A DNA stretch of 64,000 nucleotides from Alphaproteobacteria bacterium (GTDB lineage Bacteria > Pseudomonadota > Alphaproteobacteria > Caulobacterales > Hyphomonadaceae): contig JAHJSB010000055.1 of the NCBI GenBank assembly GCA_018830285.1, positions 124,001 to 188,000 on the forward strand. The letters run 5' to 3'. The translations under genes were made by a program, and so were the position numbers. This document shows positions 1-64,000 of this stretch, in pieces. The notes under the pieces were generated by a model, which was not told the DNA's origin, made no database searches, and worked only from the letters and a program-made list of their open reading frames with translations. Every line of letters begins with the position of its first letter. The stretch's first letter is position 1.

Positions 1-56
1 TCGTCAAAAAAACCATTGTCGTTCCCGGTCGCATCGTGAATATCGTGGTCGCATGA
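1..56 (+). CDS. leuS: Leucyl-tRNA synthetase, C-terminal end (partial)
   Basis: Only the last 17 codons are in the window. In the frame that ends with TGA at 54-56 they read VKKTIVVPGRIVNIVVA, which resembles the usual C-terminal strand of bacterial LeuRS. The stop overlaps the lptE start by 4 bases (ATGA), the leuS-lptE-holA arrangement common in alphaproteobacteria. The identification rests on this short tail plus context. Confidence 0.75.
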   Translation, partial: VKKTIVVPGRIVNIVVA

Positions 57-526
57 GACACTTCCTGGCCGCTCTCCTCCTTCTTTCACTGGCTGCCTGT
101 GGCTTCCAGCCCGTCTATGCGCCCGGCTCAAGCGCACTGGCTGCCGGCGGCCCGATCTCGGTCGAGCCCATTCGTGGCCGGTCCGGATACATACTCCGGC
201 GCGCCCTGCAGGAAGAGCTCGCGATCGGCTTGCCTGGCGTCACGGAGCCCGCGACGCTGAATGTCATCCTGAAGGACAACCTGACGCGGCTGGCTTTCAA
301 GCCCGATGGTGCAGCCTCCCGCTCGAGTATTTCCGCCTCCGGTCGCTATGTTCTGGCGCGCGAGAGCGGCGCCGTCTCGGGCGTGGTTGACGCCCAGACC
401 GACTTCACGGTGCCGAGTGCGCCTTATGGTGACATCGCGGCTCAAACCAGCGCCTACGATCGCACCATGCGTGAACTCGCAAAACGCATCGTCGATGATT
501 TGCGACTACAGCTCTCTGCCGGCTGA
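53..526 (+). CDS. lptE: LPS-assembly lipoprotein LptE
   Basis: This 157-residue protein begins with a lipoprotein signal ending in LSLAAC (Cys at about residue 16) followed by GFQPVYAP, a start typical of alphaproteobacterial LptE. LptE plugs the LptD barrel in the outer membrane and helps deliver lipopolysaccharide to the surface. The body is short and weakly conserved, as usual for the family. It overlaps the leuS stop by 4 bases and its own TGA shares one base with the ATG of holA, so the three genes are probably co-transcribed and translationally coupled. Confidence 0.85.
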   Translation: MRHFLAALLLLSLAACGFQPVYAPGSSALAAGGPISVEPIRGRSGYILRRALQEELAIGLPGVTEPATLNVILKDNLTRLAFKPDGAASRSSISASGRYVLARESGAVSGVVDAQTDFTVPSAPYGDIAAQTSAYDRTMRELAKRIVDDLRLQLSAG

Positions 527-1560
527 TGCTGCTAAAGGGCAAGCAGGCTGTTACCTTCTCCCGCCGGCCGGATCCGGCGATCTGGGCAGTGCTCGCATTT
601 GGTGAGGATGACGGTCTTGCGAGCGACGCTTCTGCCAGTCTGATCAAGGCCTGGACCCCCAAGGCGGGCGAACTGGAAGTGTCCGTCCTCGACGATGATG
701 CGATCAAGAAAGACCCGTCACTCCTGTTCGACAATCTTGAGGCCGTGTCGCTGCTCGGCGACCCGCGCCTCATTCGTGTCCGCACCAATGGCGACAAGAT
801 TGCCGCGCTCCTGTCGGAAGCGATCGCGGAAGGCGACAAGACCGAGCAACGCTACGCCGCGAAGCTGGTCATCGAAGCTGGCAGCCTCGCATCGAAATCC
901 AAGCTGCGGGTAGCGGCCACGGCGGCCAAGCGGACGGCCTGTCTCCAGATATTTGCTGACGAGGCCGGTGACATAGAAGACCGGGTAAAGGCAGCGCTTC
1001 TGGACGTCGGCGCCACAATAGAACCAGCTGCACTGCACGCATTTACCGGCGACCTGCCCGGCCACCGCGGCATCGCCAATTCCGAAATCGAGAAGCTCGC
1101 GCTTTATGCACGCGGACTCGGCCGTGATGTCTTGCTGACCGATATCCGCGCTCTCTCGGCGACCGACATCGATCATGACCTGTCCGCCGCGATACGCGCA
1201 ACACTCGCGGGCGACCTCGTTGCCGCGAATACCGCCTTGCAGCGCCTCGAGATCGCCGGGACATCTGCCATCTCCATCCTGCGCGCGCTGCAGAGTGAAA
1301 CACTACGCATGCTGGATGCGCACAAGCGGATGGCCGCGGGTGAAGGAACTCCCAACATGAAGCTGCGCCCGCCGGTCTGGCAAAGTGACTGGCCGGCGTT
1401 TCGCGCCCGCCTCGGCAAGTGGCCGCAGAAGCGGCTCCTGCGCATCCTGGAGCGGATCTATGACGCAGAACGTCAGGCGAAGTCCGGGTCCGGCAGCGCC
1501 GACCCAGTTGTTCGTGTACTGATGAATGAGCTCGGCAAGGCGGCGGCCCATGCCGCCTGA
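526..1560 (+). CDS. holA: DNA polymerase III subunit delta
   Basis: A 344-residue protein matching the HolA family in length and in features such as PAIWAVLAFGEDDGLA near the N terminus (degenerate AAA+ domain) and the helical C terminus with LRMLDAHKRM and RVLMNELG. The delta subunit opens the beta sliding clamp within the clamp loader. The start overlaps the lptE stop (TGATG). Only 7 bases separate its stop from the end of convergent parB, so there is no room for a separate terminator between them. Confidence 0.9.
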   Translation: MLLKGKQAVTFSRRPDPAIWAVLAFGEDDGLASDASASLIKAWTPKAGELEVSVLDDDAIKKDPSLLFDNLEAVSLLGDPRLIRVRTNGDKIAALLSEAIAEGDKTEQRYAAKLVIEAGSLASKSKLRVAATAAKRTACLQIFADEAGDIEDRVKAALLDVGATIEPAALHAFTGDLPGHRGIANSEIEKLALYARGLGRDVLLTDIRALSATDIDHDLSAAIRATLAGDLVAANTALQRLEIAGTSAISILRALQSETLRMLDAHKRMAAGEGTPNMKLRPPVWQSDWPAFRARLGKWPQKRLLRILERIYDAERQAKSGSGSADPVVRVLMNELGKAAAHAA

Positions 1561-1567
1561 CCCGGCC

Positions 1568-2479
1568 CTAGCGTTTTGCCGTCAGGCGCCGGCAGACATC
1601 ATCGAGCTGTTCGAGGTCGCGATAACGGATACGCAACTCGCCGCCATCCTTGCCGTGCCGAATGTCGACCGCAAGGCCGAGTGTCCGCGTCAGGTCCGCT
1701 TCCAATGCCTCGGTATCGACGTCTTTTTCGGCCCCGGGCGACTTGGCTGATTTGGTCTCGATCGTCCCGCCTTCGCGCGCATCCTTCGCGCGCGACTCGA
1801 CATCGCGCACGCTCAGGCCCTTTTCGGCCGCCATGCGAATGAGGGCTTCGGGATCGGGCGCGCCAAGCGCGGCGCGTGCATGGCCGGCACTCAGCTTGCC
1901 ATCGCGCACATAAGCACGGGCGCTCTCGGGCAATTGCAGCAGCCGCAGCGTGTTCGCGATGTGAACACGGCTCTTGCCGACACTCTGGGCCAGGCTGTCC
2001 TGTGTGCGCCCGAACCGCTTGATCAACGCCTCATACGCCTCGGCTTCTTCGATCGGATTCAGGTCCGCCCGCTGGACGTTTTCGATGATGCCGATCTCGA
2101 GCAATTCGAGTTCGTCAATCTCACGCACCAACGCCGGAATGGACTTCAGGCCGGCAATCTTGGCGGCGCGCCAGCGTCGCTCGCCCGCGATGATCTGGAA
2201 CTTGCCGCGATCCTTGGGATCCGGACGGACGAGGATGGCCTGCAGGACACCCTTGGCCTTCAGCGACTCGGCCAACTCATTCAACGCCACCTCATCGAAC
2301 GTGCGGCGCGGCTGGGCGGGGTTGCGACGGATAAGGTCCAGGTCGATTTCGTTCGACACGGTCGCAGGCGCTGTCTTGCCTTCGGTCGTCGGTACGGCAC
2401 CGACCGCGTCAATCTCACCCATCAGGGCAGACAGGCCGCGGCCAAGACGTGAAGGTTTGCTCTTTGCGTCGTCGGTCAT
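1568..2479 (-). CDS. parB: Chromosome partition protein ParB
   Basis: A 303-residue CTPase clamp that loads at parS sites and spreads to form the centromere complex. The N terminus has SRLGRGLSALMG, the ParA-stimulating segment; the central domain has the CTP-binding motifs GERRWRA and ENVQRADLNPIEEA, then a helix-turn-helix around SVGKSRVHIANTLRLLQLP; the C-terminal part is the dimer domain. I chose the ATG at 2479 (MTDDAKSK) because it lies 5 bases after the parA stop; a longer frame to 2557 would overlap parA. It is the last gene of the minus-strand partition/gid cluster, and parS sites lie within 3 kb upstream. Confidence 0.95.
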   Translation of the reverse strand: MTDDAKSKPSRLGRGLSALMGEIDAVGAVPTTEGKTAPATVSNEIDLDLIRRNPAQPRRTFDEVALNELAESLKAKGVLQAILVRPDPKDRGKFQIIAGERRWRAAKIAGLKSIPALVREIDELELLEIGIIENVQRADLNPIEEAEAYEALIKRFGRTQDSLAQSVGKSRVHIANTLRLLQLPESARAYVRDGKLSAGHARAALGAPDPEALIRMAAEKGLSVRDVESRAKDAREGGTIETKSAKSPGAEKDVDTEALEADLTRTLGLAVDIRHGKDGGELRIRYRDLEQLDDVCRRLTAKR

Positions 2480-2484
2480 GTGAT

Positions 2485-3294
2485 TCAGGCCGCTCTCGCC
2501 TTCTCGCGCTGCAGGACTTCCGATGCGAGACGGATATAGGCCTCGCTCCCCGGACACCGATAATCATACAAGAGCGCCGGTTTGCCAAATGACGGCGCTT
2601 CGGACAATCGCACGTTCCGCGGAATGACGGTACTATAGACCTTGTTGCCGAAATGCGCCCGAACCTGGTCAGCCACTTCATCCGACAGGTTGTTGCGACG
2701 GTCATACATGGTCAGCACCACACCCTGGATCTCGAGGGTCGGGTTCAGTCCGGAGCGAACCGCTTCCACGGTGCGCATCAATTGCGACAGGCCTTCAAGC
2801 GCCAGGAATTCGCACTGTAGCGGCACGAGCAAGGCATTTGCCGCCGTCATGGCATTCAGCGTCAACGCCGACAGGGATGGCGGGCAGTCGATCAGGATGT
2901 AATCATACTTGACCAGCCCACCCTGTTCGGCCCGGTCGACATAGGTCATCAGGGCGTCGCGCAGCCGGTAGGATCGCCGCGCATCATTGGCGAGCTCCGT
3001 CTCGACGCCCGACAGGTTCTCGTCACCCGGAATGATGTCGAGGCGCGGTACGATCGTCGACAGGACCGTCTCTTCCATCGGCACCCGGTCGACCACGAGA
3101 TCATAGCTCGTGAGCAACCGGTCTGCCCGGGAAATACCGAGTCCGGTCGAGGCATTACCCTGTGCATCAAAATCAACAATCAACACACGACGGCCTACAG
3201 CCGCCAGCGCCGTTCCCAGATTGATCGAGGTCGTCGTCTTGCCGACGCCGCCCTTCTGGTTCACGACCGCAAATATTCTAGGCTTCGTCGCCAC
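2485..3294 (-). CDS. parA: Chromosome partition ATPase ParA (Soj family)
   Basis: A 269-residue deviant Walker ATPase. Visible motifs are the P-loop KGGVGKTTTSINLG near the N terminus, the Walker A' region VDFDAQGNAST, and DCPPSLS (Walker B). ATP-bound ParA dimers coat the nucleoid and are released by ParB, which pulls the origin region toward the pole. The start overlaps the end of rsmG by 17 bases, indicating an operon rsmG-parA-parB. Length and motifs fit the chromosomal type rather than plasmid ParA with an N-terminal HTH. Confidence 0.95.
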   Translation of the reverse strand: MATKPRIFAVVNQKGGVGKTTTSINLGTALAAVGRRVLIVDFDAQGNASTGLGISRADRLLTSYDLVVDRVPMEETVLSTIVPRLDIIPGDENLSGVETELANDARRSYRLRDALMTYVDRAEQGGLVKYDYILIDCPPSLSALTLNAMTAANALLVPLQCEFLALEGLSQLMRTVEAVRSGLNPTLEIQGVVLTMYDRRNNLSDEVADQVRAHFGNKVYSTVIPRNVRLSEAPSFGKPALLYDYRCPGSEAYIRLASEVLQREKARAA

Positions 3295-3904
3295 CGCGCA
3301 ACTCCCTTACAATCAATACGACACCCGACCCGCCACTTCGGCTCGGAATCGCCTCATACGCGAAGTTCCACCTTTGTCGGGCGTCCGTCAATTCTTCTTC
3401 CCAGCGTTCGCCCTTGAGGAACAGCCCTGTTGCACCGTTTTTCATCCAAGGCGCAGCATAATCCAGAAGTCGTGGCAGCGGTGCAAATGCCCGCGCTGTC
3501 ACGATATCTGCAGGTCTGGCCTCTGCAGACTCAACCCGGCCCTGGATGACTTCGGCCGGGAGATGAGCGGCGAGAATGGCCGCGCGAAGGAATGCAGCCT
3601 TTTTCCCGACGCTCTCTATCATCGTAACATGGCCCTTTGGGCGCGCCGCGGCGATGATCAACCCCGGAAAGCCGGCGCCGGAACCGAGATCCACGACACG
3701 CGCTGTTTCCGGAATATGGTCGAGCAATTGAAGGCAATCCCACACATGTCTCTGCCAGATATGCGGCCATTCGCGTGGGCCGATCAGATTACTCTTCAGC
3801 CGCCAGTCATCCAGCGTGGCTATCACCGAATCGAGGCGGTCGAGCGTTTCACGTGAAACATCGTGGGCGGCAAGGAATACCGCGCGGTCATTCTCGTCAC
3901 TCAT
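3278..3904 (-). CDS. rsmG: 16S rRNA (guanine-N7) methyltransferase RsmG (GidB)
   Basis: A 208-residue SAM-dependent methyltransferase that modifies G527 of 16S rRNA. The SAM-binding motif DLGSGAGFPGL is clear, followed by the acidic loop region MIESVGKKAAFLR. It sits 3 bases downstream of mnmG and overlaps parA. Codons 15-20 (DVSRET) contain a near-perfect parS sequence, so this stretch of the gene is also a likely partition site. Confidence 0.93.
   Translation of the reverse strand: MSDENDRAVFLAAHDVSRETLDRLDSVIATLDDWRLKSNLIGPREWPHIWQRHVWDCLQLLDHIPETARVVDLGSGAGFPGLIIAAARPKGHVTMIESVGKKAAFLRAAILAAHLPAEVIQGRVESAEARPADIVTARAFAPLPRLLDYAAPWMKNGATGLFLKGERWEEELTDARQRWNFAYEAIPSRSGGSGVVLIVRELRGGDEA
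3845..3860. promoter_or_regulatory. parS: parS site (15 of 16) inside rsmG
   Basis: The sequence CGTTTCACGTGAAACA differs from the canonical ParB site TGTTTCACGTGAAACA only at the first base. It lies in rsmG codons 15-20, in the same position class as parS sites reported near gidB in other bacteria, and is about 1.4 kb from the parB start. Binding by ParB is inferred from the match. Confidence 0.85.
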
Positions 3905-3907
3905 CGG

Positions 3908-5773
3908 TCATACCGCCTTTGCGCGGCGTTTCACGTGACTAAGCAAAGCCGTCAGCGCGCCCGGCGTGACGCCTTCTATACGTCCGGCCTGGCCGAGCGT
4001 CGCGGGCCGGATCGCTTCGAGTTTCTGCCGCACTTCATTCGACAGGCCCCCGACCGTCGCATAATCGAGACTGTCTGGAAGCCCAAGGCTATCATCCCGG
4101 CGCAGGGCTGCGACGTCTGCGGCCTGGCGATCGAGATATCCTGCGTACAGGGCCTCGATTTCCAATTGGGCGGCGATATCGGTCGAAACCTCGGCGAGGT
4201 CCGGCCAAATAATCGCCAGTTCGGCAAAGCCGATGCCCTTGTAGGCGAGATACTCCCAGGCCGACCGCACGCGCCCGTCTTGATTGATCGCCCATCCCGC
4301 CTGGGCCGCCTTGGCCGGCGAAAGGGTCAGGAATTGCAGCCTTTCGCGCGCCGCGGTTAATGCATCTTGTTTCACGTGAAACACTTTGGCCCGAATCGGG
4401 CCCACAATCCCCAAATCGAGGCCTTTTTGGGTCAAACGCTGGTCTGCATTGTCGGCGCGAAGGGCCAGACGATATTCTGCGCGGGACGTGAACATCCGAT
4501 AGGGCTCGGTGACTCCCCGTGTCACCAGGTCATCGATCAGGACGCCGATATAGGCCTCGGCCCGGTCAAACGTGACGGGTTCCTGTTCGTCCGCGCGCCG
4601 CGCCGCGTTCATTCCGGCAACAAGCCCCTGCGCGCCGGCTTCTTCATATCCGGTCGTGCCATTGATCTGCCCGGCCAGGTAAAGCCCCGGCAAGGCCCGG
4701 ACCTCCAGTGTCGGCGTCAGAGCCCGCGGATCGACATAATCATATTCAATGGCGTAGGCGTACTGGCGAATGGCGACATTTTCGAGGCCCGGGATCGTCC
4801 GGATGAACGCATCCTGCACCGTCTCGGGCAGCGACGTGGAAATGCCGTTGGGATAGACGGTATCGTCCTCGAGTCCTTCTGGTTCGAGGAATATCTGGTG
4901 GCGGTCACGATCGGAAAACCGATCGACCTTGTCTTCGATCGACGGGCAGTAGCGGGGGCCGCGGCCCGCAATCGCACCGGAATAGACAGCAGATTGTCCG
5001 ATATTGTCTGCGATGATGGCGTGCGTTTCGGGCGTGGTCCACGTGATGCCACAGGCGACCTGGGGTACGCGGATCTCGTCTGTCAGGTAGGAAAACGGCA
5101 CCGGGCGCTCATCCGCAGCCTGCATTTCCAGCCGGTCCCAGGCAATCGTCTTGCCGTCAAGGCGCGCGGGCGTTCCGGTTTTCAAACGGCCCATTGGAAG
5201 GCCGAGCGCATAGAGCCGGTCTGACAACCCGATTGCCGGGGCCTCTCCAGCGCGGCCAGCCGGAATGCGCTTCTCCCCGATGTGAATCATGCCTTTCAAA
5301 AACGTGCCCGTCGTAATGACGACCTTGCTTGCCCGGTATGACTGTCCGGTCAGGCCGGTCACACCCGCCAATTTACCTGCTTCCAGGATCAGGTCCTCGG
5401 CGCCATCCTCGATAATCGTCAGGTTTGGATAGTCCGCGAGCTCAGCCTGCATGGCCTGGCGGTAAAGCGCCCGGTCAATCTGCGCGCGGGGGCCCCAAAC
5501 AGCTGGCCCTTTCGAACGGTTGAGCATCCGGAACTGGATCCCGGCCTTGTCGGCCATGCGTCCCATCAACCCGTCGAGCGCATCGATCTCGCGCACAAGA
5601 TGGCCCTTGCCGAGCCCGCCGATAGCCGGATTGCAGCTCATCTCACCAATGGTCGATCGCTTGTGCGTCACCAGCGCCGTGCGGGCGCCATAGCGCGCGG
5701 CTGCAGCGGCCGCTTCACAACCGGCATGTCCGCCGCCGATCACAATCACATCAAATTCGTCTGGCTTCGCCAT
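3908..5773 (-). CDS. mnmG: tRNA uridine-5-carboxymethylaminomethyl modification enzyme MnmG (GidA)
   Basis: A 621-residue FAD enzyme that works with MnmE to modify the wobble uridine of certain tRNAs. The N-terminal dinucleotide motif [21 protein letters not shown] is diagnostic, followed by [24 protein letters not shown] and the cysteine-bearing stretch of the family. The C-terminal helical domain interacts with MnmE. mnmE lies 70 bases upstream and rsmG 3 bases downstream, giving the classic gid cluster. A perfect parS lies at residues 464-469 and a degenerate one at residues 611-616. Confidence 0.96.
3927..3942. promoter_or_regulatory. Degenerate parS-like sequence in mnmG 3' end
   Basis: The sequence contains GTTTCACGTGA, matching the left half and centre of parS, but the right arm diverges (CTAA instead of AACA). 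It encodes residues 611-616 (LSHVKR). It may be a weak secondary ParB site or chance coding similarity, since HVK codons naturally create CACGTG. Its position between two better sites is the only added support. Confidence 0.35.
4368..4383. promoter_or_regulatory. parS: parS site (perfect 16 of 16) inside mnmG
   Basis: TGTTTCACGTGAAACA is identical to the conserved bacterial chromosomal parS palindrome. It is embedded in mnmG at residues 464-469 (VFHVKQ), about 1.9 kb from the start of parB and about 7 kb from the putative origin. A perfect 16-bp match beside parAB makes chance very unlikely; ParB loading here is inferred from family knowledge. Confidence 0.93.
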
Positions 5774-5843
5774 TACGTCCGCGCCTCAGGAAACAGGGTG
5801 TTCTGGCGGACATATAACCGCCCAGCCGCCTAAACCCTAGGGG

Positions 5844-7178
5844 TCATTTGCCGATGCAGAAGGCGGAAAACACGGCGCCCAGCACGTCTTCAACGCCGAC
5901 CACGCCGATAATCGAGCCCAACTGGCGCAGCGCCATGCGCACGTCTTCGGCTGCCAGTTCCGCGCCGACATCATTGGCCAGGGCATCTCGCGCCGCCTCC
6001 AGGCTGCACAATCCATCCTGCAGCCGGGCCCGATGGCGTTGCCGCGTAATGACCGGCGCTTCGACCGAACGGGCATGCTCGGCCACAAAGCCCGCAATCG
6101 CCTGTTCCAATATATCCACGCCATCTCCCGATTTTGCCGAGATGACATGATCTGCGTCGATGGACGACAGTCGAGCACCGAGATCTGCCTTGTTCAGGAC
6201 GACAAGGTCGCCAGGCGCCCTATAATCCGTAGACAGAGCACTAAGGTCCGGTGCTTCGGCATCAATCAGGAACACGCGCAAGTCTGCGTCCCGTGCCGCC
6301 AGTTCCGCGCGGCGCACGCCCTCGGCCTCAATTTCATCTTCCGTAACCCGCAGGCCAGCGGTGTCCGCAATCCAGACAACATGCCCGCCTAACACTCGCC
6401 GCACTTCGATCACGTCGCGTGTTGTGCCGGCCTTCGGAGTCACGATGGCTGCTTCACGCCGTGCCAACCGGTTGAGCAGCGTCGACTTGCCGGCATTGGG
6501 CGCGCCAATGATGGCAACCCGAAATCCATCGCGAATTCGCTCGCCAATCCCACCATCGCCCAGCGCTGCGCGGATCTCGTCGATCACGCGGTCCAGTTTC
6601 TCGAGTATGGGTGCTGTCGTCTCCTGGGGTGCATCGCCCTCATCCGGGAAATCCACGGCCACTTCGACGAGCGCCAGAATACCGGTTAGCTCCGCCCGCC
6701 AAGTCGCGTAGGTTTCTGACAATCCGCCGCCAAGCTGGCGCAGCGCTTGTGCCTTCTGTGCCAGCGTTTCAGCCTCGATGATGTCGGCAACGCCCTCGGC
6801 TTCAGTGAGGTCGAGTTTTCCTGCCTCGAAGGCGCGCCTTGTATATTCACCCGGTTCGGCAATGCGTACGCTCTCATGAGACGTGATTGCGCCCAGCGCA
6901 TGCTCGATCACTGCCGCACCGCCATGGAGGTAGAGTTCAAGCGTATCTTCGCCGGTATAACTGCCCGGCCCGGGCATGAACACGGCAAGCCCTCGGTCGA
7001 CAAGACGCCCGCGCTCATCGCGCACATCGGTCAAAGTCACATGCCGCGGTGCGGGAACACCACTGTCCAGGTGCTGCTCGGCCAGCTGCTTCACCATTGG
7101 CCCCGACAGGCGAAGAATCGCTATCGCAGCTGGCGGCGCGCCCGAAGCGAGGGCGCAGATTGTATCGCGCTCGCTCAT
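5844..7178 (-). CDS. mnmE: tRNA modification GTPase MnmE (TrmE)
   Basis: A 444-residue GTPase. The N-terminal formyl-THF-binding domain starts with DTICALASGAPPAAIAILRLSG; the G domain shows GAPNAGKSTLLNRL (G1), TTRDV (G2), DTAGLR (G3) and NKADLG (G4); the protein ends in FCIGK, the C-terminal CxGK motif with the catalytic-loop cysteine. It partners MnmG in xm5U34 tRNA modification. It starts 16 bases after rho ends on the same strand, so read-through from rho is plausible. Confidence 0.96.
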   Translation of the reverse strand: MSERDTICALASGAPPAAIAILRLSGPMVKQLAEQHLDSGVPAPRHVTLTDVRDERGRLVDRGLAVFMPGPGSYTGEDTLELYLHGGAAVIEHALGAITSHESVRIAEPGEYTRRAFEAGKLDLTEAEGVADIIEAETLAQKAQALRQLGGGLSETYATWRAELTGILALVEVAVDFPDEGDAPQETTAPILEKLDRVIDEIRAALGDGGIGERIRDGFRVAIIGAPNAGKSTLLNRLARREAAIVTPKAGTTRDVIEVRRVLGGHVVWIADTAGLRVTEDEIEAEGVRRAELAARDADLRVFLIDAEAPDLSALSTDYRAPGDLVVLNKADLGARLSSIDADHVISAKSGDGVDILEQAIAGFVAEHARSVEAPVITRQRHRARLQDGLCSLEAARDALANDVGAELAAEDVRMALRQLGSIIGVVGVEDVLGAVFSAFCIGK

Positions 7179-7194
7179 ATGGGCGCCTGCATTC

Positions 7195-8484
7195 CTAGTT
7201 CTTCATCGCCTCGAAGAACTCATCATTCGTCTTCGTCTGGCGGAGTTTGTCGATCAGGAAGTCAACCGCGTCATTGGTGCCCATCGGGCCCAGGATACGG
7301 CGAAGGATGTAGATCTTTGAGAGCTGGTCTGGCGGCGTGATCAGTTCTTCTTTCCGCGTACCAGACTTCATGATGTCGATGGCCGGGAAGGTGCGCTTGT
7401 CGGCAATCTTCCGGTCAAGCACGACTTCGGAGTTACCCGTACCCTTGAATTCCTCGAAGATCACTTCGTCCATCCGGCTGCCAGTATCGATCAGTGCCGT
7501 TGCAACGATTGTGAGTGAGCCCCCGTTCTCCACGTTTCGCGCCGCGCCGAAGAAGCGCTTCGGACGTTGCAGCGCGTTGGCGTCAACACCGCCGGTCAGG
7601 ACCTTGCCCGAGCTCGGCACGGTTGTGTTATAGGCGCGGCCAAGACGCGTGATCGAGTCGAGCAGGATGACAACGTCGCGCTTGTGCTCCACGAGCCGTT
7701 TCGCCTTCTCGATCACCATTTCGGCGACCTGGACGTGGCGGGTGGCAGGCTCATCAAACGTCGAGGCGACAACTTCGCCCTTCACTGTGCGGCGCATGTC
7801 GGTCACCTCTTCCGGCCGTTCGTCGATCAGCAGCACGATCAGGTAGCATTCCGGATGGTTCTCTTCGATCGCGGCGGCAATGTTCTGCAGCAGCACCGTC
7901 TTACCGGTCCGCGGCGGCGCGACGATCAACGCGCGCTGGCCCTTGCCGATCGGCGCCACGATGTCGATGACGCGGCCGGAGCGATCCTTCTTGGTCGGGT
8001 CTCTGCTTTCCATCTTCATCCGCTCTTCGGGATAAAGGGGCGTCAGGTTGTCGAAGTGGACTTTCTGGCGGGCCTTCTCGGGCTCCTCGAAATTGATCTT
8101 CGACACGTCGGTCAGCGCGAAATAGCGCTCATTGTCCTGCGGCGCCGTGATCGGTCCCTCGACCGTGTCGCCGGTCCGGATATTCGCCTTTTTCAGCACT
8201 TCCGGGCTGACATAGATGTCGTCCGGGCCAGGCAGGTAATTGGATTCCGGCGAGCGCAGGAAACCAAACCCGTCGGTCAGCACTTCCAGCACGCCCAGGC
8301 CCGTGATTTCGACTTCGCTGTCAGCCAGTTCTTTCAGGATTGCGAACAGCATGTCCTGTGTCCGCAGCGCCGAGGCGTTCTCGACCTCAAGCTCTTCGGC
8401 ATAGAGCAAAAGCTCTTCTGGCGATTTTGCTTTGAGTTCGCGCAGGGTGACGCTGGTAACGTTGTCGAGCATGGATGAAGCCAT
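7195..8484 (-). CDS. rho: Transcription termination factor Rho
   Basis: A 429-residue hexameric RNA helicase. The N-terminal RNA-binding domain has [23 protein letters not shown]; the motor has the P-loop [12 protein letters not shown], Walker B region [16 protein letters not shown], the Q-loop [21 protein letters not shown] and the R-loop [15 protein letters not shown]. It lacks the large N-terminal insertion seen in some phyla. The ATG at 8484 is the first in frame. A sigma70-like promoter sits 100 bases upstream. Confidence 0.96.
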
Positions 8485-8584
8485 TCAGGGAAAATTCGGA
8501 TGTAAGTCGGGTGAAAGACTGGATTGGGGAAACCGGGCGAAAATGAAGAACGCGCTGCACAAGGACTGTGCGCCGGTTGAGCGC

Positions 8585-8613
8585 ATATGGGCCAAGCAAG
8601 GCTGTTTCGTCAA
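8585..8613 (-). promoter_or_regulatory. Candidate housekeeping promoter for rho
   Basis: Read on the minus strand, TTGACG (8613-8608) is followed after 17 bases by CCATAT (8590-8585), close to the alphaproteobacterial consensus TTGAC-N17-CTATAT. It would give a leader of about 100 bases before the rho ATG. Long leaders are common for autoregulated rho, but no conserved leader structure was recognised here. Confidence 0.45.
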
Positions 8614-8633
8614 GCACCAATGGCTTTTTGGCT

Positions 8634-9062
8634 TCAGAACGGCTTCACGGCCACCAATATGACGATGACGATCATCAGCAGGAAAGGCACTTCATTCAGC
8701 ATGCGCAGCTGCCTGGCCGACACGCCATCGCCGCCGCGGTCCACTTTCTTGCCGAGACGGACAAAATAGCCGTGCATCCCTGACAATATAAGAACGAGAA
8801 CCAGTTTCACGTGTAGCCAGCCTTGCGACAGCAGCGCCGGATTCATCCACAGCATCGCCAGCCCGAATACCCAGACCAGGATCAGGCTGGGGTTCATGAT
8901 GATCATGCGCAATTGCAGCGAGGCTTTCTTCATCGCCTCATACAGCGGCTCGCCCGGCGAGCTTGAAAGCTGGTGAATCTTGTAGCGCGGATAGACCAGC
9001 AGGCTCGCCATCAATGCGACGACAAAGATGATGTGCAGCGCCTTCACCCAGAGATACAGCAT
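8634..9062 (-). CDS. hemJ: Protoporphyrinogen IX oxidase HemJ
   Basis: A 142-residue membrane protein with four predicted helices, matching the HemJ (UPF0093) family, which oxidises protoporphyrinogen IX in bacteria lacking HemG/HemY. The conserved histidine is in WVKALHIIFV (His10) and the conserved lysine in WLHVKLVLVLILSGMHGY. It lies next to hemH and hemE, giving the last three steps of heme synthesis in one minus-strand cluster. A 12/16 parS-like stretch over the HVK codons is probably incidental. Confidence 0.93.
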   Translation of the reverse strand: MLYLWVKALHIIFVVALMASLLVYPRYKIHQLSSSPGEPLYEAMKKASLQLRMIIMNPSLILVWVFGLAMLWMNPALLSQGWLHVKLVLVLILSGMHGYFVRLGKKVDRGGDGVSARQLRMLNEVPFLLMIVIVILVAVKPF

Positions 9063-9074
9063 CAGACCCCGCCC

Positions 9075-10148
9075 CTAATCTGCCGCCACTTTCACGGCCT
9101 GCCCGGCTTTCCGTGCCACATCGGCGTGCGGACATCCAGACGCGCCGGTGGGGCAAAGACGGCTGCCGGCACACGACCGGATGCTCTCACTCATATCCAG
9201 TGCTGCGAGTGTCTCGCCGACCAGTGTCCGGATGAAGCCGGGATGCACCCCGAGGGCCTCAACGCGCGTATAGCTCGGCGCGTCGTGCTGCTCGGCGAGC
9301 AATTTGTATTCTTCGCCCAGTTCCACCAGCGTCTCGATATGCTCCGAAACGAATGCAATCGGTGCGATCAGGATATTGCGCTTGTCCTGCGCCGCGCGCT
9401 CCACTTCCGCGTCGGTCGACGGGCCGATCCATTTCAGCGGGCCGACACGTGACTGGTAGCAACCGACAACGTCCCAGTCCTGCGGCACGCGCGCCGCGAT
9501 CATCGCCGTCAGAGTCTCACACTGCCACTGGTATGGATCACCGGCCGCAACAATCTTTTCCGGCAGGCCATGCGCCGAGAGCAGCAAACGCACGTCAGCC
9601 GGCCGCCCGGCCTTGTCGAAGGCCGCCATGATCTGGTCGACATGCGCGGCGATGAAGCTTTCCTCGAAGGGATAGCAGCACACTGTGCGTGTCGGCCCGG
9701 AATAGTGTTTCTTCCATTCCTTCAGAGACGAGCCTGTCGTCGTCGTTGAGAATTGCGGATACAGCGGAAGCAACACGACTTCATCGGCGCCCCAGGCTTT
9801 GACGTCCGTCGCGGTGTCTTTCGTGAACGGATGCCAATAGCGCATCGCAATGAAAGTGCGCACCTCATCGCCGGGAAGCGACGCCGCCAGCTGGATTTGC
9901 AGCGCTTCGGCCTGTTTCTCGGTCTCGGGCAGCAGGGGGGATCCGCCGCCGGGCCCCATCAGGGCATAATTCTTCCGCGCGGATGGCGCCCGGGTCGTCG
10001 AGATGAACCGCGCCAGCGCCCAGCGGATCGGCAGGGGCGCCTGAATGATCGCCGGGTCGTCGAACAGGTTGCGCAGGAATGGCTGTACGGTGTCAGGCCC
10101 GTCAGGCCCCCCGAGATTGAACAGTACCACAGCGATTTTGCGCCCCAT
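9075..10148 (-). CDS. hemH: Ferrochelatase, probable [2Fe-2S] form
   Basis: A 357-residue enzyme that inserts ferrous iron into protoporphyrin IX. Family marks are VVLFNLGGPD at the N terminus, the catalytic-His region LLLSAHGLPEK and the Glu loop FVSEHIETLVELG. The C terminus has closely spaced cysteines at about 326, 332 and 339 (SCAGSRLC, then SGCPH) and a CC pair at 157-158. This pattern resembles the [2Fe-2S]-cluster ferrochelatases described for Caulobacter and mycobacteria. It sits 6 bases after hemE and 12 before hemJ. Confidence 0.95.
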   Translation of the reverse strand: MGRKIAVVLFNLGGPDGPDTVQPFLRNLFDDPAIIQAPLPIRWALARFISTTRAPSARKNYALMGPGGGSPLLPETEKQAEALQIQLAASLPGDEVRTFIAMRYWHPFTKDTATDVKAWGADEVVLLPLYPQFSTTTTGSSLKEWKKHYSGPTRTVCCYPFEESFIAAHVDQIMAAFDKAGRPADVRLLLSAHGLPEKIVAAGDPYQWQCETLTAMIAARVPQDWDVVGCYQSRVGPLKWIGPSTDAEVERAAQDKRNILIAPIAFVSEHIETLVELGEEYKLLAEQHDAPSYTRVEALGVHPGFIRTLVGETLAALDMSESIRSCAGSRLCPTGASGCPHADVARKAGQAVKVAAD

Positions 10149-10154
10149 CAGCGA

Positions 10155-11192
10155 TCAGCCTTCCCGCACGATTTTCAGGACACGCTCGACATTCGCGATC
10201 GGTGTTTCCGGTCGGACGCCGTGCCCCAGATTGAATATATGGGGACGACCGGCATAGGCTTCCACAAGGTCCCGGACCCGCGCATCCAGCCGCTCGCCGC
10301 CTTCGATCAGCAAGAGGGGATCTAGATGTCCCTGAACCGGCATGCCCTCCGGCAGTGCGGTATTTACGAATAGCGGCACTGCTGCGGTATCAAGCCCGAC
10401 AGCCGTCACGCCGGTAATCCGTGCATATTCCGGCAACATCGCCCCCGCGCCGCGCGGAAATCCGGTAATCGGCACGGTCACGCCCATGTCCCGCAACATC
10501 GCGACCAGTTTCGTGGTTGGCCGTATGATGACTTCGCGGAAGATATTGTCCGGCAGGCCCTCGGCCCAGCTGTCGAACAGCATCAGCGCGTCTGCGCCGG
10601 CTTCAACCTGTTTCACCAAATAGTGCGCGGTCGCTTCGATGACATAGTCCATCACGGCGGCCAGTTCCTCCGGCCGGCCATGCGCCCAGCGCCATGCCAG
10701 CGACTTGTCGGTCTTGCCGCGTCCTTCGATGGCATACAGGCTCACCGTCCAGGGCGATCCGGCAAAGCCGATCAGGGCTGTCTCCTTTGGCAGTTCGGCC
10801 TTGACCCGGGACACCGTCTCATAGACCGGCGCCAGCCTGTCAGCCGCCTTGATCGCTGGCACCTTGCCGAGATCTGACGCCGACTCGATCTGCTGGACGA
10901 TCGGCCCAACGCCCTTCTCGAATTCCACGCCCAGGCCCATCGCATCGAGGATCAGCAGGATATCGGCAAACAGGATCGCCCCGTCCATGCCATAGCGGCG
11001 GATGGGCTGGAGCGTCGCTTCCGTAGCCATTGACGGCGTATAGCAGAAATCGAGAAAGTCCTTGGCGCGTGATCGCAGCTCAAGATATTCCGGCAAGTGC
11101 CGCCCGGCCTGCCGCATCATCCATACCGGAGGCCTCTTGGCGGGCTTCCCACCAAGGACGCTGATCAGTTTTGATGTGCCGGTTTGCCCCAT
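10155..11192 (-). CDS. hemE: Uroporphyrinogen decarboxylase
   Basis: Converts uroporphyrinogen III to coproporphyrinogen III in the cytoplasm. The diagnostic PPVWMMRQAGRHLPEY block and ILFADILLILDAMG are present. I give the start at 11192 (MGQTG, 345 residues) because it places the first motif where family members have it; an ATG at 11210 would add six residues (MRDLRV). Both have weak ribosome-binding sites. The gene borders the putative replication origin, as hemE does in Caulobacter, and is transcribed away from it. Confidence 0.94.
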   Translation of the reverse strand: MGQTGTSKLISVLGGKPAKRPPVWMMRQAGRHLPEYLELRSRAKDFLDFCYTPSMATEATLQPIRRYGMDGAILFADILLILDAMGLGVEFEKGVGPIVQQIESASDLGKVPAIKAADRLAPVYETVSRVKAELPKETALIGFAGSPWTVSLYAIEGRGKTDKSLAWRWAHGRPEELAAVMDYVIEATAHYLVKQVEAGADALMLFDSWAEGLPDNIFREVIIRPTTKLVAMLRDMGVTVPITGFPRGAGAMLPEYARITGVTAVGLDTAAVPLFVNTALPEGMPVQGHLDPLLLIEGGERLDARVRDLVEAYAGRPHIFNLGHGVRPETPIANVERVLKIVREG

Positions 11193-11292
11193 GACCCTCA
11201 AATCCCTCATATCTCACAAGCCCGTCAGGGCGCTTACTATTACTATCCGGTGATATCAGGGGAGAAAGGCCACTCACAGGATTTGTCCAGCG

Positions 11293-11301
11293 AAATCCAC
11301 A
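11293..11301 (+). promoter_or_regulatory. DnaA-box-like 9-mer (AAATCCACA)
   Basis: AAATCCACA matches 7 of 9 bases of the TTATCCACA DnaA consensus, with the core ATCCACA intact. It lies on the hemE side of the CtrA boxes. Confidence 0.45.
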
Positions 11302-11327
11302 CGCGAGTCACAGGGTGTCGCACCCCG

Positions 11328-11342
11328 TTAACCCTTGCTTAA
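11328..11342. promoter_or_regulatory. CtrA box 1 (TTAA-N7-TTAA)
   Basis: TTAACCCTTGCTTAA is a perfect match to the full CtrA recognition sequence. In Caulobacter, phosphorylated CtrA bound at such sites silences the origin in swarmer cells. It is centred 34 bp from box 2, about three helical turns, so both would be on the same DNA face. Confidence 0.82.
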
Positions 11343-11361
11343 CCTTCAATTCCCGCGAGGG

Positions 11362-11376
11362 TTAATGGCAGGTTAA
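11362..11376. promoter_or_regulatory. CtrA box 2 (TTAA-N7-TTAA)
   Basis: TTAATGGCAGGTTAA is a second perfect CtrA recognition sequence, 19 bases from the end of box 1. Two such sites in one short intergenic region next to GANTC clusters strongly suggest CtrA control of replication initiation. Confidence 0.82.
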
Positions 11377-11475
11377 CGTCCCTTATGGAGTCACAGGATG
11401 AAACATAGGGGGAATCCTCGGGAGTCAGATTCGGTCGCCTGTGAATGGATTGTGACTCCCGGTGTGACGATTCAC

Positions 11476-11495
11476 CTGTCCACAGCTTGTACACA
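11476..11495 (+). promoter_or_regulatory. Two tandem DnaA-box-like 9-mers
   Basis: CTGTCCACA (11476-11484) and TTGTACACA (11487-11495) each match 7 of 9 bases of the DnaA consensus and have the same orientation with a 2-base gap. They lie on the ppsR side of the origin region. Individually weak, they gain support from their spacing and context. Confidence 0.45.
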
Positions 11496-11536
11496 GGCCT
11501 TGTGAAAACGCTCGGCCCTCGGCAAGAGAGTGTGCC

Positions 11537-12379
11537 ATGCCCAGTCCTCAACGCCCGAGCATCTATTTCAACGTCCACCTCGTGTCAGACAGCACGGGCG
11601 AAACCCTGAATGCTGTCCAGCGCGCGGCCTGCGCGCAGTTCGAGAATGTACAGGCGCTTGAGCACAACTACTACCTCGTCCGCTCGGAGCGCCAGCTTGA
11701 ACGGGTGATGCGCGAGATCGAGGCGGCGCCCGGCGTGGTCTGGTACACGATCTCCGACGAAGCGTTGCGGGCCAGGCTCGAATCCTTCTGCCGTGAACGC
11801 GGCGTCGCCACCCTGCCCGTCCTCGATGCCTCGATCGCCATGCTCGGTCGGCATCTCGGTATCGCGGCCAACCACAAGGTTGCCGGCCAGCACGCGCTGG
11901 ACCAGGATTATTTCGACCGGATGGAAGCGATCAATTTCACGCTCGCGCATGATGACGGCCAGAATGTTGACGGCCTGATCGGTGCCGACGTGATCCTGCT
12001 CGGTGTCAGTCGCACGTCCAAGACGCCGACCTGTGTCTATCTTGCCAACCGAAAGGTGCGCGCTGGCAATATCCCGCTGGTGCCTGGCGTCCAGCTGCCA
12101 CCTTTCATCGAGGAGTTAGGCGAGAAAGGCCCCATGGTCGTCGGCCTCAAGATCAGCGCTGAACGGCTGGTGCAAATCCGTCGCCAGCGCCTGATCTCGC
12201 TCAACCAGGACGAACACACGATTTATGCCGATGAAGACGCGGTCCGCGATGAGGTGACACAGGCCAATCGCCTGTTCCAGCGCAACAAGTGGAAAACCAT
12301 CGATGTCTCGCGTCGCTCGGTCGAAGAGACGGCTGCGGCCATTCTCAACTTCCTCAATGAGCGCCGCGCCCAGCTATGA
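11537..12379 (+). CDS. ppsR: Pyruvate, phosphate dikinase / PEP synthase regulatory protein
   Basis: A 280-residue DUF299-type bifunctional kinase/pyrophosphorylase that switches PEP synthase or pyruvate phosphate dikinase off and on by ADP-dependent phosphorylation. The N terminus FNVHLVSDSTGETLNAVQRAA and the P-loop-like GVSRTSKTPTCVYLANRK are family signatures. It is the first gene to the right of the putative origin (the position of RP001 in Caulobacter). Its TGA overlaps the maf ATG by 4 bases, starting a tightly coupled five-gene run. Confidence 0.93.
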   Translation: MPSPQRPSIYFNVHLVSDSTGETLNAVQRAACAQFENVQALEHNYYLVRSERQLERVMREIEAAPGVVWYTISDEALRARLESFCRERGVATLPVLDASIAMLGRHLGIAANHKVAGQHALDQDYFDRMEAINFTLAHDDGQNVDGLIGADVILLGVSRTSKTPTCVYLANRKVRAGNIPLVPGVQLPPFIEELGEKGPMVVGLKISAERLVQIRRQRLISLNQDEHTIYADEDAVRDEVTQANRLFQRNKWKTIDVSRRSVEETAAAILNFLNERRAQL

Positions 12380-12972
12380 GCCTTGCCATAACCCTCGCCT
12401 CGGGCAGCGCCAGCCGCCAGGGCCTCCTCGCCGGCGCTGGCATTGACGCGGCCAGTATCCGGCCCAATGTCGATGAATATGCCGCGAAAGCCGCCCTGCG
12501 TGCCCAAGGCATGTCCGTACGCGACCAGGCCATGAAACTGGCGGAACTCAAGGCCGTCAAAGTCTCCAGCCGCACGCCCGGTCTCGTTGTCGGTGGCGAC
12601 CAGATGCTTTCGCTGGAGCATGAGGCGATCGACAAGCCGGCTGACCTTGCGGCCGCGCGCGATCATTTGCGCAAACTCTCCGGCAAGACGCATACGCTGG
12701 AAACGGCCATTGTCGTCTGCGAAAACGGCGTGCCGGTCTGGCGCCACCTCGCGCGGCCCAAACTCACGATGCGGCCGCTCAGCGAGGAGTTTATCGAATC
12801 CTATGTTGCACGCGCTGGCGACGCCCTGCTCTCGACGGTCGGCGCCTACCAGCTCGAGGGTCTCGGGGCGCAACTCTTCACGAAGATCGAAGGCGACTAT
12901 TTCTCGATACTCGGTTTGCCGCTGCTGCCGCTGCTCGATTATTTCCGTACGCGCGGGGCGATCGCGTCATGA
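12376..12972 (+). CDS. maf: Maf family nucleotide pyrophosphatase
   Basis: A 198-residue Maf/HAM1-fold enzyme that hydrolyses non-canonical or modified nucleoside triphosphates. Visible motifs are LASGSASRQGLLAGAG at the N terminus, PNVDEY, GGDQMLSLE and LRKLSGKTHTLETAIVV. The exact substrate class (dTTP/UTP type or YceF m7GTP type) cannot be fixed by eye. ATGA overlaps join it to ppsR and aroE. Confidence 0.9.
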   Translation: MSLAITLASGSASRQGLLAGAGIDAASIRPNVDEYAAKAALRAQGMSVRDQAMKLAELKAVKVSSRTPGLVVGGDQMLSLEHEAIDKPADLAAARDHLRKLSGKTHTLETAIVVCENGVPVWRHLARPKLTMRPLSEEFIESYVARAGDALLSTVGAYQLEGLGAQLFTKIEGDYFSILGLPLLPLLDYFRTRGAIAS

Positions 12973-13784
12973 CCGGGCTCTATGGCGTCATCGGCGATCC
13001 GATCGCCCATTCCCTCTCGCCGCTCATACACAATGAGTGGCTGCGAGAACACGGGATAGACGCCATTTACAAGGCCATGCAGGTGCCCGCTGGCGAACTG
13101 GAAGCGGCGCTGGAAACCTTGACGCGGCAAGGCGCACGCGGACTCAACATCACCTTGCCGCATAAGCAGGCAGCGCTCGCGTTGGCGGAGGAAAAGGGTG
13201 ATCTCGCCCGTCGCATCGGGGCAGCCAACACGCTTGTCCGCACAGAGACAGGCGGCTGGCGCGCCGAGAATACGGATGCGCCCGGCTTTATCCACACGCT
13301 CGACAAGGCAGGCGTGGACGTGGCTGGAAAGAATGTCTTCCTGCTCGGCGCAGGCGGATCCGCACGGGCCCTTGCCGTAGTGCTGACCGACCTCGGCGCA
13401 GACCTGACGATATGCAACCGGACAATATCCCGCGCTGAGGAGATCGCCGACAATCTGCTGACGAAACCCGAGATCTGCACACTTGATGTGGGTCTTGAGC
13501 GCCTCGCTACCGCTGAACTGGTCGTCAATACGGTGAGTCTCGGATATTCCGGGCAAGCGCTCGAATTGCCGAAAGGCGTAGGCAAGACGTTCTACGATAT
13601 CAGCTATGGCAAGGCGGCTGCACCGACGCTCGCCCATGCCGTCGCACAGGACTGGCGCACAATGGATGGCCTTGGCATGCTGGTTGCGCAAGCGGCCTTC
13701 GCTTTCGAGCATTGGTTCGGCATTTTGCCAGACATGGAGGGTGTCGAGACCCGGTGCCGCGCCATCGTGGAGGCCACGACATGA
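12969..13784 (+). CDS. aroE: Shikimate dehydrogenase
   Basis: A 271-residue NADP-dependent enzyme of aromatic amino-acid synthesis (3-dehydroshikimate to shikimate). The substrate-binding N domain has [14 protein letters not shown] and [12 protein letters not shown] (catalytic Lys); the cofactor domain has [13 protein letters not shown]; the ENTDAPGF motif is close to the usual NTDGxGF. The start overlaps the maf stop and its stop overlaps coaE, each by 4 bases. Confidence 0.94.
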
Positions 13785-14389
13785 TCATTCTCGGCCTGAC
13801 AGGGTCCATCGGCATGGGAAAATCCGCGACCGCAGAGCTGTTCCGCGAAGAGGGCGTGCCCGTCTATGATGCCGATGCGGCCGTTCACGCACTCTATGCC
13901 AGGGGCGGCGCTGCCGTTGCGCCCGTCGAAGCCGCGTTTCCGGGCGTCGCTGTGGATGGCGCGATCGACCGTATTCGCTTGCGGGAACGCGTACTCGACG
14001 ATGCCGAAGCGATGAGACAGCTCGAAGCCATCGTTCACCCGCTCGCCGGTGCGGCCCAGCATGATTTCCGCCAGGCGGCCCGTGAATCCGGCGCGCCCTT
14101 CGTGGTCATCGACATCCCGCTTCTGTACGAAACCGGTGGCTGGCAGTTCTGCGACTATGTCGTCGTCGTCACGGCATCGGCAACGGTCCAGCGCGAACGC
14201 GTCCTCTCTCGGCCCGGAATGACCGAGAAGGCTTTTGAATCTATTCTTGCCCGTCAGGTGCCCGACGCTGAAAAGCGCGCGCGCGCCGATTTCATCATCC
14301 CCACGGAGCATGGTTTCGAGTTTGCGCGCGACCTGGTTCGCGCCATAATCGCGCTGATGAATCGCAAGGACGAAGAAGAACACGCATGA
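13781..14389 (+). CDS. coaE: Dephospho-CoA kinase
   Basis: A 202-residue P-loop kinase that performs the last step of coenzyme A synthesis. The N terminus [18 protein letters not shown] is the ATP-binding loop, followed by VYDADAAVH; later [21 protein letters not shown] is the usual lid and substrate region. I chose the ATG at 13781, which overlaps the aroE TGA (ATGA) and puts the P-loop at residue 8; upstream in-frame starts would lie deep inside aroE. Confidence 0.94.
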
Positions 14390-15084
14390 CCAAACTCATC
14401 CGCGAAATTGCCTTCGACACCGAGACGACAGGCCTCAATCCGAATGAGGGCGACCGTATTATCGAGATCGGCGCTGTCGAGATGATCAATCACATCCCGA
14501 CCGGCCAGACGTTCCGCACACTGATCCACCCGCGTCGGCCTGTTTCTGCGGACACCGTACGCATCACCGGCATCACGGATGAACACCTGAAGGATGCGCC
14601 ATTCTTCGAGGAAGAGCATGTGATCGGGGCCTTCCTCGAGTTCATCGGCGACGACATCCTCGTCGCACACAATGCAGGCTTCGACCGCGGCTTCCTCAAC
14701 ATGGAGCTTGCGCTCTGCGGTCGGCCGCTGATTGAGGACCACCGCTTCATCGATACCGCCGCCATGGCGCGCAAGAAATATCCCGGCGCACCAGCCAGCC
14801 TCGACGCGCTCTGCAAGCGGTTCGACATATCGCTTGAAAGCCGCACGCTTCACGGTGCCCTGCTCGATAGTCAGCTCCTGGCCAGTGTCTATCTGGAACT
14901 GCTGGGGGGCCGCGCACGCGCCTTCTCGTTCGACGCACCGACCGAGGAATCAGGCAGCGGTGAACGGCGCGCCGCGCGACAGCGGCCAACGCCGCTCGCA
15001 CCATTGCTCACGTCGTCAGAGCAGGCCGCTCACGCGACCTTCATCGAAACCCTTGGCCCCGATTGTCTCTGGAGACAGGCCTGA
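14386..15084 (+). CDS. dnaQ: DNA polymerase III epsilon subunit (3'-5' proofreading exonuclease)
   Basis: A 232-residue DEDDh exonuclease. Exo I is [10 protein letters not shown] (Asp and Glu metal ligands), Exo II is [10 protein letters not shown], and Exo III is [21 protein letters not shown] with the catalytic His and Asp. The C-terminal tail after the exonuclease domain is the expected contact to the alpha subunit. It starts with a 4-base overlap with coaE and ends 3 bases before convergent secB. Confidence 0.95.
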
Positions 15085-15087
15085 GGC

Positions 15088-15591
15088 CTATTGCTGGGTC
15101 GGAGCGGGGGCGCTGGCAGCGCGACGCACCTGGGCCTGATACAGCGCAACAAAGTCAACCGGATCGATCAGCAGGGGCGGGAAACCGCCTTCGCGCGTGA
15201 TCTCGGCAATGATCCGACGCGCAAACGGGAACAGCAGGCGTGGGCATTCGATCAGCAACATGGGCTCGAGCTGGTCCTGGGCGACATTCTGCAGCTGGAA
15301 CAGGCCAGCATAATCGAGTTCGGTGATGAACATCACCTTGCCATCGGAAAGTGCCTTGGCCGAAAGCTTCAGCGACACTTCAAACAGGCCGTTGCCGTCT
15401 GCGTGCGGCTTGGCGCCGACATCAATGCCAAGGTCGATGTTGGGCTGGGCCTGGACAGGGGAATGACCCGGATTTTCGAACGACAGGTCTTTAACATACT
15501 GGCCGAGAACGCGCATAACCGGTGCGGGTGGCTGCTCGCCATTCGGGTCCTGTGGGGGAGTGGGGTTTCCCGGTGCGCTCGTGTCTGTCAT
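15088..15591 (-). CDS. secB: Protein-export chaperone SecB
   Basis: A 167-residue tetrameric chaperone that holds precursors unfolded for SecA. Typical features are VLGQYVKDLSFENPG, then NIDLGIDVGAKPHADG, and LLIECPRLLFPFARRIIAEITREGGFPPLLIDPVDFVALYQ. I chose the ATG at 15591 (MTDTSAPG), because the longer frame to 15909 runs across the divergent promoter region and has no family similarity. The N terminus is Pro-rich, as in many alphaproteobacterial SecB proteins. Confidence 0.94.
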   Translation of the reverse strand: MTDTSAPGNPTPPQDPNGEQPPAPVMRVLGQYVKDLSFENPGHSPVQAQPNIDLGIDVGAKPHADGNGLFEVSLKLSAKALSDGKVMFITELDYAGLFQLQNVAQDQLEPMLLIECPRLLFPFARRIIAEITREGGFPPLLIDPVDFVALYQAQVRRAASAPAPTQQ

Positions 15592-15726
15592 GATGTTTCC
15601 TCTACCTGGATCGCACCGCGCGCCTAGCATGCGGCCTCCCATGGCGCAACGCATCACTGGCTTCACAAGGCCATCGTGACTATCTAGATAGGACACCGCC
15701 GAATGCCTGAAGGAAATTTGCTCTAA

Positions 15727-16344
15727 ATGTTCGACCCAGTAATCGAGGTTCTTGTGCTTGCAGCCGTGGCGCTGATTGTGCTGTCGCGTCTTTATATGGC
15801 GCTCGGCCGCGGCGGCAACGACCGGCCCGTGCAGCGCCCGACGGCATCCCAGAGCCCTCGCGACGTTGCGCCGACAGAGCTTGCCGAGCGCCGCGAGCGC
15901 AGGGATCATGTGGAACGCCCAATCTTCACGGGTCCCGCTGCGGGCGGTCTCGAAGACATTTATAACGCTGACAACAGTTTTTCGGCCGCGGGTTTCATGC
16001 AGGGCGCGAAGGCCGCCTACCAGATGATTGTGGCGGCCTTTGCACGGGGTGACCGCGACACGCTGCGCCCGCTACTCGATGACGATGTCTACGAGGCCTG
16101 GGACGAAGCCATCACCGCGCGTGCGGCCAGCGGTGAAAAGGCGTTTGAATTGCTGCGTATCAAGCGCGCAGAAATCGACAGCGCAGAGCTTGATGGCAGC
16201 ATGGCGCGGATCATGATCCGCTATGAGGCGGAGCTTGGCGACGGGGAAATCACCCGAACGGCGAGGGAAGTCTGGACGTTCATGCGGAATGTCACTGCGT
16301 CTGATCCCAACTGGATCCTCGACGACGTCGAAGCGGCCAACTAG
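15727..16344 (+). CDS. Tim44/TimA-domain inner-membrane adaptor protein
   Basis: A 205-residue protein with one N-terminal membrane segment (about residues 6-25, VIEVLVLAAVALIVLSRLYM), a charged linker and a C-terminal Tim44-like domain (about 85-200, FMQGAKAAYQMIVAAFARGD and ending DPNWILDDVEA). Such proteins sit beside secB/mltA in Caulobacter relatives and are thought to have been ancestral to mitochondrial Tim44; their bacterial role is not well defined. It diverges from secB across 135 bases. Confidence 0.85.
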   Translation: MFDPVIEVLVLAAVALIVLSRLYMALGRGGNDRPVQRPTASQSPRDVAPTELAERRERRDHVERPIFTGPAAGGLEDIYNADNSFSAAGFMQGAKAAYQMIVAAFARGDRDTLRPLLDDDVYEAWDEAITARAASGEKAFELLRIKRAEIDSAELDGSMARIMIRYEAELGDGEITRTAREVWTFMRNVTASDPNWILDDVEAAN

Positions 16345-16350
16345 GCGCAA

Positions 16351-16384
16351 GCCTGTCACAAGCAGCATCTTTTGGATGACAGGC
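16351..16384. repeat. Inverted repeat between Tim44-like gene and mltA
   Basis: GCCTGTCA (16351-16358) and TGACAGGC (16377-16384) are perfect 8-base inverted arms with an 18-base spacer. There is no T-run after the right arm, so it is not a clear terminator; it may be an operator or leader structure for mltA. Confidence 0.3.
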
Positions 16385-16412
16385 GCGCGCGAAGCGGGTC
16401 ATAAATTGCGGC

Positions 16413-17636
16413 ATGCTTCGCTCCGTCGCCGCCATCGTCCTGTCGTTCGCGTTGATCTCGTGCCAAAGCGCGCTCCGCCCGCCAATCGTCTATCCGCATC
16501 AGGACGTCGCTGTGCTGAAGGGGCCGTCTCGCTCCACCACCGCGCCGCAGGCCTATTCTGACGTTCCGGGCTGGTCCTCGGCACGGCTGGCGGCCAGTCT
16601 GCAGGCGTTCAAGCGCAGTTGTGCGCGCCTGTCGAAGCGGCCCAGGGATGACTATGTCTCGTCCAACGCGACCTGGGCCGGCACTGTGTCGGACTGGCTG
16701 TCAGCCTGTGCAGCGCTCCAGCGCACGCATGATGAGCCCGGTGCGCGCGCCGCCTTCGAGACGCTTTTCATTCCGATCGAAGCCCTGTCGCCTGATGGAG
16801 CGAGCCGGTTCACAGGCTATTTCGAGCCGACTTATGAGGCGCGCCGCAGCCCCGTTCCCCCCTATACAGAACCTGTCCCGGCGCTGCCCGCTGACCTCAT
16901 CCCGAACGGCGCCTCGCCGCTCCAGCGCCAGCGAAACGGCAAGACGCGGCCCTATCCCGCGCGCGAGGAGATTACCCGTAATGGTGTGTCCGCGATCGCC
17001 TACGCGCATCCGTCGGATGTCTTCTTCCTGCAGATCCAGGGGTCTGGCCGGCTCAGGTTTCCGGATGGCTCCACCACGCGCGCCGTCTATGCCGCCCATA
17101 ATGGCCAGCCCTTCCGGTCGACGGCCAACTGGCTGATGGAGACGGGTCGGATCTCGCGGGGCCAGGCCAACATGCATGGCATTCGGGCGTGGATGGACAG
17201 GGCCGGTCCGGCCGAGGCTCGCCTCGCGATGAACCAGAACCCGCGCTATGTCTTCTTCCGTGCCGAGCCGGAAGGAGACCCGACACTCGGTCCCGTTGGG
17301 GCGCAGGGTGTGCCGCTGACACCGCTCGGCTCGATGGCCGTCGATACCAGCATCCAGCCGCTGGGCGTCCCCATGTTCGTGCAGACCACCGCGCCGGGCC
17401 TTGGCGGCAATTGGTCGGGCCTGCTCATCTCGCAGGACACGGGCGGCGCGATCAAGGGTGCCGTGCGCGGCGACCTGTATTTCGGCACCGGCCCGGATGC
17501 CGGTGTGCGCGCCGGCACCATGAATGCGCCAGGGCGGCTCTGGGTGCTCTTGCCTCGGTCTGTGGCCGAGCGCCTGATCCGCGCGATGCAGGTCTCCGAC
17601 GCGTCCGACCTTGGCGATCCGCCATTCGCGCCCTAG
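16413..17636 (+). CDS. mltA: Membrane-bound lytic murein transglycosylase A
   Basis: A 407-residue lipoprotein (lipobox LISC, Cys17) that cleaves peptidoglycan glycan strands to 1,6-anhydro products. The MltA barrel shows FTGYFEPTYEARRS, then VFFLQIQGSGRLRFPDG, and the 3D domain with GSMAVDTSIQPLGVPMFV and ISQDTGGAIKGAVRGDLYFG, including the catalytic Asp. It is followed after 9 bases by the smr gene. Confidence 0.94.
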   Translation: MLRSVAAIVLSFALISCQSALRPPIVYPHQDVAVLKGPSRSTTAPQAYSDVPGWSSARLAASLQAFKRSCARLSKRPRDDYVSSNATWAGTVSDWLSACAALQRTHDEPGARAAFETLFIPIEALSPDGASRFTGYFEPTYEARRSPVPPYTEPVPALPADLIPNGASPLQRQRNGKTRPYPAREEITRNGVSAIAYAHPSDVFFLQIQGSGRLRFPDGSTTRAVYAAHNGQPFRSTANWLMETGRISRGQANMHGIRAWMDRAGPAEARLAMNQNPRYVFFRAEPEGDPTLGPVGAQGVPLTPLGSMAVDTSIQPLGVPMFVQTTAPGLGGNWSGLLISQDTGGAIKGAVRGDLYFGTGPDAGVRAGTMNAPGRLWVLLPRSVAERLIRAMQVSDASDLGDPPFAP

Positions 17637-17645
17637 ACGGAGCCG

Positions 17646-18194
17646 ATGTCGAAGCGTCGCCTGACCCCTGAAGAAGCAAAAGCCTGGTCGCGCGTCGCCA
17701 AGTCGATCAAACGGATCGGGCCGGAGACGTCAGACTTTGAAGCGCTGATTTCGGCGGTTGAGGCGGGTGAACCGGCGAACCTCCCCCGCGCCACCCCCCC
17801 TGCCACGCCCTTGCGGCGCCCGGTTTCGGGCCCTGCCGCCCCCTCGCCAACCCCTCAGGTCCCCCCGGCCACACCCGCGAATCGGGGGAAAGAGAAGCGC
17901 GTAAAACGGGGAAAGCTGGTCGTCTCTGCCACCTTTGACCTGCACGGCCACACGCAGGCAACCGCTGCGCGGATCCTGCCCGGCTTCCTGTCAGGCGCGC
18001 AGGCAGACGGCGCGCGTTGTGTTTTGGTGATTACAGGAAAGGGCCGGCTGGGCGAAGGCGTCCTGAAACGCAACTTCCTCACCTGGCTCGAAACGCCGGA
18101 TGCGAGGAAAATGGTTTCGGGTTACGCCGAAGCGCACCAGCGCCATGGCGGCGCGGGTGCGTTCTACGTGTTTCTTCGGAAACTGCAGTTGTAA
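17646..18194 (+). CDS. Smr-domain protein (MutS2 C-terminal-like nuclease domain)
   Basis: A 182-residue protein with a Pro-rich, disordered N-terminal half and a C-terminal Smr domain. The domain shows the LHGHTQATA motif (DLHGxxxxxA type), CVLVITGKGRLGEGVLKRNF and HQRHGGAGAFYVFLRK. Stand-alone Smr proteins can nick DNA or RNA; the target here is unknown. The same mltA-smr order occurs in related genomes. A short CTGCAGTT/AACTGCAG palindrome (18183-18200) overlaps the stop codon. Confidence 0.88.
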   Translation: MSKRRLTPEEAKAWSRVAKSIKRIGPETSDFEALISAVEAGEPANLPRATPPATPLRRPVSGPAAPSPTPQVPPATPANRGKEKRVKRGKLVVSATFDLHGHTQATAARILPGFLSGAQADGARCVLVITGKGRLGEGVLKRNFLTWLETPDARKMVSGYAEAHQRHGGAGAFYVFLRKLQL

Positions 18195-18206
18195 CTGCAG
18201 GCGACG

Positions 18207-18881
18207 TTAGCTGAAGTCGCGGAAGACGTCGGCGGCAGACACGTCTTTCTGACGCTCTTCCTTTTCCGGCTCTGGCTCATATCCAGCAGCATCGTCCTGC
18301 GTCGGCACCAGGCCTGGGCCTTCTGCATTCAGGCCTCTTTCAGCCTCGATGCGACGGCGTTTGTCAGCCGACTTGGCGATCACTTCATCGAGCTCGATCT
18401 GGGTGCAAAGGCCCAGTGTCACCGGGTCAACCGGGCGGATGGCCTGCGAATTCCAGTGCGACTTGTCGCGCACATTGTTGATCGTCGATTTCGTCGTTCC
18501 GATCGTCTTGGAAATCTGCGCATCCGACACTTCCGGGTGGTTGCGAATGAACCAGGCGACGGCGTCGGGCTTGTCGGCGCGGCGGACAACAGGCGTGTAC
18601 CGGCTGCCCTTGCGCGGTGGCTGAGGGATGTGCGCGATCTTGGACGCGGCAATTTTCAGCACATAATCAGGGTTTTCTTCGCCGCGAGCGATTTCCTCGC
18701 GCGACAGGATACCGCCAGCGATAGGATCGACGCCGCGCATGTTCTCGGCGACGTCTCCGTCAGCGATACCTTTGACCTCAAGATGGTGCAGGCCGCAAAA
18801 AGCGGAGATCTGGGTAAAGGTCAGTGTCGTATTGTCCAGCAGCCAGACGGCGGTCGCCTTGGGCATCAGTATCTCGGACAT
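18207..18881 (-). CDS. trcR: Cell-cycle transcriptional regulator TrcR-like (DUF1013)
   Basis: A 224-residue protein of the DUF1013 family. The N terminus MPKATAVWLLDNTTLTFTQIS and a helix-turn-helix-like region VSDAQISKTIGTTKSTINNV are characteristic; the C-terminal tail is acidic and charged. In Caulobacter this family (TrcR) is an essential RNA-polymerase-associated regulator in the cell-cycle network; I apply that by similarity. The upstream region has a GANTC site (18973-18977) and a strong hairpin (18921-18945), so methylation-dependent control is possible. Confidence 0.85.
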   Translation of the reverse strand: MSEILMPKATAVWLLDNTTLTFTQISAFCGLHHLEVKGIADGDVAENMRGVDPIAGGILSREEIARGEENPDYVLKIAASKIAHIPQPPRKGSRYTPVVRRADKPDAVAWFIRNHPEVSDAQISKTIGTTKSTINNVRDKSHWNSQAIRPVDPVTLGLCTQIELDEVIAKSADKRRRIEAERGLNAEGPGLVPTQDDAAGYEPEPEKEERQKDVSAADVFRDFS

Positions 18882-18920
18882 GGGTGTCTCCTTGGAGCGC
18901 GTTGGGGGCCTGAAATGCAG

Positions 18921-18945
18921 CCGCCCGACACTTCGTGCCGGGCGG
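18921..18945. other. Strong hairpin in the trcR leader / QOR trailer
   Basis: CCGCCCGACAC and GTGCCGGGCGG form an 11-bp stem (one mismatch) with a TTC loop. No T-run follows on either strand, so a standard intrinsic terminator is doubtful. It lies between the end of the quinone oxidoreductase gene and the start of trcR on the minus strand, and could end the former or structure the leader of the latter. Confidence 0.45.
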
Positions 18946-19017
18946 TCAAGGTTTCAGGCAAGCTTGGAACCTGAGTCGCTTATAGGTCAATCAGGCCGGA
19001 TTGGAAAGGCATTCACT

Positions 19018-19992
19018 TCACCGCGCGAGGATGATCTTGCCAGAATGCTTGCCTTCGCCCATCCGGGCATGTGCCGCCTCTGCATCTTCAAAGGGAAATT
19101 TGCTGTCGAGAACCGGCTTGATCCGGCCAGACACGACATGCGGCCAGAAGTCCTTCTCCACCGCATCCCGGATCCTTTGCTTCTCGGGCACCGGACGCGC
19201 CCGCAATGTCGTCGCTGCCAGGGTCAGGCGCTTCATCAGCACAGGCGCGAAATTCACGCTGGTCTGGAAGCCGTTCTGGTAAGCGATATTGACGATCCGT
19301 CCGTCAATCTTCGCCGCGCCGATGTTTTTCTGCACGTATTCGCCACCCACCATGTCGAGAATGACATCGGCGCCGCCCTCTGCGCGGACAATCGCTTCGA
19401 AATCCTCCTCGCGATAATTGATCGCCCGGTCGGCGCCAAGGTCGGTGGCCAGAGCGCATTTCTCGGCGCTGCCGGCTGTCGCGAAGATTTTCCCCGCGCC
19501 TGCGACCCGCGCCATCTGAATGGCCATCACGCCGATACCGCTCGTGCCGCCATGGCAGAGGAAATCCTCGCCCGCCTTCAGTCCGACGCGGTCAAACACA
19601 TTGGCCCAGACGGTAAACAGGGCTTCCGGGAAACAGGCCGCTTGCACCATGCCCATGCCCGCCGGCACAGGTAGGAGCGATCCCTGGTCGACGCTTGCCA
19701 ACTCGGCATAACCGCCGCCAGCCAGCAGGCCGCACACCGCGTCACCAACTTTCCAGCGGGTGACCCCCTCGCCGAGGCTCTTGATGTGTCCAGATATTTC
19801 AAGCCCGAGGATCGACGAGGCTCCGGGAGGCGGTGGATAGGCGCCGGTACGCTGAATGAGGTCCGCCCGATTGAGACCAGCGGCCGCCACCTCGACAAGC
19901 ACCTCGCCCGGCCCGGCAACAGGTGCTTCGACATCGCCCCAGCGCAACGGAGCGCCCTCTTCTACAATCACGGCCTTCATCATATCGTTCAT
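19018..19992 (-). CDS. Zinc-independent NAD(P)H:quinone oxidoreductase (MDR family)
   Basis: A 324-residue medium-chain dehydrogenase/reductase of the QOR/PIG3 type. The N-terminal GroES-like domain has VEVAAAGLNRADLIQRTGAYPPPPG, matching the PIG3-like group; the Rossmann domain has LCHGGTSGIGVMAIQMARVAGA. The zinc-binding residues of alcohol dehydrogenases are absent. It probably reduces quinones or other electrophiles with NADPH. The next minus-strand gene is trcR, 136 bases downstream. Confidence 0.88.
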   Translation of the reverse strand: MNDMMKAVIVEEGAPLRWGDVEAPVAGPGEVLVEVAAAGLNRADLIQRTGAYPPPPGASSILGLEISGHIKSLGEGVTRWKVGDAVCGLLAGGGYAELASVDQGSLLPVPAGMGMVQAACFPEALFTVWANVFDRVGLKAGEDFLCHGGTSGIGVMAIQMARVAGAGKIFATAGSAEKCALATDLGADRAINYREEDFEAIVRAEGGADVILDMVGGEYVQKNIGAAKIDGRIVNIAYQNGFQTSVNFAPVLMKRLTLAATTLRARPVPEKQRIRDAVEKDFWPHVVSGRIKPVLDSKFPFEDAEAAHARMGEGKHSGKIILAR

Positions 19993-20092
19993 TCGACTTG
20001 TTCCTTCAGGAAATTCGCGTCCGGGGAGTCGCTTCTAGCCTGCCTTTCTGTTTTTATGAAAGACTGCCATCGAATGTAGAGGAGGCTTGGCC

Positions 20093-20272
20093 GTGTTCGA
20101 AGAAGAACCGATCCTGACAAATCGCGCGCAGGCGCTTGACCAGATGTCTATAGAAGAGCTGCATGAGCGGATTCGCGTCCTGCGCTGCAGAATCGAGGAT
20201 TGCGAAGTAGAAATTGCCAAGAAAGAGGCCCAGAAGTCAGCGGCAGACGCCCTGTTCGGCGGAAATAGTTAA
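20093..20272 (+). CDS. Small DUF1192-family protein
   Basis: A 59-residue coiled-coil-like protein containing ALDQMSIEELHERIRVLRCRI, the DUF1192 signature; function unknown. I chose the GTG at 20093 because a strong GGAGG (20081-20085) sits 7 bases upstream; an in-frame TTG at 20087 would be only one base from it. It precedes a DUF1465 gene, an arrangement frequent in alphaproteobacteria. Confidence 0.8.
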   Translation: MFEEEPILTNRAQALDQMSIEELHERIRVLRCRIEDCEVEIAKKEAQKSAADALFGGNS

Positions 20273-20335
20273 GGCCCCGGAAACGGGTTGTAAGCTAAGT
20301 GTTTCTATTGGCGTTCGTGTTCTAAGGTTTTGAAG

Positions 20336-20884
20336 ATGGCAGTAAACGGGTCACCCGAAAACGGCTCCGAAAGCCTCAACAGCTTTACCGGGGGCAAGCT
20401 CTTCGACACCGTCTTCGGTCGGGGCATGGCGCTCGTCGAAGAAACAGCGTCTTACCTTGATGGGCCAGGCCGCGAGCATGCGCGTACGCTGCCGCGTGAA
20501 GCCGGCCTCACCTATTCTGCCTGGAGTATGGAGCTGACGACGCGCCTGATGCAGGCCGCGAGTTGGCTCGTTATGCAAAAAGCCGTGCGGGACGGTGAGA
20601 TGCGCCGCGAGGAGGCCTCCGCCCGCAAATACCGCATTCGCCGGGACGATCCCCCGCTTGACGCCGAAGCCCAGCGTGACCGGGGCCTGCCGCTACGTTT
20701 CCTTGAACTGGTGGCGCGATCAGAAGCCCTGTTCGAGCAGATCTGCCGCCTCGACCAAGCGCTCTACAGTGCGCCGGCTCCAGGCCAGGCCAAGAATGCC
20801 GTATCCGACCAGATAGCCCTGCTGCAAAAGGCCGCCGAGACGGGCGCCTTTGACCCCCTGATGGTCTGGCACCGCGCGAAATAG
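20336..20884 (+). CDS. DUF1465-family protein
   Basis: A 182-residue, mainly helical cytoplasmic protein. The segment LFDTVFGRGMALVEETASYLDG followed by LTYSAWSMELTTRLMQAASWLV identifies DUF1465. The family is restricted mainly to alphaproteobacteria and I know no settled biochemical function. The ATG at 20336 has AAGG 8 bases upstream and is preferred over the TTG at 20330. Confidence 0.82.
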   Translation: MAVNGSPENGSESLNSFTGGKLFDTVFGRGMALVEETASYLDGPGREHARTLPREAGLTYSAWSMELTTRLMQAASWLVMQKAVRDGEMRREEASARKYRIRRDDPPLDAEAQRDRGLPLRFLELVARSEALFEQICRLDQALYSAPAPGQAKNAVSDQIALLQKAAETGAFDPLMVWHRAK

Positions 20885-20890
20885 ATCAAA

Positions 20891-21949
20891 TCAGGCGTTG
20901 CGAGCCGCTGTTGGCGGTGGCGGCAACAGGCTGGCCGAGCCGTTGTTTCGGGCATTCATCAACCGTAGTCGGCGGGGCCGCCGATAGAGCACGCTCAGTG
21001 GTGTCTCGCGGACCAGCCGAAAGAAGACCAGCGGCAACACGACCGCGCCCAGCGTGATCGCAAGACAGGCCAGGCCCGCATTCCCGGTACGTTCGTTCGC
21101 CGCGAATCCATGCTGCAAGGCCGTCATTGGAATGAGGAATGTCAGGTAGATGATGAGGCAGTGTCGGCCCGCATAGCCGATTATGGCCAACCATCCGATC
21201 CTGTTGAGCTGAATGCCGAGCGCAATGACGGCTGCTGTGCCGGAAAAGCCGAGCGCAAGGCTGATTACGGGCAGACCGGACACGCCCAGGACAACGAACG
21301 CAGCATTCGCGAGCGCCCAGCCCAGCAGCACGTTCCACAACGGCTGAGTGTGCCCGGACACGCGGTCTGCAAATTCGAACACGTGAGGCGCGGCAACGAA
21401 GCCTGCGAAGAAGAAGACATACCAGGCGCCAAACATGTTCGCGACGCTCCAGCCTGTATCGATCCAGCCAGTTGCAAAAGCCATCTGGGCAAGGGCGGCG
21501 GCAATGAAGACTTTTCGCGCAGGCAAGAAGCGTATGAGCCGCGTCAAGGCATGGAACACGACCAGCATGTAGACGAGCATAAGGCTATCGGTCGGTTCAA
21601 CCAGGGCTCTCAGGACGTCAGCCATGAACGCGGTCGGAGCATTTACAAGCAGGCTGGCATCCAGCGTCGCTTTCTGGATCACCAGCCAAATCAGATAGAA
21701 ATACGCGAAATGTAGGATTTTCCGGTCGAAAAAATGCTTTGTCGAACCAAACAGGGACAGGTTCAGGAACAAGGCCGCCAGGAAGAAAAAGGCTGGGATT
21801 AGAAAGGGGGATGACCAGGCGACAATGGGAGTCAACCAGCTATCGTGCTGGATCAGGGCATCATAGCTCGACGTCGTGTAGATCGCGACGATCAGAAGGA
21901 TGCAAATGCCCTTCGCGTGATCGACCCAGTTTATGCGTCCGTGTTGCAT
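20891..21949 (-). CDS. Membrane acyltransferase family 3 protein
   Basis: A 352-residue polytopic protein with about ten hydrophobic segments. It begins with RINWVDHAKGICILLIVAIY, the typical start of Acyl_transf_3 proteins, which move acyl groups onto periplasmic sugars or glucans. The ATG at 21949 is preferred because the conserved WVDxAKG motif then lies at residues 8-14. The substrate is unknown. It ends 6 bases from convergent DUF1465. Confidence 0.85.
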   Translation of the reverse strand: MQHGRINWVDHAKGICILLIVAIYTTSSYDALIQHDSWLTPIVAWSSPFLIPAFFFLAALFLNLSLFGSTKHFFDRKILHFAYFYLIWLVIQKATLDASLLVNAPTAFMADVLRALVEPTDSLMLVYMLVVFHALTRLIRFLPARKVFIAAALAQMAFATGWIDTGWSVANMFGAWYVFFFAGFVAAPHVFEFADRVSGHTQPLWNVLLGWALANAAFVVLGVSGLPVISLALGFSGTAAVIALGIQLNRIGWLAIIGYAGRHCLIIYLTFLIPMTALQHGFAANERTGNAGLACLAITLGAVVLPLVFFRLVRETPLSVLYRRPRRLRLMNARNNGSASLLPPPPTAARNA

Positions 21950-22013
21950 GTCGTAATACCCCGGTTTCGGTTGCCGGGGGCGGTGCAAGATTCATGCTGT
22001 CTTGGGCGGGGGC

Positions 22014-22613
22014 CTAGAAAGTAGCGTAAACCCGCAGGAAATTGCCGGCCTGCTCGGCGCAGAATCCCTCGCGTACCGGGGCTCGCATGATCATCAGGCG
22101 GTGCCAAAGTGGCCCCAACAGGAATTCCACGACCTCATCTAGATCGAAATCGCGTCGAATAACGCGTTTTCCGGCCAATTCGGCCAAAAGCATGCGCAAA
22201 GGCTGCCGAATATCGCGGCTGATCCACGCGCGCCAGACTTCGCCGGCGTCCTTGTCATCTGCAGCAGCGAGCAGGGCGACGCGCAGAACCGCGTGCCCTT
22301 GCCCGGTTCGGGCGGTCGCTTCGAGCGGCACGATCAGGGCAGTGATGCGCTCTTGTGGATCGCGGCCGCCGTCTGGGCTGTCTGGAATCAGGGCGAGCGC
22401 CGCGTCGACGCACATCGCTCCAATAGATGGCCACCAGCGATAGATTGTCTGCTTGGAGGCGCTTGCCCGTTTGGCGACGCTGTCGACGCTGAAGGCCCGC
22501 CAACCGTTTTCGGCCATTTCGACACGCGTAGCATCGAGGATCGCTGCCTTCGATGCCTCGCTGCGCGTCGGACCCTTTCGGGAGGTCTTGGAGCCTTCGG
22601 TTGCCGTCGTCAT
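22014..22613 (-). CDS. TetR/AcrR-family transcriptional regulator
   Basis: A 199-residue repressor. The N-terminal HTH reads AILDATRVEMAENGWRAFSVDS then ASKQTIYRWWPSIGAMCVDA, the standard TetR fold; the C-terminal ligand domain is of the TetR_C type. I chose the ATG at 22613, which has AGGAG 7 bases upstream; the in-frame ATG at 22721 would give an unusual 36-residue extension. It is divergent from a carbonic anhydrase gene, a possible target along with itself. Confidence 0.88.
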   Translation of the reverse strand: MTTATEGSKTSRKGPTRSEASKAAILDATRVEMAENGWRAFSVDSVAKRASASKQTIYRWWPSIGAMCVDAALALIPDSPDGGRDPQERITALIVPLEATARTGQGHAVLRVALLAAADDKDAGEVWRAWISRDIRQPLRMLLAELAGKRVIRRDFDLDEVVEFLLGPLWHRLMIMRAPVREGFCAEQAGNFLRVYATF

Positions 22614-22627
22614 TGATGTCTCCTGAA

Positions 22628-22674
22628 AAGGCGCTGGCGGTCGCAGGCGCCTTGACGCCTCTTTTGATATTATA
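22628..22674 (-). promoter_or_regulatory. Promoter and possible operator of the tetR gene
   Basis: On the minus strand a perfect TATAAT -10 box lies at 22674-22669, about 55 bases before the ATG at 22613; no convincing -35 box was seen. Between them, AAGGCGC (22628-22634) and GCGCCTT (22647-22653) form an inverted repeat with a 12-base spacer, a plausible autoregulatory operator. Confidence 0.35.
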
Positions 22675-22761
22675 GGCATATCGCTAACAATTTGTCCCGA
22701 TCTGGCTTGCTGATCGCGCAATATGCAGTACTCAGGCGACGAGCAGTCAGGAAAGCGTCAC

Positions 22762-23388
22762 ATGGAATCAATTGATGACTTGATTTCGGGCTACCGGCGG
22801 TTTCGCGCCGGCGCCTATTCAGAACAGGCCAACCTGTATCGCGAACTTGGCGAAGGCCAGGATCCGAACATCATGTTGATCGCCTGCGCCGATAGTCGCG
22901 CTGAGCCCTCCGACATTTTCAATGCAGCCCCAGGACAGCTGTTTGTGGTCAGAAACGTCGCCAACCTGGTGCCTCCGTACCAGCCGGATGGCGGCCTTCA
23001 CGGTGTGAGCGCCGCGCTCGAATATGCGGTCAATGTGCTGGAGGTCGAGAATATCGTTGTCATGGGCCACGGCGGCTGCGGCGGGATTTCCGCGTCGCTT
23101 GGCGGACAGGGCAATCCAGCCATCGGCGAATTTGTCACGCCGTGGGTCAGCCTGCTGGAAACCGCCCGGGAGCGCGTGGTCGCCAGCGGATCGATCAATC
23201 CTCAGTTCGCTCTGGAGCTGGAAGGCATTGAAGTGTCCTTGCAGAACCTCCTCACGTTTCCGTTCGTTTCGCAGGCGGTCGAGGCCGGCAAGCTGTCGCT
23301 CCACGGTGCGTGGTTTGCGATCGTCCATGGAGAACTGCACTGGCGCAACGCCAAAACCGGCCGATTTGAAGTCGTTTCGACTACTTAG
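22762..23388 (+). CDS. Beta-class carbonic anhydrase
   Basis: A 208-residue zinc enzyme interconverting CO2 and bicarbonate. Zinc ligands and the active-site dyad are in IACADSRAEPSDIF (Cys, Asp, Arg) and VMGHGGCGGI (His, Cys). The ATG at 22762 has AGGAA upstream; an in-frame ATG at 22723 gives 13 more residues without support. Divergent from tetR. It overlaps the end of the convergent LysE-type gene by 8 bases. Confidence 0.93.
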   Translation: MESIDDLISGYRRFRAGAYSEQANLYRELGEGQDPNIMLIACADSRAEPSDIFNAAPGQLFVVRNVANLVPPYQPDGGLHGVSAALEYAVNVLEVENIVVMGHGGCGGISASLGGQGNPAIGEFVTPWVSLLETARERVVASGSINPQFALELEGIEVSLQNLLTFPFVSQAVEAGKLSLHGAWFAIVHGELHWRNAKTGRFEVVSTT

Positions 23389-24004
23389 CCGTGGTCAGGA
23401 AGGCGGCGAAGATCGCCGAAGCCAGCATGGCTGCCGCCGCTGCGCGGTTGAACCAGAGGGCGAAGCCGGGATTCTGGAAGCGGTGGTTCATTGCGTCGGC
23501 AGCCCAGGCGTAGACCGTCAGGCCTAGCATTTCGGTCATCGTCACTGTCGCCATGATGATGGCTGCCTGGAGCACGACCGGTCGGCTGGCGTCAAAATAG
23601 CCGGGAAGCAGCAGGCCAAAGAAGACAAGCGCATTGGGGTTCAGTAGCTGAAGCCCGATACCGCGACCGAAAAGGCTGGCTTTGGGTGGTGCCTGAGAGG
23701 CGCTGGCGCGGGGTTGGGCCGGGTCGCCCGTCGCCATCGTCCAAGCGAGCCAGCTGATAAACAGAAGCCCGGCAATCTTGAGCACGAGCAGCAAGCCGGG
23801 AGCGCCGGCGGCAAATGTTGCGATGCCTGTTGCGGCCAGCGAAATCCAGACCAGGTTGGCGGTCGATACACCGACCGCGGGAACGAGGGCAGTGGCGGCG
23901 CCATATCGGAGCGACGTGCTCATCACCATCATGACGGCGGGACCGGGCGTCAGACCCCCGGCAAAAAACAATGCAAGCAGGGCGATCCAGACGCTGATTT
24001 CCAT
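23381..24004 (-). CDS. LysE/RhtB-family amino-acid exporter
   Basis: A 207-residue membrane protein with six predicted helices. The N-terminal FAGGLTPGPAVMMVMSTSLRYG is the LysE/RhtB signature, and LLNPNALVFFGLLLPGY is the second conserved block. Family members export amino acids or homoserine lactones; the substrate cannot be told from sequence. It follows ppa by 20 bases on the same strand. Confidence 0.88.
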   Translation of the reverse strand: MEISVWIALLALFFAGGLTPGPAVMMVMSTSLRYGAATALVPAVGVSTANLVWISLAATGIATFAAGAPGLLLVLKIAGLLFISWLAWTMATGDPAQPRASASQAPPKASLFGRGIGLQLLNPNALVFFGLLLPGYFDASRPVVLQAAIIMATVTMTEMLGLTVYAWAADAMNHRFQNPGFALWFNRAAAAAMLASAIFAAFLTTAK

Positions 24005-24024
24005 GAGCTAGTCGCGGTCGCGCT

Positions 24025-24555
24025 TCAGGCCTTCTTGCCACGTTCGACGGCGAGCGAAATCAGTTCGCGCGCCTTTTCGATGCCATACCAGCCTTCGATA
24101 CGGGTCCATTTGCCCTTCTCGAGATCCTTGTAGTGCTCGAAGAAGTGCGCCGTCTTGTCGATCAGCGTCTGTGGCAGGTCGTGATAGGTCGCGATCTTGT
24201 CATAGTAGCTGGTCAAGGCGCCGTGCGGCACGGCGAGGATCTTTTCGTCAGGTCCCTTGTCATCCGTCATCATCAGTACGCCGACAGGGCGTGAGCGGAC
24301 GACGCTTCCGGGCACCAGAGGGCGGTTGCCGACGACCATGACGTCGATCGGGTCTCCATCCAGGCTGAGCGTGTGCGGCACGAAACCGTAATTACAAGGA
24401 TAGCGCATCTCGGTGTAGAGATAGCGGTCGACGAACATGGCACCGGACGCCTTGTCGATCTCGTACTTGATCGGATCACCGCCCAGCGGGACTTCGATCA
24501 GGACATTGATATCGTCGGGCGGGTTGTTGCCGGTGGCAATCTTCGAAAGGTCCAT
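24025..24555 (-). CDS. ppa: Inorganic pyrophosphatase
   Basis: A 176-residue soluble family I pyrophosphatase that drives biosynthesis by hydrolysing PPi. Active-site blocks visible are EVPLGGDPIKYEIDKASG, YPCNYGFVPHTLSLDGDPIDVMVV (the DxDPxD motif as DGDPID) and KGPDEKILAV, plus HFFEHYKDLEKGKW. Length is typical for proteobacteria. Confidence 0.96.
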   Translation of the reverse strand: MDLSKIATGNNPPDDINVLIEVPLGGDPIKYEIDKASGAMFVDRYLYTEMRYPCNYGFVPHTLSLDGDPIDVMVVGNRPLVPGSVVRSRPVGVLMMTDDKGPDEKILAVPHGALTSYYDKIATYHDLPQTLIDKTAHFFEHYKDLEKGKWTRIEGWYGIEKARELISLAVERGKKA

Positions 24556-24680
24556 GGGACGAGGCTCGCTTGATGGGTCTGGGAGAGTTGATCGTGCTGG
24601 CGAGGCGGATGGCCTGTCGCGAGGTTCAGGTCAAGCCCGTCACGCCGCCGAGTGGGTTAATGGCGCAAGATGGTTTGGAT

Positions 24681-24980
24681 TCAGGCGATCTGTCGGGGTT
24701 CGGCTTCGAAAATTTTCATGTCGGACGGCGTGGGTGACAATTTGCGAAGACGCTTCACGAAGTCCCGGCTGGCAGGCACCTCGAAATGCGCAAGCAGGGC
24801 GGGCATGTCGGTCCAGTATTCGACAAAAACGACGCGCGCCGGATCTTCGCAATCGACATGGACATTGTGGGAAATACAGCCGGGTTCGCCGCGCGAGCGG
24901 GCGACGTGTTCCAGGCTGAGATCAAGGACAGCGTCGTGGATATCCGGCGTCGTCACAACGCTCCCGATAACGATGATCAT
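24681..24980 (-). CDS. ABM-domain (antibiotic biosynthesis monooxygenase-like) protein
   Basis: A 99-residue ferredoxin-like-fold protein. The segments GCISHNVHVDCEDPARVVFVEYWTD (quoted in part) and LLAHFEVPASRDFV fit the ABM/YgiN group of quinol monooxygenases and related small enzymes. The substrate is unknown. A second gene of the same superfamily occurs at 54041-54337. Confidence 0.78.
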   Translation of the reverse strand: MIIVIGSVVTTPDIHDAVLDLSLEHVARSRGEPGCISHNVHVDCEDPARVVFVEYWTDMPALLAHFEVPASRDFVKRLRKLSPTPSDMKIFEAEPRQIA

Positions 24981-25015
24981 CTTGGTCTCTCCTGGGAGCG
25001 CATGCCAATCAGCCG

Positions 25016-25630
25016 TCAGGACCGCTTGAGCGCATAATTGAAACTTATGGAGAGCCGCGGCGTCTCCGAACGGTTTGGCATTACTTCATGGCGCAGCCAG
25101 CTTTCCCAGAGCATGGCGTGACCCTGTTTCGGGGTGACGTAAACAAAGCGGCGGGCCGATTCCGGTGCATCGTCCAGTGGCTGGGGTGCAGCCATCATCA
25201 AGCCGAGGCGCGGGTCCTCGAACTTCAACTGGCCAGCGCCTTCCGGGATGGACACATAATAGGTTCCTGAGATCACGCTGCCGGGGTGGATATGGCCGGA
25301 ATGGCTGCCGCTTTCCCCGAGGATATTGACCCAGAGCCCGTTGAGCTCGAGGGCCTGGTCCTGCATGTCCCAGTGCAGGTCGCGGGCGAACTTCGCCGCT
25401 TCGGCATCGAGGAAAGCCTGCAGCTCTGCGACCTCGGGAAACCGCTCGGGCAGGTCGTCGAGCGAGGCGTAGGACGTGTAGCCGTCATAGCCCTCATTGT
25501 CGCACCAGTCATTGCCGGCGGCGTCTTCGTCCTCGAGCACCCAGCACACTTTTTCCAATGATGTGCGCAGGGGCTCATCACCGATTTCGGCGTGGCGGAG
25601 ACGGGTGGGAAAGAGGGTCTGCAGGGTCAT
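25016..25630 (-). CDS. Putative 2OG-Fe(II) oxygenase (TIGR02466 type)
   Basis: A 204-residue cupin-fold protein. SGHIHPGSVISGTYYVSIPEG carries the likely iron-binding histidines, and WLRHEVMPNRSETPRLSISFNY holds the distal His and the 2-oxoglutarate-binding Arg. The family is predicted from structure; substrates are unknown. The ATG at 25630 (MTLQTLFPT) matches the usual start; a further ATG at 25657 gives a Pro-rich extension. Confidence 0.82.
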   Translation of the reverse strand: MTLQTLFPTRLRHAEIGDEPLRTSLEKVCWVLEDEDAAGNDWCDNEGYDGYTSYASLDDLPERFPEVAELQAFLDAEAAKFARDLHWDMQDQALELNGLWVNILGESGSHSGHIHPGSVISGTYYVSIPEGAGQLKFEDPRLGLMMAAPQPLDDAPESARRFVYVTPKQGHAMLWESWLRHEVMPNRSETPRLSISFNYALKRS

Positions 25631-25724
25631 TGGGAGGGGGTGCCTTGGGGGTGGCAAGGAGGCGGCACGTCCGTGCAGCCCCCGGATTTGCCGAAGGTTT
25701 TCAGCCCAAAGGCTGAGTCGCCGT

Positions 25725-26615
25725 TTATTCCGGTTTGACGAATTTCAGCGTCATCCGGTCGCTCTCGCCGATGTCGGCATAATTCGCCGGGTCGAAGCCG
25801 TCCGGCGTGTTGCCGTCCGAGTCGGAGGACTTGTTGTTCGGCGGCAGGGTCCAGACGCCGAACGGGTGGTCTGCGGTGTCGGCCGGGTTGGCATTGATTT
25901 CGCTTGCGCCGGCGAATTCGAATCCGGCGGCGATGGCGCGGGCCTTCACGAAGTCCTCGTGGACATAGCCGGTCGCTCCGGTCGGATCCTGCGTGGCGGT
26001 CGACGGCAGGCGGTGTTCAACCACGCCAAGCACGCCGCCGGGTTTCAGCGCGGCGAAGGCGTCGGTGAAGAACTTCTCGGTATAGCCGCCCGACATCCAG
26101 TTATGCACGTTGCGGAATGTCAGAACCGCGTCGGCTGTGCCGGGCGCGGCGAGCGGGCCGCTGACGCCGGAAAACACGCTATATTCGATCGTGCCGAAAT
26201 GCGGGTCGGCATAATTGGCCTTGAACTCGGCGAGGCGCGATTCCGTGCGTTGCCGGCGTTCTTCATCCGGTGCCGCAGCGGGATCGAAGCCCGCCGCGAT
26301 CAGCGTGCCGCCACCAGCGGCAAGATAGGGCGCGAGGATATTCGTGTACCAGCCACCGCCGGGCCAGATCTCGATCACCGTATCGGAGGGTTCCACGCCA
26401 AAGAACTCCAGGGTCTCGACCGGATGGCGCCAGGCATCCCGGGCCTTTTCCTCATCAGAGCGCGCAGAATCGTTCACGGCGACTTGCAGCGGGCTGAGTT
26501 CGGGAGCCGATTCGACGACTTCGGCAGCGGGTGTTTCGGGCTTTGCAGGCGCAGCGGCCTGATTGCAGGCGGCAACAAGGCTGATGGCAGCCCCGGCGAG
26601 CAGGAAATTCTTCAT
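25725..26615 (-). CDS. Lipoprotein-type predicted SAM methyltransferase (COG4798-like)
   Basis: A 296-residue protein with a lipoprotein signal (MKNFLLAGAAISLVAAC, Cys17), an Ala/Pro/Glu-rich linker and a class I methyltransferase-like domain with VIEIWPGGGWYTNILAPYLA as motif I and ADAVLTFRNVHNWMSGG in place of motif IV. An exported methyltransferase fold is odd because SAM is cytoplasmic; related exported proteins are known but unexplained. The ATG at 26615 has GAGGAG upstream. Confidence 0.78.
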   Translation of the reverse strand: MKNFLLAGAAISLVAACNQAAAPAKPETPAAEVVESAPELSPLQVAVNDSARSDEEKARDAWRHPVETLEFFGVEPSDTVIEIWPGGGWYTNILAPYLAAGGGTLIAAGFDPAAAPDEERRQRTESRLAEFKANYADPHFGTIEYSVFSGVSGPLAAPGTADAVLTFRNVHNWMSGGYTEKFFTDAFAALKPGGVLGVVEHRLPSTATQDPTGATGYVHEDFVKARAIAAGFEFAGASEINANPADTADHPFGVWTLPPNNKSSDSDGNTPDGFDPANYADIGESDRMTLKFVKPE

Positions 26616-26636
26616 GGCGTTCTCCTCGGTCCACAT

Positions 26637-26665
26637 CTTGAACACCTCTTTACGCTACCCAAATA
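26637..26665 (+). promoter_or_regulatory. Candidate RpoH (sigma32) heat-shock promoter for hsp20
   Basis: CTTGAA (26637-26642) is followed after 15 bases by CCCAAATA (26658-26665), resembling the sigma32 consensus CTTGAAA-N13-17-CCCCATnT. It would start a transcript with a leader of about 140 bases covering the ROSE-like hairpins. The -10 match is partial. Confidence 0.45.
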
Positions 26666-26755
26666 CTACTTGTCACGGTGCCGCATTGCGGGCCGGGACC
26701 GGGTGATATGCCAGCGCCGATGATGGGCTGGGAGTTCATGTCGCCCGAAAATACC

Positions 26756-26808
26756 AGAGGACCTGTTTGCTTCAGGTCTCTCACAGTTGCTTCAAAAGAG
26801 AGGACTGT
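26756..26808 (+). ncRNA. ROSE-type RNA thermometer in the hsp20 leader
   Basis: Two hairpins precede the gene. The first pairs 26756-26765 with 26773-26781 around the loop TTTGCTT. In the second, ACAGTTGCT (26783-26791) pairs with AGGACTGT (26801-26808), leaving G26789 bulged; TTGCT faces the Shine-Dalgarno AGGA, exactly the U(U/C)GCU-versus-SD arrangement that defines ROSE elements. Melting at high temperature would free the SD 8 bases before the ATG. Pairings were traced by hand. Confidence 0.8.
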
Positions 26809-26812
26809 TTCC

Positions 26813-27295
26813 ATGAGCAATATCGATTTGACCCCCCTTTACCGCACAATGGTTGGCTTTGACCGCATGGCCAACATGATCGACACAGCGTCCCGCCTTG
26901 ATGGTACGCAGGGCTATCCGCCCTATAATATCGAGCGATCAGGCGAAAATGCCTTCGCCATCGAAATTGCGGTCGCCGGCTTCACCGACGCCGATCTCGA
27001 CATCGAAACCAAGGAAGGCCAGCTCACGATTGCTGGCAAGAAAGGCGAGAACGAGGATGGCGACGGGCGCGAATACCTGCATCGGGGCATTGCCCAGCGC
27101 AGCTTCATTCGCCGGTTCCAGCTGGCTGATCACGTTATCGTGACTGGCGCGAGCCTCGACCATGGCGTGTTGCGCGTCGATCTCGTGCGCGAACTGCCGG
27201 AAGAGAAAAAGCCCCGCAAGATCGAAATCGGCACAGATACCCAGGCATCCGAGCCGCGGCTGATTGGCAAGAAAACGGCCGGAAATGCCGCCTGA
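26813..27295 (+). CDS. Small heat-shock protein Hsp20 (IbpA-like)
   Basis: A 160-residue alpha-crystallin-domain chaperone. The class A sHSP start MSNIDLTPLYRTMVGFDRM is followed by the alpha-crystallin domain (about 35-130) with FAIEIAVAGFTDADLDIE and GVLRVDLVRELPEEKKPRKI. It binds unfolding proteins during heat stress. The ATG at 26813 is fixed by the SD AGGA at 26801-26804 within the thermometer. It is monocistronic, ending at a strong terminator. Confidence 0.94.
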   Translation: MSNIDLTPLYRTMVGFDRMANMIDTASRLDGTQGYPPYNIERSGENAFAIEIAVAGFTDADLDIETKEGQLTIAGKKGENEDGDGREYLHRGIAQRSFIRRFQLADHVIVTGASLDHGVLRVDLVRELPEEKKPRKIEIGTDTQASEPRLIGKKTAGNAA

Positions 27296-27320
27296 GGCAA
27301 AAACCGGCTGACTGACTTTG

Positions 27321-27351
27321 AGCGGCGCGTCCTGACGGGCGCGCCGCTTTT
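27321..27351 (+). terminator. Intrinsic terminator after hsp20
   Basis: AGCGGCGCG (27321-27329) and CGCGCCGCT (27340-27348) form a perfect 9-bp GC-rich stem with a 10-base loop, followed by TTTTC. It is 26 bases after the hsp20 stop. Confidence 0.88.
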
Positions 27352-27358
27352 CATCTGA

Positions 27359-28354
27359 TCAGGAGAGATACTTGCGTGCGCCCACTGCCGCGAGGAAGGC
27401 GTCGAGGGCCGCGTTGTCCGACGACTTGGCGACGGCGGACCTGACGGCACGAAAGGCGCGGGCGGCATAGCGCTGTGTCGACTGTTCGAAGACGCCGTTA
27501 CCGAGCGTCGCAGAAAACCGGTTCTTGTCCCGCGAGGCGCTGGCAGCGTTTGCGCTGGCCCACGGCAGGTAGGTGACGCTGAGCTCGTCCTCGAAAAGCG
27601 GCGCCAGCGTTTCGGTGAGGGTGGCAAGATCTTCGAACGGACCACCTGCATGCGGGTCTTCCATGTGTTCGCACCAGGCGACCACAAAGGGGGCGTTATC
27701 CTGAAGCCAGTTAGCCGGTGTCGGGTCGAGCAGCATTTGCTGGAACTGGGCGGCAATGGCGAAGTCAGCGACAGACGGCCTGCCTCCGAAAAGGAAGAGA
27801 TGGTCCCGGAGATGATCGTTGAGCCGAAGCGCAAACCGGCGCCACGAACTGTCCAGCGTCTCCCGGTTTTCGGCATCTGCTCCGACCAGTGGCAGGCGGG
27901 CTGCCATGCGTTCGGTGATCTGCACTTTCTGGGCCTTGTAGGCGCGCGGCCGTTTGCCATCATGGAGCTGGATCAGGACGCGGAGCGCGGCAGCCTCGCG
28001 GTCCGGTGACTGGCTCCAGCGTTGCAGGAACATGCATTTGTTCAGCCACTCGTCACCATAGTCTTCGAGCACGAGCGCGATCACGGCGCAGGCGGGATCA
28101 TCGGGCACGGCGGACGGCTCGGGATGGTCTGCCTCCAGCGCCGCGAGCATGGCCGTCGAATCCTGGCTGACCGGCCGGTTCGGCGAAACCAAGAGGGGCA
28201 CCGTGGCGACCCGCTGGGCATTTGCCTGAAAATCGGACTCGTTGGCACGCGACCGCGATATCCAGTCGAACGCCAGTCCCTTGTAGCGCAGGAAGGCCCG
28301 CACCTTGAGCGAATAGGGAGACGTGTCTGCACCGAACAGACGGTAATCGGTCAT
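27359..28354 (-). CDS. Glutathione S-transferase-like protein with extended C terminus
   Basis: A 331-residue protein. The N-terminal thioredoxin-like domain reads YRLFGADTSPYSLKVRAFLRYKG and VATVPLLVSPNRPVSQDSTAM; the helical domain contains LFLFGGRPSVADFAIAAQF, a GST C-domain motif. It is about 100 residues longer than standard GSTs, with a helical C-terminal extension. No substrate can be proposed. The ATG at 28354 (MTDYRLFG) is preferred over one 48 bases upstream. Confidence 0.82.
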   Translation of the reverse strand: MTDYRLFGADTSPYSLKVRAFLRYKGLAFDWISRSRANESDFQANAQRVATVPLLVSPNRPVSQDSTAMLAALEADHPEPSAVPDDPACAVIALVLEDYGDEWLNKCMFLQRWSQSPDREAAALRVLIQLHDGKRPRAYKAQKVQITERMAARLPLVGADAENRETLDSSWRRFALRLNDHLRDHLFLFGGRPSVADFAIAAQFQQMLLDPTPANWLQDNAPFVVAWCEHMEDPHAGGPFEDLATLTETLAPLFEDELSVTYLPWASANAASASRDKNRFSATLGNGVFEQSTQRYAARAFRAVRSAVAKSSDNAALDAFLAAVGARKYLS

Positions 28355-28496
28355 TGCGCTATCCTTGCTGGTCAGGCCTTTCTCTAGGGACTTCACCCCC
28401 AACTGCCAAGCAGCGTTTGCCGCTGCGGCCGATAATCGCTATGCGCTGCTGTGACGGCGGGCTCGGCTGGGCGGCAGGACACGAAGGACAGATGAA

Positions 28497-29546
28497 ATGC
28501 GGGTAATGCATGTCATGGCGGGCGCGGTTGAAGGCGGCGCAGAAAACATCATGCTGGAATCGGTTCTGGCGCTTGCCGATACAGATCTCGCGCAACACGT
28601 GGTCACGCGGCCGGACAATGAATTCCGCATCCAGAAGTTTCGCGAAGCCGGGATAGGCGTCGATGTGGCCGCTTTCAACAATAGCTGGCCCTTCCCGACG
28701 CGGCGCGTGCTCGGCGACGCGATCACGCGATTCAAGCCGGACGTGATCGAATACTGGATGGGCCGAGCCGGGCAGTTCGCCCCGAAACAATACCGTGCCC
28801 GGTCAATCGGTTGGTATGGCGGCTATTACAAGCTGGTACGCTTTGCCAATTGCGAATGGCATGTCGGCCTGACGATCGACCTGCTGCGCCATATCCGTGA
28901 ACAGGGCGTCAGCGACGACCGGTCGACTATCGTGCACACCTATGCCGACTTTGCTGGCGCTGATCCGGCAAGCCGGAAAGCGCTCAACACGCCGGACGAC
29001 GCGCCTGTGGCCCTGGCTCTGGCGCGGCTGCATGAAAAGAAGGGCCTTGATACGCTGCTTGAAGCGACAGCGAAGATCGATGGCCTGTATGTCTGGATCG
29101 CCGGTGATGGCCCGCTGGAAGCTGAATTGAAGGCGCACTGCGCGCGCCTCGGCCTTGATGACCGTGTGCGTTTCCTCGGATGGCGCAATGATCGCGGTGC
29201 GCTTCTGGCTGCGTGCGACGTGGTTGCCTTCCCTTCGCGCTATGAGCCGTTCGGAACGGTGACGGTGGATGCCTGGGCGGCCTCCCGGCCGCTGGTGGCT
29301 GCGGACGCAGCCGGGCCGGCCGCTTATGTCAAAGACGGCGTCAACGGTTTGCTCATCCCTAAGAATGATGTCGATGCGCTTGCCGATGCCCTGCGCAAGG
29401 TGGTGACCGACAAGGTACTGGCGGCAAGGCTCGTTGCGGGTGGCCGGGCATCCTATGAGGCACAGTTCACCAAGGCTGCGTTCCAGCGGGATTCGCTGGC
29501 GCTCTATGAAAAGATTGTCGCGTATGCGGGACCGTTCGCAGGCTGA
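28497..29546 (+). CDS. Glycosyltransferase family 4 protein
   Basis: A 349-residue GT-B enzyme. The C-terminal half shows ALARLHEKKGLDTLLEATAKI, VWIAGDGPLEAELK, RVRFLGWRNDRGALLAACDV and PSRYEPFGTVTVDAWAASRPL, the nucleotide-sugar-binding pattern with the EPFG Glu. The N-terminal domain starts MHVMAGAVEGGAENIMLE. It probably builds a surface polysaccharide or lipopolysaccharide part; no other polysaccharide genes are adjacent. It ends 7 bases from a convergent gene. Confidence 0.88.
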   Translation: MRVMHVMAGAVEGGAENIMLESVLALADTDLAQHVVTRPDNEFRIQKFREAGIGVDVAAFNNSWPFPTRRVLGDAITRFKPDVIEYWMGRAGQFAPKQYRARSIGWYGGYYKLVRFANCEWHVGLTIDLLRHIREQGVSDDRSTIVHTYADFAGADPASRKALNTPDDAPVALALARLHEKKGLDTLLEATAKIDGLYVWIAGDGPLEAELKAHCARLGLDDRVRFLGWRNDRGALLAACDVVAFPSRYEPFGTVTVDAWAASRPLVAADAAGPAAYVKDGVNGLLIPKNDVDALADALRKVVTDKVLAARLVAGGRASYEAQFTKAAFQRDSLALYEKIVAYAGPFAG

Positions 29547-29553
29547 GCCCGGT

Positions 29554-30009
29554 TCAGGCCTTGCTTGTGTGAACTGACCTGAAAAAACCCTCATAGAGAC
29601 GCGCAGCGGTGGGCCGGCCAATGCCGATCTCGACAAGGATGCCTGCCTTGCGGAGCGCGGCAATGCCGCCGTCTGCCAGCGGGTGGGGATCGGCGATGGC
29701 GCAGACGACGCGCCGGACACCGGCCTCTTTCAGTTTTGTCGAGCAAGACGCCCCGCCTGCCGAGCGTTCGCGGCACGGTTCGAGCGTGACATAGGCGGTG
29801 CCACCGCGTGCGGCATCACCGGCCTCATCAAGGGCAATCTCCTCGGAATGCGGGCGCCCGCCAAGACCTGTGACGCCGTCGCCGACAATGTGGCCTTCCG
29901 AATCGAGGATGACACATCCGACGGAGGGATTTTCCGCAGTCAGGCCCTGGTTCAATCTCGCCAGGGCGAGGGCGCGGCCCATCATGCGGCGGTCGAGGCG
30001 GCGGCTCAT
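29554..30009 (-). CDS. RibD-like deaminase-domain protein
   Basis: A 151-residue stand-alone deaminase domain resembling the N-terminal half of Rib[25 protein letters not shown], then [15 protein letters not shown] and [16 protein letters not shown]. The zinc site has His-Ser-Glu instead of His-Ala-Glu, with the Glu kept, and two Cys ligands with wide spacing. The RibD reductase domain is absent, so it may be a partial riboflavin enzyme or act on another substrate. It overlaps gpmA by 4 bases. Confidence 0.82.
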
Positions 30010-30719
30010 GGCAGGTCGGGAAGCGATGTGCTGCGTCCAGAGTCCAAATACTGCACGGAAATTGGCTTCAGATCGTCGTCCAATTCGATGAGAAGCGGGT
30101 TGCCGGTGGGAATCTCGATCCCGGTAATGGACTCATCGGGGACATTGAACAGGTGTTTGACGAGGGCACGCAATGAATTGCCGTGCGCCGCAATCAGCGT
30201 GTCTGTGCCAGCACTCAGGACGGGGGCGATTTCATCGGCCCAATAAGGCAATACGCGCTCGAGCGTCATCTTCAGGCTTTCGGCGGCAGGCACGTCGATG
30301 CCCTGATAGCGCGGATCCTTGGCAGGATTGAACCGACTATCCGGATCGATTGGCGGTGGTGGCACGTCATAGGAGCGCCGCCAGATATGAACCTGCTCGT
30401 CGCCATGCTTGGCCGCGGTCTCAGCCTTGTCGAGGCCGGTCAGCCCGCCATAGTGGCGCTCGTTCAGCCGCCAATGCTTCTCGACCGGCATCCAGACGCG
30501 GCCCATTTCCGTGAGCGCCATCCAGAGCGTGCGGATTGCACGTGTCTGAACGCTGGTGAAGGCGGCGCGGAAGTCGGCATCGACCTCCTTGAGCAGGACG
30601 CCGGAATGATGTGCTTCGGCTTCGCCCTTTTCGGTAAGGTCGGCATCCCACCAACCCGTGAAACGGTTTTCCAGGTTCCAGGCAGACTGTCCGTGGCGGA
30701 CGAGGGCGAGTTTGGTCAT
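30006..30719 (-). CDS. gpmA: 2,3-bisphosphoglycerate-dependent phosphoglycerate mutase
   Basis: A 237-residue glycolytic enzyme. The catalytic [27 protein letters not shown] block holds the phosphorylated His; [11 protein letters not shown] is near the family consensus [30 protein letters not shown] contains the second catalytic His. It may be transcribed with the downstream deaminase-like gene, whose start it overlaps. Confidence 0.95.
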
Positions 30720-30746
30720 GGTCAGACTTTCTTCAAACGGGCATCA

Positions 30747-30769
30747 AAACGGGCGCTTGGCGCCCTTTT
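30747..30769 (-). terminator. Intrinsic terminator between the AGE-family gene and gpmA
   Basis: Read on the minus strand, GGGCGC and GCGCCC form a 6-bp stem around a CAA loop, preceded by AAAA and followed by GTTTTG. It lies 20 bases past the stop of the AGE-family gene, so gpmA must have its own promoter in the remaining space or rely on read-through. Confidence 0.6.
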
Positions 30770-30789
30770 CACGTTAAAATATTACGAGT

Positions 30790-31932
30790 TCAAGCTTTCA
30801 TGACCCGTATCAGTTCAGCGAAGGCGAGGACAACATGGTAGCCGGTCGAGGCTGGCATGTCGGTGGCGATAACGTCGCCGCCCGCGCCATAATGGTCGAT
30901 CCAGCCGCCATCTACGGTCAGGAATTCATCCATGAGCACGTCGAAGCTGCGACAGGCGGCGGCGGCCAATCGCTCGTCTCCCGCCCGTTCAAACATGGTG
31001 ATGTGGGCTTTGAGCGCCTCGGTCTGCGGCCAGGTGCGGCGCGACGTATCGGCCGGTTCGCCGTTGCGGGTCACTTCCTGGCACGCCCGTCCGTCAGCAT
31101 CGAGCGTGGCGCAGGCGAAGGCGTAAAGGGTGCCGGCGGCGGCGGGCACCGGCATGCCGGACGCGTCGGCGTAAGCGTGAAGCAACCAGACCCATTCGAA
31201 CTGGTGTCCAGGCTCGACAATCTCGGCGTCGCGTCCCTGCGGGATGCCCCAATCAACAGCAAACCGCTCGCCGAGAAGCCCTCCCGGACCGGCGGTGAAG
31301 CGGGCCTCGAACAGGGCGACGATCTCGCCAGCCCGGGCGAGATGCCCGCCCTCCGGATCAACCTTGTGCAGTGAAAGACAGGCTTCGAGCAGGTGCATGT
31401 GGGGGTTCTGCTGTCGAATCTGTGGAAGAGGCAGCGCTTCGGCATAACCACCATTCACCCGGTCGCGCATCTGGCGATCAACGGAATCCAGCAGTGCAGC
31501 GGCGCTGGCGCGGGTTTCGCCCGTGCCGCCAAGTGCATCGTCGGCTTCCCCGAGTGCGAACAGGGTGAAGGCGATATCGTACAGGTCCGGCGTAGCGTCG
31601 AGAAAGCCGCTTCCATCAGCGTTCAGCAGACGCCCGACCAGGCCATCGGGCCTGCGGGCGAGCCCGGTCAGGATTCCGAGGCCGTGCTCGATCCGGTCTG
31701 TCGAAATGTCCGGACGCCAGCCGAGGCGCAGGGCTTCTGCAAAAAAATAGGTCTGGCGGGCCTGGACCCTGACGCGCGCGTAATCGCGGTCGGCTGCGCC
31801 ATGGTCGAGATCAAGCACTTCGCGGAAAAGTCCGGCAGAATTCATGCCGCGTTCGGCCCAGAGCGGGAAACAGGCGTCGGTCAGCCAGAGACGCGCCTCA
31901 TTCGCCCTACGCTTCAAGGCCGCCTTCGACAT
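30790..31932 (-). CDS. AGE-family epimerase/isomerase (mannose isomerase-like)
   Basis: A 380-residue (alpha/alpha)6-barrel protein. Family residues are in QARQTYFFAEALRLGW, QQNPHMHLLEACLSL, EPGHQFEWVWLLHAY and RRTWPQTEALKA, the conserved His/Glu/Trp positions of N-acyl-glucosamine 2-epimerase and mannose isomerase relatives. The exact sugar is unknown. I chose the ATG at 31932 (MSKAALKRR); a longer frame to 32127 crosses the divergent promoter region. Confidence 0.86.
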   Translation of the reverse strand: MSKAALKRRANEARLWLTDACFPLWAERGMNSAGLFREVLDLDHGAADRDYARVRVQARQTYFFAEALRLGWRPDISTDRIEHGLGILTGLARRPDGLVGRLLNADGSGFLDATPDLYDIAFTLFALGEADDALGGTGETRASAAALLDSVDRQMRDRVNGGYAEALPLPQIRQQNPHMHLLEACLSLHKVDPEGGHLARAGEIVALFEARFTAGPGGLLGERFAVDWGIPQGRDAEIVEPGHQFEWVWLLHAYADASGMPVPAAAGTLYAFACATLDADGRACQEVTRNGEPADTSRRTWPQTEALKAHITMFERAGDERLAAAACRSFDVLMDEFLTVDGGWIDHYGAGGDVIATDMPASTGYHVVLAFAELIRVMKA

Positions 31933-32063
31933 CGCGATTGATCCCCAAAAAGCATTTGAAGCCGAGCATACGGCTCGCCAAACCGTTCGCGCTCCTGCTA
32001 TCAGCAGAAGCAATGATTGGCCAGCGTCCTTGCGCGGGGCAACGCGACAGAAGGATGAGGCAG

Positions 32064-32669
32064 ATGCGGGACCGGTTTTTCTTCCCTGCCGCGCTGGTGC
32101 TTGTAGCCATGATGGTTTTCCTGGCAATCCGGCCGGGAATTGGCGCCTTGCCGTCCGGTGCCGTGGCCGGTGACGGCGCGAATTATGACAAGATCACCAT
32201 CGAGGGCGATTACCTGCACAAGGTATTTGCGGGCGGCAATGCCAAGACCGAACTTGCCGACGGGGCGGACAAAAGGTCTCTGCTCTTTATCGAGGCGGAG
32301 ACGGGCGCACTCCGGGACGAGCCGGAGCTTGGCCCGCATTTCCGCCTGGCAGCCGACATCGAGACGCAGTTCTCGGGCATGACGGTGCGGATCACGGTGC
32401 GCGCGCGCCCTGCGGATGATCGCGGCGCCATGCAGGTCGCGATGAATTATTCGGCAGGACGGGCCGGCGAGTCCGGCTGGAGGATTTTTGACCTCAAGCC
32501 TGAATTCTCGGACTTCAGTTTCGACTATGACGTGCCACGCGCCGAGGGTGATCAGGGCGTCGACTATTTCGGCATACGTCCCGTCGTGCCGAACAAGAGC
32601 CGGGCCGTTCTAATCGAGCGGATTACGTTCGACCGGGTCGGGCCCTGGAAAACGGACGATCCAGCCTAG
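32064..32669 (+). CDS. Hypothetical secreted or membrane-anchored protein
   Basis: A 201-residue protein with one N-terminal hydrophobic segment (about residues 5-25, FFFPAALVLVAMMVFLAI) and a beta-rich extracytoplasmic domain (FRLAADIETQF, TVRITVRARP, WRIFDLKPEFSDFSFDYDV). The repeats of short strands suggest a jelly-roll carbohydrate-binding-like fold, but I do not recognise the family. The ATG at 32064 has AAGGA about 9 bases upstream. It is divergent from the sugar isomerase and overlaps the amidase end by 4 bases. Confidence 0.7.
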   Translation: MRDRFFFPAALVLVAMMVFLAIRPGIGALPSGAVAGDGANYDKITIEGDYLHKVFAGGNAKTELADGADKRSLLFIEAETGALRDEPELGPHFRLAADIETQFSGMTVRITVRARPADDRGAMQVAMNYSAGRAGESGWRIFDLKPEFSDFSFDYDVPRAEGDQGVDYFGIRPVVPNKSRAVLIERITFDRVGPWKTDDPA

Positions 32670-34405
32670 AGCGCGGGGCGCTCGCTTGCCACATTGAGGG
32701 CTGATTCGAGGGCGCGACCGAAGGCCAGCATCGGTCCTTCGCGAAACAGCGGCGCCCAAAGCGAGATCGCGACGGGCGTTCGCGCCTTCGGGGCATCGGG
32801 ATTGGCCTCTGCATCGAAGAGCGTCCGGGGCGTTGTCTCGTCGAAGCCGCAGCGCATCACAAGGCAGGGATGCCCGGTGAAGTTTGTCGGCGTGAGCATG
32901 CGGCTGGAATAGCTCGGTCCGATCACAACGTCGACGCCGTCAAAGGCCTCATGCATGGCCAGCATCCACATGCGGCGCAGCCGGTCGACCTGAATGAGAT
33001 CGACCGCGCTGATGAAGCGCGCCCCACGAAATGAATTCGGCCAGGCTTCCGGATCCTGCCATGTCAGTTCGTCGTCGCGGCCGGACAGGGTGAGGTCTTC
33101 GAAGGCGGCGGCGGCCTCGGCGGTCAGTTGCAGCGATAGCGGATCCGACGCGAGGTTCGGTCGTTTGAAGTCGACGAGAGTTGCGCCCAGGCCTTTTGCC
33201 GTCTCGATTGCAGCGCGCTCGGTGTCGGTTGCCTCGTCCAGCCAGGCCGGGTCGATCCCGAGTCTCAGCCCGCTGATCGGCGTGCGATAATCATAGGTGA
33301 AACCGGCGGCGATGGAACCGGCATCGGCCGGGTCGAATTGGTTCAGTGCATCCAGCACGAGTGCGCAATCTTCGACACGGCGGGCGATGGGACCCACCTT
33401 GTCCAGCGACCAGCACAGCGCCATGCCGCCGGCGCGGCTGACCCGGCCGAACGTTGGCCGCAGGGCCGTCGTGCCGCAGCGCATCGAAGGCGACACGAGC
33501 GAACCGAGTGTCTCCGTGCCGATGGCAAACGCGCAGAGGCCAGCCGCAGTGGCGCTGGCCGATCCGGCGCTCGAGCCTGACGAGCCTTCGCGCGGATCGA
33601 AGGGATTGCGGGTGACACCGCCGAACCAGACGTCGCCATAGGCCAGTGCGCCACAGGTGGTCTTTCCGAGCAGGATGGCGCCGGCCTCGCCAAGTCTGCG
33701 CACGATGGCGCTGTCGCCATGCGACGCCTGATTCTTGTAGGGCGCTGCGCCCCAGGTCGTGGGCGAGCCGTCGGCGTCGAACAGGTCTTTCAGCGCGTAG
33801 GGTATGCCATGCAGGGGCCCTCGGATGTTTCCGGCAGCGCGTTCGGCATCCATGGCGTCGGCCTCACGGCGGGCCCGGTCTGCCATCACCGTGACGAAAC
33901 ATTCCAGGCGCGGCGCGATCACGTCGATTCGCTTGAGATAGATGTCGGTCAGTTCGCGACTGGTCAGGGCGCCGGCGCCGAGCCATGTGGCCAATTGGGT
34001 GAGCGTTGCGAAGGCGATGTCTTCATCGGCCGGCCTTGCGGTGGGTTCGGTAGGCGAGACAGTGACTTTCGAGTTCGGTGTGATGCCGTAATTGACGCCC
34101 GGAAGGCGCGGCTCGAACACGGTGGCCGGCGCCAGCGCATTCGGCTTTTCGACCGACCGCAACTGTTTGAGGATGTCGAGGCGCGCCTCCAGATCGGACA
34201 CCATCTGTTCCCGCTCGGCGTCGGTGTAGCTGATTCCGGCAAGTTCCTCGGCATCGTGAATGGTCCTGGCGGAAATGCCGTCGGCAGTAGCGGGCGGTGC
34301 CTGTTCGCCAGAGCAGGCGGCGACTGCGAGCCCGGCAAGGCTGACCCCAGCACCTCTCAGAATATCCCTGCGCGATGTGCTGTGCGGATTCTTCGCCTCG
34401 GTCAT
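32666..34405 (-). CDS. Tat-exported lipoprotein amidase (amidase signature family)
   Basis: A 579-residue enzyme. The N terminus has a twin-arginine motif (SRRDILRG) followed by a lipobox LAVAAC, so it is probably folded before export and lipid-anchored. The amidase signature Ser-Ser-Lys triad is visible in GIPYALKDLF (Lys), DPREGSSGSSAGSASA (Ser) and GTETLGSLVSPS (nucleophile Ser). Substrate unknown. A linker of about 100 residues follows the signal before the catalytic core. Divergent from the prolyl oligopeptidase gene. Confidence 0.88.
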   Translation of the reverse strand: MTEAKNPHSTSRRDILRGAGVSLAGLAVAACSGEQAPPATADGISARTIHDAEELAGISYTDAEREQMVSDLEARLDILKQLRSVEKPNALAPATVFEPRLPGVNYGITPNSKVTVSPTEPTARPADEDIAFATLTQLATWLGAGALTSRELTDIYLKRIDVIAPRLECFVTVMADRARREADAMDAERAAGNIRGPLHGIPYALKDLFDADGSPTTWGAAPYKNQASHGDSAIVRRLGEAGAILLGKTTCGALAYGDVWFGGVTRNPFDPREGSSGSSAGSASATAAGLCAFAIGTETLGSLVSPSMRCGTTALRPTFGRVSRAGGMALCWSLDKVGPIARRVEDCALVLDALNQFDPADAGSIAAGFTYDYRTPISGLRLGIDPAWLDEATDTERAAIETAKGLGATLVDFKRPNLASDPLSLQLTAEAAAAFEDLTLSGRDDELTWQDPEAWPNSFRGARFISAVDLIQVDRLRRMWMLAMHEAFDGVDVVIGPSYSSRMLTPTNFTGHPCLVMRCGFDETTPRTLFDAEANPDAPKARTPVAISLWAPLFREGPMLAFGRALESALNVASERPAL

Positions 34406-34545
34406 CTTCTTCCCCCGTTTGCCATCTGTCGTGCGTCAGACTAAATCGTCATTCGCGTTGGGGGACGAGTCAAATCCTTGATTGGGGCCACGTCCCCAGA
34501 GCGCCGGAGAGTCCACGCGCAGATTCCTGACCCCTGAACGCCCTC

Positions 34546-36681
34546 ATGCTAGCATCATGCGCCAGCGCACCCGAAACGGAGACTTTTTTGCCCGAGACGC
34601 CTGCCCCGATCATTGAAACACAAAGCGAAGACCCGAACCTCTGGCTGGAGGCGGTAGAAGGCGAGGAAGCGCTGGCTTGGGTGCGGGCACAGAACGCGCG
34701 CAGCCTGGCCGGGCTGCAGGCCGATCCGCGCTATGCGGGATTCGAAGCGGCTGCGCTTGATGCGCTGAATTCCAAGGAACGTATTCCCTACGGAGCAGTG
34801 CGTGACGGCCTGGTCTACAATTTCTGGCAGGATGACGTGAACGTGCGCGGCCTCTGGCGCCGGACCAGCCTTGAGAGCTATGCGACCGCCGACCCCGTAT
34901 GGGAAACGATCGTGGATTTTGACTCGCTCGCCGCCGATGAGGGCAAGAACTGGGTCTACAAGGGTGCCAATTGCCTGCGCCAGATGGGCAAGCCGGCGCG
35001 TCACTGCCTCGTGTCATTGTCCGATGGCGGCAAGGATGCGGTCGTGAACCGGGAATTCGACCTGGCGACGAAGCGTTTTGTCGCGGACGGGTTCGTCACG
35101 ACCGAGGCCAAGCAGGGTGTCGCCTGGGTCGACGCTGACACATTGCTGATCGCGTCTGACTGGGGCGAGGATACGGTGACCGAGTCCGGCTATCCTTTCA
35201 TTGTGAAACGCTGGCATCGCGGCACGCCGCTTGAGGCTGCCGAGGAGGTGATCCGCGGAACGCGCACGCAGGTTGGCGTCTGGCCGATGGTCATGGAACT
35301 GGATGACGATCGTATTCTTCAGGGCGCGGTGAAGTCGGAAACCTTCTTCACCCACTCCTATTGGTGGCTGCCCGATGGCGAAGCCGACCCCGTGCGCTGG
35401 CCAATCCCGCTGAAATCGTCGCCGAATGGCATCTACAAGGGCCAGTTCCTGTTGTCGCTCGAGGAAGACTGGGCACCGGAAGGGCAGACGGAATCGTTCA
35501 AGTCGGGCGACCTGGTCGCCTTCGACGTGGACGCATTCCTCGAAACGCGGGAATTGCCGAAAGTCGGTCTCGTCTTCCATCCCGACGCGACACAGGCCGT
35601 GAACGGCGTGGCGATCGCCAAGGGCGCAGCGCTGTTGTCGATCAATGACAATGTTGTCGGTCGCGTGATGCGCCTGGAACCGCGCGCTGATGGGTGGACC
35701 CAGACGCTGGTCGAGCTGCCAGGTACGGGACAGGCCGGTATCGCCTTCGCCGACGAGCATGAGGAAGCCGTGTTCCTCAATTACGAGGACTTCCTGACGC
35801 CGGATTCGCTGCTGTCCTATGATATCAAGACAGGCGATGTCGCATCCCTGAAAAGCCTGCCCGGCAAGTTCGACGCGTCAGGCTTGAAGGTCGAACAATT
35901 CTTTGCGACGTCGAAGGACGGGACCAAGGTGCCCTACTTCATCGTGCACAGGGCCGACATGGTGCTGGATGGCAGCACGCCGACGCTGCTCTATGGTTAT
36001 GGCGGGTTCCAGGTGTCGATGAACCCATCCTACAGCCCCGTGACCGGGCGGCTGTGGCTGGAACAGGGTGGCGCTTATGTTCTGGCGAATATCAGAGGGG
36101 GTGGCGAGTTCGGCCCGGCCTGGCACCAGGCGGGCCTCAAGCTCAACCGCCAGCGCGTCTATGACGATTTCATCGCGGTTGGCGAAGACCTCGTTTCGCG
36201 CAAGATCACCATCCCCGCGCATCTCGGCATCATGGGCGGGTCGAATGGCGGACTGTTGATGGGCGTCATGCTGAACCAGCGGCCCGACCTCTGGAATGCG
36301 GTCGTGGTGCAGGTGCCCCTGCTCGACATGTTGCGTTACCATTTCCTGCTTGCGGGCGCGTCCTGGGTGGACGAATACGGCACGCCGGATGTGCCGGAAG
36401 AGCGGGCTTTCCTCGAGACATTCTCGCCCTACCAGAATTTCGATGCGTCCAGACCTTATCCCGTACCCTTCTTTGTGACCTCGACCAAGGATGACCGCGT
36501 GCACCCCGGCCATGCGCGCAAGATGGCGAAACTGTTCGAGGATGCCGGCCTGCCCTTCCTGTATTACGAGAATGTGGATGGTGGGCATTCGGCGGCGGCG
36601 AACCAGACGGAAAAGGCAAAGCGTACCGCTTTGGAATTCACCTATCTATCCGAGCGCCTTTTTCCTGCGGGTGACGCTTAG
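34546..36681 (+). CDS. Prolyl oligopeptidase family (S9) serine peptidase
   Basis: A 711-residue peptidase with an N-terminal beta-propeller and a C-terminal alpha/beta-hydrolase domain. Catalytic Ser is in IMGGSNGGLLMGV, Asp in TSTKDDRVHPGHA and His in NVDGGHSAA; LYGYGGFQVSMNPSY and ANIRGGGEFGPAWHQAG are the oxyanion and substrate blocks. The N terminus MLASCASAPETE carries a lipobox (LASC) but almost no preceding signal peptide, and an in-frame TGA lies at 34528-34530, so export is doubtful. Confidence 0.92.
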   Translation: MLASCASAPETETFLPETPAPIIETQSEDPNLWLEAVEGEEALAWVRAQNARSLAGLQADPRYAGFEAAALDALNSKERIPYGAVRDGLVYNFWQDDVNVRGLWRRTSLESYATADPVWETIVDFDSLAADEGKNWVYKGANCLRQMGKPARHCLVSLSDGGKDAVVNREFDLATKRFVADGFVTTEAKQGVAWVDADTLLIASDWGEDTVTESGYPFIVKRWHRGTPLEAAEEVIRGTRTQVGVWPMVMELDDDRILQGAVKSETFFTHSYWWLPDGEADPVRWPIPLKSSPNGIYKGQFLLSLEEDWAPEGQTESFKSGDLVAFDVDAFLETRELPKVGLVFHPDATQAVNGVAIAKGAALLSINDNVVGRVMRLEPRADGWTQTLVELPGTGQAGIAFADEHEEAVFLNYEDFLTPDSLLSYDIKTGDVASLKSLPGKFDASGLKVEQFFATSKDGTKVPYFIVHRADMVLDGSTPTLLYGYGGFQVSMNPSYSPVTGRLWLEQGGAYVLANIRGGGEFGPAWHQAGLKLNRQRVYDDFIAVGEDLVSRKITIPAHLGIMGGSNGGLLMGVMLNQRPDLWNAVVVQVPLLDMLRYHFLLAGASWVDEYGTPDVPEERAFLETFSPYQNFDASRPYPVPFFVTSTKDDRVHPGHARKMAKLFEDAGLPFLYYENVDGGHSAAANQTEKAKRTALEFTYLSERLFPAGDA

Positions 36682-36786
36682 AGAGTCTGAAAATGAAACT
36701 ATTAAAGGCATTGGGTTCCCAAACGGAATGCGGAATTTCTTTTTCCCGCACCCTTGTGTCCGTCACAATCCGTGAGACGCTAGCGC

Positions 36787-37377
36787 ATGCGGCTCGATGA
36801 ACAAGGTTTGCACAATGATGTCGTGAGGCTCGACCTGCTGGAGGAGTCCGACAGAGCGCGGCTGGGCGGATCAGGCGCCATATCGGCCATGTGGCAATGG
36901 TTGCCGGTCATTCCTTCTGGAACGAACTTCAATGCCTATTTCGATTTGATGCTGGCCATGAAGCAGAAGGGCAGCATCATCCCCTTTTCAATTACACGGC
37001 AGTCCGACGGCGCATTTGCGGGCGTGATCGCTTATCTCGATGTGTCGCGTACCCATCGACGCGTCGGGATTGGTTACGTCTGGCATCCGCCTGAAATGCG
37101 GGGCACGGTTGTGCCTGTGGCGACACAGATGGCGATGATTGGACGCGCTTTCGGCGCGCGCATGCGGCGGATCGAATTCCCGATCGCGGCGGCCAACGAG
37201 CGGGCGATCAGCTCGCTAGAACGCCTGGGCGCGCGCAAGGAAGGTGTCCTGCGCCGTTACATGCGTCTTGCCGACGGCTCATGGGCCGATCTGGCCATAC
37301 TGTCGCTCGTCGATTCCGAAATTCGCGTGGCCATCGACGTGCTCAAGGACCGCGTCGCCGAGATGCAGCTGGCTTGA
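36787..37377 (+). CDS. GNAT-family acetyltransferase (RimJ/RimL type)
   Basis: A 196-residue acetyltransferase. The fold is visible in FAGVIAYLDVSRTHRRVGIGYVWHPPEMRGT, quoted here as FAGVIAYLDVS and RRVGIGYVWHPPEMRG, followed by IEFPIAAANERAISSLERLGARKEGVLRRYM, where NERAISSLERLG is the usual acetyl-CoA-side signature. It may acetylate protein N termini or small molecules. It lies alone before the ffh cluster. Confidence 0.85.
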   Translation: MRLDEQGLHNDVVRLDLLEESDRARLGGSGAISAMWQWLPVIPSGTNFNAYFDLMLAMKQKGSIIPFSITRQSDGAFAGVIAYLDVSRTHRRVGIGYVWHPPEMRGTVVPVATQMAMIGRAFGARMRRIEFPIAAANERAISSLERLGARKEGVLRRYMRLADGSWADLAILSLVDSEIRVAIDVLKDRVAEMQLA

Positions 37378-37460
37378 CCTCACGAACCTCACATGCTTTA
37401 GGCGCGCTTACATCCGCGCAAACATGAAAAGCGCGCTTTGACTGACACTTGAGGTCAGCG

Positions 37461-37498
37461 AGGCCCCCCGCCCGGCGAATTTTCGCTCAGCGGGGCTT
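37461..37498 (+). other. Two-tier hairpin upstream of ffh
   Basis: AGGCCCC (37461-37467) pairs with GGGGCTT (37492-37498), and an inner GCGA/TCGC pair (37475-37478 with 37483-37486) closes a small loop. There is no clear T-run. It could end the acetyltransferase transcript or form part of the ffh leader, whose ATG is 67 bases downstream. Confidence 0.35.
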
Positions 37499-37565
37499 CA
37501 TGCTTTGTGCGCCGGGTTTGAGCGCCTAAGTCTGTCCTGCAGGCAAACGGTAAAGGAGTAGGCAC

Positions 37566-39041
37566 ATGTTCGACGCTTTGAGCGATCGCCTTGGCGGCAT
37601 TTTCGACGGCCTGACCGGCCGCGGCGCGCTGTCCGAGAAGGACGTGAACGCAGCGCTGCGCGAAATCCGTGTCGCCCTGCTCGAAGCCGACGTCGCCCTG
37701 CCCGTGGTCAAGGATTTCATCGAAAGCGTGCGCGCCCGCGCCGTTGGCGAGGAAGTCGTTCGCTCGGTGAAGCCGGGCCAGCAAGTCGTCAAGATCGTCT
37801 ATGACGGGATCGTCGAGATGCTCGGCGGCGCGGATGCCGAGACCACACTGCGCGTCGACACGCCGCCGGCCGTGATGATGATGGCGGGCCTGCAGGGCTC
37901 AGGCAAGACGACGACGACGGCCAAGATCGCCAAGCGCCTTGCCGAGAAGCAGCGCAAGAAAGTCCTCCTCGCCTCGCTCGACGTGCGCCGTCCGGCGGCC
38001 ATGCAGCAGCTTGCGATCCTTGCCGACCAGTGCGGCGACAATGTTTTCTCCCTGCCGATCATCGAAGGCCAGCTGCCCGCCGATATCGCACGGCGGGCCG
38101 TGCAGGCCGCCAAGATCGGCGGTTATGACGTCCTGATCCTCGATACCGCCGGCCGCACCACGATCGACGAGCAGATGATGAGCGAAGCGGCAGAAATCGC
38201 CGACATCGCGAAGCCGTCCGAGACGCTGCTCGTGGCCGATGCCCTGACCGGCCAGGATGCTGTCGAGACGGCGAAACGCTTCCACGACCGCCTGCCGCTG
38301 ACAGGCCTCGTCCTCACCCGGATGGACGGTGACGGGCGCGGCGGCGCAGCGCTGTCGATGCGCGCGGTTACGGGCCTGCCGATCAAGTTCCTCGGCACCG
38401 GTGAAAAGCTCGACGGTCTCGACGCGTTCGATGCCTCCCGCGTGGCAGGCCGCATCCTCGGTCAGGGCGATATTGTCAGCCTGGTCGAAAAAGCCTCCGA
38501 GCAGATGGACGCCGATAAAGCCGAGCGCATGGCCGCGAAGCTGAAGAAAGGCGAATTCGACCTCGAGGACATGGCTGACCAGCTGCGCCAGATGCAGCGC
38601 ATGGGCGGACTTGGCGGCATCATGGGCATGATGCCCGGTGCCCGCAAAGCCAAGGAAGCCATGGCCAACGCCAATCTCGACGACAATGTGCTGAAGCGCC
38701 AGGAAGCAATCATCCTGTCGATGACCCGCAAGGAGCGGCGCAAGCCGGCTGTGCTCAACGCCTCGCGCCGAAAGCGTATCGCGGCGGGGTCCGGCACCTC
38801 GGTCCAGGAAGTGAACAAGCTGCTGAAAATGCACCAGCAAATGGCCACGATGATGAAGAAGATGCGCACAAAGGGCGGCATGAAAGCCATGATGGGCGCA
38901 GCCTCGCAGGCCGGCATGTCACCGTCCGACCTCGCAAAAATGGGTGGCCAGCAAATGCCGGGCGGATTGCCGGGCATGGGTGCAGGTGGCCTGCCCGGCC
39001 TTGGCGGCAGCCTTCCGGGCCTCGGCGGAAAGAAGAAGTAG
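37566..39041 (+). CDS. ffh: Signal recognition particle protein Ffh
   Basis: A 491-residue SRP GTPase that targets nascent membrane proteins to FtsY. The NG domain has GLQGSGKTTTTAKIAKRL (G1), DVRRPAAMQQL, DTAGRT (G3) and LTRMDGDGRGGAALS (G4/G5 region); the M domain is Met-rich (MHQQMATMMKKM) with a Gly/Met/Pro-rich tail. Start has AAAGGAG 5-10 bases upstream. The chorismate mutase gene follows directly after the stop. Confidence 0.97.
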   Translation: MFDALSDRLGGIFDGLTGRGALSEKDVNAALREIRVALLEADVALPVVKDFIESVRARAVGEEVVRSVKPGQQVVKIVYDGIVEMLGGADAETTLRVDTPPAVMMMAGLQGSGKTTTTAKIAKRLAEKQRKKVLLASLDVRRPAAMQQLAILADQCGDNVFSLPIIEGQLPADIARRAVQAAKIGGYDVLILDTAGRTTIDEQMMSEAAEIADIAKPSETLLVADALTGQDAVETAKRFHDRLPLTGLVLTRMDGDGRGGAALSMRAVTGLPIKFLGTGEKLDGLDAFDASRVAGRILGQGDIVSLVEKASEQMDADKAERMAAKLKKGEFDLEDMADQLRQMQRMGGLGGIMGMMPGARKAKEAMANANLDDNVLKRQEAIILSMTRKERRKPAVLNASRRKRIAAGSGTSVQEVNKLLKMHQQMATMMKKMRTKGGMKAMMGAASQAGMSPSDLAKMGGQQMPGGLPGMGAGGLPGLGGSLPGLGGKKK

Positions 39042-39356
39042 ATGATGAGTACAGACAGTACGCTCGCCCAGTTCCAGCTGAACCAGTTGCGCGCCAGCAT
39101 CGACAACATGGATGCGATCCTCGTCCACACCCTGGCCGAACGGTTCAAGGCCACGAAAGAAGTCGGCAAGCTGAAAGCGCTGCACAACATGCCGCCCGCC
39201 GACAAATCCCGCGAAGGCCAGCAGATCGAGCGCCTCCGCAACCTTGCCAACGAAGCCGGCCTCGACCCGGCCTTCGCCGAGAAATTCCTCTCTTTCATCG
39301 TGGCGGAAGTCATTCGCCACCATGAGCAGATCCGCAGCGACGAAGCTGAACTTTAA
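39042..39356 (+). CDS. Chorismate mutase (AroQ type)
   Basis: A 104-residue all-helical enzyme converting chorismate to prephenate for Phe and Tyr synthesis. The pattern LNQLRASIDNMDAILVHTLAERFKATKEVGKLKA carries the usual Arg, Asp and Lys positions (quoted in parts: LRASIDNMDAILV; RFKATKEVGKLK). The two tandem ATG codons at 39042 and 39045 are both usable. Its position between ffh and rpsP is shared with Caulobacter relatives. Confidence 0.9.
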   Translation: MMSTDSTLAQFQLNQLRASIDNMDAILVHTLAERFKATKEVGKLKALHNMPPADKSREGQQIERLRNLANEAGLDPAFAEKFLSFIVAEVIRHHEQIRSDEAEL

Positions 39357-39389
39357 TTCCAGAGACGACACTTTACAGGAGTAACCCCA

Positions 39390-39845
39390 ATGTCCCTCAA
39401 GATCCGACTCGCCCGTGGCGGGTCCAAGAAACGCCCCTTCTATTCCGTCGTCATCGCTGACGCCCGCGCGCCACGCGACGGCCGCTTCATCGAGAAAATC
39501 GGTGTCTATGACCCGCGCCTTGCCAAGGATTCCGGCGAGCGCGTGAAGATCGACGGCGTCAAAGCGGCTGCCTGGATTAAGAAAGGCGCCCAGCCAACCG
39601 AGCGCGTGGCACGCTTCCTGTCGCAGATCACGCTCGAAGGCGAAACTGCGCCGGTATACACGTGGGCCCATGGCAACAACCCGAACAAGGGCGAGCCCGG
39701 CAAGAAAGCCCAGGACCGTGTGAAGGAACGCGCCGACAAGGCGACCGCTGCTGCTGAAGCGGCTGCAGAAGCCGCCAAGGCACCTGCGCCGGTTGAAGAA
39801 CCAGCTGCTGAAGAAGCGCCCGCCGAGGAAGCCGCTTCCGAATAG
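39390..39845 (+). CDS. rpsP: 30S ribosomal protein S16
   Basis: A 151-residue S16. The conserved N terminus [21 protein letters not shown] and [14 protein letters not shown] are clear. The C-terminal region (about residues 115-151) is a low-complexity Ala/Glu/Pro tail ([18 protein letters not shown]), longer than the canonical S16 of about 80 residues but similar to tails found in several alphaproteobacteria. A strong terminator follows, separating it from the inserted crystallin gene. Confidence 0.96.
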
Positions 39846-39869
39846 GTCCGGCACACAGACAGACCTGAT

Positions 39870-39905
39870 AAGGCCAGTGCATTTTTGCACTGGCCTTTTC
39901 TTTTG
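39870..39905 (+). terminator. Intrinsic terminator after rpsP
   Basis: AAGGCCAGTGCA (39870-39881) and TGCACTGGCCTT (39886-39897) form a perfect 12-bp stem with a TTTT loop, followed by TTCTTTT. This is a strong Rho-independent terminator within what is normally one continuous rpsP-rimM-trmD-rplS operon. Confidence 0.92.
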
Positions 39906-39957
39906 GCTGGCGGTCGGCCCGGCAACTGAATGCTAGGCAACGGGGAACCGTGTCCCG

Positions 39958-39990
39958 GTTCAGTTCGCTTCACTTACAAGCGAACTGAAC
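39958..39990 (+). repeat. Perfect 13-bp inverted repeat before crystallin gene 1
   Basis: GTTCAGTTCGCTT (39958-39970) and AAGCGAACTGAAC (39978-39990) are exact inverted arms around a 7-base loop CACTTAC. The right arm ends 4 bases before the Shine-Dalgarno AGGAAA and 15 before the ATG. It may act as a leader mRNA hairpin or as an operator for a dimeric regulator. Confidence 0.8.
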
Positions 39991-40005
39991 TGACAGGAAA
40001 CCGCC

Positions 40006-40689
40006 ATGACCAAATTCAGCCTTTCCCGGAATGGCGCGCTCGTCGCGGCCAGCCTTGTCGCCCTGACCATGCCGGCGCACGCCGACCGTGGGCGCGACAG
40101 CTATCGCGGTGGGCATGGTGGCGTCGTGCTGCATGCAGATGCCGGTTTTCGCGGCGAAGCCACCGAAGTGTCCGGGGCGATCTCCGACCTGAAGCCGATG
40201 CGGTTCAATGACCGGATCTCGTCAATCAGCATCCGTTCGGGTGCGTGGGAAGTCTGCACCGATGCGAATTTCCGGGGCAGGTGTGTGACCATCGACACAA
40301 GCGTATCCCGTCTGAATGACTTGCGCCTGAATGATAACGTCTCGTCGCTCCGCCCGGTCGGCTACGGGCACGGCGGCGATCACGGGCGTTCCGCCGATCT
40401 GGTCCTGTTTTCGAATGCCGACCTGCGCGGCGACCCGATCGAGATCAATGGCGATATTCCTGACCTCGCTGCCTACCGGTTCAATGACCGGGCGAGCTCT
40501 GTCCTCGTGACGCGCGGTACCTGGCTCGCCTGTGAGCACGCGAACTATCGCGGACGCTGTGAAGTGATCGCACGCGGCTCAGGCGACCTTCGCCCGATCG
40601 GACTCAACGACAATATCTCGTCGATCCGCGGGTATGACGGCCGGGACGCAGCCCGCAACGGCAATGACCGCGACTGGCGCCGTCATTAA
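40006..40689 (+). CDS. Secreted beta/gamma-crystallin-domain protein 1
   Basis: A 227-residue exported protein with a signal peptide ending at about AHA-D (residue 26) and two beta/gamma-crystallin domains (four Greek-key motifs). The calcium-binding type motif (N/D)(N/D)xx(S/T)S occurs intact in all four: NDRISS (68-73), NDNVSS (109-114), NDRASS (160-165) and NDNISS (201-206). Paired WEVC...GRC segments suggest disulfides. Bacterial members usually bind calcium in the periplasm or outside. It sits between rpsP and rimM, an unusual place. Confidence 0.87.
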   Translation: MTKFSLSRNGALVAASLVALTMPAHADRGRDSYRGGHGGVVLHADAGFRGEATEVSGAISDLKPMRFNDRISSISIRSGAWEVCTDANFRGRCVTIDTSVSRLNDLRLNDNVSSLRPVGYGHGGDHGRSADLVLFSNADLRGDPIEINGDIPDLAAYRFNDRASSVLVTRGTWLACEHANYRGRCEVIARGSGDLRPIGLNDNISSIRGYDGRDAARNGNDRDWRRH

Positions 40690-40692
40690 ACG

Positions 40693-40727
40693 GCGTCAGA
40701 CCGGTTCTCTCCGGCGCGGTCTGGCGC
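40693..40727 (+). other. Hairpin between crystallin gene 1 and rimM
   Basis: GCGTCAGACCG (40693-40703) pairs with CGGTCTGGCGC (40717-40727), an 11-bp stem with one G-T wobble and a 13-base loop. There is no T-run; the GAGG Shine-Dalgarno of rimM begins 4 bases after the stem. Confidence 0.55.
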
Positions 40728-40739
40728 TACAGAGGCGGC

Positions 40740-41276
40740 ATGAAGACCTATCCGAATGACAAACTGATCGTTGTGGGCGCCCTGAAGGGTGCCCATGGCG
40801 TGCGCGGCGAAGTGCGCGTGAAGAGCTTCACGGCAGACCCTGAAGACCTCTTCAATTACGGCCCCCTGACAGATGAAGCGGGACGGCTGGTGCTGACGCC
40901 CCTCTCGGCGCGACCGGGGAATGATCACTTCATCGTGAAAGCCCGCGAACAGAAACAGAAGGAAGAGTGGGATGCCCTCAAGGGCACCTTGCTCCATGTC
41001 GAGCGCGCGCAGCTGCCAAGCGCCGATGAAGGCGAATTCTATATTGAGGACCTTGTCGGCCTAGAGGTCTGTTCTGTAGGAGACGTTGCAGAAGGGCGGA
41101 TAAAATCGGTTCAGAATTTCGGTGCCGACGATTTGCTGGAAATCCACCTGATTACCGGTGGTGGAACCGTATTCGTGCCGTTCACGCAAGCTGACGTGCC
41201 GGAGATTGACCTGAACGCAGGGCGTGTCCAGATCCCCGACTTGGCCCAGTGGGCCGAGGCGGAAGACGATAAATAG
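40740..41276 (+). CDS. rimM: Ribosome maturation factor RimM
   Basis: A 178-residue 16S rRNA processing factor that binds S19 during 30S assembly. The N-terminal domain has LIVVGALKGAHGVRGEVRVKSF; the PRC-barrel domain has DEGEFYIEDLVGLEV and VQNFGADDLLEIHL. It is normally directly followed by trmD; here a 5.5-kb block lies between them. The hairpin and SD described at 40693-40735 precede its ATG. Confidence 0.95.
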   Translation: MKTYPNDKLIVVGALKGAHGVRGEVRVKSFTADPEDLFNYGPLTDEAGRLVLTPLSARPGNDHFIVKAREQKQKEEWDALKGTLLHVERAQLPSADEGEFYIEDLVGLEVCSVGDVAEGRIKSVQNFGADDLLEIHLITGGGTVFVPFTQADVPEIDLNAGRVQIPDLAQWAEAEDDK

Positions 41277-41322
41277 CAGGCCCCCGCCTGACGTTGTGCC
41301 GCATTCAGACGCCGTGTTCCAT

Positions 41323-41337
41323 GTTACTGTCAGTAAC
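41323..41337 (+). other. Small hairpin before crystallin gene 2
   Basis: GTTACT (41323-41328) and AGTAAC (41332-41337) form a perfect 6-bp stem with a GTC loop, 3 bases before the SD GAGGAA (41341-41346). It is the third SD-proximal hairpin in this block. Confidence 0.45.
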
Positions 41338-41352
41338 TGAGAGGAATTGGCC

Positions 41353-43011
41353 ATGTTTGCCACGCTCCTGCGCCTTGGCGCCCTTATCGCAATCCCCCTT
41401 GTCGCCGTTGGCGCGGCGGCTGCGCAATATGATGCACCGCAGGATGAAGCGGCGCTGATCCTGTTCAGCGGCGCGAATTATACAGGCGATGCGGTCAATA
41501 TTTTCGATCCGATCCATGCGCTGCCCGATATCCGGTTCAATGACCGGGCCCGGTCCGTGGCGGTCTTGTCCGGCGCTTGGGAGATTTGCGAACACAGCGA
41601 TTTCACCGGTCGCTGCGTGTTCCTGCGCGAGGACGTGCCGGACCTGCGCTACTTTGATCTTGGGGGTGACGTGTCATCGGTTCGGCCGATTTATGAGTAT
41701 ACCGATGCCGAGCATGGCCTGATGTTCGTGCGCGATGAGCGCGGCTATATCCAGTATGCCGATGCCGTGCGTTACGGGAATGACGACTATGATTACGGCT
41801 ATGGCCGGACGACGCGGGTCGAAGTGTATCACTACGGCTATTCACCCGCTTACCGGTCCTATGGCTATTATGATCCGCTGGCGGGCTATGGCCCTTACGG
41901 GTTCGGCTATTCGCGCGGCGGGTACAATACTTACCGCGCCTACCACCGCGAGCGCCCGCCGCTGAGGGGCCATTATGGCGCGCGTGACGCGGACGCCACC
42001 TTGTATGTCGACTCCAACGGGCGCGGTGCGTCGCTTGGCATCAATCGCGGTGTCAGGGATCTCAGCCGCTTCCGGTTCAATGACAATGTGTCGTCCCTGA
42101 ACATCAAGTCGGGCAAATGGGAAGTGTGCGAACATGCCAACTTCCAGGGCCGCTGCCAGATCATCGATGCCTCGACCGGCAAGCTCAACGGCTACCGCCT
42201 CAACGACAATATTTCCTCGATCCGCCCGGTTGGCGATACGCGTCCATCGACAGGCCGGCCCGGCAAGGGCGACCGTGACGGAGACCGTAGCCGCGACCGG
42301 GATAGCCGTCGTGACGGACCGCGCGACGGGGATGCAGGGCGCACACGCCGTCCACAAGCTGCAGGCACGCCGCCTGTTCGCAGCAGGGGCTCGACTGCCG
42401 CGCTGGCAGGCGGTCCGGGCACCGTACCCTCACTGCCCGATACGACCCTGCCAAATCGCCAGCGGCGCGCGACGCCGTCCTTCATTGCGCCCGACCCGGT
42501 CAGCAGAACCGTGCGTGAACCCCGGACGCGCCGCGACACCGCACGCGGTCAGCAACCTCGACGTGATGCGACCCCGGCGCCGAGCGCCGAAACGCCGCGC
42601 GTGCGCCCGGTAACCGAGCAGCCGCGACGGTCGCAGGTGCGCGCTGAGCGGACCCGCGTTGAACCCGTCAGGGCGCCGCGTTCTGAGGCGCCCCGGGCCC
42701 GACCACAGCAACAAGGCCAGCGGACCGAGCGACAGGCGCGCCAGCAGTCCCCGCGCGCGCTGCCCCAGACCCCGGCCATGCGATCACAGGCGCCCCAGCG
42801 GGCACAGGCCCAGCCGACACGCCAGACCCGGGCGCCTGTCCAGGCCGCGCCTGTGGCCCGCGCGCCCGTTCGCGCTGCACCTGCGCCCGCACCTGTGAGG
42901 GTTGCGCCGGCCCCTGCGCCGCAACCAAAAGCCAGGTCGCGTCCAAACCCTCGGTCGCCGGACGGCATGCGCGCACGCCAGAATGGCCGCGTTGGCAACA
43001 ATCAGAACTAG
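41353..43011 (+). CDS. Beta/gamma-crystallin-domain protein 2 with long basic tail
   Basis: A 552-residue exported protein. After the signal (to about residue 24) come a first crystallin module with degenerate motifs (NDRARS 63-68, GGDVSS 104-109), a Tyr/Gly-rich linker (about 140-200), a second module with intact motifs (NDNVSS 243-248, NDNISS 284-289), and a 255-residue Arg/Pro/Ala/Gln-rich tail predicted to be disordered and strongly basic. The ATG at 41353 is fixed by GAGGAA 6 bases upstream. The tail could bind acidic polymers; this is inference. Confidence 0.85.
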   Translation: MFATLLRLGALIAIPLVAVGAAAAQYDAPQDEAALILFSGANYTGDAVNIFDPIHALPDIRFNDRARSVAVLSGAWEICEHSDFTGRCVFLREDVPDLRYFDLGGDVSSVRPIYEYTDAEHGLMFVRDERGYIQYADAVRYGNDDYDYGYGRTTRVEVYHYGYSPAYRSYGYYDPLAGYGPYGFGYSRGGYNTYRAYHRERPPLRGHYGARDADATLYVDSNGRGASLGINRGVRDLSRFRFNDNVSSLNIKSGKWEVCEHANFQGRCQIIDASTGKLNGYRLNDNISSIRPVGDTRPSTGRPGKGDRDGDRSRDRDSRRDGPRDGDAGRTRRPQAAGTPPVRSRGSTAALAGGPGTVPSLPDTTLPNRQRRATPSFIAPDPVSRTVREPRTRRDTARGQQPRRDATPAPSAETPRVRPVTEQPRRSQVRAERTRVEPVRAPRSEAPRARPQQQGQRTERQARQQSPRALPQTPAMRSQAPQRAQAQPTRQTRAPVQAAPVARAPVRAAPAPAPVRVAPAPAPQPKARSRPNPRSPDGMRARQNGRVGNNQN

Positions 43012-43020
43012 GTGGGATGA

Positions 43021-43782
43021 TTACCGCGCGTCCTGGTCTGCGCGCGGGTCGTTCCATTCGGCGGCGATGCCGTAGCCGCCGCGCCGCGTCAGCCAGAACA
43101 TGCCGATCAGGTCGAAGATCCCGGCACCTAGCCGACCGAGGAAACCGTATTTCGACACGCCGGCCAGGCGCTCGCGATCATTGACCTTTTCCTCGCGTAC
43201 ATCCCAGCCTGCGCGCTTGATAAGGGCGGGTAGGAATCGGTGCATCGAGGCGAAAAAGGGCAGGTCGCGGAAAGCCGCCGCGCGGATCAGTTTCCAGCCG
43301 CAACCCGTATCGGTCGCATCGTCCCGCAGCACGAAACGCCGTACGCCATTGGCGACGCGTGATTGCAGCCACTTGAAGCCGGAATCGTTGCGACTGCTAC
43401 GCTTGCCGGCGACGATGCCAAGCCGGGGCGGGGCGCCGGGCGCGATGATTTCCGCCCAAAGGCGCGCTGTATCGTGCGGGTCGTTCTGGCCGTCGCCGTC
43501 GAGCAGCTGGACCCATTGCCCCCGCGCCGATTTGAGGCCGGTGAACAGGGCAGCCGACTTACCGCGCCGGGCGACATGATTGAGCACAATGACCGTGTGC
43601 GGGTGTCTTGCCGCTGCCTCGGCCAGCTCAGCGCTGGTCGCGTCGGCCGAACAATCATTGACGCAGATGATCTCGAACGCGATTCCCGACAGCGCCGAAT
43701 GCACTTCGTCGATCACGGGGTGCACGTTTCCCTCCTCGTTGAAAAACGGAATCAGGACGGAAAGCGCTGGAGAGTTCACCAT
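43021..43782 (-). CDS. Glycosyltransferase family 2 protein
   Basis: A 253-residue GT-A enzyme of the dolichol-phosphate-mannose-synthase-like group: LSVLIPFFNEEGNVHPVIDE, FEIICVNDCSADATSA, then VQLLDGDGQNDPHDTARLW with the catalytic Asp residues. It ends in a short hydrophobic region (LGAGIFDLIGMFWL), suggesting membrane association. It may load a lipid carrier with sugar. The ATG at 43782 has GGAGG upstream. It is convergent with crystallin gene 2 (9 bases apart). Confidence 0.88.
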   Translation of the reverse strand: MVNSPALSVLIPFFNEEGNVHPVIDEVHSALSGIAFEIICVNDCSADATSAELAEAAARHPHTVIVLNHVARRGKSAALFTGLKSARGQWVQLLDGDGQNDPHDTARLWAEIIAPGAPPRLGIVAGKRSSRNDSGFKWLQSRVANGVRRFVLRDDATDTGCGWKLIRAAAFRDLPFFASMHRFLPALIKRAGWDVREEKVNDRERLAGVSKYGFLGRLGAGIFDLIGMFWLTRRGGYGIAAEWNDPRADQDAR

Positions 43783-44024
43783 GTATCCTCCCGTATAGAA
43801 CATGTCTGCCGCGCGCAATTTTGGTGCTCAGAATGCACGGACAAAAACACGGATAAATGCACGTAAGACACCCGGAAATTGCCCGGTGAGTGCCCTTAAC
43901 GCGCCGAGACGCGAATTCGATTGCACGAACATGACGTTCGGCCTGTTCCGCGACTGGCCTGATCGTGCCCGGTCCTGACGGGTACGTGTTGCCAGACTTG
44001 CCAGATCAGCCCAACCCAAAGCGC

Positions 44025-44639
44025 ATGAACCCTTCCATAGAGATGATCCAAGAAAAAATCCGCGGGCTCGAGCTGGAACTCGAAGCTGAATTCGCCAAGC
44101 GGCGGACAGGCCTGCGATATGGTCTTGAGCGCGGAAGGGTCCGCTTCGAGGAAGAGGTCGCGCGCCGCCATCGTGAACTGCGCACGCATCTTGCGCGATA
44201 TGTGTTCACCGCCCGGCCGCTTGTGTGGCTCACCGCGCCGGTCATCTACTCACTGATTGTGCCGTTTGCGTTGGTTGATCTCTGGGTCTCGATCTACCAG
44301 GCGATCTGTTTCCGGGCGTACGGAATCCCACAGGTCCAGCGGCACCGATACCTGGTGTTTGATCGCAGCGGGCTGGCCTATCTCAACATGATCGAGAAGC
44401 TGAACTGCGCCTATTGTTCCTATGTGAACGGCGTGATCGCCTATACCCGCGAAGTCGGTTCCCGAACGGAACAATTTTGGTGCCCGATAAAGCAGGCCCG
44501 GCGTGTCATCGGCGCGCATGCCCGCTATGCCGGTTTTGAAGAATTTGGCAACGGCGAGCATTATCACGACCGGCTGAAGGCCTTGCAGGCCGAAGTCAGG
44601 ACGACACAGGACCCTGCCGTTCCGCTGGATGACGGCTGA
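44025..44639 (+). CDS. Conserved hypothetical membrane-associated protein with CxxC
   Basis: About 204 residues: an N-terminal coiled-coil-like helix (MIQEKIRGLELELEAEFAKR), two closely spaced hydrophobic segments (RPLVWLTAPVIYSLIVPFAL and VDLWVSIYQAICF), then a conserved block KLNCAYCSYVNGVIAYTREV with CxxC, and FWCPIKQARR. The cysteines suggest metal or heme-like binding, but I do not know a function. No clear ribosome-binding site fixes the start; GTG at 43965 and ATG at 44043 are alternatives. Confidence 0.72.
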   Translation: MNPSIEMIQEKIRGLELELEAEFAKRRTGLRYGLERGRVRFEEEVARRHRELRTHLARYVFTARPLVWLTAPVIYSLIVPFALVDLWVSIYQAICFRAYGIPQVQRHRYLVFDRSGLAYLNMIEKLNCAYCSYVNGVIAYTREVGSRTEQFWCPIKQARRVIGAHARYAGFEEFGNGEHYHDRLKALQAEVRTTQDPAVPLDDG

Positions 44640-44757
44640 GACCAGCGCATCGTGACCTGCAAACAGGCTCGAACATGCGAGGCGACCGGAATGCCGGGCG
44701 CGGGTTCACAGCAGTCGTGACGGAAGCCGCGACGGGGGCCGCAGCTTCCGAAAAGGC

Positions 44758-45195
44758 CTAGATGCGGGCGAAATCGTTTCGCGCGAGGCTGGCGACCGTG
44801 TCGAGCGTGACGGCCTTGTCGCCCAGGCGGCGGCGTTGCAGGTCTGACAATTCGAACGGCGCAGCATGGCCGTAATTTTCAGCCCAGACGCGGTCAACTT
44901 CCGATTTGGAGAGAGCGGCGGTTATTTTGACTTCCGACATCTCGTCCTCGTTGGAGGAATGCTTCGTTCCAGGCAGGTAGATCGTGCCGTTCGAGAAATC
45001 GACGGCGAAGGCGACGAGTCCTGGAATGAGGAACAAGAGCAGGCCGATACCATCGAGAATTGCGACGCTCGGGTCGATACGCCCGCCGGACTGGCCCTTG
45101 CGTTCGGGATAGAGAAGCGTGCCACAGCCGGAGAGGGCTGCGGCCAGAACGGCCGTTGAGCCCCCAATCAGAAATCGGCGTTTGGTCGTGTCCAT
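44758..45195 (-). CDS. Conserved hypothetical lipoprotein
   Basis: A 145-residue protein with a lipoprotein signal (RRFLIGGSTAVLAAALSGC, Cys24) followed by GTLLYPERKGQ and a second hydrophobic segment (VAILDGIGLLLFLIPGLVAF). The CGTLLYPERKGQ start recurs in many uncharacterised proteobacterial lipoproteins; function unknown. It lies within the block that splits rimM from trmD. Confidence 0.75.
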   Translation of the reverse strand: MDTTKRRFLIGGSTAVLAAALSGCGTLLYPERKGQSGGRIDPSVAILDGIGLLLFLIPGLVAFAVDFSNGTIYLPGTKHSSNEDEMSEVKITAALSKSEVDRVWAENYGHAAPFELSDLQRRRLGDKAVTLDTVASLARNDFARI

Positions 45196-45444
45196 GAGTT
45201 GATCTCCCGTGATCGGACCGTGCTCACACGCAGGGCCCCTGACCCTTAAAGCCGCAGGCGGGTTAAAGGTTCCACTCGCTGATTGTCATGCCTGCCGGGG
45301 CAGACCCCCAAGTCCCGGCGAGAGGGTCACACGCCCCTGGTCATTTCCAACTGGTAAACGAACGCTCACGAAATGACGGTCCCAAGTTTGGCGGATATTT
45401 GTCTAATTGCGATAGAAGGAGGGTAGCTCAGTTGGGGGGGCAGG

Positions 45445-46203
45445 ATGCCAGGCTCGATCAGATTACGCGATGTTCTTGAATCGCTCACGTTCTTCGCTTT
45501 TGTTGCAATTACAGCGCTTTGCCTGTCATTCACCTTTTCCATGGTTGTGTACCAGCTCGGCTTGCCGGCGAACCCCAGGGTATTCGTCCTGACCAATTTG
45601 GTGGTCTCGGCTTGCGTCGCTGTCCCGACGGCCGTGATCGCGTCGCAGCATGAGTACCGGCTGCGAATCTACCAGCGGCGCCTTGAGGCCCTGGCGGCGA
45701 CAGACCCGCTCACAGGCCTCTACAATCGCCGCTTTTTCAAACAGGCGATGGATGACGAACTGAACCGCATGCGCCGGACGCGCCAGACGGCTGGCCTCGT
45801 GTTCTTCGACCTCGATCATTTCAAGCGGATCAATGACCGTTTTGGTCACAGGACCGGCGACCTTGTTTTGCAGGAAGTGGCAGAAAGCGCGTTCGCTGAA
45901 TTGCGTGGGCCGTTCGACCGGCTTGGGCGCTGGGGCGGTGAGGAATTCGTTATCCTGCTGAGCGATGTGACGCTGGAGCAGGCCGAATCCGTGTGCGAGC
46001 GGATCCGCAGACGCATTGAAAACCTGGCGCTTGAGCATAAAGGCCAGGTAATTTCCGTCACGGCGAGCTTCGGCACATGCCTGCTGGCACAGGGCGGCAA
46101 TGCCGATATCGCACTTGAAACCGCCGACGCAGCGCTCTTTGAGTCGAAGAATTCGGGACGTAACAAGGTGTCGTCGCGCCGGGCCCTGGAGCTTGTCGCC
46201 TAG
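45445..46203 (+). CDS. Diguanylate cyclase (GGDEF domain)
   Basis: A 252-residue protein with two N-terminal membrane helices (about 12-36 and 46-66) and a GGDEF domain with ATDPLTGLYNRRFF, FFDLDHFKRINDRFGH and the catalytic GGEEF (164-168). The RxxD inhibitory site is not seen (RGPFD is one residue too long), so product feedback may be absent. It makes c-di-GMP from GTP, signalling at the inner membrane. No sensory domain beyond the membrane part. It overlaps a convergent gene by 4 bases. Confidence 0.92.
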   Translation: MPGSIRLRDVLESLTFFAFVAITALCLSFTFSMVVYQLGLPANPRVFVLTNLVVSACVAVPTAVIASQHEYRLRIYQRRLEALAATDPLTGLYNRRFFKQAMDDELNRMRRTRQTAGLVFFDLDHFKRINDRFGHRTGDLVLQEVAESAFAELRGPFDRLGRWGGEEFVILLSDVTLEQAESVCERIRRRIENLALEHKGQVISVTASFGTCLLAQGGNADIALETADAALFESKNSGRNKVSSRRALELVA

Positions 46204-46694
46204 TCCTGGCCCATGGTGGCCAAGGCCTGCGCGACGTCGAGTTCGGCGGATAACTTGTCGACATAGCGCGCGAAACTGCGCGCATAGAGCGACCGGCTTT
46301 CGGCCCACCATTCGCGAATGCCGGGATTGCTGAGCGATTCCCGGAGGCGCGCTTCCGAGCCTTCCCAGAGTTCGTCCTCGAATACGCCGAAGCGGCGATG
46401 GGTGTGCAGCACTTCGAAATGCCGGAAGGAAATACTGAGGAAGTTCGACACGCGCAGGAATTCAGCCCGGGTCCAGCTGTCGCGCCCATTCTCGCGCGTG
46501 ATCAGTTCGGCCAGTTCGGCGCTCTCGGCGATGCGGCCGAGATTTGACGAGAGGAGTTGTGCGGAGGTCTGCGCTGCGGCCATGCGGGTGAGATGGGCAT
46601 TTTGGCGCAGTTGCAGGCCGATAAAGACCAGGGTCAGAACCACGGCGCCGGAGGCCATGATGTTGGCAATCGTGGCAATCGTATCGAGATTCAT
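46200..46694 (-). CDS. Hypothetical membrane-anchored protein
   Basis: A 164-residue protein with one N-terminal membrane helix (about 8-28, TIATIANIMASGAVVLTLVFIG) and a helical domain with LQLRQNAHLTRMAAAQ and SISFRHFEVLHTHRRFGVFED. Similar small proteins are common in marine proteobacteria; no function known to me. It is convergent with the diguanylate cyclase and divergent from trmD. Confidence 0.68.
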   Translation of the reverse strand: MNLDTIATIANIMASGAVVLTLVFIGLQLRQNAHLTRMAAAQTSAQLLSSNLGRIAESAELAELITRENGRDSWTRAEFLRVSNFLSISFRHFEVLHTHRRFGVFEDELWEGSEARLRESLSNPGIREWWAESRSLYARSFARYVDKLSAELDVAQALATMGQD

Positions 46695-46782
46695 GCGGCC
46701 CTCCCCTTTTTTCCGCCATCAAGCGCCGAGGGGGAGCGGGCGTCAACGGGGGCGGGGTGACGACGTCCCGCGTCTGGGCTAG

Positions 46783-47517
46783 ATGCGCTACATGTTCACG
46801 ACCACGCTCATCACTCTTGTGCCAGACGCCTTTCCCGGGCCGCTCGGCGTCTCCATCCTGGAGCGTGCGCGCGAAAAGGGACTGTGGAGTCTAGAGACGG
46901 TGGACCTGCGGACCTTCGGCGTGGGCAAGCATCGCAATGTCGACGATACGCCGGCCGGCGGCGGCGCCGGGATGGTGATCCGGCCGGACGTGGCGGCGGC
47001 GGCGATCGACAGTATCCCGCGTGACGGGCGGCCACTTATTTATCTTTCCCCGCGCGGCGTGCCCTTTGACCAGCAAAAAGCCAGGGACTGGGCGGCCGGG
47101 CCGGGCCTCGTTTTCTTCTGCGGCCGGTTTGAAGGACTGGATGAGCGCGTCATTGAGGGGCGCGACATGGAAGAGGTCTCTCTGGGCGACTTTGTGCTGG
47201 CGGGCGGCGAAGTGGCGGCGATGGCCTTCATCGAGGCTGTGGTGCGCCTGTTGCCCGGCGTGGCCGGAAACGAAGCCTCGCTGATGGAGGAATCTTTCGA
47301 GCAGGGCCTGCTGGAACACGCCCATTATACGATCCCGCGCGAGTGGGAAGGCCGCCCCACGCCGGACATTCTGCTGTCAGGCGATCACAAGCGGATAGAA
47401 GAATGGCGTGCGAACAGCGCAAAGACGTTGACAAAGCACCGCCGCCCCGATTTATACGCCGCTTACTCCAAGACCCCCAAATTCCAGCCGCCGGAGACTG
47501 GCGATGAACATGATTGA
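46783..47517 (+). CDS. trmD: tRNA (guanine-N1-)-methyltransferase TrmD
   Basis: A 244-residue trefoil-knot SAM enzyme methylating G37 of tRNAs. Signature blocks: [69 protein letters not shown] and [22 protein letters not shown]. It starts with MRYM; a second ATG three codons in is possible. It overlaps rplS by 14 bases, indicating coupling, but has lost contact with rimM. Confidence 0.95.
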
Positions 47518-48097
47518 ACAGCTTGAGGCGGAAGAACGCGTCCGTGTCCTCGGCGACAAAAAGATACCTGCATTCTCGCCCGGCGACACGCTGGCGGTGA
47601 ACGTGAAGATCAAGGAAGGCGACCGCGAACGCGTCCAGCGTTTCGAGGGCGTCTGCATTGCTCGTTCGGGCGGTAGCGTGAGCGAGAGCTTCACGGTTCG
47701 CAAGATCTCCTTCGGCGAAGGCGTCGAGCGGGTTTTCCCGCTGGTCTCGCCACTGATCGAGTCGATCGAAGTGAAGCGCAAGGGCCGCGTCCGCCGTGCG
47801 AAACTCTACTACCTGCGTGATCGTCGCGGTAAATCGGCGCGTATTGCCGAGCGTACCACGGGCCACGGTATCGAGGCCGTCGAGATTGCTGTCTCGAAGA
47901 CCGAGCGCCGTCGCCAGAAGGACGCCGAGAAGCTGGCCCGCAAGGAAGCCGCTGCGGTGGATCGCGAAAACGCTGCCAAGGCCAAGCTCGAGGCTGAAAA
48001 AGCCGCCGCTGCTGCCGCTGAAGCCGAAGCCAAGGCCGCCGAAGCTGCTGCGGCTGCCGCTGCTGCTGACGCGCCAGAGGCTGCTCCGGAAGAATAG
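47504..48097 (+). CDS. rplS: 50S ribosomal protein L19
   Basis: A 197-residue L19. The conserved core ([55 protein letters not shown]) spans about 110 residues; the remaining 80 are a charged Lys/Glu then Ala-rich tail, as in several alphaproteobacteria. The ATG at 47504 has GGAG 7 bases upstream; an ATG two codons later is weaker. A strong terminator ends the gene. Confidence 0.96.
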
Positions 48098-48120
48098 GCC
48101 CTTTCAGGCCAACCAGATCA

Positions 48121-48153
48121 AAAACGCCCTTGCCTCCCGGCAGGGGCGTTTTT
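48121..48153 (+). terminator. Intrinsic terminator after rplS
   Basis: AAAACGCCCTTGCC (48121-48134) pairs with GGCAGGGGCGTTTT (48139-48152) in a 14-bp stem with one wobble and a TCCC loop, ending in a T-run. The A/T outer arms also make it usable on the minus strand, where it would terminate the LysR gene. Confidence 0.9.
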
Positions 48154-48168
48154 CGTTCAGCTGCTGTT

Positions 48169-49065
48169 TCATGCCTTGACATAGTCAGTCATCGCTTTGA
48201 CCAAATGGTCGAAGACGAGGCGCATGCGCCGGTTGCTGCGCAGGTCGCCATGCATCGTCACCCAGGTCTCGAGCTGGAACGCCATCTCGGCCGGGAAGAG
48301 ACGGACGAGGTGGGGATCGCGCCGGGCGAGGCCAATCTGGCAAATCCCGATGCCGAACCCGGCCCGGATGGCCGACAGCTGGGCGACGTCGCTATCGGTG
48401 CGCAGGGCGAACATTTCACGGTGGAGATCGAGCCCCAAGTCGCGCACGGCCTGCGCAGCGGCGGTCTCATGGTCGAACCCGACAAGGGCGTGACCGGAAA
48501 GATCATTGAGACTGGCGGGCGTCCCGCGCCGGGCAAGATAGTCACTGCGCGCAAACATGCCGAGTTCAACATGGCCGACCTTGCGGGCGATCAGGGCTGT
48601 CTGGCTGGGCCGGGCCATGCGCACGGCGATATCGGCATCGCGGCGCAGAAGGTCTGCAGTCTCATTGGTGGCGACAAGTTCGAATGCGAGTTGGGGATAA
48701 TTCGCAGCAAGGCCTGCGAGGATTGGCGGCAGGACTTCGGTGCCGATCACTTCGCTAGCGGTGATGCGGACGACGCCCGCAAGCGCATCGTCCGGGCCGG
48801 AGGCCGCACGGACCATGGCGGCGGCGGAGGCCTCCATGGCGAGCGCATGCGGGATCAGCGCCTCGGCGGCCTCTGTCGGGGCAAGGCCCTGCGGTGAGCG
48901 GGTAAACAGGGCGCCGCCGCCGAGCGCCTGTTCGAGTTGTTCGACATGGCGTGCCACCGTCGGCTGGGTCACGCCCAGGGCACGGGCGGCCGCTGACAGG
49001 CTGCCCGTCCGGTAGACGCTGAGCAGCGACCGGCAATGATCCCAGGAGAGCGCGGCTTGATACAT
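48169..49065 (-). CDS. LysR-family transcriptional regulator
   Basis: A 298-residue regulator. The N-terminal winged HTH reads LLSVYRTGSLSAAARALGVTQPTVARHVEQLE; quoted in part as GSLSAAARALGVTQPTVARH. The C-terminal substrate domain follows (VRITASEVIGTEVLPPILAGL). It is divergent from a NAD-dependent epimerase/reductase gene 91 bases away, its likely target. The intergenic region holds a partly palindromic stretch GCGGGTGTAGATATTACCGC that could be the LysR box. Confidence 0.88.
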   Translation of the reverse strand: MYQAALSWDHCRSLLSVYRTGSLSAAARALGVTQPTVARHVEQLEQALGGGALFTRSPQGLAPTEAAEALIPHALAMEASAAAMVRAASGPDDALAGVVRITASEVIGTEVLPPILAGLAANYPQLAFELVATNETADLLRRDADIAVRMARPSQTALIARKVGHVELGMFARSDYLARRGTPASLNDLSGHALVGFDHETAAAQAVRDLGLDLHREMFALRTDSDVAQLSAIRAGFGIGICQIGLARRDPHLVRLFPAEMAFQLETWVTMHGDLRSNRRMRLVFDHLVKAMTDYVKA

Positions 49066-49077
49066 AATATATGTTTA

Positions 49078-49097
49078 GCGGGTGTAGATATTACCGC
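49078..49097. promoter_or_regulatory. Possible LysR operator
   Basis: GCGGGTGTAGATATTACCGC has outer arms GCGG and CCGC with a T/A pair inside, in the gap between the lysR gene and the epimerase gene. It is an imperfect dyad of the size LysR proteins use; no further support. Confidence 0.3.
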
Positions 49098-49156
49098 AAT
49101 TTCTTTTAGCGAGCTGTCGCGTCATCGTCTCCCTGTCACCAGAACAGGAGATCGAC

Positions 49157-50161
49157 ATGACCCGAACACGCACCGCCCTCATCCTCGGCGCCACAGGCGG
49201 CGCCGGATTCGAAATCGCGCGCGCCCTGAGGACGCGCGGCTGGCAGATACGCGCCCTGCATCGGCGCCCGGATGCCGTGTCGTCCCTGATGCCGGACGCT
49301 GACTGGGTGGAAGGCGATGCGATGAAGGCGGATGATGTGCTGATGGCGGCGACCAATGCAGACCTGATCGTGCATGCCGTGAACCCGCCCGGTTACCGCA
49401 ACTGGGGCAAGCTCGTCCTGCCCATGATCGACAATACGATTGCTGCCGCACGGGCGAACGGCGCCCGGATCGTGCTGCCGGGCACTGTCTACAATTTCGG
49501 TCCGGACGCATTCCCCCTGCTGCGCGAAACCTCCCCGCAGAATCCGAAAACCCGCAAGGGTGCGATACGGGTCGAGCTGGAGGCTCGCCTTCGCCGGGCT
49601 GCCGAGACCGGAGTCAATGTGCTTGTCGTGCGCGCCGGCGATTTTTTCGGGCCGAACACCGGCAATTCCTGGCTGGCTCAGGGCATGGTGAAGCCGGGTC
49701 GGCCGGTGCGGTCTGTCACCCATCCCGGCAAGCCGGGGGTCGGTCACGCCTGGGCCTACCTGCCCGATTTCGCGGAGACGGTCGCACGTCTCGTCGATAT
49801 GGGTGACGAATTGGCGGCATTCGAAAGTGTCCATTTCAATGGGCACTGGTTCGAGGATGGCCGTGAGATAGCTGAACGGGTCCGGGTCGTGGCCGGGGCG
49901 CCGGACGCGCCGATCAAACGCTTCCCGTGGCTGTTGCTGCATATGCTGAGGCCATTTGTGCCCCTGTTCCGGGAAATGGCCGAGATGCAGTATCTCTGGA
50001 CAGTCCCGGCCCGGCTCGACAATGCGAAACTCGTCAGACTGCTCGGCAGCGAGCCGCACACGCCGGTGGACGAGGCCCTGCGCGCGACGCTTGAGGGTAT
50101 CAACTGCCTTGAGCCCACAGCCCCGCGTCCCCAGATCAAGGGTGTGACCGCGACGGCATGA
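49157..50161 (+). CDS. NAD(P)-dependent epimerase/reductase (extended SDR-like)
   Basis: A 334-residue Rossmann-fold protein. The N terminus ALILGATGGAGFEIARALRTRG is the nucleotide-binding loop; LPGTVYNFGPDAFPLLRETS and GAIRVELEARLR occupy the positions of the catalytic Ser/Tyr/Lys region but the YxxxK motif is not intact (K-x-x-x pattern KTRKGAIR), so it may be an atypical SDR such as an NmrA-like or NAD-binding regulator. Divergent from lysR. Confidence 0.8.
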   Translation: MTRTRTALILGATGGAGFEIARALRTRGWQIRALHRRPDAVSSLMPDADWVEGDAMKADDVLMAATNADLIVHAVNPPGYRNWGKLVLPMIDNTIAAARANGARIVLPGTVYNFGPDAFPLLRETSPQNPKTRKGAIRVELEARLRRAAETGVNVLVVRAGDFFGPNTGNSWLAQGMVKPGRPVRSVTHPGKPGVGHAWAYLPDFAETVARLVDMGDELAAFESVHFNGHWFEDGREIAERVRVVAGAPDAPIKRFPWLLLHMLRPFVPLFREMAEMQYLWTVPARLDNAKLVRLLGSEPHTPVDEALRATLEGINCLEPTAPRPQIKGVTATA

Positions 50162-50240
50162 TGCAGGCGGGCCGGTGCGGGCTTCCATCGCCCGCATCTG
50201 GCGCTATTGTGCGGCGCAACAGTGAGGAAGAACAATTCGA

Positions 50241-51638
50241 ATGGCCGGCAAGACACTTTATGACAAGATCTGGGATGCGCATGTCGTCCATACCGATGCA
50301 GCCTCGGGCGAGAGCCTGCTCTATATCGACCTGCACCTGATCCATGAAGTGACGACTCCGCAGGCTTTTGACGGACTCAAGACGGCGGGCCGCAAGGTGC
50401 GCCGCCCGGACCTGACCCTTGCCGTGGCCGATCACAACACGCCGACCGAGAAGCAGGCGCTTGGCATGGCGGGCGTGACCGATCCGGAAGCGCGCAACCA
50501 GCTGGAAACCCTGACGCGCAATGTCGCCGAATACGGCATCGAATATTTTCCCATGGGCGATATCCGCAACGGCATCGTCCATGTCGTGGGGCCCGAACAG
50601 GGCCGCACCCAGCCCGGCATGACGATTGTCTGCGGCGACAGCCATACGTCGACACACGGGGCGTTCGGCGCGTTGGCGCATGGCATCGGCACCTCGGAAG
50701 TCGAGCATGTGCTGGCGACGCAGACCCTGCGCGCGCGCAAGATGGGCAATTTCGCGGTAGAGGTGTCCGGACGCCTGCAGGACGGCGTGACCGCCAAGGA
50801 TCTCGCGCTGCACATTATCGGCCTGATCGGCACGGCCGGTGGTACGGGCCATGTCATCGAGTTTCGCGGCGAGGCAATTGAAGCCCTATCGATGGAAGGT
50901 CGCATGACATTGTGCAATCTCGCGATTGAGGGCGGCGCACGGGCGGGCCTGATCGCGCCGGATGAGAAGACTCTGGATTATATGAAAGGCCGCCCGGCCA
51001 GCCCGAAGGCGGGCGCATGGGAAGTGGCCGAGACGTATTGGAAGACACTCAATTCCGATGATGATGCGGCCTGGGATCATGTCGTGCACGTCGATGGCGG
51101 CGCGGTCGAGCCGACGATCACCTGGGGCACCAGCCCGGAACAGGCGATCCCGGTGTCGGGCAAGACGCCTGTGCCGGAAGAGATTGCCGACCCGGTGAAA
51201 CGCGCCGCTGCTGAGCGGGCGCTGGATTATATGGGCCTTGAGCCCGGCGTGCCGATTGCCGGAACGCCGGTGCAGCGCGTCTTTATCGGCTCGTGCACGA
51301 ACAGCCGGATCGAAGACTTGCGCGCCGCCGCTGCGATTGCCAAGGGCAACAAGGTGGTCGACGGCGTGCGGGCAATGGTCGTGCCGGGGTCGGGCCTGGT
51401 GCGGGCGCAGGCAGAGGCCGAGGGCCTCGACATTGTGTTGATGGAAGCGGGTTTTGAATGGCGCGAGCCGGGCTGTTCCATGTGCCTCGGCATGAACCCG
51501 GACATCCTGTCGCCGGGCGAGCGCTGCGCGTCGACTTCGAACCGCAATTTCGAAGGCCGGCAGGGCCGCGGCGGACGCACTCACCTGATGAGCCCGGCGC
51601 TGGCTGCGCGTGCGGCGATCACCGGCGTGATTGGGTAA
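50241..51638 (+). CDS. leuC: 3-isopropylmalate dehydratase large subunit
   Basis: A 465-residue aconitase-family Fe-S enzyme of leucine synthesis. Blocks: [47 protein letters not shown] (quoted in part: [20 protein letters not shown]), and the cluster ligands [12 protein letters not shown] and [12 protein letters not shown]. LeuC forms a heterodimer with LeuD. AGTGAGGAAG precedes the ATG. leuD lies 1.5 kb downstream, separated by a GST and a VOC gene. Confidence 0.97.
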
Positions 51639-51716
51639 CGCGCCCGGCGGAAATCGGAGATATCCAATTGGGGGCGCCTCGCCCATAAGAGAGGCATTCA
51701 ACTCAGGAAGCCCCTC

Positions 51717-52352
51717 ATGACCCGATACACCCTGCACGGCATCTTCGCATCCGGCCCGACCTACAAGGTCGGCCTGATGCTGCACATGACAAGCACGCCC
51801 TTTGACTATGTTCATGTCGACCTGCGTTCGGGCGCGCACAAGGCCGACGCCTTCCTCGCCAAGAACCGGTATGGCCAAGTGCCGGTTCTGGACGATCACG
51901 AGAAGGACATATGCCTGTGCCAGTCATCCGTCATTCTCGACTATCTGGCCGACGAGACGGGCCGGTTTGGCGGCAAGGACCGGGCTGAACGCCTGCGCGC
52001 GCGGGAATGGCAGCTTTGGGGCGCCGGACAGCTGACGACGGGCATCTATCGCACGCGGGCCCTGAAGCTCGGCTTCTTCCAGTTCCCGGAACAGGTCGCG
52101 GAAGCGAACTTCAACGCCGCGAACGGGGCGCTGAAGGAACTCAACGGCCTGCTCGAAGGGCGCGACTGGCTGGTCGGCGCCGGGCCGACGATTGCCGATC
52201 TCGATATTTATGGCATCGCCGCCTATGCCCCGCAGGCCCAGGTGGACCTTGCGAGCTATGCCCATCTGCGCCGCTGGATGGCGAAAGTGGAGGCGCTGCC
52301 GGGCTACAGAAATGTCGATACGGCCTTGCCAAAGGAAAGCGTGAAGGCGTGA
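51717..52352 (+). CDS. Glutathione S-transferase family protein
   Basis: A 211-residue GST with a thioredoxin-like N domain (YTLHGIFASGPTYKVGLMLH; NRYGQVPVLDD; LCQSSVILDYLADE) and a helical C domain (DWLVGAGPTIADLDIYGIAAY). The residues fit bacterial beta/theta-like GSTs; substrate unknown. Its TGA overlaps the GTG start of the VOC gene by 4 bases, so the two are coupled and possibly form a detoxification pair inside the leu cluster. Confidence 0.87.
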   Translation: MTRYTLHGIFASGPTYKVGLMLHMTSTPFDYVHVDLRSGAHKADAFLAKNRYGQVPVLDDHEKDICLCQSSVILDYLADETGRFGGKDRAERLRAREWQLWGAGQLTTGIYRTRALKLGFFQFPEQVAEANFNAANGALKELNGLLEGRDWLVGAGPTIADLDIYGIAAYAPQAQVDLASYAHLRRWMAKVEALPGYRNVDTALPKESVKA

Positions 52353-53197
52353 TTTCAGGACTCGACCATATCGTGCTCGTCTGCCCGGAGATTGTCTCCG
52401 GCACGGCGGTCTATGCGGCGCTGCTGGGGCGGGCGCCCGACTGGCAATCCGTTTCGGAAGACGGCGCGGCGACCGCCATTTTCAGGGTCAGCAACACGGC
52501 CCTGGAACTGATGGCGCCGCATGGCGATGGCCCGGTCGCCGAGCGGCTGGGCGAGATCATTACCGAGGATGGCCCCGGCCTGAAAAGCCTTGCTTTCACG
52601 ACGACCGATATCGAGCATGCGCATCACCGGCTGACGCGGCGCGGACTGAAGCCGCACGAGATCATGCCCGGCGAAAGCCGGAGCGACATCAGCGGCAATA
52701 CGCGAACCTGGCGCCGGTTTCGGTGTGACGATGCGGAAACGGGTGGAATCAAGACATTCCTCATTGAACATGTGACCGGAGCGCTAGTGCCGGCGGATGC
52801 GCCCGACGGCGCTGTGACCGGCCTCGACCATATCGTCATCAACACGCCGAATCCCGACCGGGCCGCAGCGCTTTACGGGGCCCGGCTCGGCCTCGATCTC
52901 GCGCTCGACCGGACGGCGCCGGAATGGAAGACGCGCTTCCTGTTCTTCCGGACAGGCGGCCTCACGTTCGAAGTGATCAACCGTCTCGGCGAAGACCACG
53001 ACGCCAGCGCCAATGACACGATCTGGGGCCTGACCTGGGAGGTGCATGACCTCGCAGCCGCGCATGAGCGCCTGCTGGACGCCGGGTTCAATGTGTCGGA
53101 GTTGCGCAAGGGCCGCAAACCCGGCAGCCACATCTTTACCGTTCGCGACGGCACGCTGAATGTGCCGACCCTGTTCATTTCCCATGACCCGAAATAG
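52349..53197 (+). CDS. Two-domain VOC (glyoxalase/dioxygenase superfamily) protein
   Basis: A 282-residue protein with two vicinal-oxygen-chelate domains, each starting SGLDHIVLVCPEI (residue 3) and TGLDHIVINTPNPDRA (about 150). I chose the GTG at 52349 because it forms GTGA with the GST stop and places the first domain at the N terminus; longer frames run into the GST gene. Metal-binding His/Glu positions are partly present. Substrate unknown; linkage to a GST suggests glutathione-related chemistry. Confidence 0.85.
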   Translation: MISGLDHIVLVCPEIVSGTAVYAALLGRAPDWQSVSEDGAATAIFRVSNTALELMAPHGDGPVAERLGEIITEDGPGLKSLAFTTTDIEHAHHRLTRRGLKPHEIMPGESRSDISGNTRTWRRFRCDDAETGGIKTFLIEHVTGALVPADAPDGAVTGLDHIVINTPNPDRAAALYGARLGLDLALDRTAPEWKTRFLFFRTGGLTFEVINRLGEDHDASANDTIWGLTWEVHDLAAAHERLLDAGFNVSELRKGRKPGSHIFTVRDGTLNVPTLFISHDPK

Positions 53198-53206
53198 AAT
53201 GACCCG

Positions 53207-53836
53207 ATGAAAGCTTTCCGCACCCTCACAGGAACCGCCGCGCCCCTCATGGAGAAGGGCAAGCCGATGTCGAATGTCGACACCGACATGATCATCCCGA
53301 AACAGTTCCTGAAGACCACAACCCGCACCGGCCTGTCGAAAGGCCTGTTCCATGAGTTGAAAACCAATGCGGATGGCTCGGAAAACCCTGATTTCGTGCT
53401 CAACAAGCCGCAATACGCCAAGGCGAGCATCCTGATCGTGGGCGAGAATTTCGGTTGTGGCTCGTCGCGCGAGCACGCGCCCTGGGCGCTGCTCGATCAG
53501 GGCATCACATGTGTCATCGCGCCGAGCTTTGCTGATATCTTCCATAATAATTGCTACAAGAATGGCATCCTGCCCGTCCGCCTGCCCGTGGATGTGTGTG
53601 AACAGCTCGCTGCGCAGGCTGGCGGTGCGAACCATGTGTTCACCATCGACCTGGAATCCCAGACGGTCACGACGCCCGACGGCGCCCAGCACCATTTCGA
53701 TGTCGACCGGGGCCGCAAGTCGAACCTGCTGGAAGGCCTCGACGAAATCGGCGCCTCGCTCACATCGGCAGATGAAATCAGCGAATTCGAAACCAAACGG
53801 CGCCTTATGACGCCGTGGCTGGAGCCGGCAAACTGA
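53207..53836 (+). CDS. leuD: 3-isopropylmalate dehydratase small subunit
   Basis: A 209-residue swivel-domain partner of LeuC. Typical blocks are FRTLTGTAAPLMEKGKPMSN and VDTDMIIPKQFLKTTTRTGL, then ILIVGENFGCGSSREHAPWALLD and CVIAPSFADIFHNNCYKNG. It follows the VOC gene by 9 bases, so co-transcription from leuC is likely. No good ribosome-binding site precedes the ATG at 53207, so coupling to the VOC gene may matter. Confidence 0.96.
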   Translation: MKAFRTLTGTAAPLMEKGKPMSNVDTDMIIPKQFLKTTTRTGLSKGLFHELKTNADGSENPDFVLNKPQYAKASILIVGENFGCGSSREHAPWALLDQGITCVIAPSFADIFHNNCYKNGILPVRLPVDVCEQLAAQAGGANHVFTIDLESQTVTTPDGAQHHFDVDRGRKSNLLEGLDEIGASLTSADEISEFETKRRLMTPWLEPAN

Positions 53837-53864
53837 ACCGATAACCCGTCAGGAGGGAAACGGC

Positions 53865-54044
53865 ATGTCTCGATGGAAGTTCGCGCTCGCCGCAATGGTG
53901 GCTCTGCCCCTGCTTTGTGCCTGTCACGGCGATATCCTCAGCACAAAACCTGAAACGAATGCGACCGTGCCGAAACCGGCACCTGAAGCGCGGCCCGCAC
54001 CGCAGGCGGAACCGGCTGATGAGGCCGAGGCGCCCACGCAATGA
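53865..54044 (+). CDS. Small putative lipoprotein
   Basis: A 59-residue protein starting MSRWKFALAAMVALPLLCAC, a signal-like stretch ending in two possible lipid-modified cysteines (18 and 20), followed by a Pro/Ala/Glu-rich tail (KPAPEARPAPQAEPADEAEA). The ATG at 53865 has a strong AGGAGG 8-9 bases upstream, and the TGA overlaps the next ATG by 4 bases (ATGA), both supporting a real gene. No function recognised. Confidence 0.7.
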   Translation: MSRWKFALAAMVALPLLCACHGDILSTKPETNATVPKPAPEARPAPQAEPADEAEAPTQ

Positions 54045-54337
54045 TCGTTATCGAGGGCACCGTGCGTATCCCGCCTGCCAGGCTGGAAGAGGCCCGTTCC
54101 GTCATGGAGCAGATGATCCTGGCCAGCCGCGCCGAAGCAGGCTGTCTCGATTATGCCTACAGCGTGGACGTGTTGGACCCGGGCCTGATCCGGGTGTCAG
54201 AGCGCTGGGTCAGCCGCGATGCGCTGGCGGCGCATTTCAAGACGGCGCACATGGCGACCTGGCGATCGTTTTTCCCGCAGCTTGGCATTACGGACCGGTC
54301 GCTACGCCTCTATGAGGCAGAACCCGAGCCGATCTGA
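54041..54337 (+). CDS. ABM-domain (quinol monooxygenase-like) protein
   Basis: A 98-residue ferredoxin-like protein: MIVIEGTVRIPPARLEEARS, ASRAEAGCLDYAYSVDVLDPG and ERWVSRDALAAHFKTAHMA are typical of the YgiN/ABM group. It overlaps the small lipoprotein gene by 4 bases and lies in the leuD-leuB interval. Substrate unknown; the gene at 24681-24980 is a distant relative. Confidence 0.82.
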   Translation: MIVIEGTVRIPPARLEEARSVMEQMILASRAEAGCLDYAYSVDVLDPGLIRVSERWVSRDALAAHFKTAHMATWRSFFPQLGITDRSLRLYEAEPEPI

Positions 54338-54435
54338 GCGATCTCCTTGCGTCTGACAGGATTGCTCACCGACAGATTGCCTGAAAACCGAAGCGCTCGT
54401 ATGAAAGTCGCAAAGAAATTGAAGGAACCAGAAAA

Positions 54436-54789
54436 ATGAAACGCGGAATTATTCTCGCATTTGCGCCTCTTCTCGTGGCGCTCGTAGCGGCGTGCCAAAC
54501 CGCCCCCGCACCGACGGAAGCGGCAACACTGACAGTCGCTGCGCCAGCCGTCGTTGAGACGGACGCCGCAGACGCCGAACCAGCATCAACCGAAGGCGTT
54601 GAAGTCGCGTCAACCGATGTCGACGTGATCTGCCGTTCGATCAAGGTTACCGGTTCGCGGTTCGCCAAGCGTGAATGCAAGACCCCTGACGCCTGGAAGC
54701 AATTCGACGCCTACACAAATCAGAATGCGAGAGAAGCAACGGACAAGATCCAGCGTGTCGGCACGGGCAGCGCGGCTAACGCCAACTGA
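54436..54789 (+). CDS. Conserved hypothetical lipoprotein
   Basis: A 117-residue protein with a lipobox (LVALVAAC, Cys20), an Ala/Thr-rich linker and a small conserved C-terminal domain CRSIKVTGSRFAKRECKTPDAW followed by QNAREATDKIQRV. The two Cys residues may form a disulfide. Proteins with this C-terminal block are common in sphingomonads and relatives; no function is known to me. GAAGGAA precedes the ATG. Confidence 0.75.
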   Translation: MKRGIILAFAPLLVALVAACQTAPAPTEAATLTVAAPAVVETDAADAEPASTEGVEVASTDVDVICRSIKVTGSRFAKRECKTPDAWKQFDAYTNQNAREATDKIQRVGTGSAANAN

Positions 54790-54844
54790 GGTCAAATAGC
54801 AGATGGCTGTTCCTCCCGGGCCCGGGGAACCGGCGGGGCCGGGG

Positions 54845-54912
54845 CATTCTGCCAATTGCATGCGGCGCTTCCCGACGTTAGAGCCGTCTGTAAGCCGTGC
54901 ATTGGCAGAATG
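54845..54912 (+). repeat. Long interrupted inverted repeat upstream of leuB
   Basis: CATTCTGCCAATTGCA (54845-54860) and TGCATTGGCAGAATG (54898-54912) are inverted arms matching over 15 bp with a single extra T in the left arm; the spacer is 37 bases. The right arm ends immediately before the GAGAG ribosome-binding region of leuB. It may form a leader stem in the mRNA or be a paired operator. Confidence 0.75.
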
Positions 54913-54926
54913 AGAGAGTAAAGAAC

Positions 54927-55985
54927 ATGACGTCGCAAACTGTCCTGCTACTGCCCGGTGACGGCATCGGGCCCGAAGTCATGGCGCAGGCGCGCCGAGT
55001 GGCAGAAATTCTCGTGCCCGATCTCAAGTTCGAGACGGGCCTTGTGGGCGGAGCGTCGTTTGACCTTCATGGTGAGCCTCTCACCGAGGATACGCTTGAG
55101 AAGGCGCTTCATGCTGACGCGGTCCTGCTGGGGGCGGTCGGCGGGCCGAAATGGACAGATGTTGCGCGCGACAAGCGTCCGGAGGCTGGTCTCCTTGCCC
55201 TTCGCAAGGGGCTGGACGTGTTTGCCAACCTGCGCCCGGCCTATTGCTTCCCCGCGCTGGTCGATGCCTCGAGCCTGAAACGCGAGATCATTGAAGGCCT
55301 CGACCTGATGATCGTGCGGGAGCTGACGGGCGATGTTTATTTTGGCCAGCCGCGCGGCATCGACATTGATGATGAAGGCTATCGTCGCGGATACGATACG
55401 GCGGTCTACACGCACCCCGAAATCGAACGCGTCACGCGTGTGGCGTTTGATATCGCGCGTGGCCGGACGGGCCGGGTCTGTTCGGTTGAAAAGTCGAATG
55501 TGATGGAATCCGGCCTATTCTGGCGGCAGGAGGTGACGCTCGCCCATGCCGAATATGGCGGCGGTATCGACCTGATCCACATGTATGCCGATGCCTGCGC
55601 CATGGAACTGGTGCGCGCGCCGAAGCAGTTCGACGTCATCCTCGCAGGCAACCTGTTCGGCGACATCCTGTCGGATGAGGCCTCGATGCTGACCGGCTCG
55701 ATCGGCATGCTGCCATCAGCCTCGCTCGGCGCTCCCGGCGTGCCAGGTCTGTACGAGCCTGTGCACGGGTCTGCGCCGGACATTGCCGGCAAGGGCATTG
55801 CCAATCCCTGTGCGATGATCCTGTCGCTGGAAATGGCCCTGCGCTGGTCGCTGGACCGCGAGAAGGCGGCCGACGCGCTGTTTGCCGCCGTCGGCAAGGC
55901 GCTCGACAAGGGCGCACGCACGAAAGACCTTGGTGGCAATCTGAGCACCGACGGCATGGCCGACGCGATTATCGCCGCGCTCTGA
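54927..55985 (+). CDS. leuB: 3-isopropylmalate dehydrogenase
   Basis: A 352-residue NAD-dependent decarboxylating dehydrogenase, third step of leucine synthesis. Blocks: [34 protein letters not shown] (substrate loop), [13 protein letters not shown] and [30 protein letters not shown]. The ATG at 54927 has GAGAGAG upstream and removes a 10-residue extension of the GTG at 54897. leuB is apart from leuCD by three small genes; leuA is not in the window. Confidence 0.96.
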
Positions 55986-56056
55986 GATTTTCCTGCGCGA
56001 TTGTCGCGCCACCGTGCCTGTGACATCTTCCTCCAAAAATAATCGGAGGAAACCAA

Positions 56057-57247
56057 ATGACATATGCAGGCAGCCGGCTTGTGCACGATGCCGATAGCCA
56101 CCTGATGGAGTCGAGTGACTGTCTTGACCCATATTTCGAGGCAAAACTGCTCGCGCGCTATCATGATCTTCCGGTCTACAAGTCGAAGAAATCCTTCGAC
56201 GATTTCGTGAACGGCAAGCTCGGCGCGCATGACGATCCGGCCTTCCGGGCGGGGGTCGCCGAGAACATTCTCCTTCGCAAGAATTACGAGGCGCATGGCG
56301 CGTTCCGTTCCGCAGACCGGCCTGAAGTGCTCGACCTGCTCGGCTTTGCCAGCCAGCTCGTGTTCACCACGTTCTGTCTTGGCAATTTCGGGCTCGACCA
56401 GAGCGACGACATGGAACTCTGCTACGCCGCCGCCGAGGCTCATAACCGGATGATGACGGACTTCTGCTCGGTCGACCGTCGCCTGCTGGCCACCGCCTAC
56501 ATTCCACTGGAAGACATCGACCGGTCCATCGCAACCGCGCGCAATGCCATCAAGATGGGCGCAAAGGCGCTGATGGTGCCGTCCATGTGCCCGCAAAAGC
56601 ACGGCCCGAGCCATGTTGGCCTCGACCCGGTCTGGGCCATGGCCGAGGAAGCCGGTCTGCCGGTTCTGTTCCATGTCGGCGGCGAGGACAAGCTGAACCC
56701 CGTCTACAAGGAGAATGGCCTGCCGCCCGTGCCAGACTTTCATGGCGGCGACGACAATTTTACCTCCGTCAGCTACATGCCGATCCCGAATGCCGCGATG
56801 CAGACGCTGGCGACGATGATTTTCGACGGCGTATTCGACAGGTTCCCGAACCTGAAATTCGGCGCCATCGAACTGGGCGCGTCCTGGGTGCCGGGATGGA
56901 TGCGGGCGATGGATTCGGCGGCGCATGCCTTCATGCGCAACGAGACTCGCCTGCAAAACCTTTCAGCCCGTCCATCCGAGATCGTCCGCCGCCAGTTCCG
57001 CGCCGCGCCTTACCCGCATGAGGATGCGGGCTGGATCATCGCCAATACGGGCGAGGAGATCTGCATGTTCTCGTCGGACTATCCGCATGTCGAAGGCGGT
57101 CGCAATCCGCTCAAGCGCTTTGACGAAAGCCTGAAGGGTGCGCCCACACGGGCGGTGGAGGCTTTTTATTCTGGAAATTTCATCGACCTGATGGGCGAAG
57201 GGCTCGCCCCAGACCTGCGACGGGAAAAATTCCAGCAAGCGGGCTAG
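56057..57247 (+). CDS. Amidohydrolase family 2 protein (ACMSD-like superfamily)
   Basis: A 396-residue TIM-barrel metal hydrolase or decarboxylase. Metal ligands appear as HDADSHLME near the N terminus, LFHVGGEDK (His) and FSSDYPHVEGG (Asp). Related proteins include ring-cleavage and decarboxylase enzymes; the precise reaction is unclear. GGAGG lies 8 bases before the ATG. It overlaps the end of a convergent NTF2-like gene by 4 bases. Confidence 0.88.
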   Translation: MTYAGSRLVHDADSHLMESSDCLDPYFEAKLLARYHDLPVYKSKKSFDDFVNGKLGAHDDPAFRAGVAENILLRKNYEAHGAFRSADRPEVLDLLGFASQLVFTTFCLGNFGLDQSDDMELCYAAAEAHNRMMTDFCSVDRRLLATAYIPLEDIDRSIATARNAIKMGAKALMVPSMCPQKHGPSHVGLDPVWAMAEEAGLPVLFHVGGEDKLNPVYKENGLPPVPDFHGGDDNFTSVSYMPIPNAAMQTLATMIFDGVFDRFPNLKFGAIELGASWVPGWMRAMDSAAHAFMRNETRLQNLSARPSEIVRRQFRAAPYPHEDAGWIIANTGEEICMFSSDYPHVEGGRNPLKRFDESLKGAPTRAVEAFYSGNFIDLMGEGLAPDLRREKFQQAG

Positions 57248-57615
57248 GAATAGTCCGCGATCCGGCAGAGCAGGTTGCCGCGGAATTCGAAGAAGCTGGC
57301 GCCGCGGATTTTCACGGTCTCGCCAGCCCGGATGCCGTTTGGCAGGTCGACGGCGGCCTTGCCTTCGAATTCGATTTCGGCAGCGGCCTTGCCGGCACCG
57401 GTGACGACATTGACCAGCCGCTGGCGGCGATAGGAAAAGGCGTTGCCCGAGAGGTCGGCCACCTGGCGCATCATGTCCTTGCCGTCGAGCCGCATCGACT
57501 GGCCGGAGTTCGAAATATTCTCGAAAACGACGTCGTCGGTCACGCAGTCGATCATGCCGTCAATGTCGCGGGCATTGTAGCTGGCGATGTAGCGGGCAAT
57601 CACTTCATCAAGCAC
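57244..57615 (-). CDS. SnoaL/NTF2-like fold protein
   Basis: A 123-residue cone-fold protein. EVIARYIASYNARDIDGMIDC and VTDDVVFENISNSGQSMRLDG are characteristic of the nuclear-transport-factor-2-like family, with isomerase, hydrolase or binding roles. No catalytic residues can be assigned with confidence. It is convergent with the amidohydrolase and divergent from asd. Confidence 0.8.
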   Translation of the reverse strand: MLDEVIARYIASYNARDIDGMIDCVTDDVVFENISNSGQSMRLDGKDMMRQVADLSGNAFSYRRQRLVNVVTGAGKAAAEIEFEGKAAVDLPNGIRAGETVKIRGASFFEFRGNLLCRIADYS

Positions 57616-57744
57616 GGACAGGTCTCCTCGGGCTCAGGGCAGGCTTTGGTCGTGCCTTACACATAACACGATGGCAACAGGCTTTGCACATGGGACAAAG
57701 ATGCGTCATAAGCCTGCGGATTACAGGACGGAGCTTTACATATC

Positions 57745-58788
57745 ATGGCCACGCGGATTGCGATTGTCGGTGCAACAGGAAATGTCGGACGCGAATTGTT
57801 CAACATTCTCGATGAGCGCCTGTTTCCTGCAGACGAAGTCTTTGCGATCGCGTCGCGGCGTTCGATGGGCAAGGAAGTGAGCTATGGCGACCGGACGCTG
57901 AAATGCCACGACCTCGAGACCTTTGATTTTTCGCGCGTGGACCTGGTCCTGATGTCGGCAGGCGGCACGGTGTCGAAGCAGTGGGCGCCCAAGATTGCGG
58001 CTGCCGGCGCGATCGTGATCGACAATTCTTCGGCCTGGCGCATGGACAAGGACGTGCCGCTGGTCGTGCCTGAAGTGAATGCCGACGCCGTGATGGGCTA
58101 TGCCAAGAAGAACATCATCGCCAATCCGAACTGCTCGACAGCGCAGCTGGTAGTGGCGCTGAAGCCGATCCACGATGCCGTGGGTATCACGCGGGTCGTG
58201 GTTGCGACCTACCAGTCGGTCTCCGGCGCGGGCAAGGACGGCATGGACGAGTTGTGGAACCAGACCAAGGGCATCTTCGTCAATGACGAGCCGACGCCGC
58301 AGGTCTTCCAGAAGGAGATCGCCTTCAACGTGATCCCGCAGATCGATGACTTCATGGAGAATGGCTTCACCAAGGAAGAATGGAAGATGCGCGAGGAGAC
58401 GAAGAAGATCCTCGACCCCGCGATCGAGCTGGTGGCGACCTGCGTGCGCGTGCCGGTTTTTGTCGGCCATTCCGAAGCCGTGCATATCGAACTGGCCGGG
58501 CCGATGAGCGCGGCTGAAGCCAAAGCGCTCCTGCGTGAAAGCCCGGGCATCATGCTGGTCGATGATCCGAAGGAAGAGCTCTACATCACGCCGAAGGAAT
58601 GCGTCGGCGACTGGGCCACCTTCATCAGCCGCGTGCGCAAGGACCCGACCGTCGAGAACGGTCTCGCCTTCTGGTGCGTGTCGGACAATCTGCGCAAGGG
58701 CGCGGCGCTCAACGCTGTCCAGATCGCGGAAGAGCTGCTGAACCGGGGCGTGATCAAGTCCGAGAAACAGGCCGTCACGACAGGCTGA
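57745..58788 (+). CDS. asd: Aspartate-semialdehyde dehydrogenase
   Basis: A 347-residue enzyme making aspartate semialdehyde for Lys, Met, Thr and diaminopimelate synthesis. The N terminus IAIVGATGNVGRELFNILDE binds NADP; the catalytic Cys is in IIANPNCSTAQLVVALKPIHD; QSVSGAGKDGMDEL and VGHSEAVHIEL follow. Length and motifs fit the Gram-negative/Gram-positive USG-1-like class in alphaproteobacteria. Confidence 0.95.
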   Translation: MATRIAIVGATGNVGRELFNILDERLFPADEVFAIASRRSMGKEVSYGDRTLKCHDLETFDFSRVDLVLMSAGGTVSKQWAPKIAAAGAIVIDNSSAWRMDKDVPLVVPEVNADAVMGYAKKNIIANPNCSTAQLVVALKPIHDAVGITRVVVATYQSVSGAGKDGMDELWNQTKGIFVNDEPTPQVFQKEIAFNVIPQIDDFMENGFTKEEWKMREETKKILDPAIELVATCVRVPVFVGHSEAVHIELAGPMSAAEAKALLRESPGIMLVDDPKEELYITPKECVGDWATFISRVRKDPTVENGLAFWCVSDNLRKGAALNAVQIAEELLNRGVIKSEKQAVTTG

Positions 58789-58800
58789 GGCGGCGTCGCG

Positions 58801-59358
58801 TCACTGCGCGTCCCGTCTGAGCACGACATTCAGCCGGGCGAGTCGATCGTAGATGCGCATATGCTGGCGCATCGGGCGCCATTCGTAGAGGAAGATCGAG
58901 ACGGGCCGCCAGTTGGCGACCCAGCCGATGATCAATAACCCCTCGGCGAAAAGGGCACCCATCGCGCCGCCATACATGCCTTTCATCGCCTGCGCACCGA
59001 GGGTACAGCCAGCGAGGAAGAGGACTCCGACGAGGGCCGCTTGCCGGCCTTCGCGCAACAGCCGCCGGATGCGGCGGGCCTGCCGGTCGCTCAGGAACGA
59101 GAAATAGTGCGCAACGGACTGGCCGACTGCGTCACCATTGACTCGGCCCGCTGAGTTATCGGGCAGGTGCAGGACGAGTTCGAGCGGTGCGCCGGAGGGC
59201 GCATCACGCACGCAATCGACAAGATAGTCTTCCACTGTATCGTCAAGATCGCGTTCGACCAGCGGCGAGGGATCGAGGGAATTGAAGAGTGCCTCTAGCG
59301 ATTTCAGCCGGATATGAATCTCGAAAGCATCCAGGCGCTGCTGCGTTTGTTCCGGCAT
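58801..59358 (-). CDS. Conserved hypothetical membrane protein
   Basis: A 185-residue protein: an acidic N-terminal soluble part (residues 1-95, with LESLAR-like helices), two membrane segments (about 106-127 AALVGVLFLAGCTLGAQAM and 130-150 MGALFAEGLLIIGWVANW) and a short C-terminal helix. It resembles uncharacterised proteobacterial membrane proteins. A perfect 20-bp palindrome lies 20 bases upstream of its ATG. Divergent from rarD. Confidence 0.72.
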   Translation of the reverse strand: MPEQTQQRLDAFEIHIRLKSLEALFNSLDPSPLVERDLDDTVEDYLVDCVRDAPSGAPLELVLHLPDNSAGRVNGDAVGQSVAHYFSFLSDRQARRIRRLLREGRQAALVGVLFLAGCTLGAQAMKGMYGGAMGALFAEGLLIIGWVANWRPVSIFLYEWRPMRQHMRIYDRLARLNVVLRRDAQ

Positions 59359-59377
59359 TGATGCGGCCTATCTTGTC

Positions 59378-59397
59378 CGGGTCGGTCGACCGACCCG
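59378..59397. promoter_or_regulatory. Perfect 20-bp palindrome, likely operator
   Basis: CGGGTCGGTCGACCGACCCG is an uninterrupted 20-bp dyad in the 160-base gap between the membrane-protein gene (ATG at 59358, minus strand) and rarD (ATG at 59519, plus strand). Such a perfect palindrome with no spacer suits a dimeric repressor. The half-site repeats GTCGG/CCGAC. It is too GC-rich for the AT-rich boxes described elsewhere here. Confidence 0.65.
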
Positions 59398-59518
59398 AGA
59401 AACGAAAAGCCTACACCGGCGGACAGGGGCCGGAAAGCGGCCTTGATTGCGGTCACCGTTTGGAGCGTTCGCAAGAATTGGGTGGCGCCGTGTCGCAGCT
59501 GTCCTTACATCGCGCCTT

Positions 59519-60433
59519 ATGAGCACGCCGTCCTCCTCCCGCCTCGGTTTTTCCGCCGCTCTCGGTGCCTATGTCATCTGGGGCTCGCTGCCGCTTTACA
59601 TCCGCGCGATGAACCATATCGGCGCGGTCGAGTTTCTCTCACATCGCATCCTGTGGTCGGTACCGACCGCCATCCTGCTGATTGCGCTGGCGGCGAACTG
59701 GCGGGATATCCGCTCGGCCTTCCAGTGGCATAACCTGAAATGGCTCGCTTTGTCGGGCCTGCTGATCGGGGTCAACTGGCTGATCTATATCTGGGCGGTG
59801 AACCAGGGCCGCACGATGGAAGCCTCGCTCGGCTATTACATCAACCCGCTCGTGAACGTCTTGTTCGGCATGCTGATTTTCTCCGAACGCCTGCGCCCGG
59901 CCCAATGGGTGGCTGTGGCGGTCGCCGCGATCGGTGTCGGTGTGATGACGATCGCCTTCGGGCATGTGCCCTGGGTGGCGCTGGGGCTCTGCTTCACGTT
60001 CGCCTTCTATTCGGTGATCCGCAAGAAAGTGGCGATCGACAGCCGCGCCGGATTCCTCGTCGAGGTGGCGGTTCTGACTCCGCTGGCGCTGGCCTGGTTC
60101 AGCTGGTTCCTGCAGCAACCGGACGGTCGCCTGATGGGGACCGGCGGATGGGACATCGCCCTGCTCATGCTGGCCGGGCCGATCACTGCCACGCCGTTGA
60201 TCCTGTTCGGGCTGGCGGCCAAACGCCTCAAACTGTCCACCGTGGGCATGATGCAATATATCGGGCCGACCCTGCAGTTCCTGATCGCAACACTGGTCTT
60301 TCACGAGGCGTTCGGCTGGACTCACGCGATTGCGTTCGGGTGTATCTGGGCCGCGCTGGCGATCTACACGACCGACAGCGTACTTGGCGAGGCCAAGGCG
60401 CGCCGCCTCGCGCGCACCGCGCGCCCGGCCTGA
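59519..60433 (+). CDS. rarD: RarD-type EamA-family transporter
   Basis: A 304-residue drug/metabolite transporter with ten predicted helices. GFSAALGAYVIWGSLPLYIRAM, HRILWSVPTAILLI and NWLIYIWAVNQGRTMEASLGYYINPLVNVL (quoted in part: WAVNQGRTMEASLGYYINPL) match RarD. Function: predicted exporter, substrate unproven. The ATG at 59519 is at the usual RarD start; a further upstream ATG at 59447 adds 24 residues. A terminator for the opposite gene begins 5 bases past its stop. Confidence 0.9.
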   Translation: MSTPSSSRLGFSAALGAYVIWGSLPLYIRAMNHIGAVEFLSHRILWSVPTAILLIALAANWRDIRSAFQWHNLKWLALSGLLIGVNWLIYIWAVNQGRTMEASLGYYINPLVNVLFGMLIFSERLRPAQWVAVAVAAIGVGVMTIAFGHVPWVALGLCFTFAFYSVIRKKVAIDSRAGFLVEVAVLTPLALAWFSWFLQQPDGRLMGTGGWDIALLMLAGPITATPLILFGLAAKRLKLSTVGMMQYIGPTLQFLIATLVFHEAFGWTHAIAFGCIWAALAIYTTDSVLGEAKARRLARTARPA

Positions 60434-60437
60434 ATGC

Positions 60438-60470
60438 AAAAAAGCCCTGACGGCCAGGGACCGACAGGGC
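60438..60470 (-). terminator. Intrinsic terminator of the LysE gene (minus strand)
   Basis: On the minus strand GCCCTGTCGG and CCGTCAGGGC form a 10-bp stem (one mismatch) with a 7-base loop, followed by TTTTTT (60443-60438). It lies 66 bases past the stop of the LysE-type gene and 5 bases past the end of rarD. Confidence 0.8.
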
Positions 60471-60536
60471 AGGAATTGCATGTTGAGGGACCAATGTGTC
60501 CGAGTTGATTGTTGCAATGCCCGTGCCAGATGCCAG

Positions 60537-61157
60537 TCAGCCCGGCCGGCCCGTCGAAACGCCGATCCAGACTGCAATCGCGACCAGTGCCAGCGCGAAG
60601 CCGATCCGGGCCGGCAAGGAGGTGCGCCAGCGCTCGAATGCGGCGCCAAAGCTGGCGCCCATGAGCACGATTGTCACATGCACCATAATGGCCAGTGCAA
60701 GGTGGATGAGGCCCAGAATGACAATCTGGGTCCAGATCGGGCCAGCAGACGGATCGGCAAACTGTCCCACGATGACGAGATAGAAGACGAGCGCTTTCGG
60801 ATTCAGAAGGTTCGCCACCAGGCCCCGGCGGAATCCCTCGCGCCCGTCATGCTGCAGGGCCGAGGCCGAGCCCGGTTCGGCAAATGCCTCCCAGGCGAGG
60901 TAAAGCATGAAGGCGACGCCAGCCCAGCGCAGCGATTCATAGAGAATGGGCGACTCGGACAGCAAGGCCGACAGGCCGGTTGCTGCCGCGACCAGCTGGA
61001 CCAGCAGGCCCAGCGTCACGCCCGCGACGGCCATCATGCCTGCCCGCCGTCCTGATTTGGCCGACAGGGCTGCGAGCCAGCCCATGTTCGGGCCAGGGGT
61101 CAGCTCGACCGCCGCCATGGCAATCAGGAAAGCCGGCCAATCGACATGACCGAGCAT
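60537..61157 (-). CDS. LysE-family translocator
   Basis: A 206-residue membrane protein with six helices: VELTPGPNMGWLAALSAKSG near the N terminus and LLNPKALVFYLVIVGQF in the middle are LysE/RhtB signatures. Probably exports an amino acid or similar compound. It starts one base after the stop of the upstream beta-lactamase-like gene, so they may form an operon. A second LysE-type gene is at 23381-24004. Confidence 0.88.
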   Translation of the reverse strand: MLGHVDWPAFLIAMAAVELTPGPNMGWLAALSAKSGRRAGMMAVAGVTLGLLVQLVAAATGLSALLSESPILYESLRWAGVAFMLYLAWEAFAEPGSASALQHDGREGFRRGLVANLLNPKALVFYLVIVGQFADPSAGPIWTQIVILGLIHLALAIMVHVTIVLMGASFGAAFERWRTSLPARIGFALALVAIAVWIGVSTGRPG

Positions 61158-61158
61158 C

Positions 61159-62283
61159 TCAGAGACACTCGTAAACGGCGTTCACCAGGCGCACGGCGCG
61201 CGGGTCGCCGACAAGGACATTGGACTGCTTGTTCATGACATAGGCGCAGGTCAGTCGCCGGTCCGGATCGGCGATGGCCATTGACCCGCCCCAGCCGCAA
61301 TGGCCGACCGTGGCGGGGTTGGGCCCGAACAGGCCATGCGTGTTGCGCATGATGCCTGCGCCGAAACTGGTCGACATGTTGAGCACGAGGTCCGGGCCAT
61401 CGACCCGGGGCCGTACGAGGTTCTGAAAGGTCCCTGAGGGCATCAGCTTTGTCCCCGTCACGGCGCCATCATGCGCGTAAGCATCATACAGTGCGGCGAC
61501 GCTTGCGGCCGTACCATGCCCATTGGCCGACGGAATTTCGATTTCCCGCCAGATCGCGCCGCCGCGATTGGGGGATGACCATTTTGTGCCGAAGGCAGCA
61601 CGCTTCGGCTCGGTCATTTCGCCGAGTTCGGGCAGGGCAGATGGTCGGCGAATGTCGGCGCAACGTGCGTGATCGCTGGCGGGCAGGCCGATATGGAAAT
61701 CTATACCATCGGGTTCGCATACATTCTCGCGCAACCATGTGCCCAGTGTCTTGCCGCCGAGGCGCCGGGCCAGTTCGCCGACGAAATAGCCCCATGTGAG
61801 CGGATGGTATCCATGGGCGCTTCCGGGCGGCCAGAGGGGAGCGAGTTCGGCGATGGCCGCGGCGCAGGCGGGCGGGTCGAGCCAGAGGTCAGGATCGATT
61901 TCGTCGATGAAGCCGGGCAAGCCGGCCTGATGGCTGACCAACTCGCCGATCGTCACGGCCTCTTTGCCATTGGCTGCGAATTCGGGCCAGACCTTGGCAA
62001 CCCGCGTTTCATAACCCTCATCTAGTTCGGCCACGAGCGCGGCGAGGACGAGCGCGGAAACGCCCTTGGTCGTCGAATAGACCGGCACGAGCGTTTGCGC
62101 GTCCCAGGGCCTGGTTTTCTGCCGGTCGGCCCAGCCGCCCAGGAGATCGACGATGAGTTCCCCGTCCTGCAACACGGCAAAGCCTGCGCCGAGTTCGCCA
62201 TCATCTGCAAAGTTTGCTGCGAACGCCTCGCGGACGGGTTCGAACCCGGTCGCGACGTGTCCTGAAACCGGAAAGTCTGGCAT
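61159..62283 (-). CDS. Beta-lactamase/transpeptidase-like (EstB-type) serine hydrolase
   Basis: A 374-residue class C beta-lactamase-fold protein without a signal peptide. The SxxK motif is VYSTTKGVSA (Ser and Lys); the Tyr motif lies around YHPLTWGYFVGELARR; VGHCGWGGSMA replaces the KTG region. This suits cytoplasmic esterases of the EstB group rather than true beta-lactamases. The ATG at 62283 (MPDFPVSG) is preferred; upstream starts add a basic extension. It shares its transcript with lysE. Confidence 0.87.
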   Translation of the reverse strand: MPDFPVSGHVATGFEPVREAFAANFADDGELGAGFAVLQDGELIVDLLGGWADRQKTRPWDAQTLVPVYSTTKGVSALVLAALVAELDEGYETRVAKVWPEFAANGKEAVTIGELVSHQAGLPGFIDEIDPDLWLDPPACAAAIAELAPLWPPGSAHGYHPLTWGYFVGELARRLGGKTLGTWLRENVCEPDGIDFHIGLPASDHARCADIRRPSALPELGEMTEPKRAAFGTKWSSPNRGGAIWREIEIPSANGHGTAASVAALYDAYAHDGAVTGTKLMPSGTFQNLVRPRVDGPDLVLNMSTSFGAGIMRNTHGLFGPNPATVGHCGWGGSMAIADPDRRLTCAYVMNKQSNVLVGDPRAVRLVNAVYECL

Positions 62284-62367
62284 GGCGTTCCCTTTGGTCA
62301 TCTTGATCTTTTTGAACAATGAGGCCACCCCTTCCCCAATCCCGAGTCAACCGTCAAGGACCGCCCC

Positions 62368-63255
62368 ATGTCAGCCCAAGCTAACCGCCCGCGCCGCTCC
62401 TGCCTTTATATGCCGGGTGCCAATGCCCGGGCGCTCGAAAAGGCAAAGGACCTGTCGGCCGACACGCTGATTTTCGATCTCGAAGATGCCGTCGCGCCTG
62501 AGGCCAAGGCAGACGCGCGCGCGGCGATCCTGACAGCCGTTCAGGGCGGTGGCTATGATCCCCGCGAGATCGTCGTGCGGATCAACGGACTCGACACCGA
62601 GTGGGGCGCCGAAGACCTGAAAACGGCTGTCAAAGCCGGCGCAGACGCGATTCTCGTTCCGAAAGTCGTGTCGGGTGCCGATATTGACCGCCTCGACGCT
62701 GCGCTGACGGCTGCGGGCGCCCCGGCCGACTTTGGCCTCTGGGTGATGATCGAGATGCCGCTCGCCATTCTCAATATCCAGGAGATTGCCGAAGCGGCTC
62801 TTCGGACGCGCCTTGTCGCCTTCGTCATGGGCACCAACGACCTCGCCAAGGAATACCGCGCTCGCGCGACACCAGACCGAATCGCCTTCCAGACCGCGCT
62901 CGGTCTCAGCATGGCAGCGGCTCGTGCTTACGGGCTCGTCGCGATTGACGGCGTCTTCAACGACATCAAGGACGAAAACGGCCTGATGAAAGAATGCGAA
63001 CAGGGCCGCACGCTCGGTTTTGACGGCAAGACGCTGATCCACCCGTCCCAGCTAGACTCCGCGAACCGGATCTTCGCGCCGAGCCCGCACGATGTCGAAC
63101 AGGCAAAAGCCGTGATCGAGGCCTTCGCCGATCCCGAAAATGCCGGCAAGGGCGTCCTCAAGGTCAATGGCAAGATGACCGAGCTGCTTCATCTGGATGA
63201 AGCGCGGCGCACCGTCGCCATGGACAAGGCCATCAAAGCGTTCGAAGCCGCCTGA
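62368..63255 (+). CDS. CitE-like lyase (HpcH/HpaI aldolase family)
   Basis: A 295-residue TIM-barrel Mg-dependent lyase. RRSCLYMPGANARALEKAKD and TLIFDLEDAVAPEAK are the CitE/malyl-CoA-lyase start; VMIEMPLAILNIQEIA holds the metal-binding Glu, and GFDGKTLIHPSQLDSANRIF is the C-terminal signature. Possible reactions are cleavage of (S)-malyl-CoA, beta-methylmalyl-CoA or citramalyl-CoA. Divergent from the EstB-like gene. Confidence 0.88.
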   Translation: MSAQANRPRRSCLYMPGANARALEKAKDLSADTLIFDLEDAVAPEAKADARAAILTAVQGGGYDPREIVVRINGLDTEWGAEDLKTAVKAGADAILVPKVVSGADIDRLDAALTAAGAPADFGLWVMIEMPLAILNIQEIAEAALRTRLVAFVMGTNDLAKEYRARATPDRIAFQTALGLSMAAARAYGLVAIDGVFNDIKDENGLMKECEQGRTLGFDGKTLIHPSQLDSANRIFAPSPHDVEQAKAVIEAFADPENAGKGVLKVNGKMTELLHLDEARRTVAMDKAIKAFEAA

Positions 63256-63268
63256 ACCGGAGATTTCC

Positions 63269-63616
63269 ATGACTTATACCCTCCTCCACAATCCCGGATG
63301 CAGCACGTCGCGCAAAGGGCTCGAACTCTTGCACGAGAGCGGCATCCAGCCGCGCGTACGGAAATACATGACCGTGTCCGAGCAGCTCAGCCTGGAAGAA
63401 CTGGTCGATCTCGCCGCGAAACTGGGGGGCGTCTCGCCCCGCGACTTCTTGCGCCAGAAGAATGCCGCCGATGCGGGACTGTCCGAGACGGCCAGCGATG
63501 CCGAGGTCTTCGCGGCGATGGCCGAGAACCCGAAACTGATCCAGCGCCCGATCGGTATCAAGGGCAAGAAAGCTGTCCTCGGCCGGCCGGTCGAACGCCT
63601 GCTCGACCTGACCTGA
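63269..63616 (+). CDS. ArsC/Spx-family glutaredoxin-like protein (arsenate reductase type)
   Basis: A 115-residue thioredoxin-fold protein with YTLLHNPGCSTSRKGLELL, where the Cys in NPGCSTSR is the catalytic residue, and the distal NPKLIQRPIGIKGKKAVLGRP with the expected Arg. That fits glutaredoxin-dependent arsenate reductases, but ArsC homologs without an ars operon often have other roles. The ATG at 63269 follows GGAGA; it is 13 bases after the lyase gene. Confidence 0.88.
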   Translation: MTYTLLHNPGCSTSRKGLELLHESGIQPRVRKYMTVSEQLSLEELVDLAAKLGGVSPRDFLRQKNAADAGLSETASDAEVFAAMAENPKLIQRPIGIKGKKAVLGRPVERLLDLT

Positions 63617-63697
63617 TACGAATTCGCTGCGAAAACGGGCGAACAAGGCCGGATTCGATCAAATTTCACCGATTCCGGCGACAGAAAATCAGCCTTG

Positions 63698-63979
63698 ATG
63701 CGCGATAGTGCGGACATGATGCTGATCTTGTTCACCCTTGCGGCCCTGATGATCGCCTTTTCCGCCTTCTGCATGTTCGGCCTGCCCTATATGCTGATGG
63801 GGCCGCGGGCCATCGACCAGTTCGTCGAGCGCGTGGACCAGCAGGTGATGGCCGCCTGCCTTGTGGCTGCGGCGATTTCGCTCGTTCTGCTCCCTTTTTC
63901 CGCTTCCGGCTTGATTTCGAACGGCAGCCACGTGCAGGTGTTTGCAGAAACCCTGACTGGCTTCATCGGACGCGCCTGA
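63698..63979 (+). CDS. Hypothetical two-helix membrane protein
   Basis: A 93-residue protein with two hydrophobic segments (about 8-28, MLILFTLAALMIAFSAFCMF, and 51-68, AACLVAAAISLVLLPFSA), joined by GPRAIDQFVERVDQQ. I do not recognise the family. The ATG at 63698 follows a TTG that extends the frame by one codon; an ATG at 63716 is a possible later start. Gene status is moderate because the SD is weak. Confidence 0.55.
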   Translation: MRDSADMMLILFTLAALMIAFSAFCMFGLPYMLMGPRAIDQFVERVDQQVMAACLVAAAISLVLLPFSASGLISNGSHVQVFAETLTGFIGRA

Positions 63980-64000
63980 CCCTTCTGACCGCGCCGGTTG

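Follow-up and report, generated by a model that had tools for sequence, protein, structure and literature searches.

Whether CcrM licenses an alphaproteobacterial chromosomal origin is a long-standing question. The intergenic gap between hemE and ppsR raises it for Hyphomonas, a marine budding bacterium: is the gap a replication origin, and what do the GANTC (CcrM) sites crowded into it do there? The DNA analysed was a stretch of 64,000 nucleotides (the window), positions 124,001 to 188,000 of its contig, which is called C52 below. The genome was assigned to Hyphomonas because the best ppsR matches, among 41 loci, were those of H. chukchiensis and H. oceanitis (96% identity); some of the 41 loci are labelled Acidobacteria, Ca. 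Sulfopaludibacter or Rhodobacterales MAGs and are probably mislabelled. An earlier note on this DNA had placed a putative origin under CtrA and CcrM control in the gap, in a gene neighbourhood like that of the Caulobacter Cori with transcription diverging from it. Open reading frames and profile matches in the window bore out the orientation: hemE is transcribed leftward, and ppsR, maf, aroE, coaE and dnaQ follow in that order to the right.

10155 to 11210, minus strand: hemE, uroporphyrinogen decarboxylase, left flank (TIGR01464, 356 bits).
11211 to 11536, no strand: hemE-ppsR intergenic gap, proposed as oriC from its context (GC 0.54 vs about 0.62 in the window, that is, an AT content above average).
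11537 to 12379, plus strand: ppsR-type regulator, right flank (NF003742, 314 bits, above the cut-off).

The right-flank regulator, which we take to be COG1806/DUF299, scored 163 bits with a narrower PpsR model, under its cut-off of 350. To see the gap among relatives, 110 ppsR upstream regions of the order were chosen from 200 genomes searched, among the matches listed with coordinates: 18 from the window genus (g1, Hyphomonas), 23 from other genera of the family (g2 being a related genus) and 69 from four other families (f2 being another family, probably Caulobacteraceae). Of the 110, 106 had a divergent hemE no more than 700 bp from ppsR, a Cori-like neighbourhood as the earlier note had it; these 106 were counted and the 4 others left out. 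In L078, L080, L126 and L130 a recognisable hemE was absent within 700 bp of ppsR, so the origin neighbourhood may be rearranged there, or the gap longer. In a survey of the class ppsR was matched in 44 of 67 genomes; with the window genome, G002 (already in the order set) and one two-piece match left out, 41 upstream regions from other families remained, and 34 of them had the divergent hemE/COG1806 arrangement. For conservation within the genus, the 18 Hyphomonas gaps were joined by those of 28 of 30 Hyphomonas-like loci (two were without hemE in reach), and the resulting 46 gaps comprised 34 distinct sequences, 24 at below 95% identity (mean identity 0.63).

The gap is most likely the chromosomal replication origin of this Hyphomonas, as the hemE/ppsR context, the GC skew of a closed relative and the published marker frequency of the same genus all suggest. 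In H. neptunium the marker frequency of replication peaks near hemE, and parAB and two parS lie about 7 kb away from the origin; its authors could not clearly place the origin from skew, initiator gene or DnaA sites (excerpts of PMC6650430). The closed relative G006 was sampled in 20 stretches of 20 kb: all 8 samples before the gap had negative skew, the sign switched inside the 20 kb containing the gap, all 8 samples between 1.27 and 2.92 Mb were positive, the skew came to about zero at 3.05 Mb, and the last two samples were negative; the antipode of the gap is at 3.03 Mb. Five additional pre-gap stretches were likewise negative. The skew minimum that the earlier note had expected at the gap was thus found only in part: G006 agreed with it, both by the flip at the gap and at the antipode, but the cumulative skew of C52 had its deepest minimum at 233.6 kb and a local one at about 144 kb, with the gap at 135.2 kb, and in the closed relative G021 (10 stretches) the skew fitted on the terminus side and not on the origin side. 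The skew of the window or contig was rejected as an origin locator because it changes sign several times.

Between 190 and 235 kb of C52 the skew was mostly negative, and in G006 it was weakly of the opposite sign over the collinear part (to 224.5 kb). An inversion relative to G006 as the source of this sign change was unsupported, most of the stretch (to 224.5 kb) being collinear with G006. Positions at about 15.7 kb and 224.5 kb of C52 seem to be the ends of an origin-spanning inversion or rearrangement relative to that genome. In G006, G016 and G021 the distance between dnaA and the gap is about 0.4-0.5 Mb.

Two parS-like palindromes were found in the window by comparison with the parS consensus:

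4368 to 4383, plus strand: parS, perfect consensus match, 6.8 kb from the gap (0 in 100 shuffles).
3845 to 3860: parS-like, one mismatch, about 7 kb from the gap.

One lies within mnmG and the other in the ORF preceding mnmG, and a ParB-family gene is located nearby at 1568-2557 (TIGR00180). A parS-like TTTCACGTGAAAC was observed within the hemE-ppsR gap itself, immediately before ppsR, at L288 and L316, two loci from a family outside the order.

The control elements were considered next to this context. The gap holds two perfect TTAA-N7-TTAA boxes with centres 34 bp apart, as claimed before:

11328 to 11342, plus strand: CtrA box 1, TTAACCCTTGCTTAA, perfect in 7 of the 24 distinct Hyphomonas gaps, at least 7 of 8 bases matching in 12 of them.
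11362 to 11376, plus strand: CtrA box 2, TTAATGGCAGGTTAA, perfect in 14 and with at least 7 of 8 bases in all 24 distinct Hyphomonas gaps.

They are the only matches to the pattern in the whole window (shuffle mean 0.06). In the 3.56-Mb draft genome the pattern occurs 17 times and is not over-represented, since the reversed-pattern control gave 20; at this density the probability of two or more boxes in a 326-bp gap is about 1e-6, a value that, like that for GANTC below, is post hoc because the site had been chosen for its motifs. The CtrA part of the earlier proposal gained from the conservation of box 2 in 24/24 gaps and from a CtrA ChIP-seq site adjoining the H. neptunium origin (PMC7200025, in part). 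The CtrA gene of the window genome is split between contig ends, one piece matching the Caulobacter sequence at 78% over residues 32-226 and the other at 73% over residues 1-77. At least one perfect CtrA box was present in 15/18 gaps of g1, 15/17 of g2, 2/6 of the rest of the family, 17/22 of f2, 6/23 of f3, 5/18 of f4 and 0/2 of f5, and a CtrA box in 2/34 hemE-bearing gaps of other families in the class. In g2 (L052, L057, L170, L173 and others) two CtrA-like columns were seen in 16/16 and 15/16 distinct gaps, so that the CtrA pair is probably older than Hyphomonas.

A CtrA-bound hemE/ppsR origin is of a known kind. The C. crescentus Cori, compared here by description, likewise lies between divergent hemE and COG1806, with TTAA-N7-TTAA among weak DnaA sites (PMC1914354 and PMC4468827, both in excerpt), but it has five CtrA sites as against two perfect boxes here, and the strict IHF consensus (WATCAN5WTR) was not matched in 11201-11545 of the window. 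The origin of H. neptunium, also compared by description, resembles the one proposed here in its genus, the hemE-proximal peak, CtrA beside ori and parAB/parS at about 7 kb (parts of PMC6650430 and PMC7200025), although GANTC and CcrM occur 0 times in the main text of PMC7200025.

What sets the gap apart is its GANTC content. The seven sites in 169 bp counted by the earlier note are there, starting at 11305, 11388, 11412, 11422, 11428, 11454 and 11469. GANTC is scarce across the window (137 vs 315 expected from shuffles), and nowhere in 300 kb of C52, which hold 585 GANTC, is it denser than in the gap; the probability of at least 7 in 326 bp is 5e-6, again post hoc. Against dinucleotide shuffles GANTC was observed 146 vs 27 times in g1 (18 gaps), 87 vs 28 in g2 (17), 37 vs 10 in the rest of the family and 65 vs 32 in f3, and counts were 34 vs 34 in f4 and 3 vs 4.5 in f5. 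In the 22 gaps of f2 no GANTC excess was found by shuffling (57 vs 53). The window genome encodes CcrM, which scored 608 bits with the Caulobacter CcrM model (under its cut-off of 830) and has CcrM structure 6pbd as its best PDB match (E 1e-160); genes for GcrA and DnaA are also present.

To ask whether the GANTC motif itself is conserved, alignment columns were scored in the 24 distinct Hyphomonas gaps. Three GANTC columns were kept in at least 90% of the rows with a varying middle base; among 256 XYNZW patterns put through the same test the next best had 1 column, and the mean was 0.03. One of the kept columns has every middle base (A8 C6 G6 T4). By this comparison, GANTC is kept as such in the Hyphomonas gaps. 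Such free-middle-base columns were not seen in the genera g2, g8, g16, g18, g25, g17 and g20 (5 to 16 distinct gaps each); g20 keeps 3 GANTC columns, but with the middle base fixed. In g2 GANTC is enriched, yet no GANTC column reaches 90% of the rows, which counts against the reading developed below. The sites outside DnaA-like sequences are:

11412 to 11416, plus strand: CcrM site GAATC, GANTC in 15 of 24 distinct gaps.
11422 to 11426, plus strand: CcrM site GAGTC, kept in 19 of 24, middle base always G.
11428 to 11432, plus strand: CcrM site GATTC, present as GANTC in 16 of 24.
11469 to 11473, plus strand: CcrM site GATTC, in a minority of the genus (GANTC in 3 of 18 rows).

DnaA-box-like sequences, the remaining element of the earlier proposal, were counted by mismatches to TTATCCACA. 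Nine-mers with at most 2 mismatches number 3 in the gap (at 11293, 11476 and 11487) vs 0.44 expected from the window density, and those with at most 3 mismatches 7 in 11200-11545 vs 3.9 per 326 bp; none of the three boxes with at most 2 mismatches is a TGATCCACA G-box. A GANTC that reads GANTCACA on one strand is referred to as a composite. The two kinds of site are arranged as follows:

11283 to 11291, plus strand: DnaA-like 9-mer TTGTCCAGC, left array, 3 mismatches to TTATCCACA.
11293 to 11301, plus strand: DnaA box AAATCCACA, left array, 2 mismatches, TCCACA in 18 of 18 genus alignment rows.
11304 to 11312, plus strand: composite CGAGTCACA with CcrM site 11305-11309, 11 bp past the previous box, composite in 18 of 18 g1 gaps.
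11387 to 11395, plus strand: composite GGAGTCACA with CcrM site 11388-11392, with GANTCACA read in 23 of the 24 distinct gaps and A8 C2 G13 in the middle.
11440 to 11448, minus strand: DnaA-like 9-mer CCATTCACA, with a composite at the slot in 8 of 18 g1 gaps.
11451 to 11459, minus strand: composite GGAGTCACA with CcrM site 11454-11458, shared by all 24 distinct gaps, with A8 C6 G6 T4 in the middle.
11476 to 11484, plus strand: DnaA box CTGTCCACA, right array, 2 mismatches.
11487 to 11495, plus strand: DnaA box TTGTACACA, right array, lacking GANTC here, GANTCACA composite in 14 of 18 g1 gaps.
11501 to 11509, minus strand: DnaA-like 9-mer GTTTTCACA, 3 mismatches.

Composites make up 98 of 189 GANTC in the 24 distinct Hyphomonas gaps vs 7 of the 578 found elsewhere in the 300 kb of C52. 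Their counterparts in g2 were read from an alignment of 18 g1 and 17 g2 gaps. At slot 283, which corresponds to 11487-11495 of the window and is composite in 14/18 g1, all 17 g2 gaps carry NNNTCCACA; at slot 236, corresponding to 11440-11448 and composite in 8/18 g1, all 17 have a CACA end and 11 have NNNTCCACA. Slot 99, corresponding to 11304-11312 and composite in 18/18 g1, reads NNNTCCCCA in 8, NNNTCCATA in 5 and GAGTCCAAN in 4 of the 17, and the 8 contain TCCCCA, the W-box consensus (PMC4285127, in part). Slot 247, also composite in 18/18 g1, is TTCACC-ended in 7/17 g2 gaps, has another CAC[CT] in 4/17 and GACTC in another register in 6/17; it is only loosely box-like (mean 5.5 mismatches), which counts against the composite reading. 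The same holds for slot 182, for which no clear g2 counterpart was found in the alignment, for the 4 mismatches to TTATCCACA in each of the window composites and for the right-array slot that is without GANTC in the window species. Random g2 9-mers average 6.7 mismatches to TTATCCACA, and the four g2 slots 2.1 to 5.5.

A similar exchange was observed in the family outside the order, in which 10 genomes were found and 8 gaps compared (one gap was out of reach and one match partial). Two slots are composite in 6/8 and 5/8, mostly as TGACTCACA or TGATTCACA, also as GGACTCACA; where a row is not composite, the first slot has ATTTCCACA or AAACTCACA, and the second has GGACTCACC, CCGTTTTCT or TTATCCACA, the last being a perfect DnaA box, although 2/8 rows are without composite or clear box at one slot. 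Among the 34 hemE-bearing gaps from other families of the class L288 alone has more than one composite; f2 has a composite in 3/22 gaps and g2 in 0/17. Known boxes make the composite forms plausible: position 2 is G in those of Caulobacter (TGATCCACA), and position 5 is T in those of H. pylori (TCATTCACA) (PMC4285127, excerpt). Upstream of plus-strand composites a T[CG][CA]ACA box lies exactly 11 bp away in 40/65, and the other 25 have none within 24 bp; of the 33 minus-strand composites, 10 lie 10 or 11 bp from a box and 23 have none, all of these counts sharing ancestry and hence not being independent. A search of the genome for a further tight composite cluster with a gap of 0-30 gave 0 matches; this pattern misses the origin too, because same-strand origin composites are 75 bp apart.

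Since the composite slots hold DnaA-box-like or W-box-like sites in relatives, we read GANTCACA as a putative DnaA box that carries a CcrM site, an overlap that the earlier note does not mention. At the level of sequence, the comparison demonstrates the arrangement, its conservation, the retention of GANTC as such and its swap with ordinary DnaA boxes. The methylase site is enriched in the origin, and its overlap with DnaA boxes appears conserved as such, the identity of the boxes being judged from slot homology.

One further conserved element was noted beside the hemE start, where a GCCCG[TA]CAGGGCG.TTA block at 11220-11246 occurs in 18/18 Hyphomonas gaps and is followed by AT-rich sequence. 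It may belong to the hemE leader or act as an unwinding element. The conserved GCCC/GGGC hairpin there showed no folding advantage over shuffles (z 0.5 and 0.4), no RNA family reached its gathering threshold in the window or in L288, and a low-power scan of the gap found neither terminator nor promoter.

We consider it probable that the gap is an origin with CtrA-centred DnaA arrays, in which several boxes are also CcrM sites whose methylation state would gate refiring. DnaA would nucleate on TCCACA-type boxes, in short arrays on both sides of the CtrA site, and spread in 10-11 bp steps onto the composites NGANTCACA. Phosphorylated CtrA on the central boxes would block this assembly in the non-replicating cell type. 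After passage of the fork the composites would remain hemimethylated until CcrM synthesis late in the cell cycle; the methylated adenine would occupy box position 3 on one strand and lie opposite position 5 on the other. We infer that DnaA binds the composites and that hemimethylation alters the binding of DnaA (or a partner), with either sign possible, so that the origin could not refire. DnaA sites with a cell-cycle methylation tag suggest a way for the cell to count replication rounds. Two observations count against the gating: replication control is intact after CcrM loss in C. crescentus (PMC3973325, in part), and the DnaA-type ori1 of A. tumefaciens was not clearly affected, as described in an excerpt of PMC11514494.

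The alternative that survives best, though unlikely, is that the gap is an origin whose GANTC cluster serves transcription, with GcrA and methylated GANTC driving hemE, ppsR or an origin transcript and the ACA being incidental. GcrA is encoded in the window genome, and in this class the intergenic DNA generally shows GANTC enrichment (PMC3973325, in part). At the same time, the extended GcrA motif YGAKTCK (quoted in PMC7987155) fits only 11/189 origin GANTC, an argument that is weak because PMC7987155 did not see this preference in Brevundimonas. A scan of the gap for sigma-70-like promoters gave none, though with little power, as shuffles give only 0.3, and a promoter would not need several sites stepped with DnaA boxes.

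Slightly less likely still is an origin in which the composites are DnaA boxes but their GANTC arose as a side effect of altered DnaA specificity, TCACA rather than TCCACA, methylation having no role. DnaA of E. coli has arginine seven residues before the PRQ motif. A lysine was read at this position, unaligned, in 9/9 g1 and 7/7 g2 proteins; the f2 and f3 proteins examined have arginine and the f4 protein G004 lysine. The Hyphomonas and g2 proteins, which thus differ near the box-contacting region, also score under the DnaA family cut-off (9/9 and 7/7; L008 and L248-L262 among the g1/g2 loci). A low score is not special to the window family, because 16/16 of f5 and 6/15 of f3 are also under the cut-off; all 15 of f2 and all 14 of f4 are above it. 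The residue change was rejected as a Hyphomonas-specific cause of the composites, as g2 has it too and shows a composite in none of its gaps. Moreover, GA is retained at positions 2-3 despite the varying middle base, although a relaxed box would have no need of GA, and three non-composite GANTC columns are also kept (15, 19 and 16 of 24). That the gap is no origin at all but only a divergent promoter region under CtrA control is highly improbable: CtrA sites are usually gene-regulatory and hemE and ppsR do diverge, but the H. neptunium marker frequency peak near hemE (PMC6650430, in part), the G006 skew flip, the DnaA-box arrays and the nearby parS speak against it.

The preferred reading, an origin with CcrM sites inside its DnaA boxes, has partial parallels. 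The Dam/SeqA-controlled oriC of E. coli also has enriched methylation sites that overlap DnaA boxes (GATC over the R5, I2, I3 and tau sites; PMC4285127, in part), but the methylase (CcrM) and motif differ here. repABC origins are likewise GANTC-rich alphaproteobacterial origins for which CcrM timing has been proposed (PMC6090056 and PMC11514494, in part); unlike the window origin, their initiator is RepC, not DnaA, and control was shown via repC/repE expression. On the Caulobacter side, by contrast with Hyphomonas, the f2 gaps lack GANTC excess and rarely carry composites. CcrM sites within the DnaA boxes of a chromosomal origin look new: in the open-licence PMC literature we found no report of CcrM sites embedded in chromosomal DnaA boxes with a free middle base, and Shaheen 2009 and Taylor 2011, on Caulobacter origins, may report GANTC in such gaps.

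Cell-cycle models have assumed that full methylation of Cori is necessary (PMC2217572 and PMC8865702, in part), and Gonzalez et al. described several GANTC in the Caulobacter origin with CcrM dispensable for replication control (excerpt of PMC3973325). The lack of GANTC excess in f2 (probably Caulobacteraceae) fits replication control without CcrM in Caulobacter and is a possible reason for that result. Hyphomonas, by contrast, appears to have retained GANTC inside sites that serve its relatives as DnaA boxes. We know of no SeqA-like partner for CcrM sites. It is a tentative proposal, with the odds against it, that Hyphomonas and, independently, another alphaproteobacterial family have built CcrM sites into DnaA boxes, so that the initiator itself would read methylation as a once-per-cycle licence without SeqA. 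The survey names the genus and the sites in which to ask whether CcrM licenses the origin.
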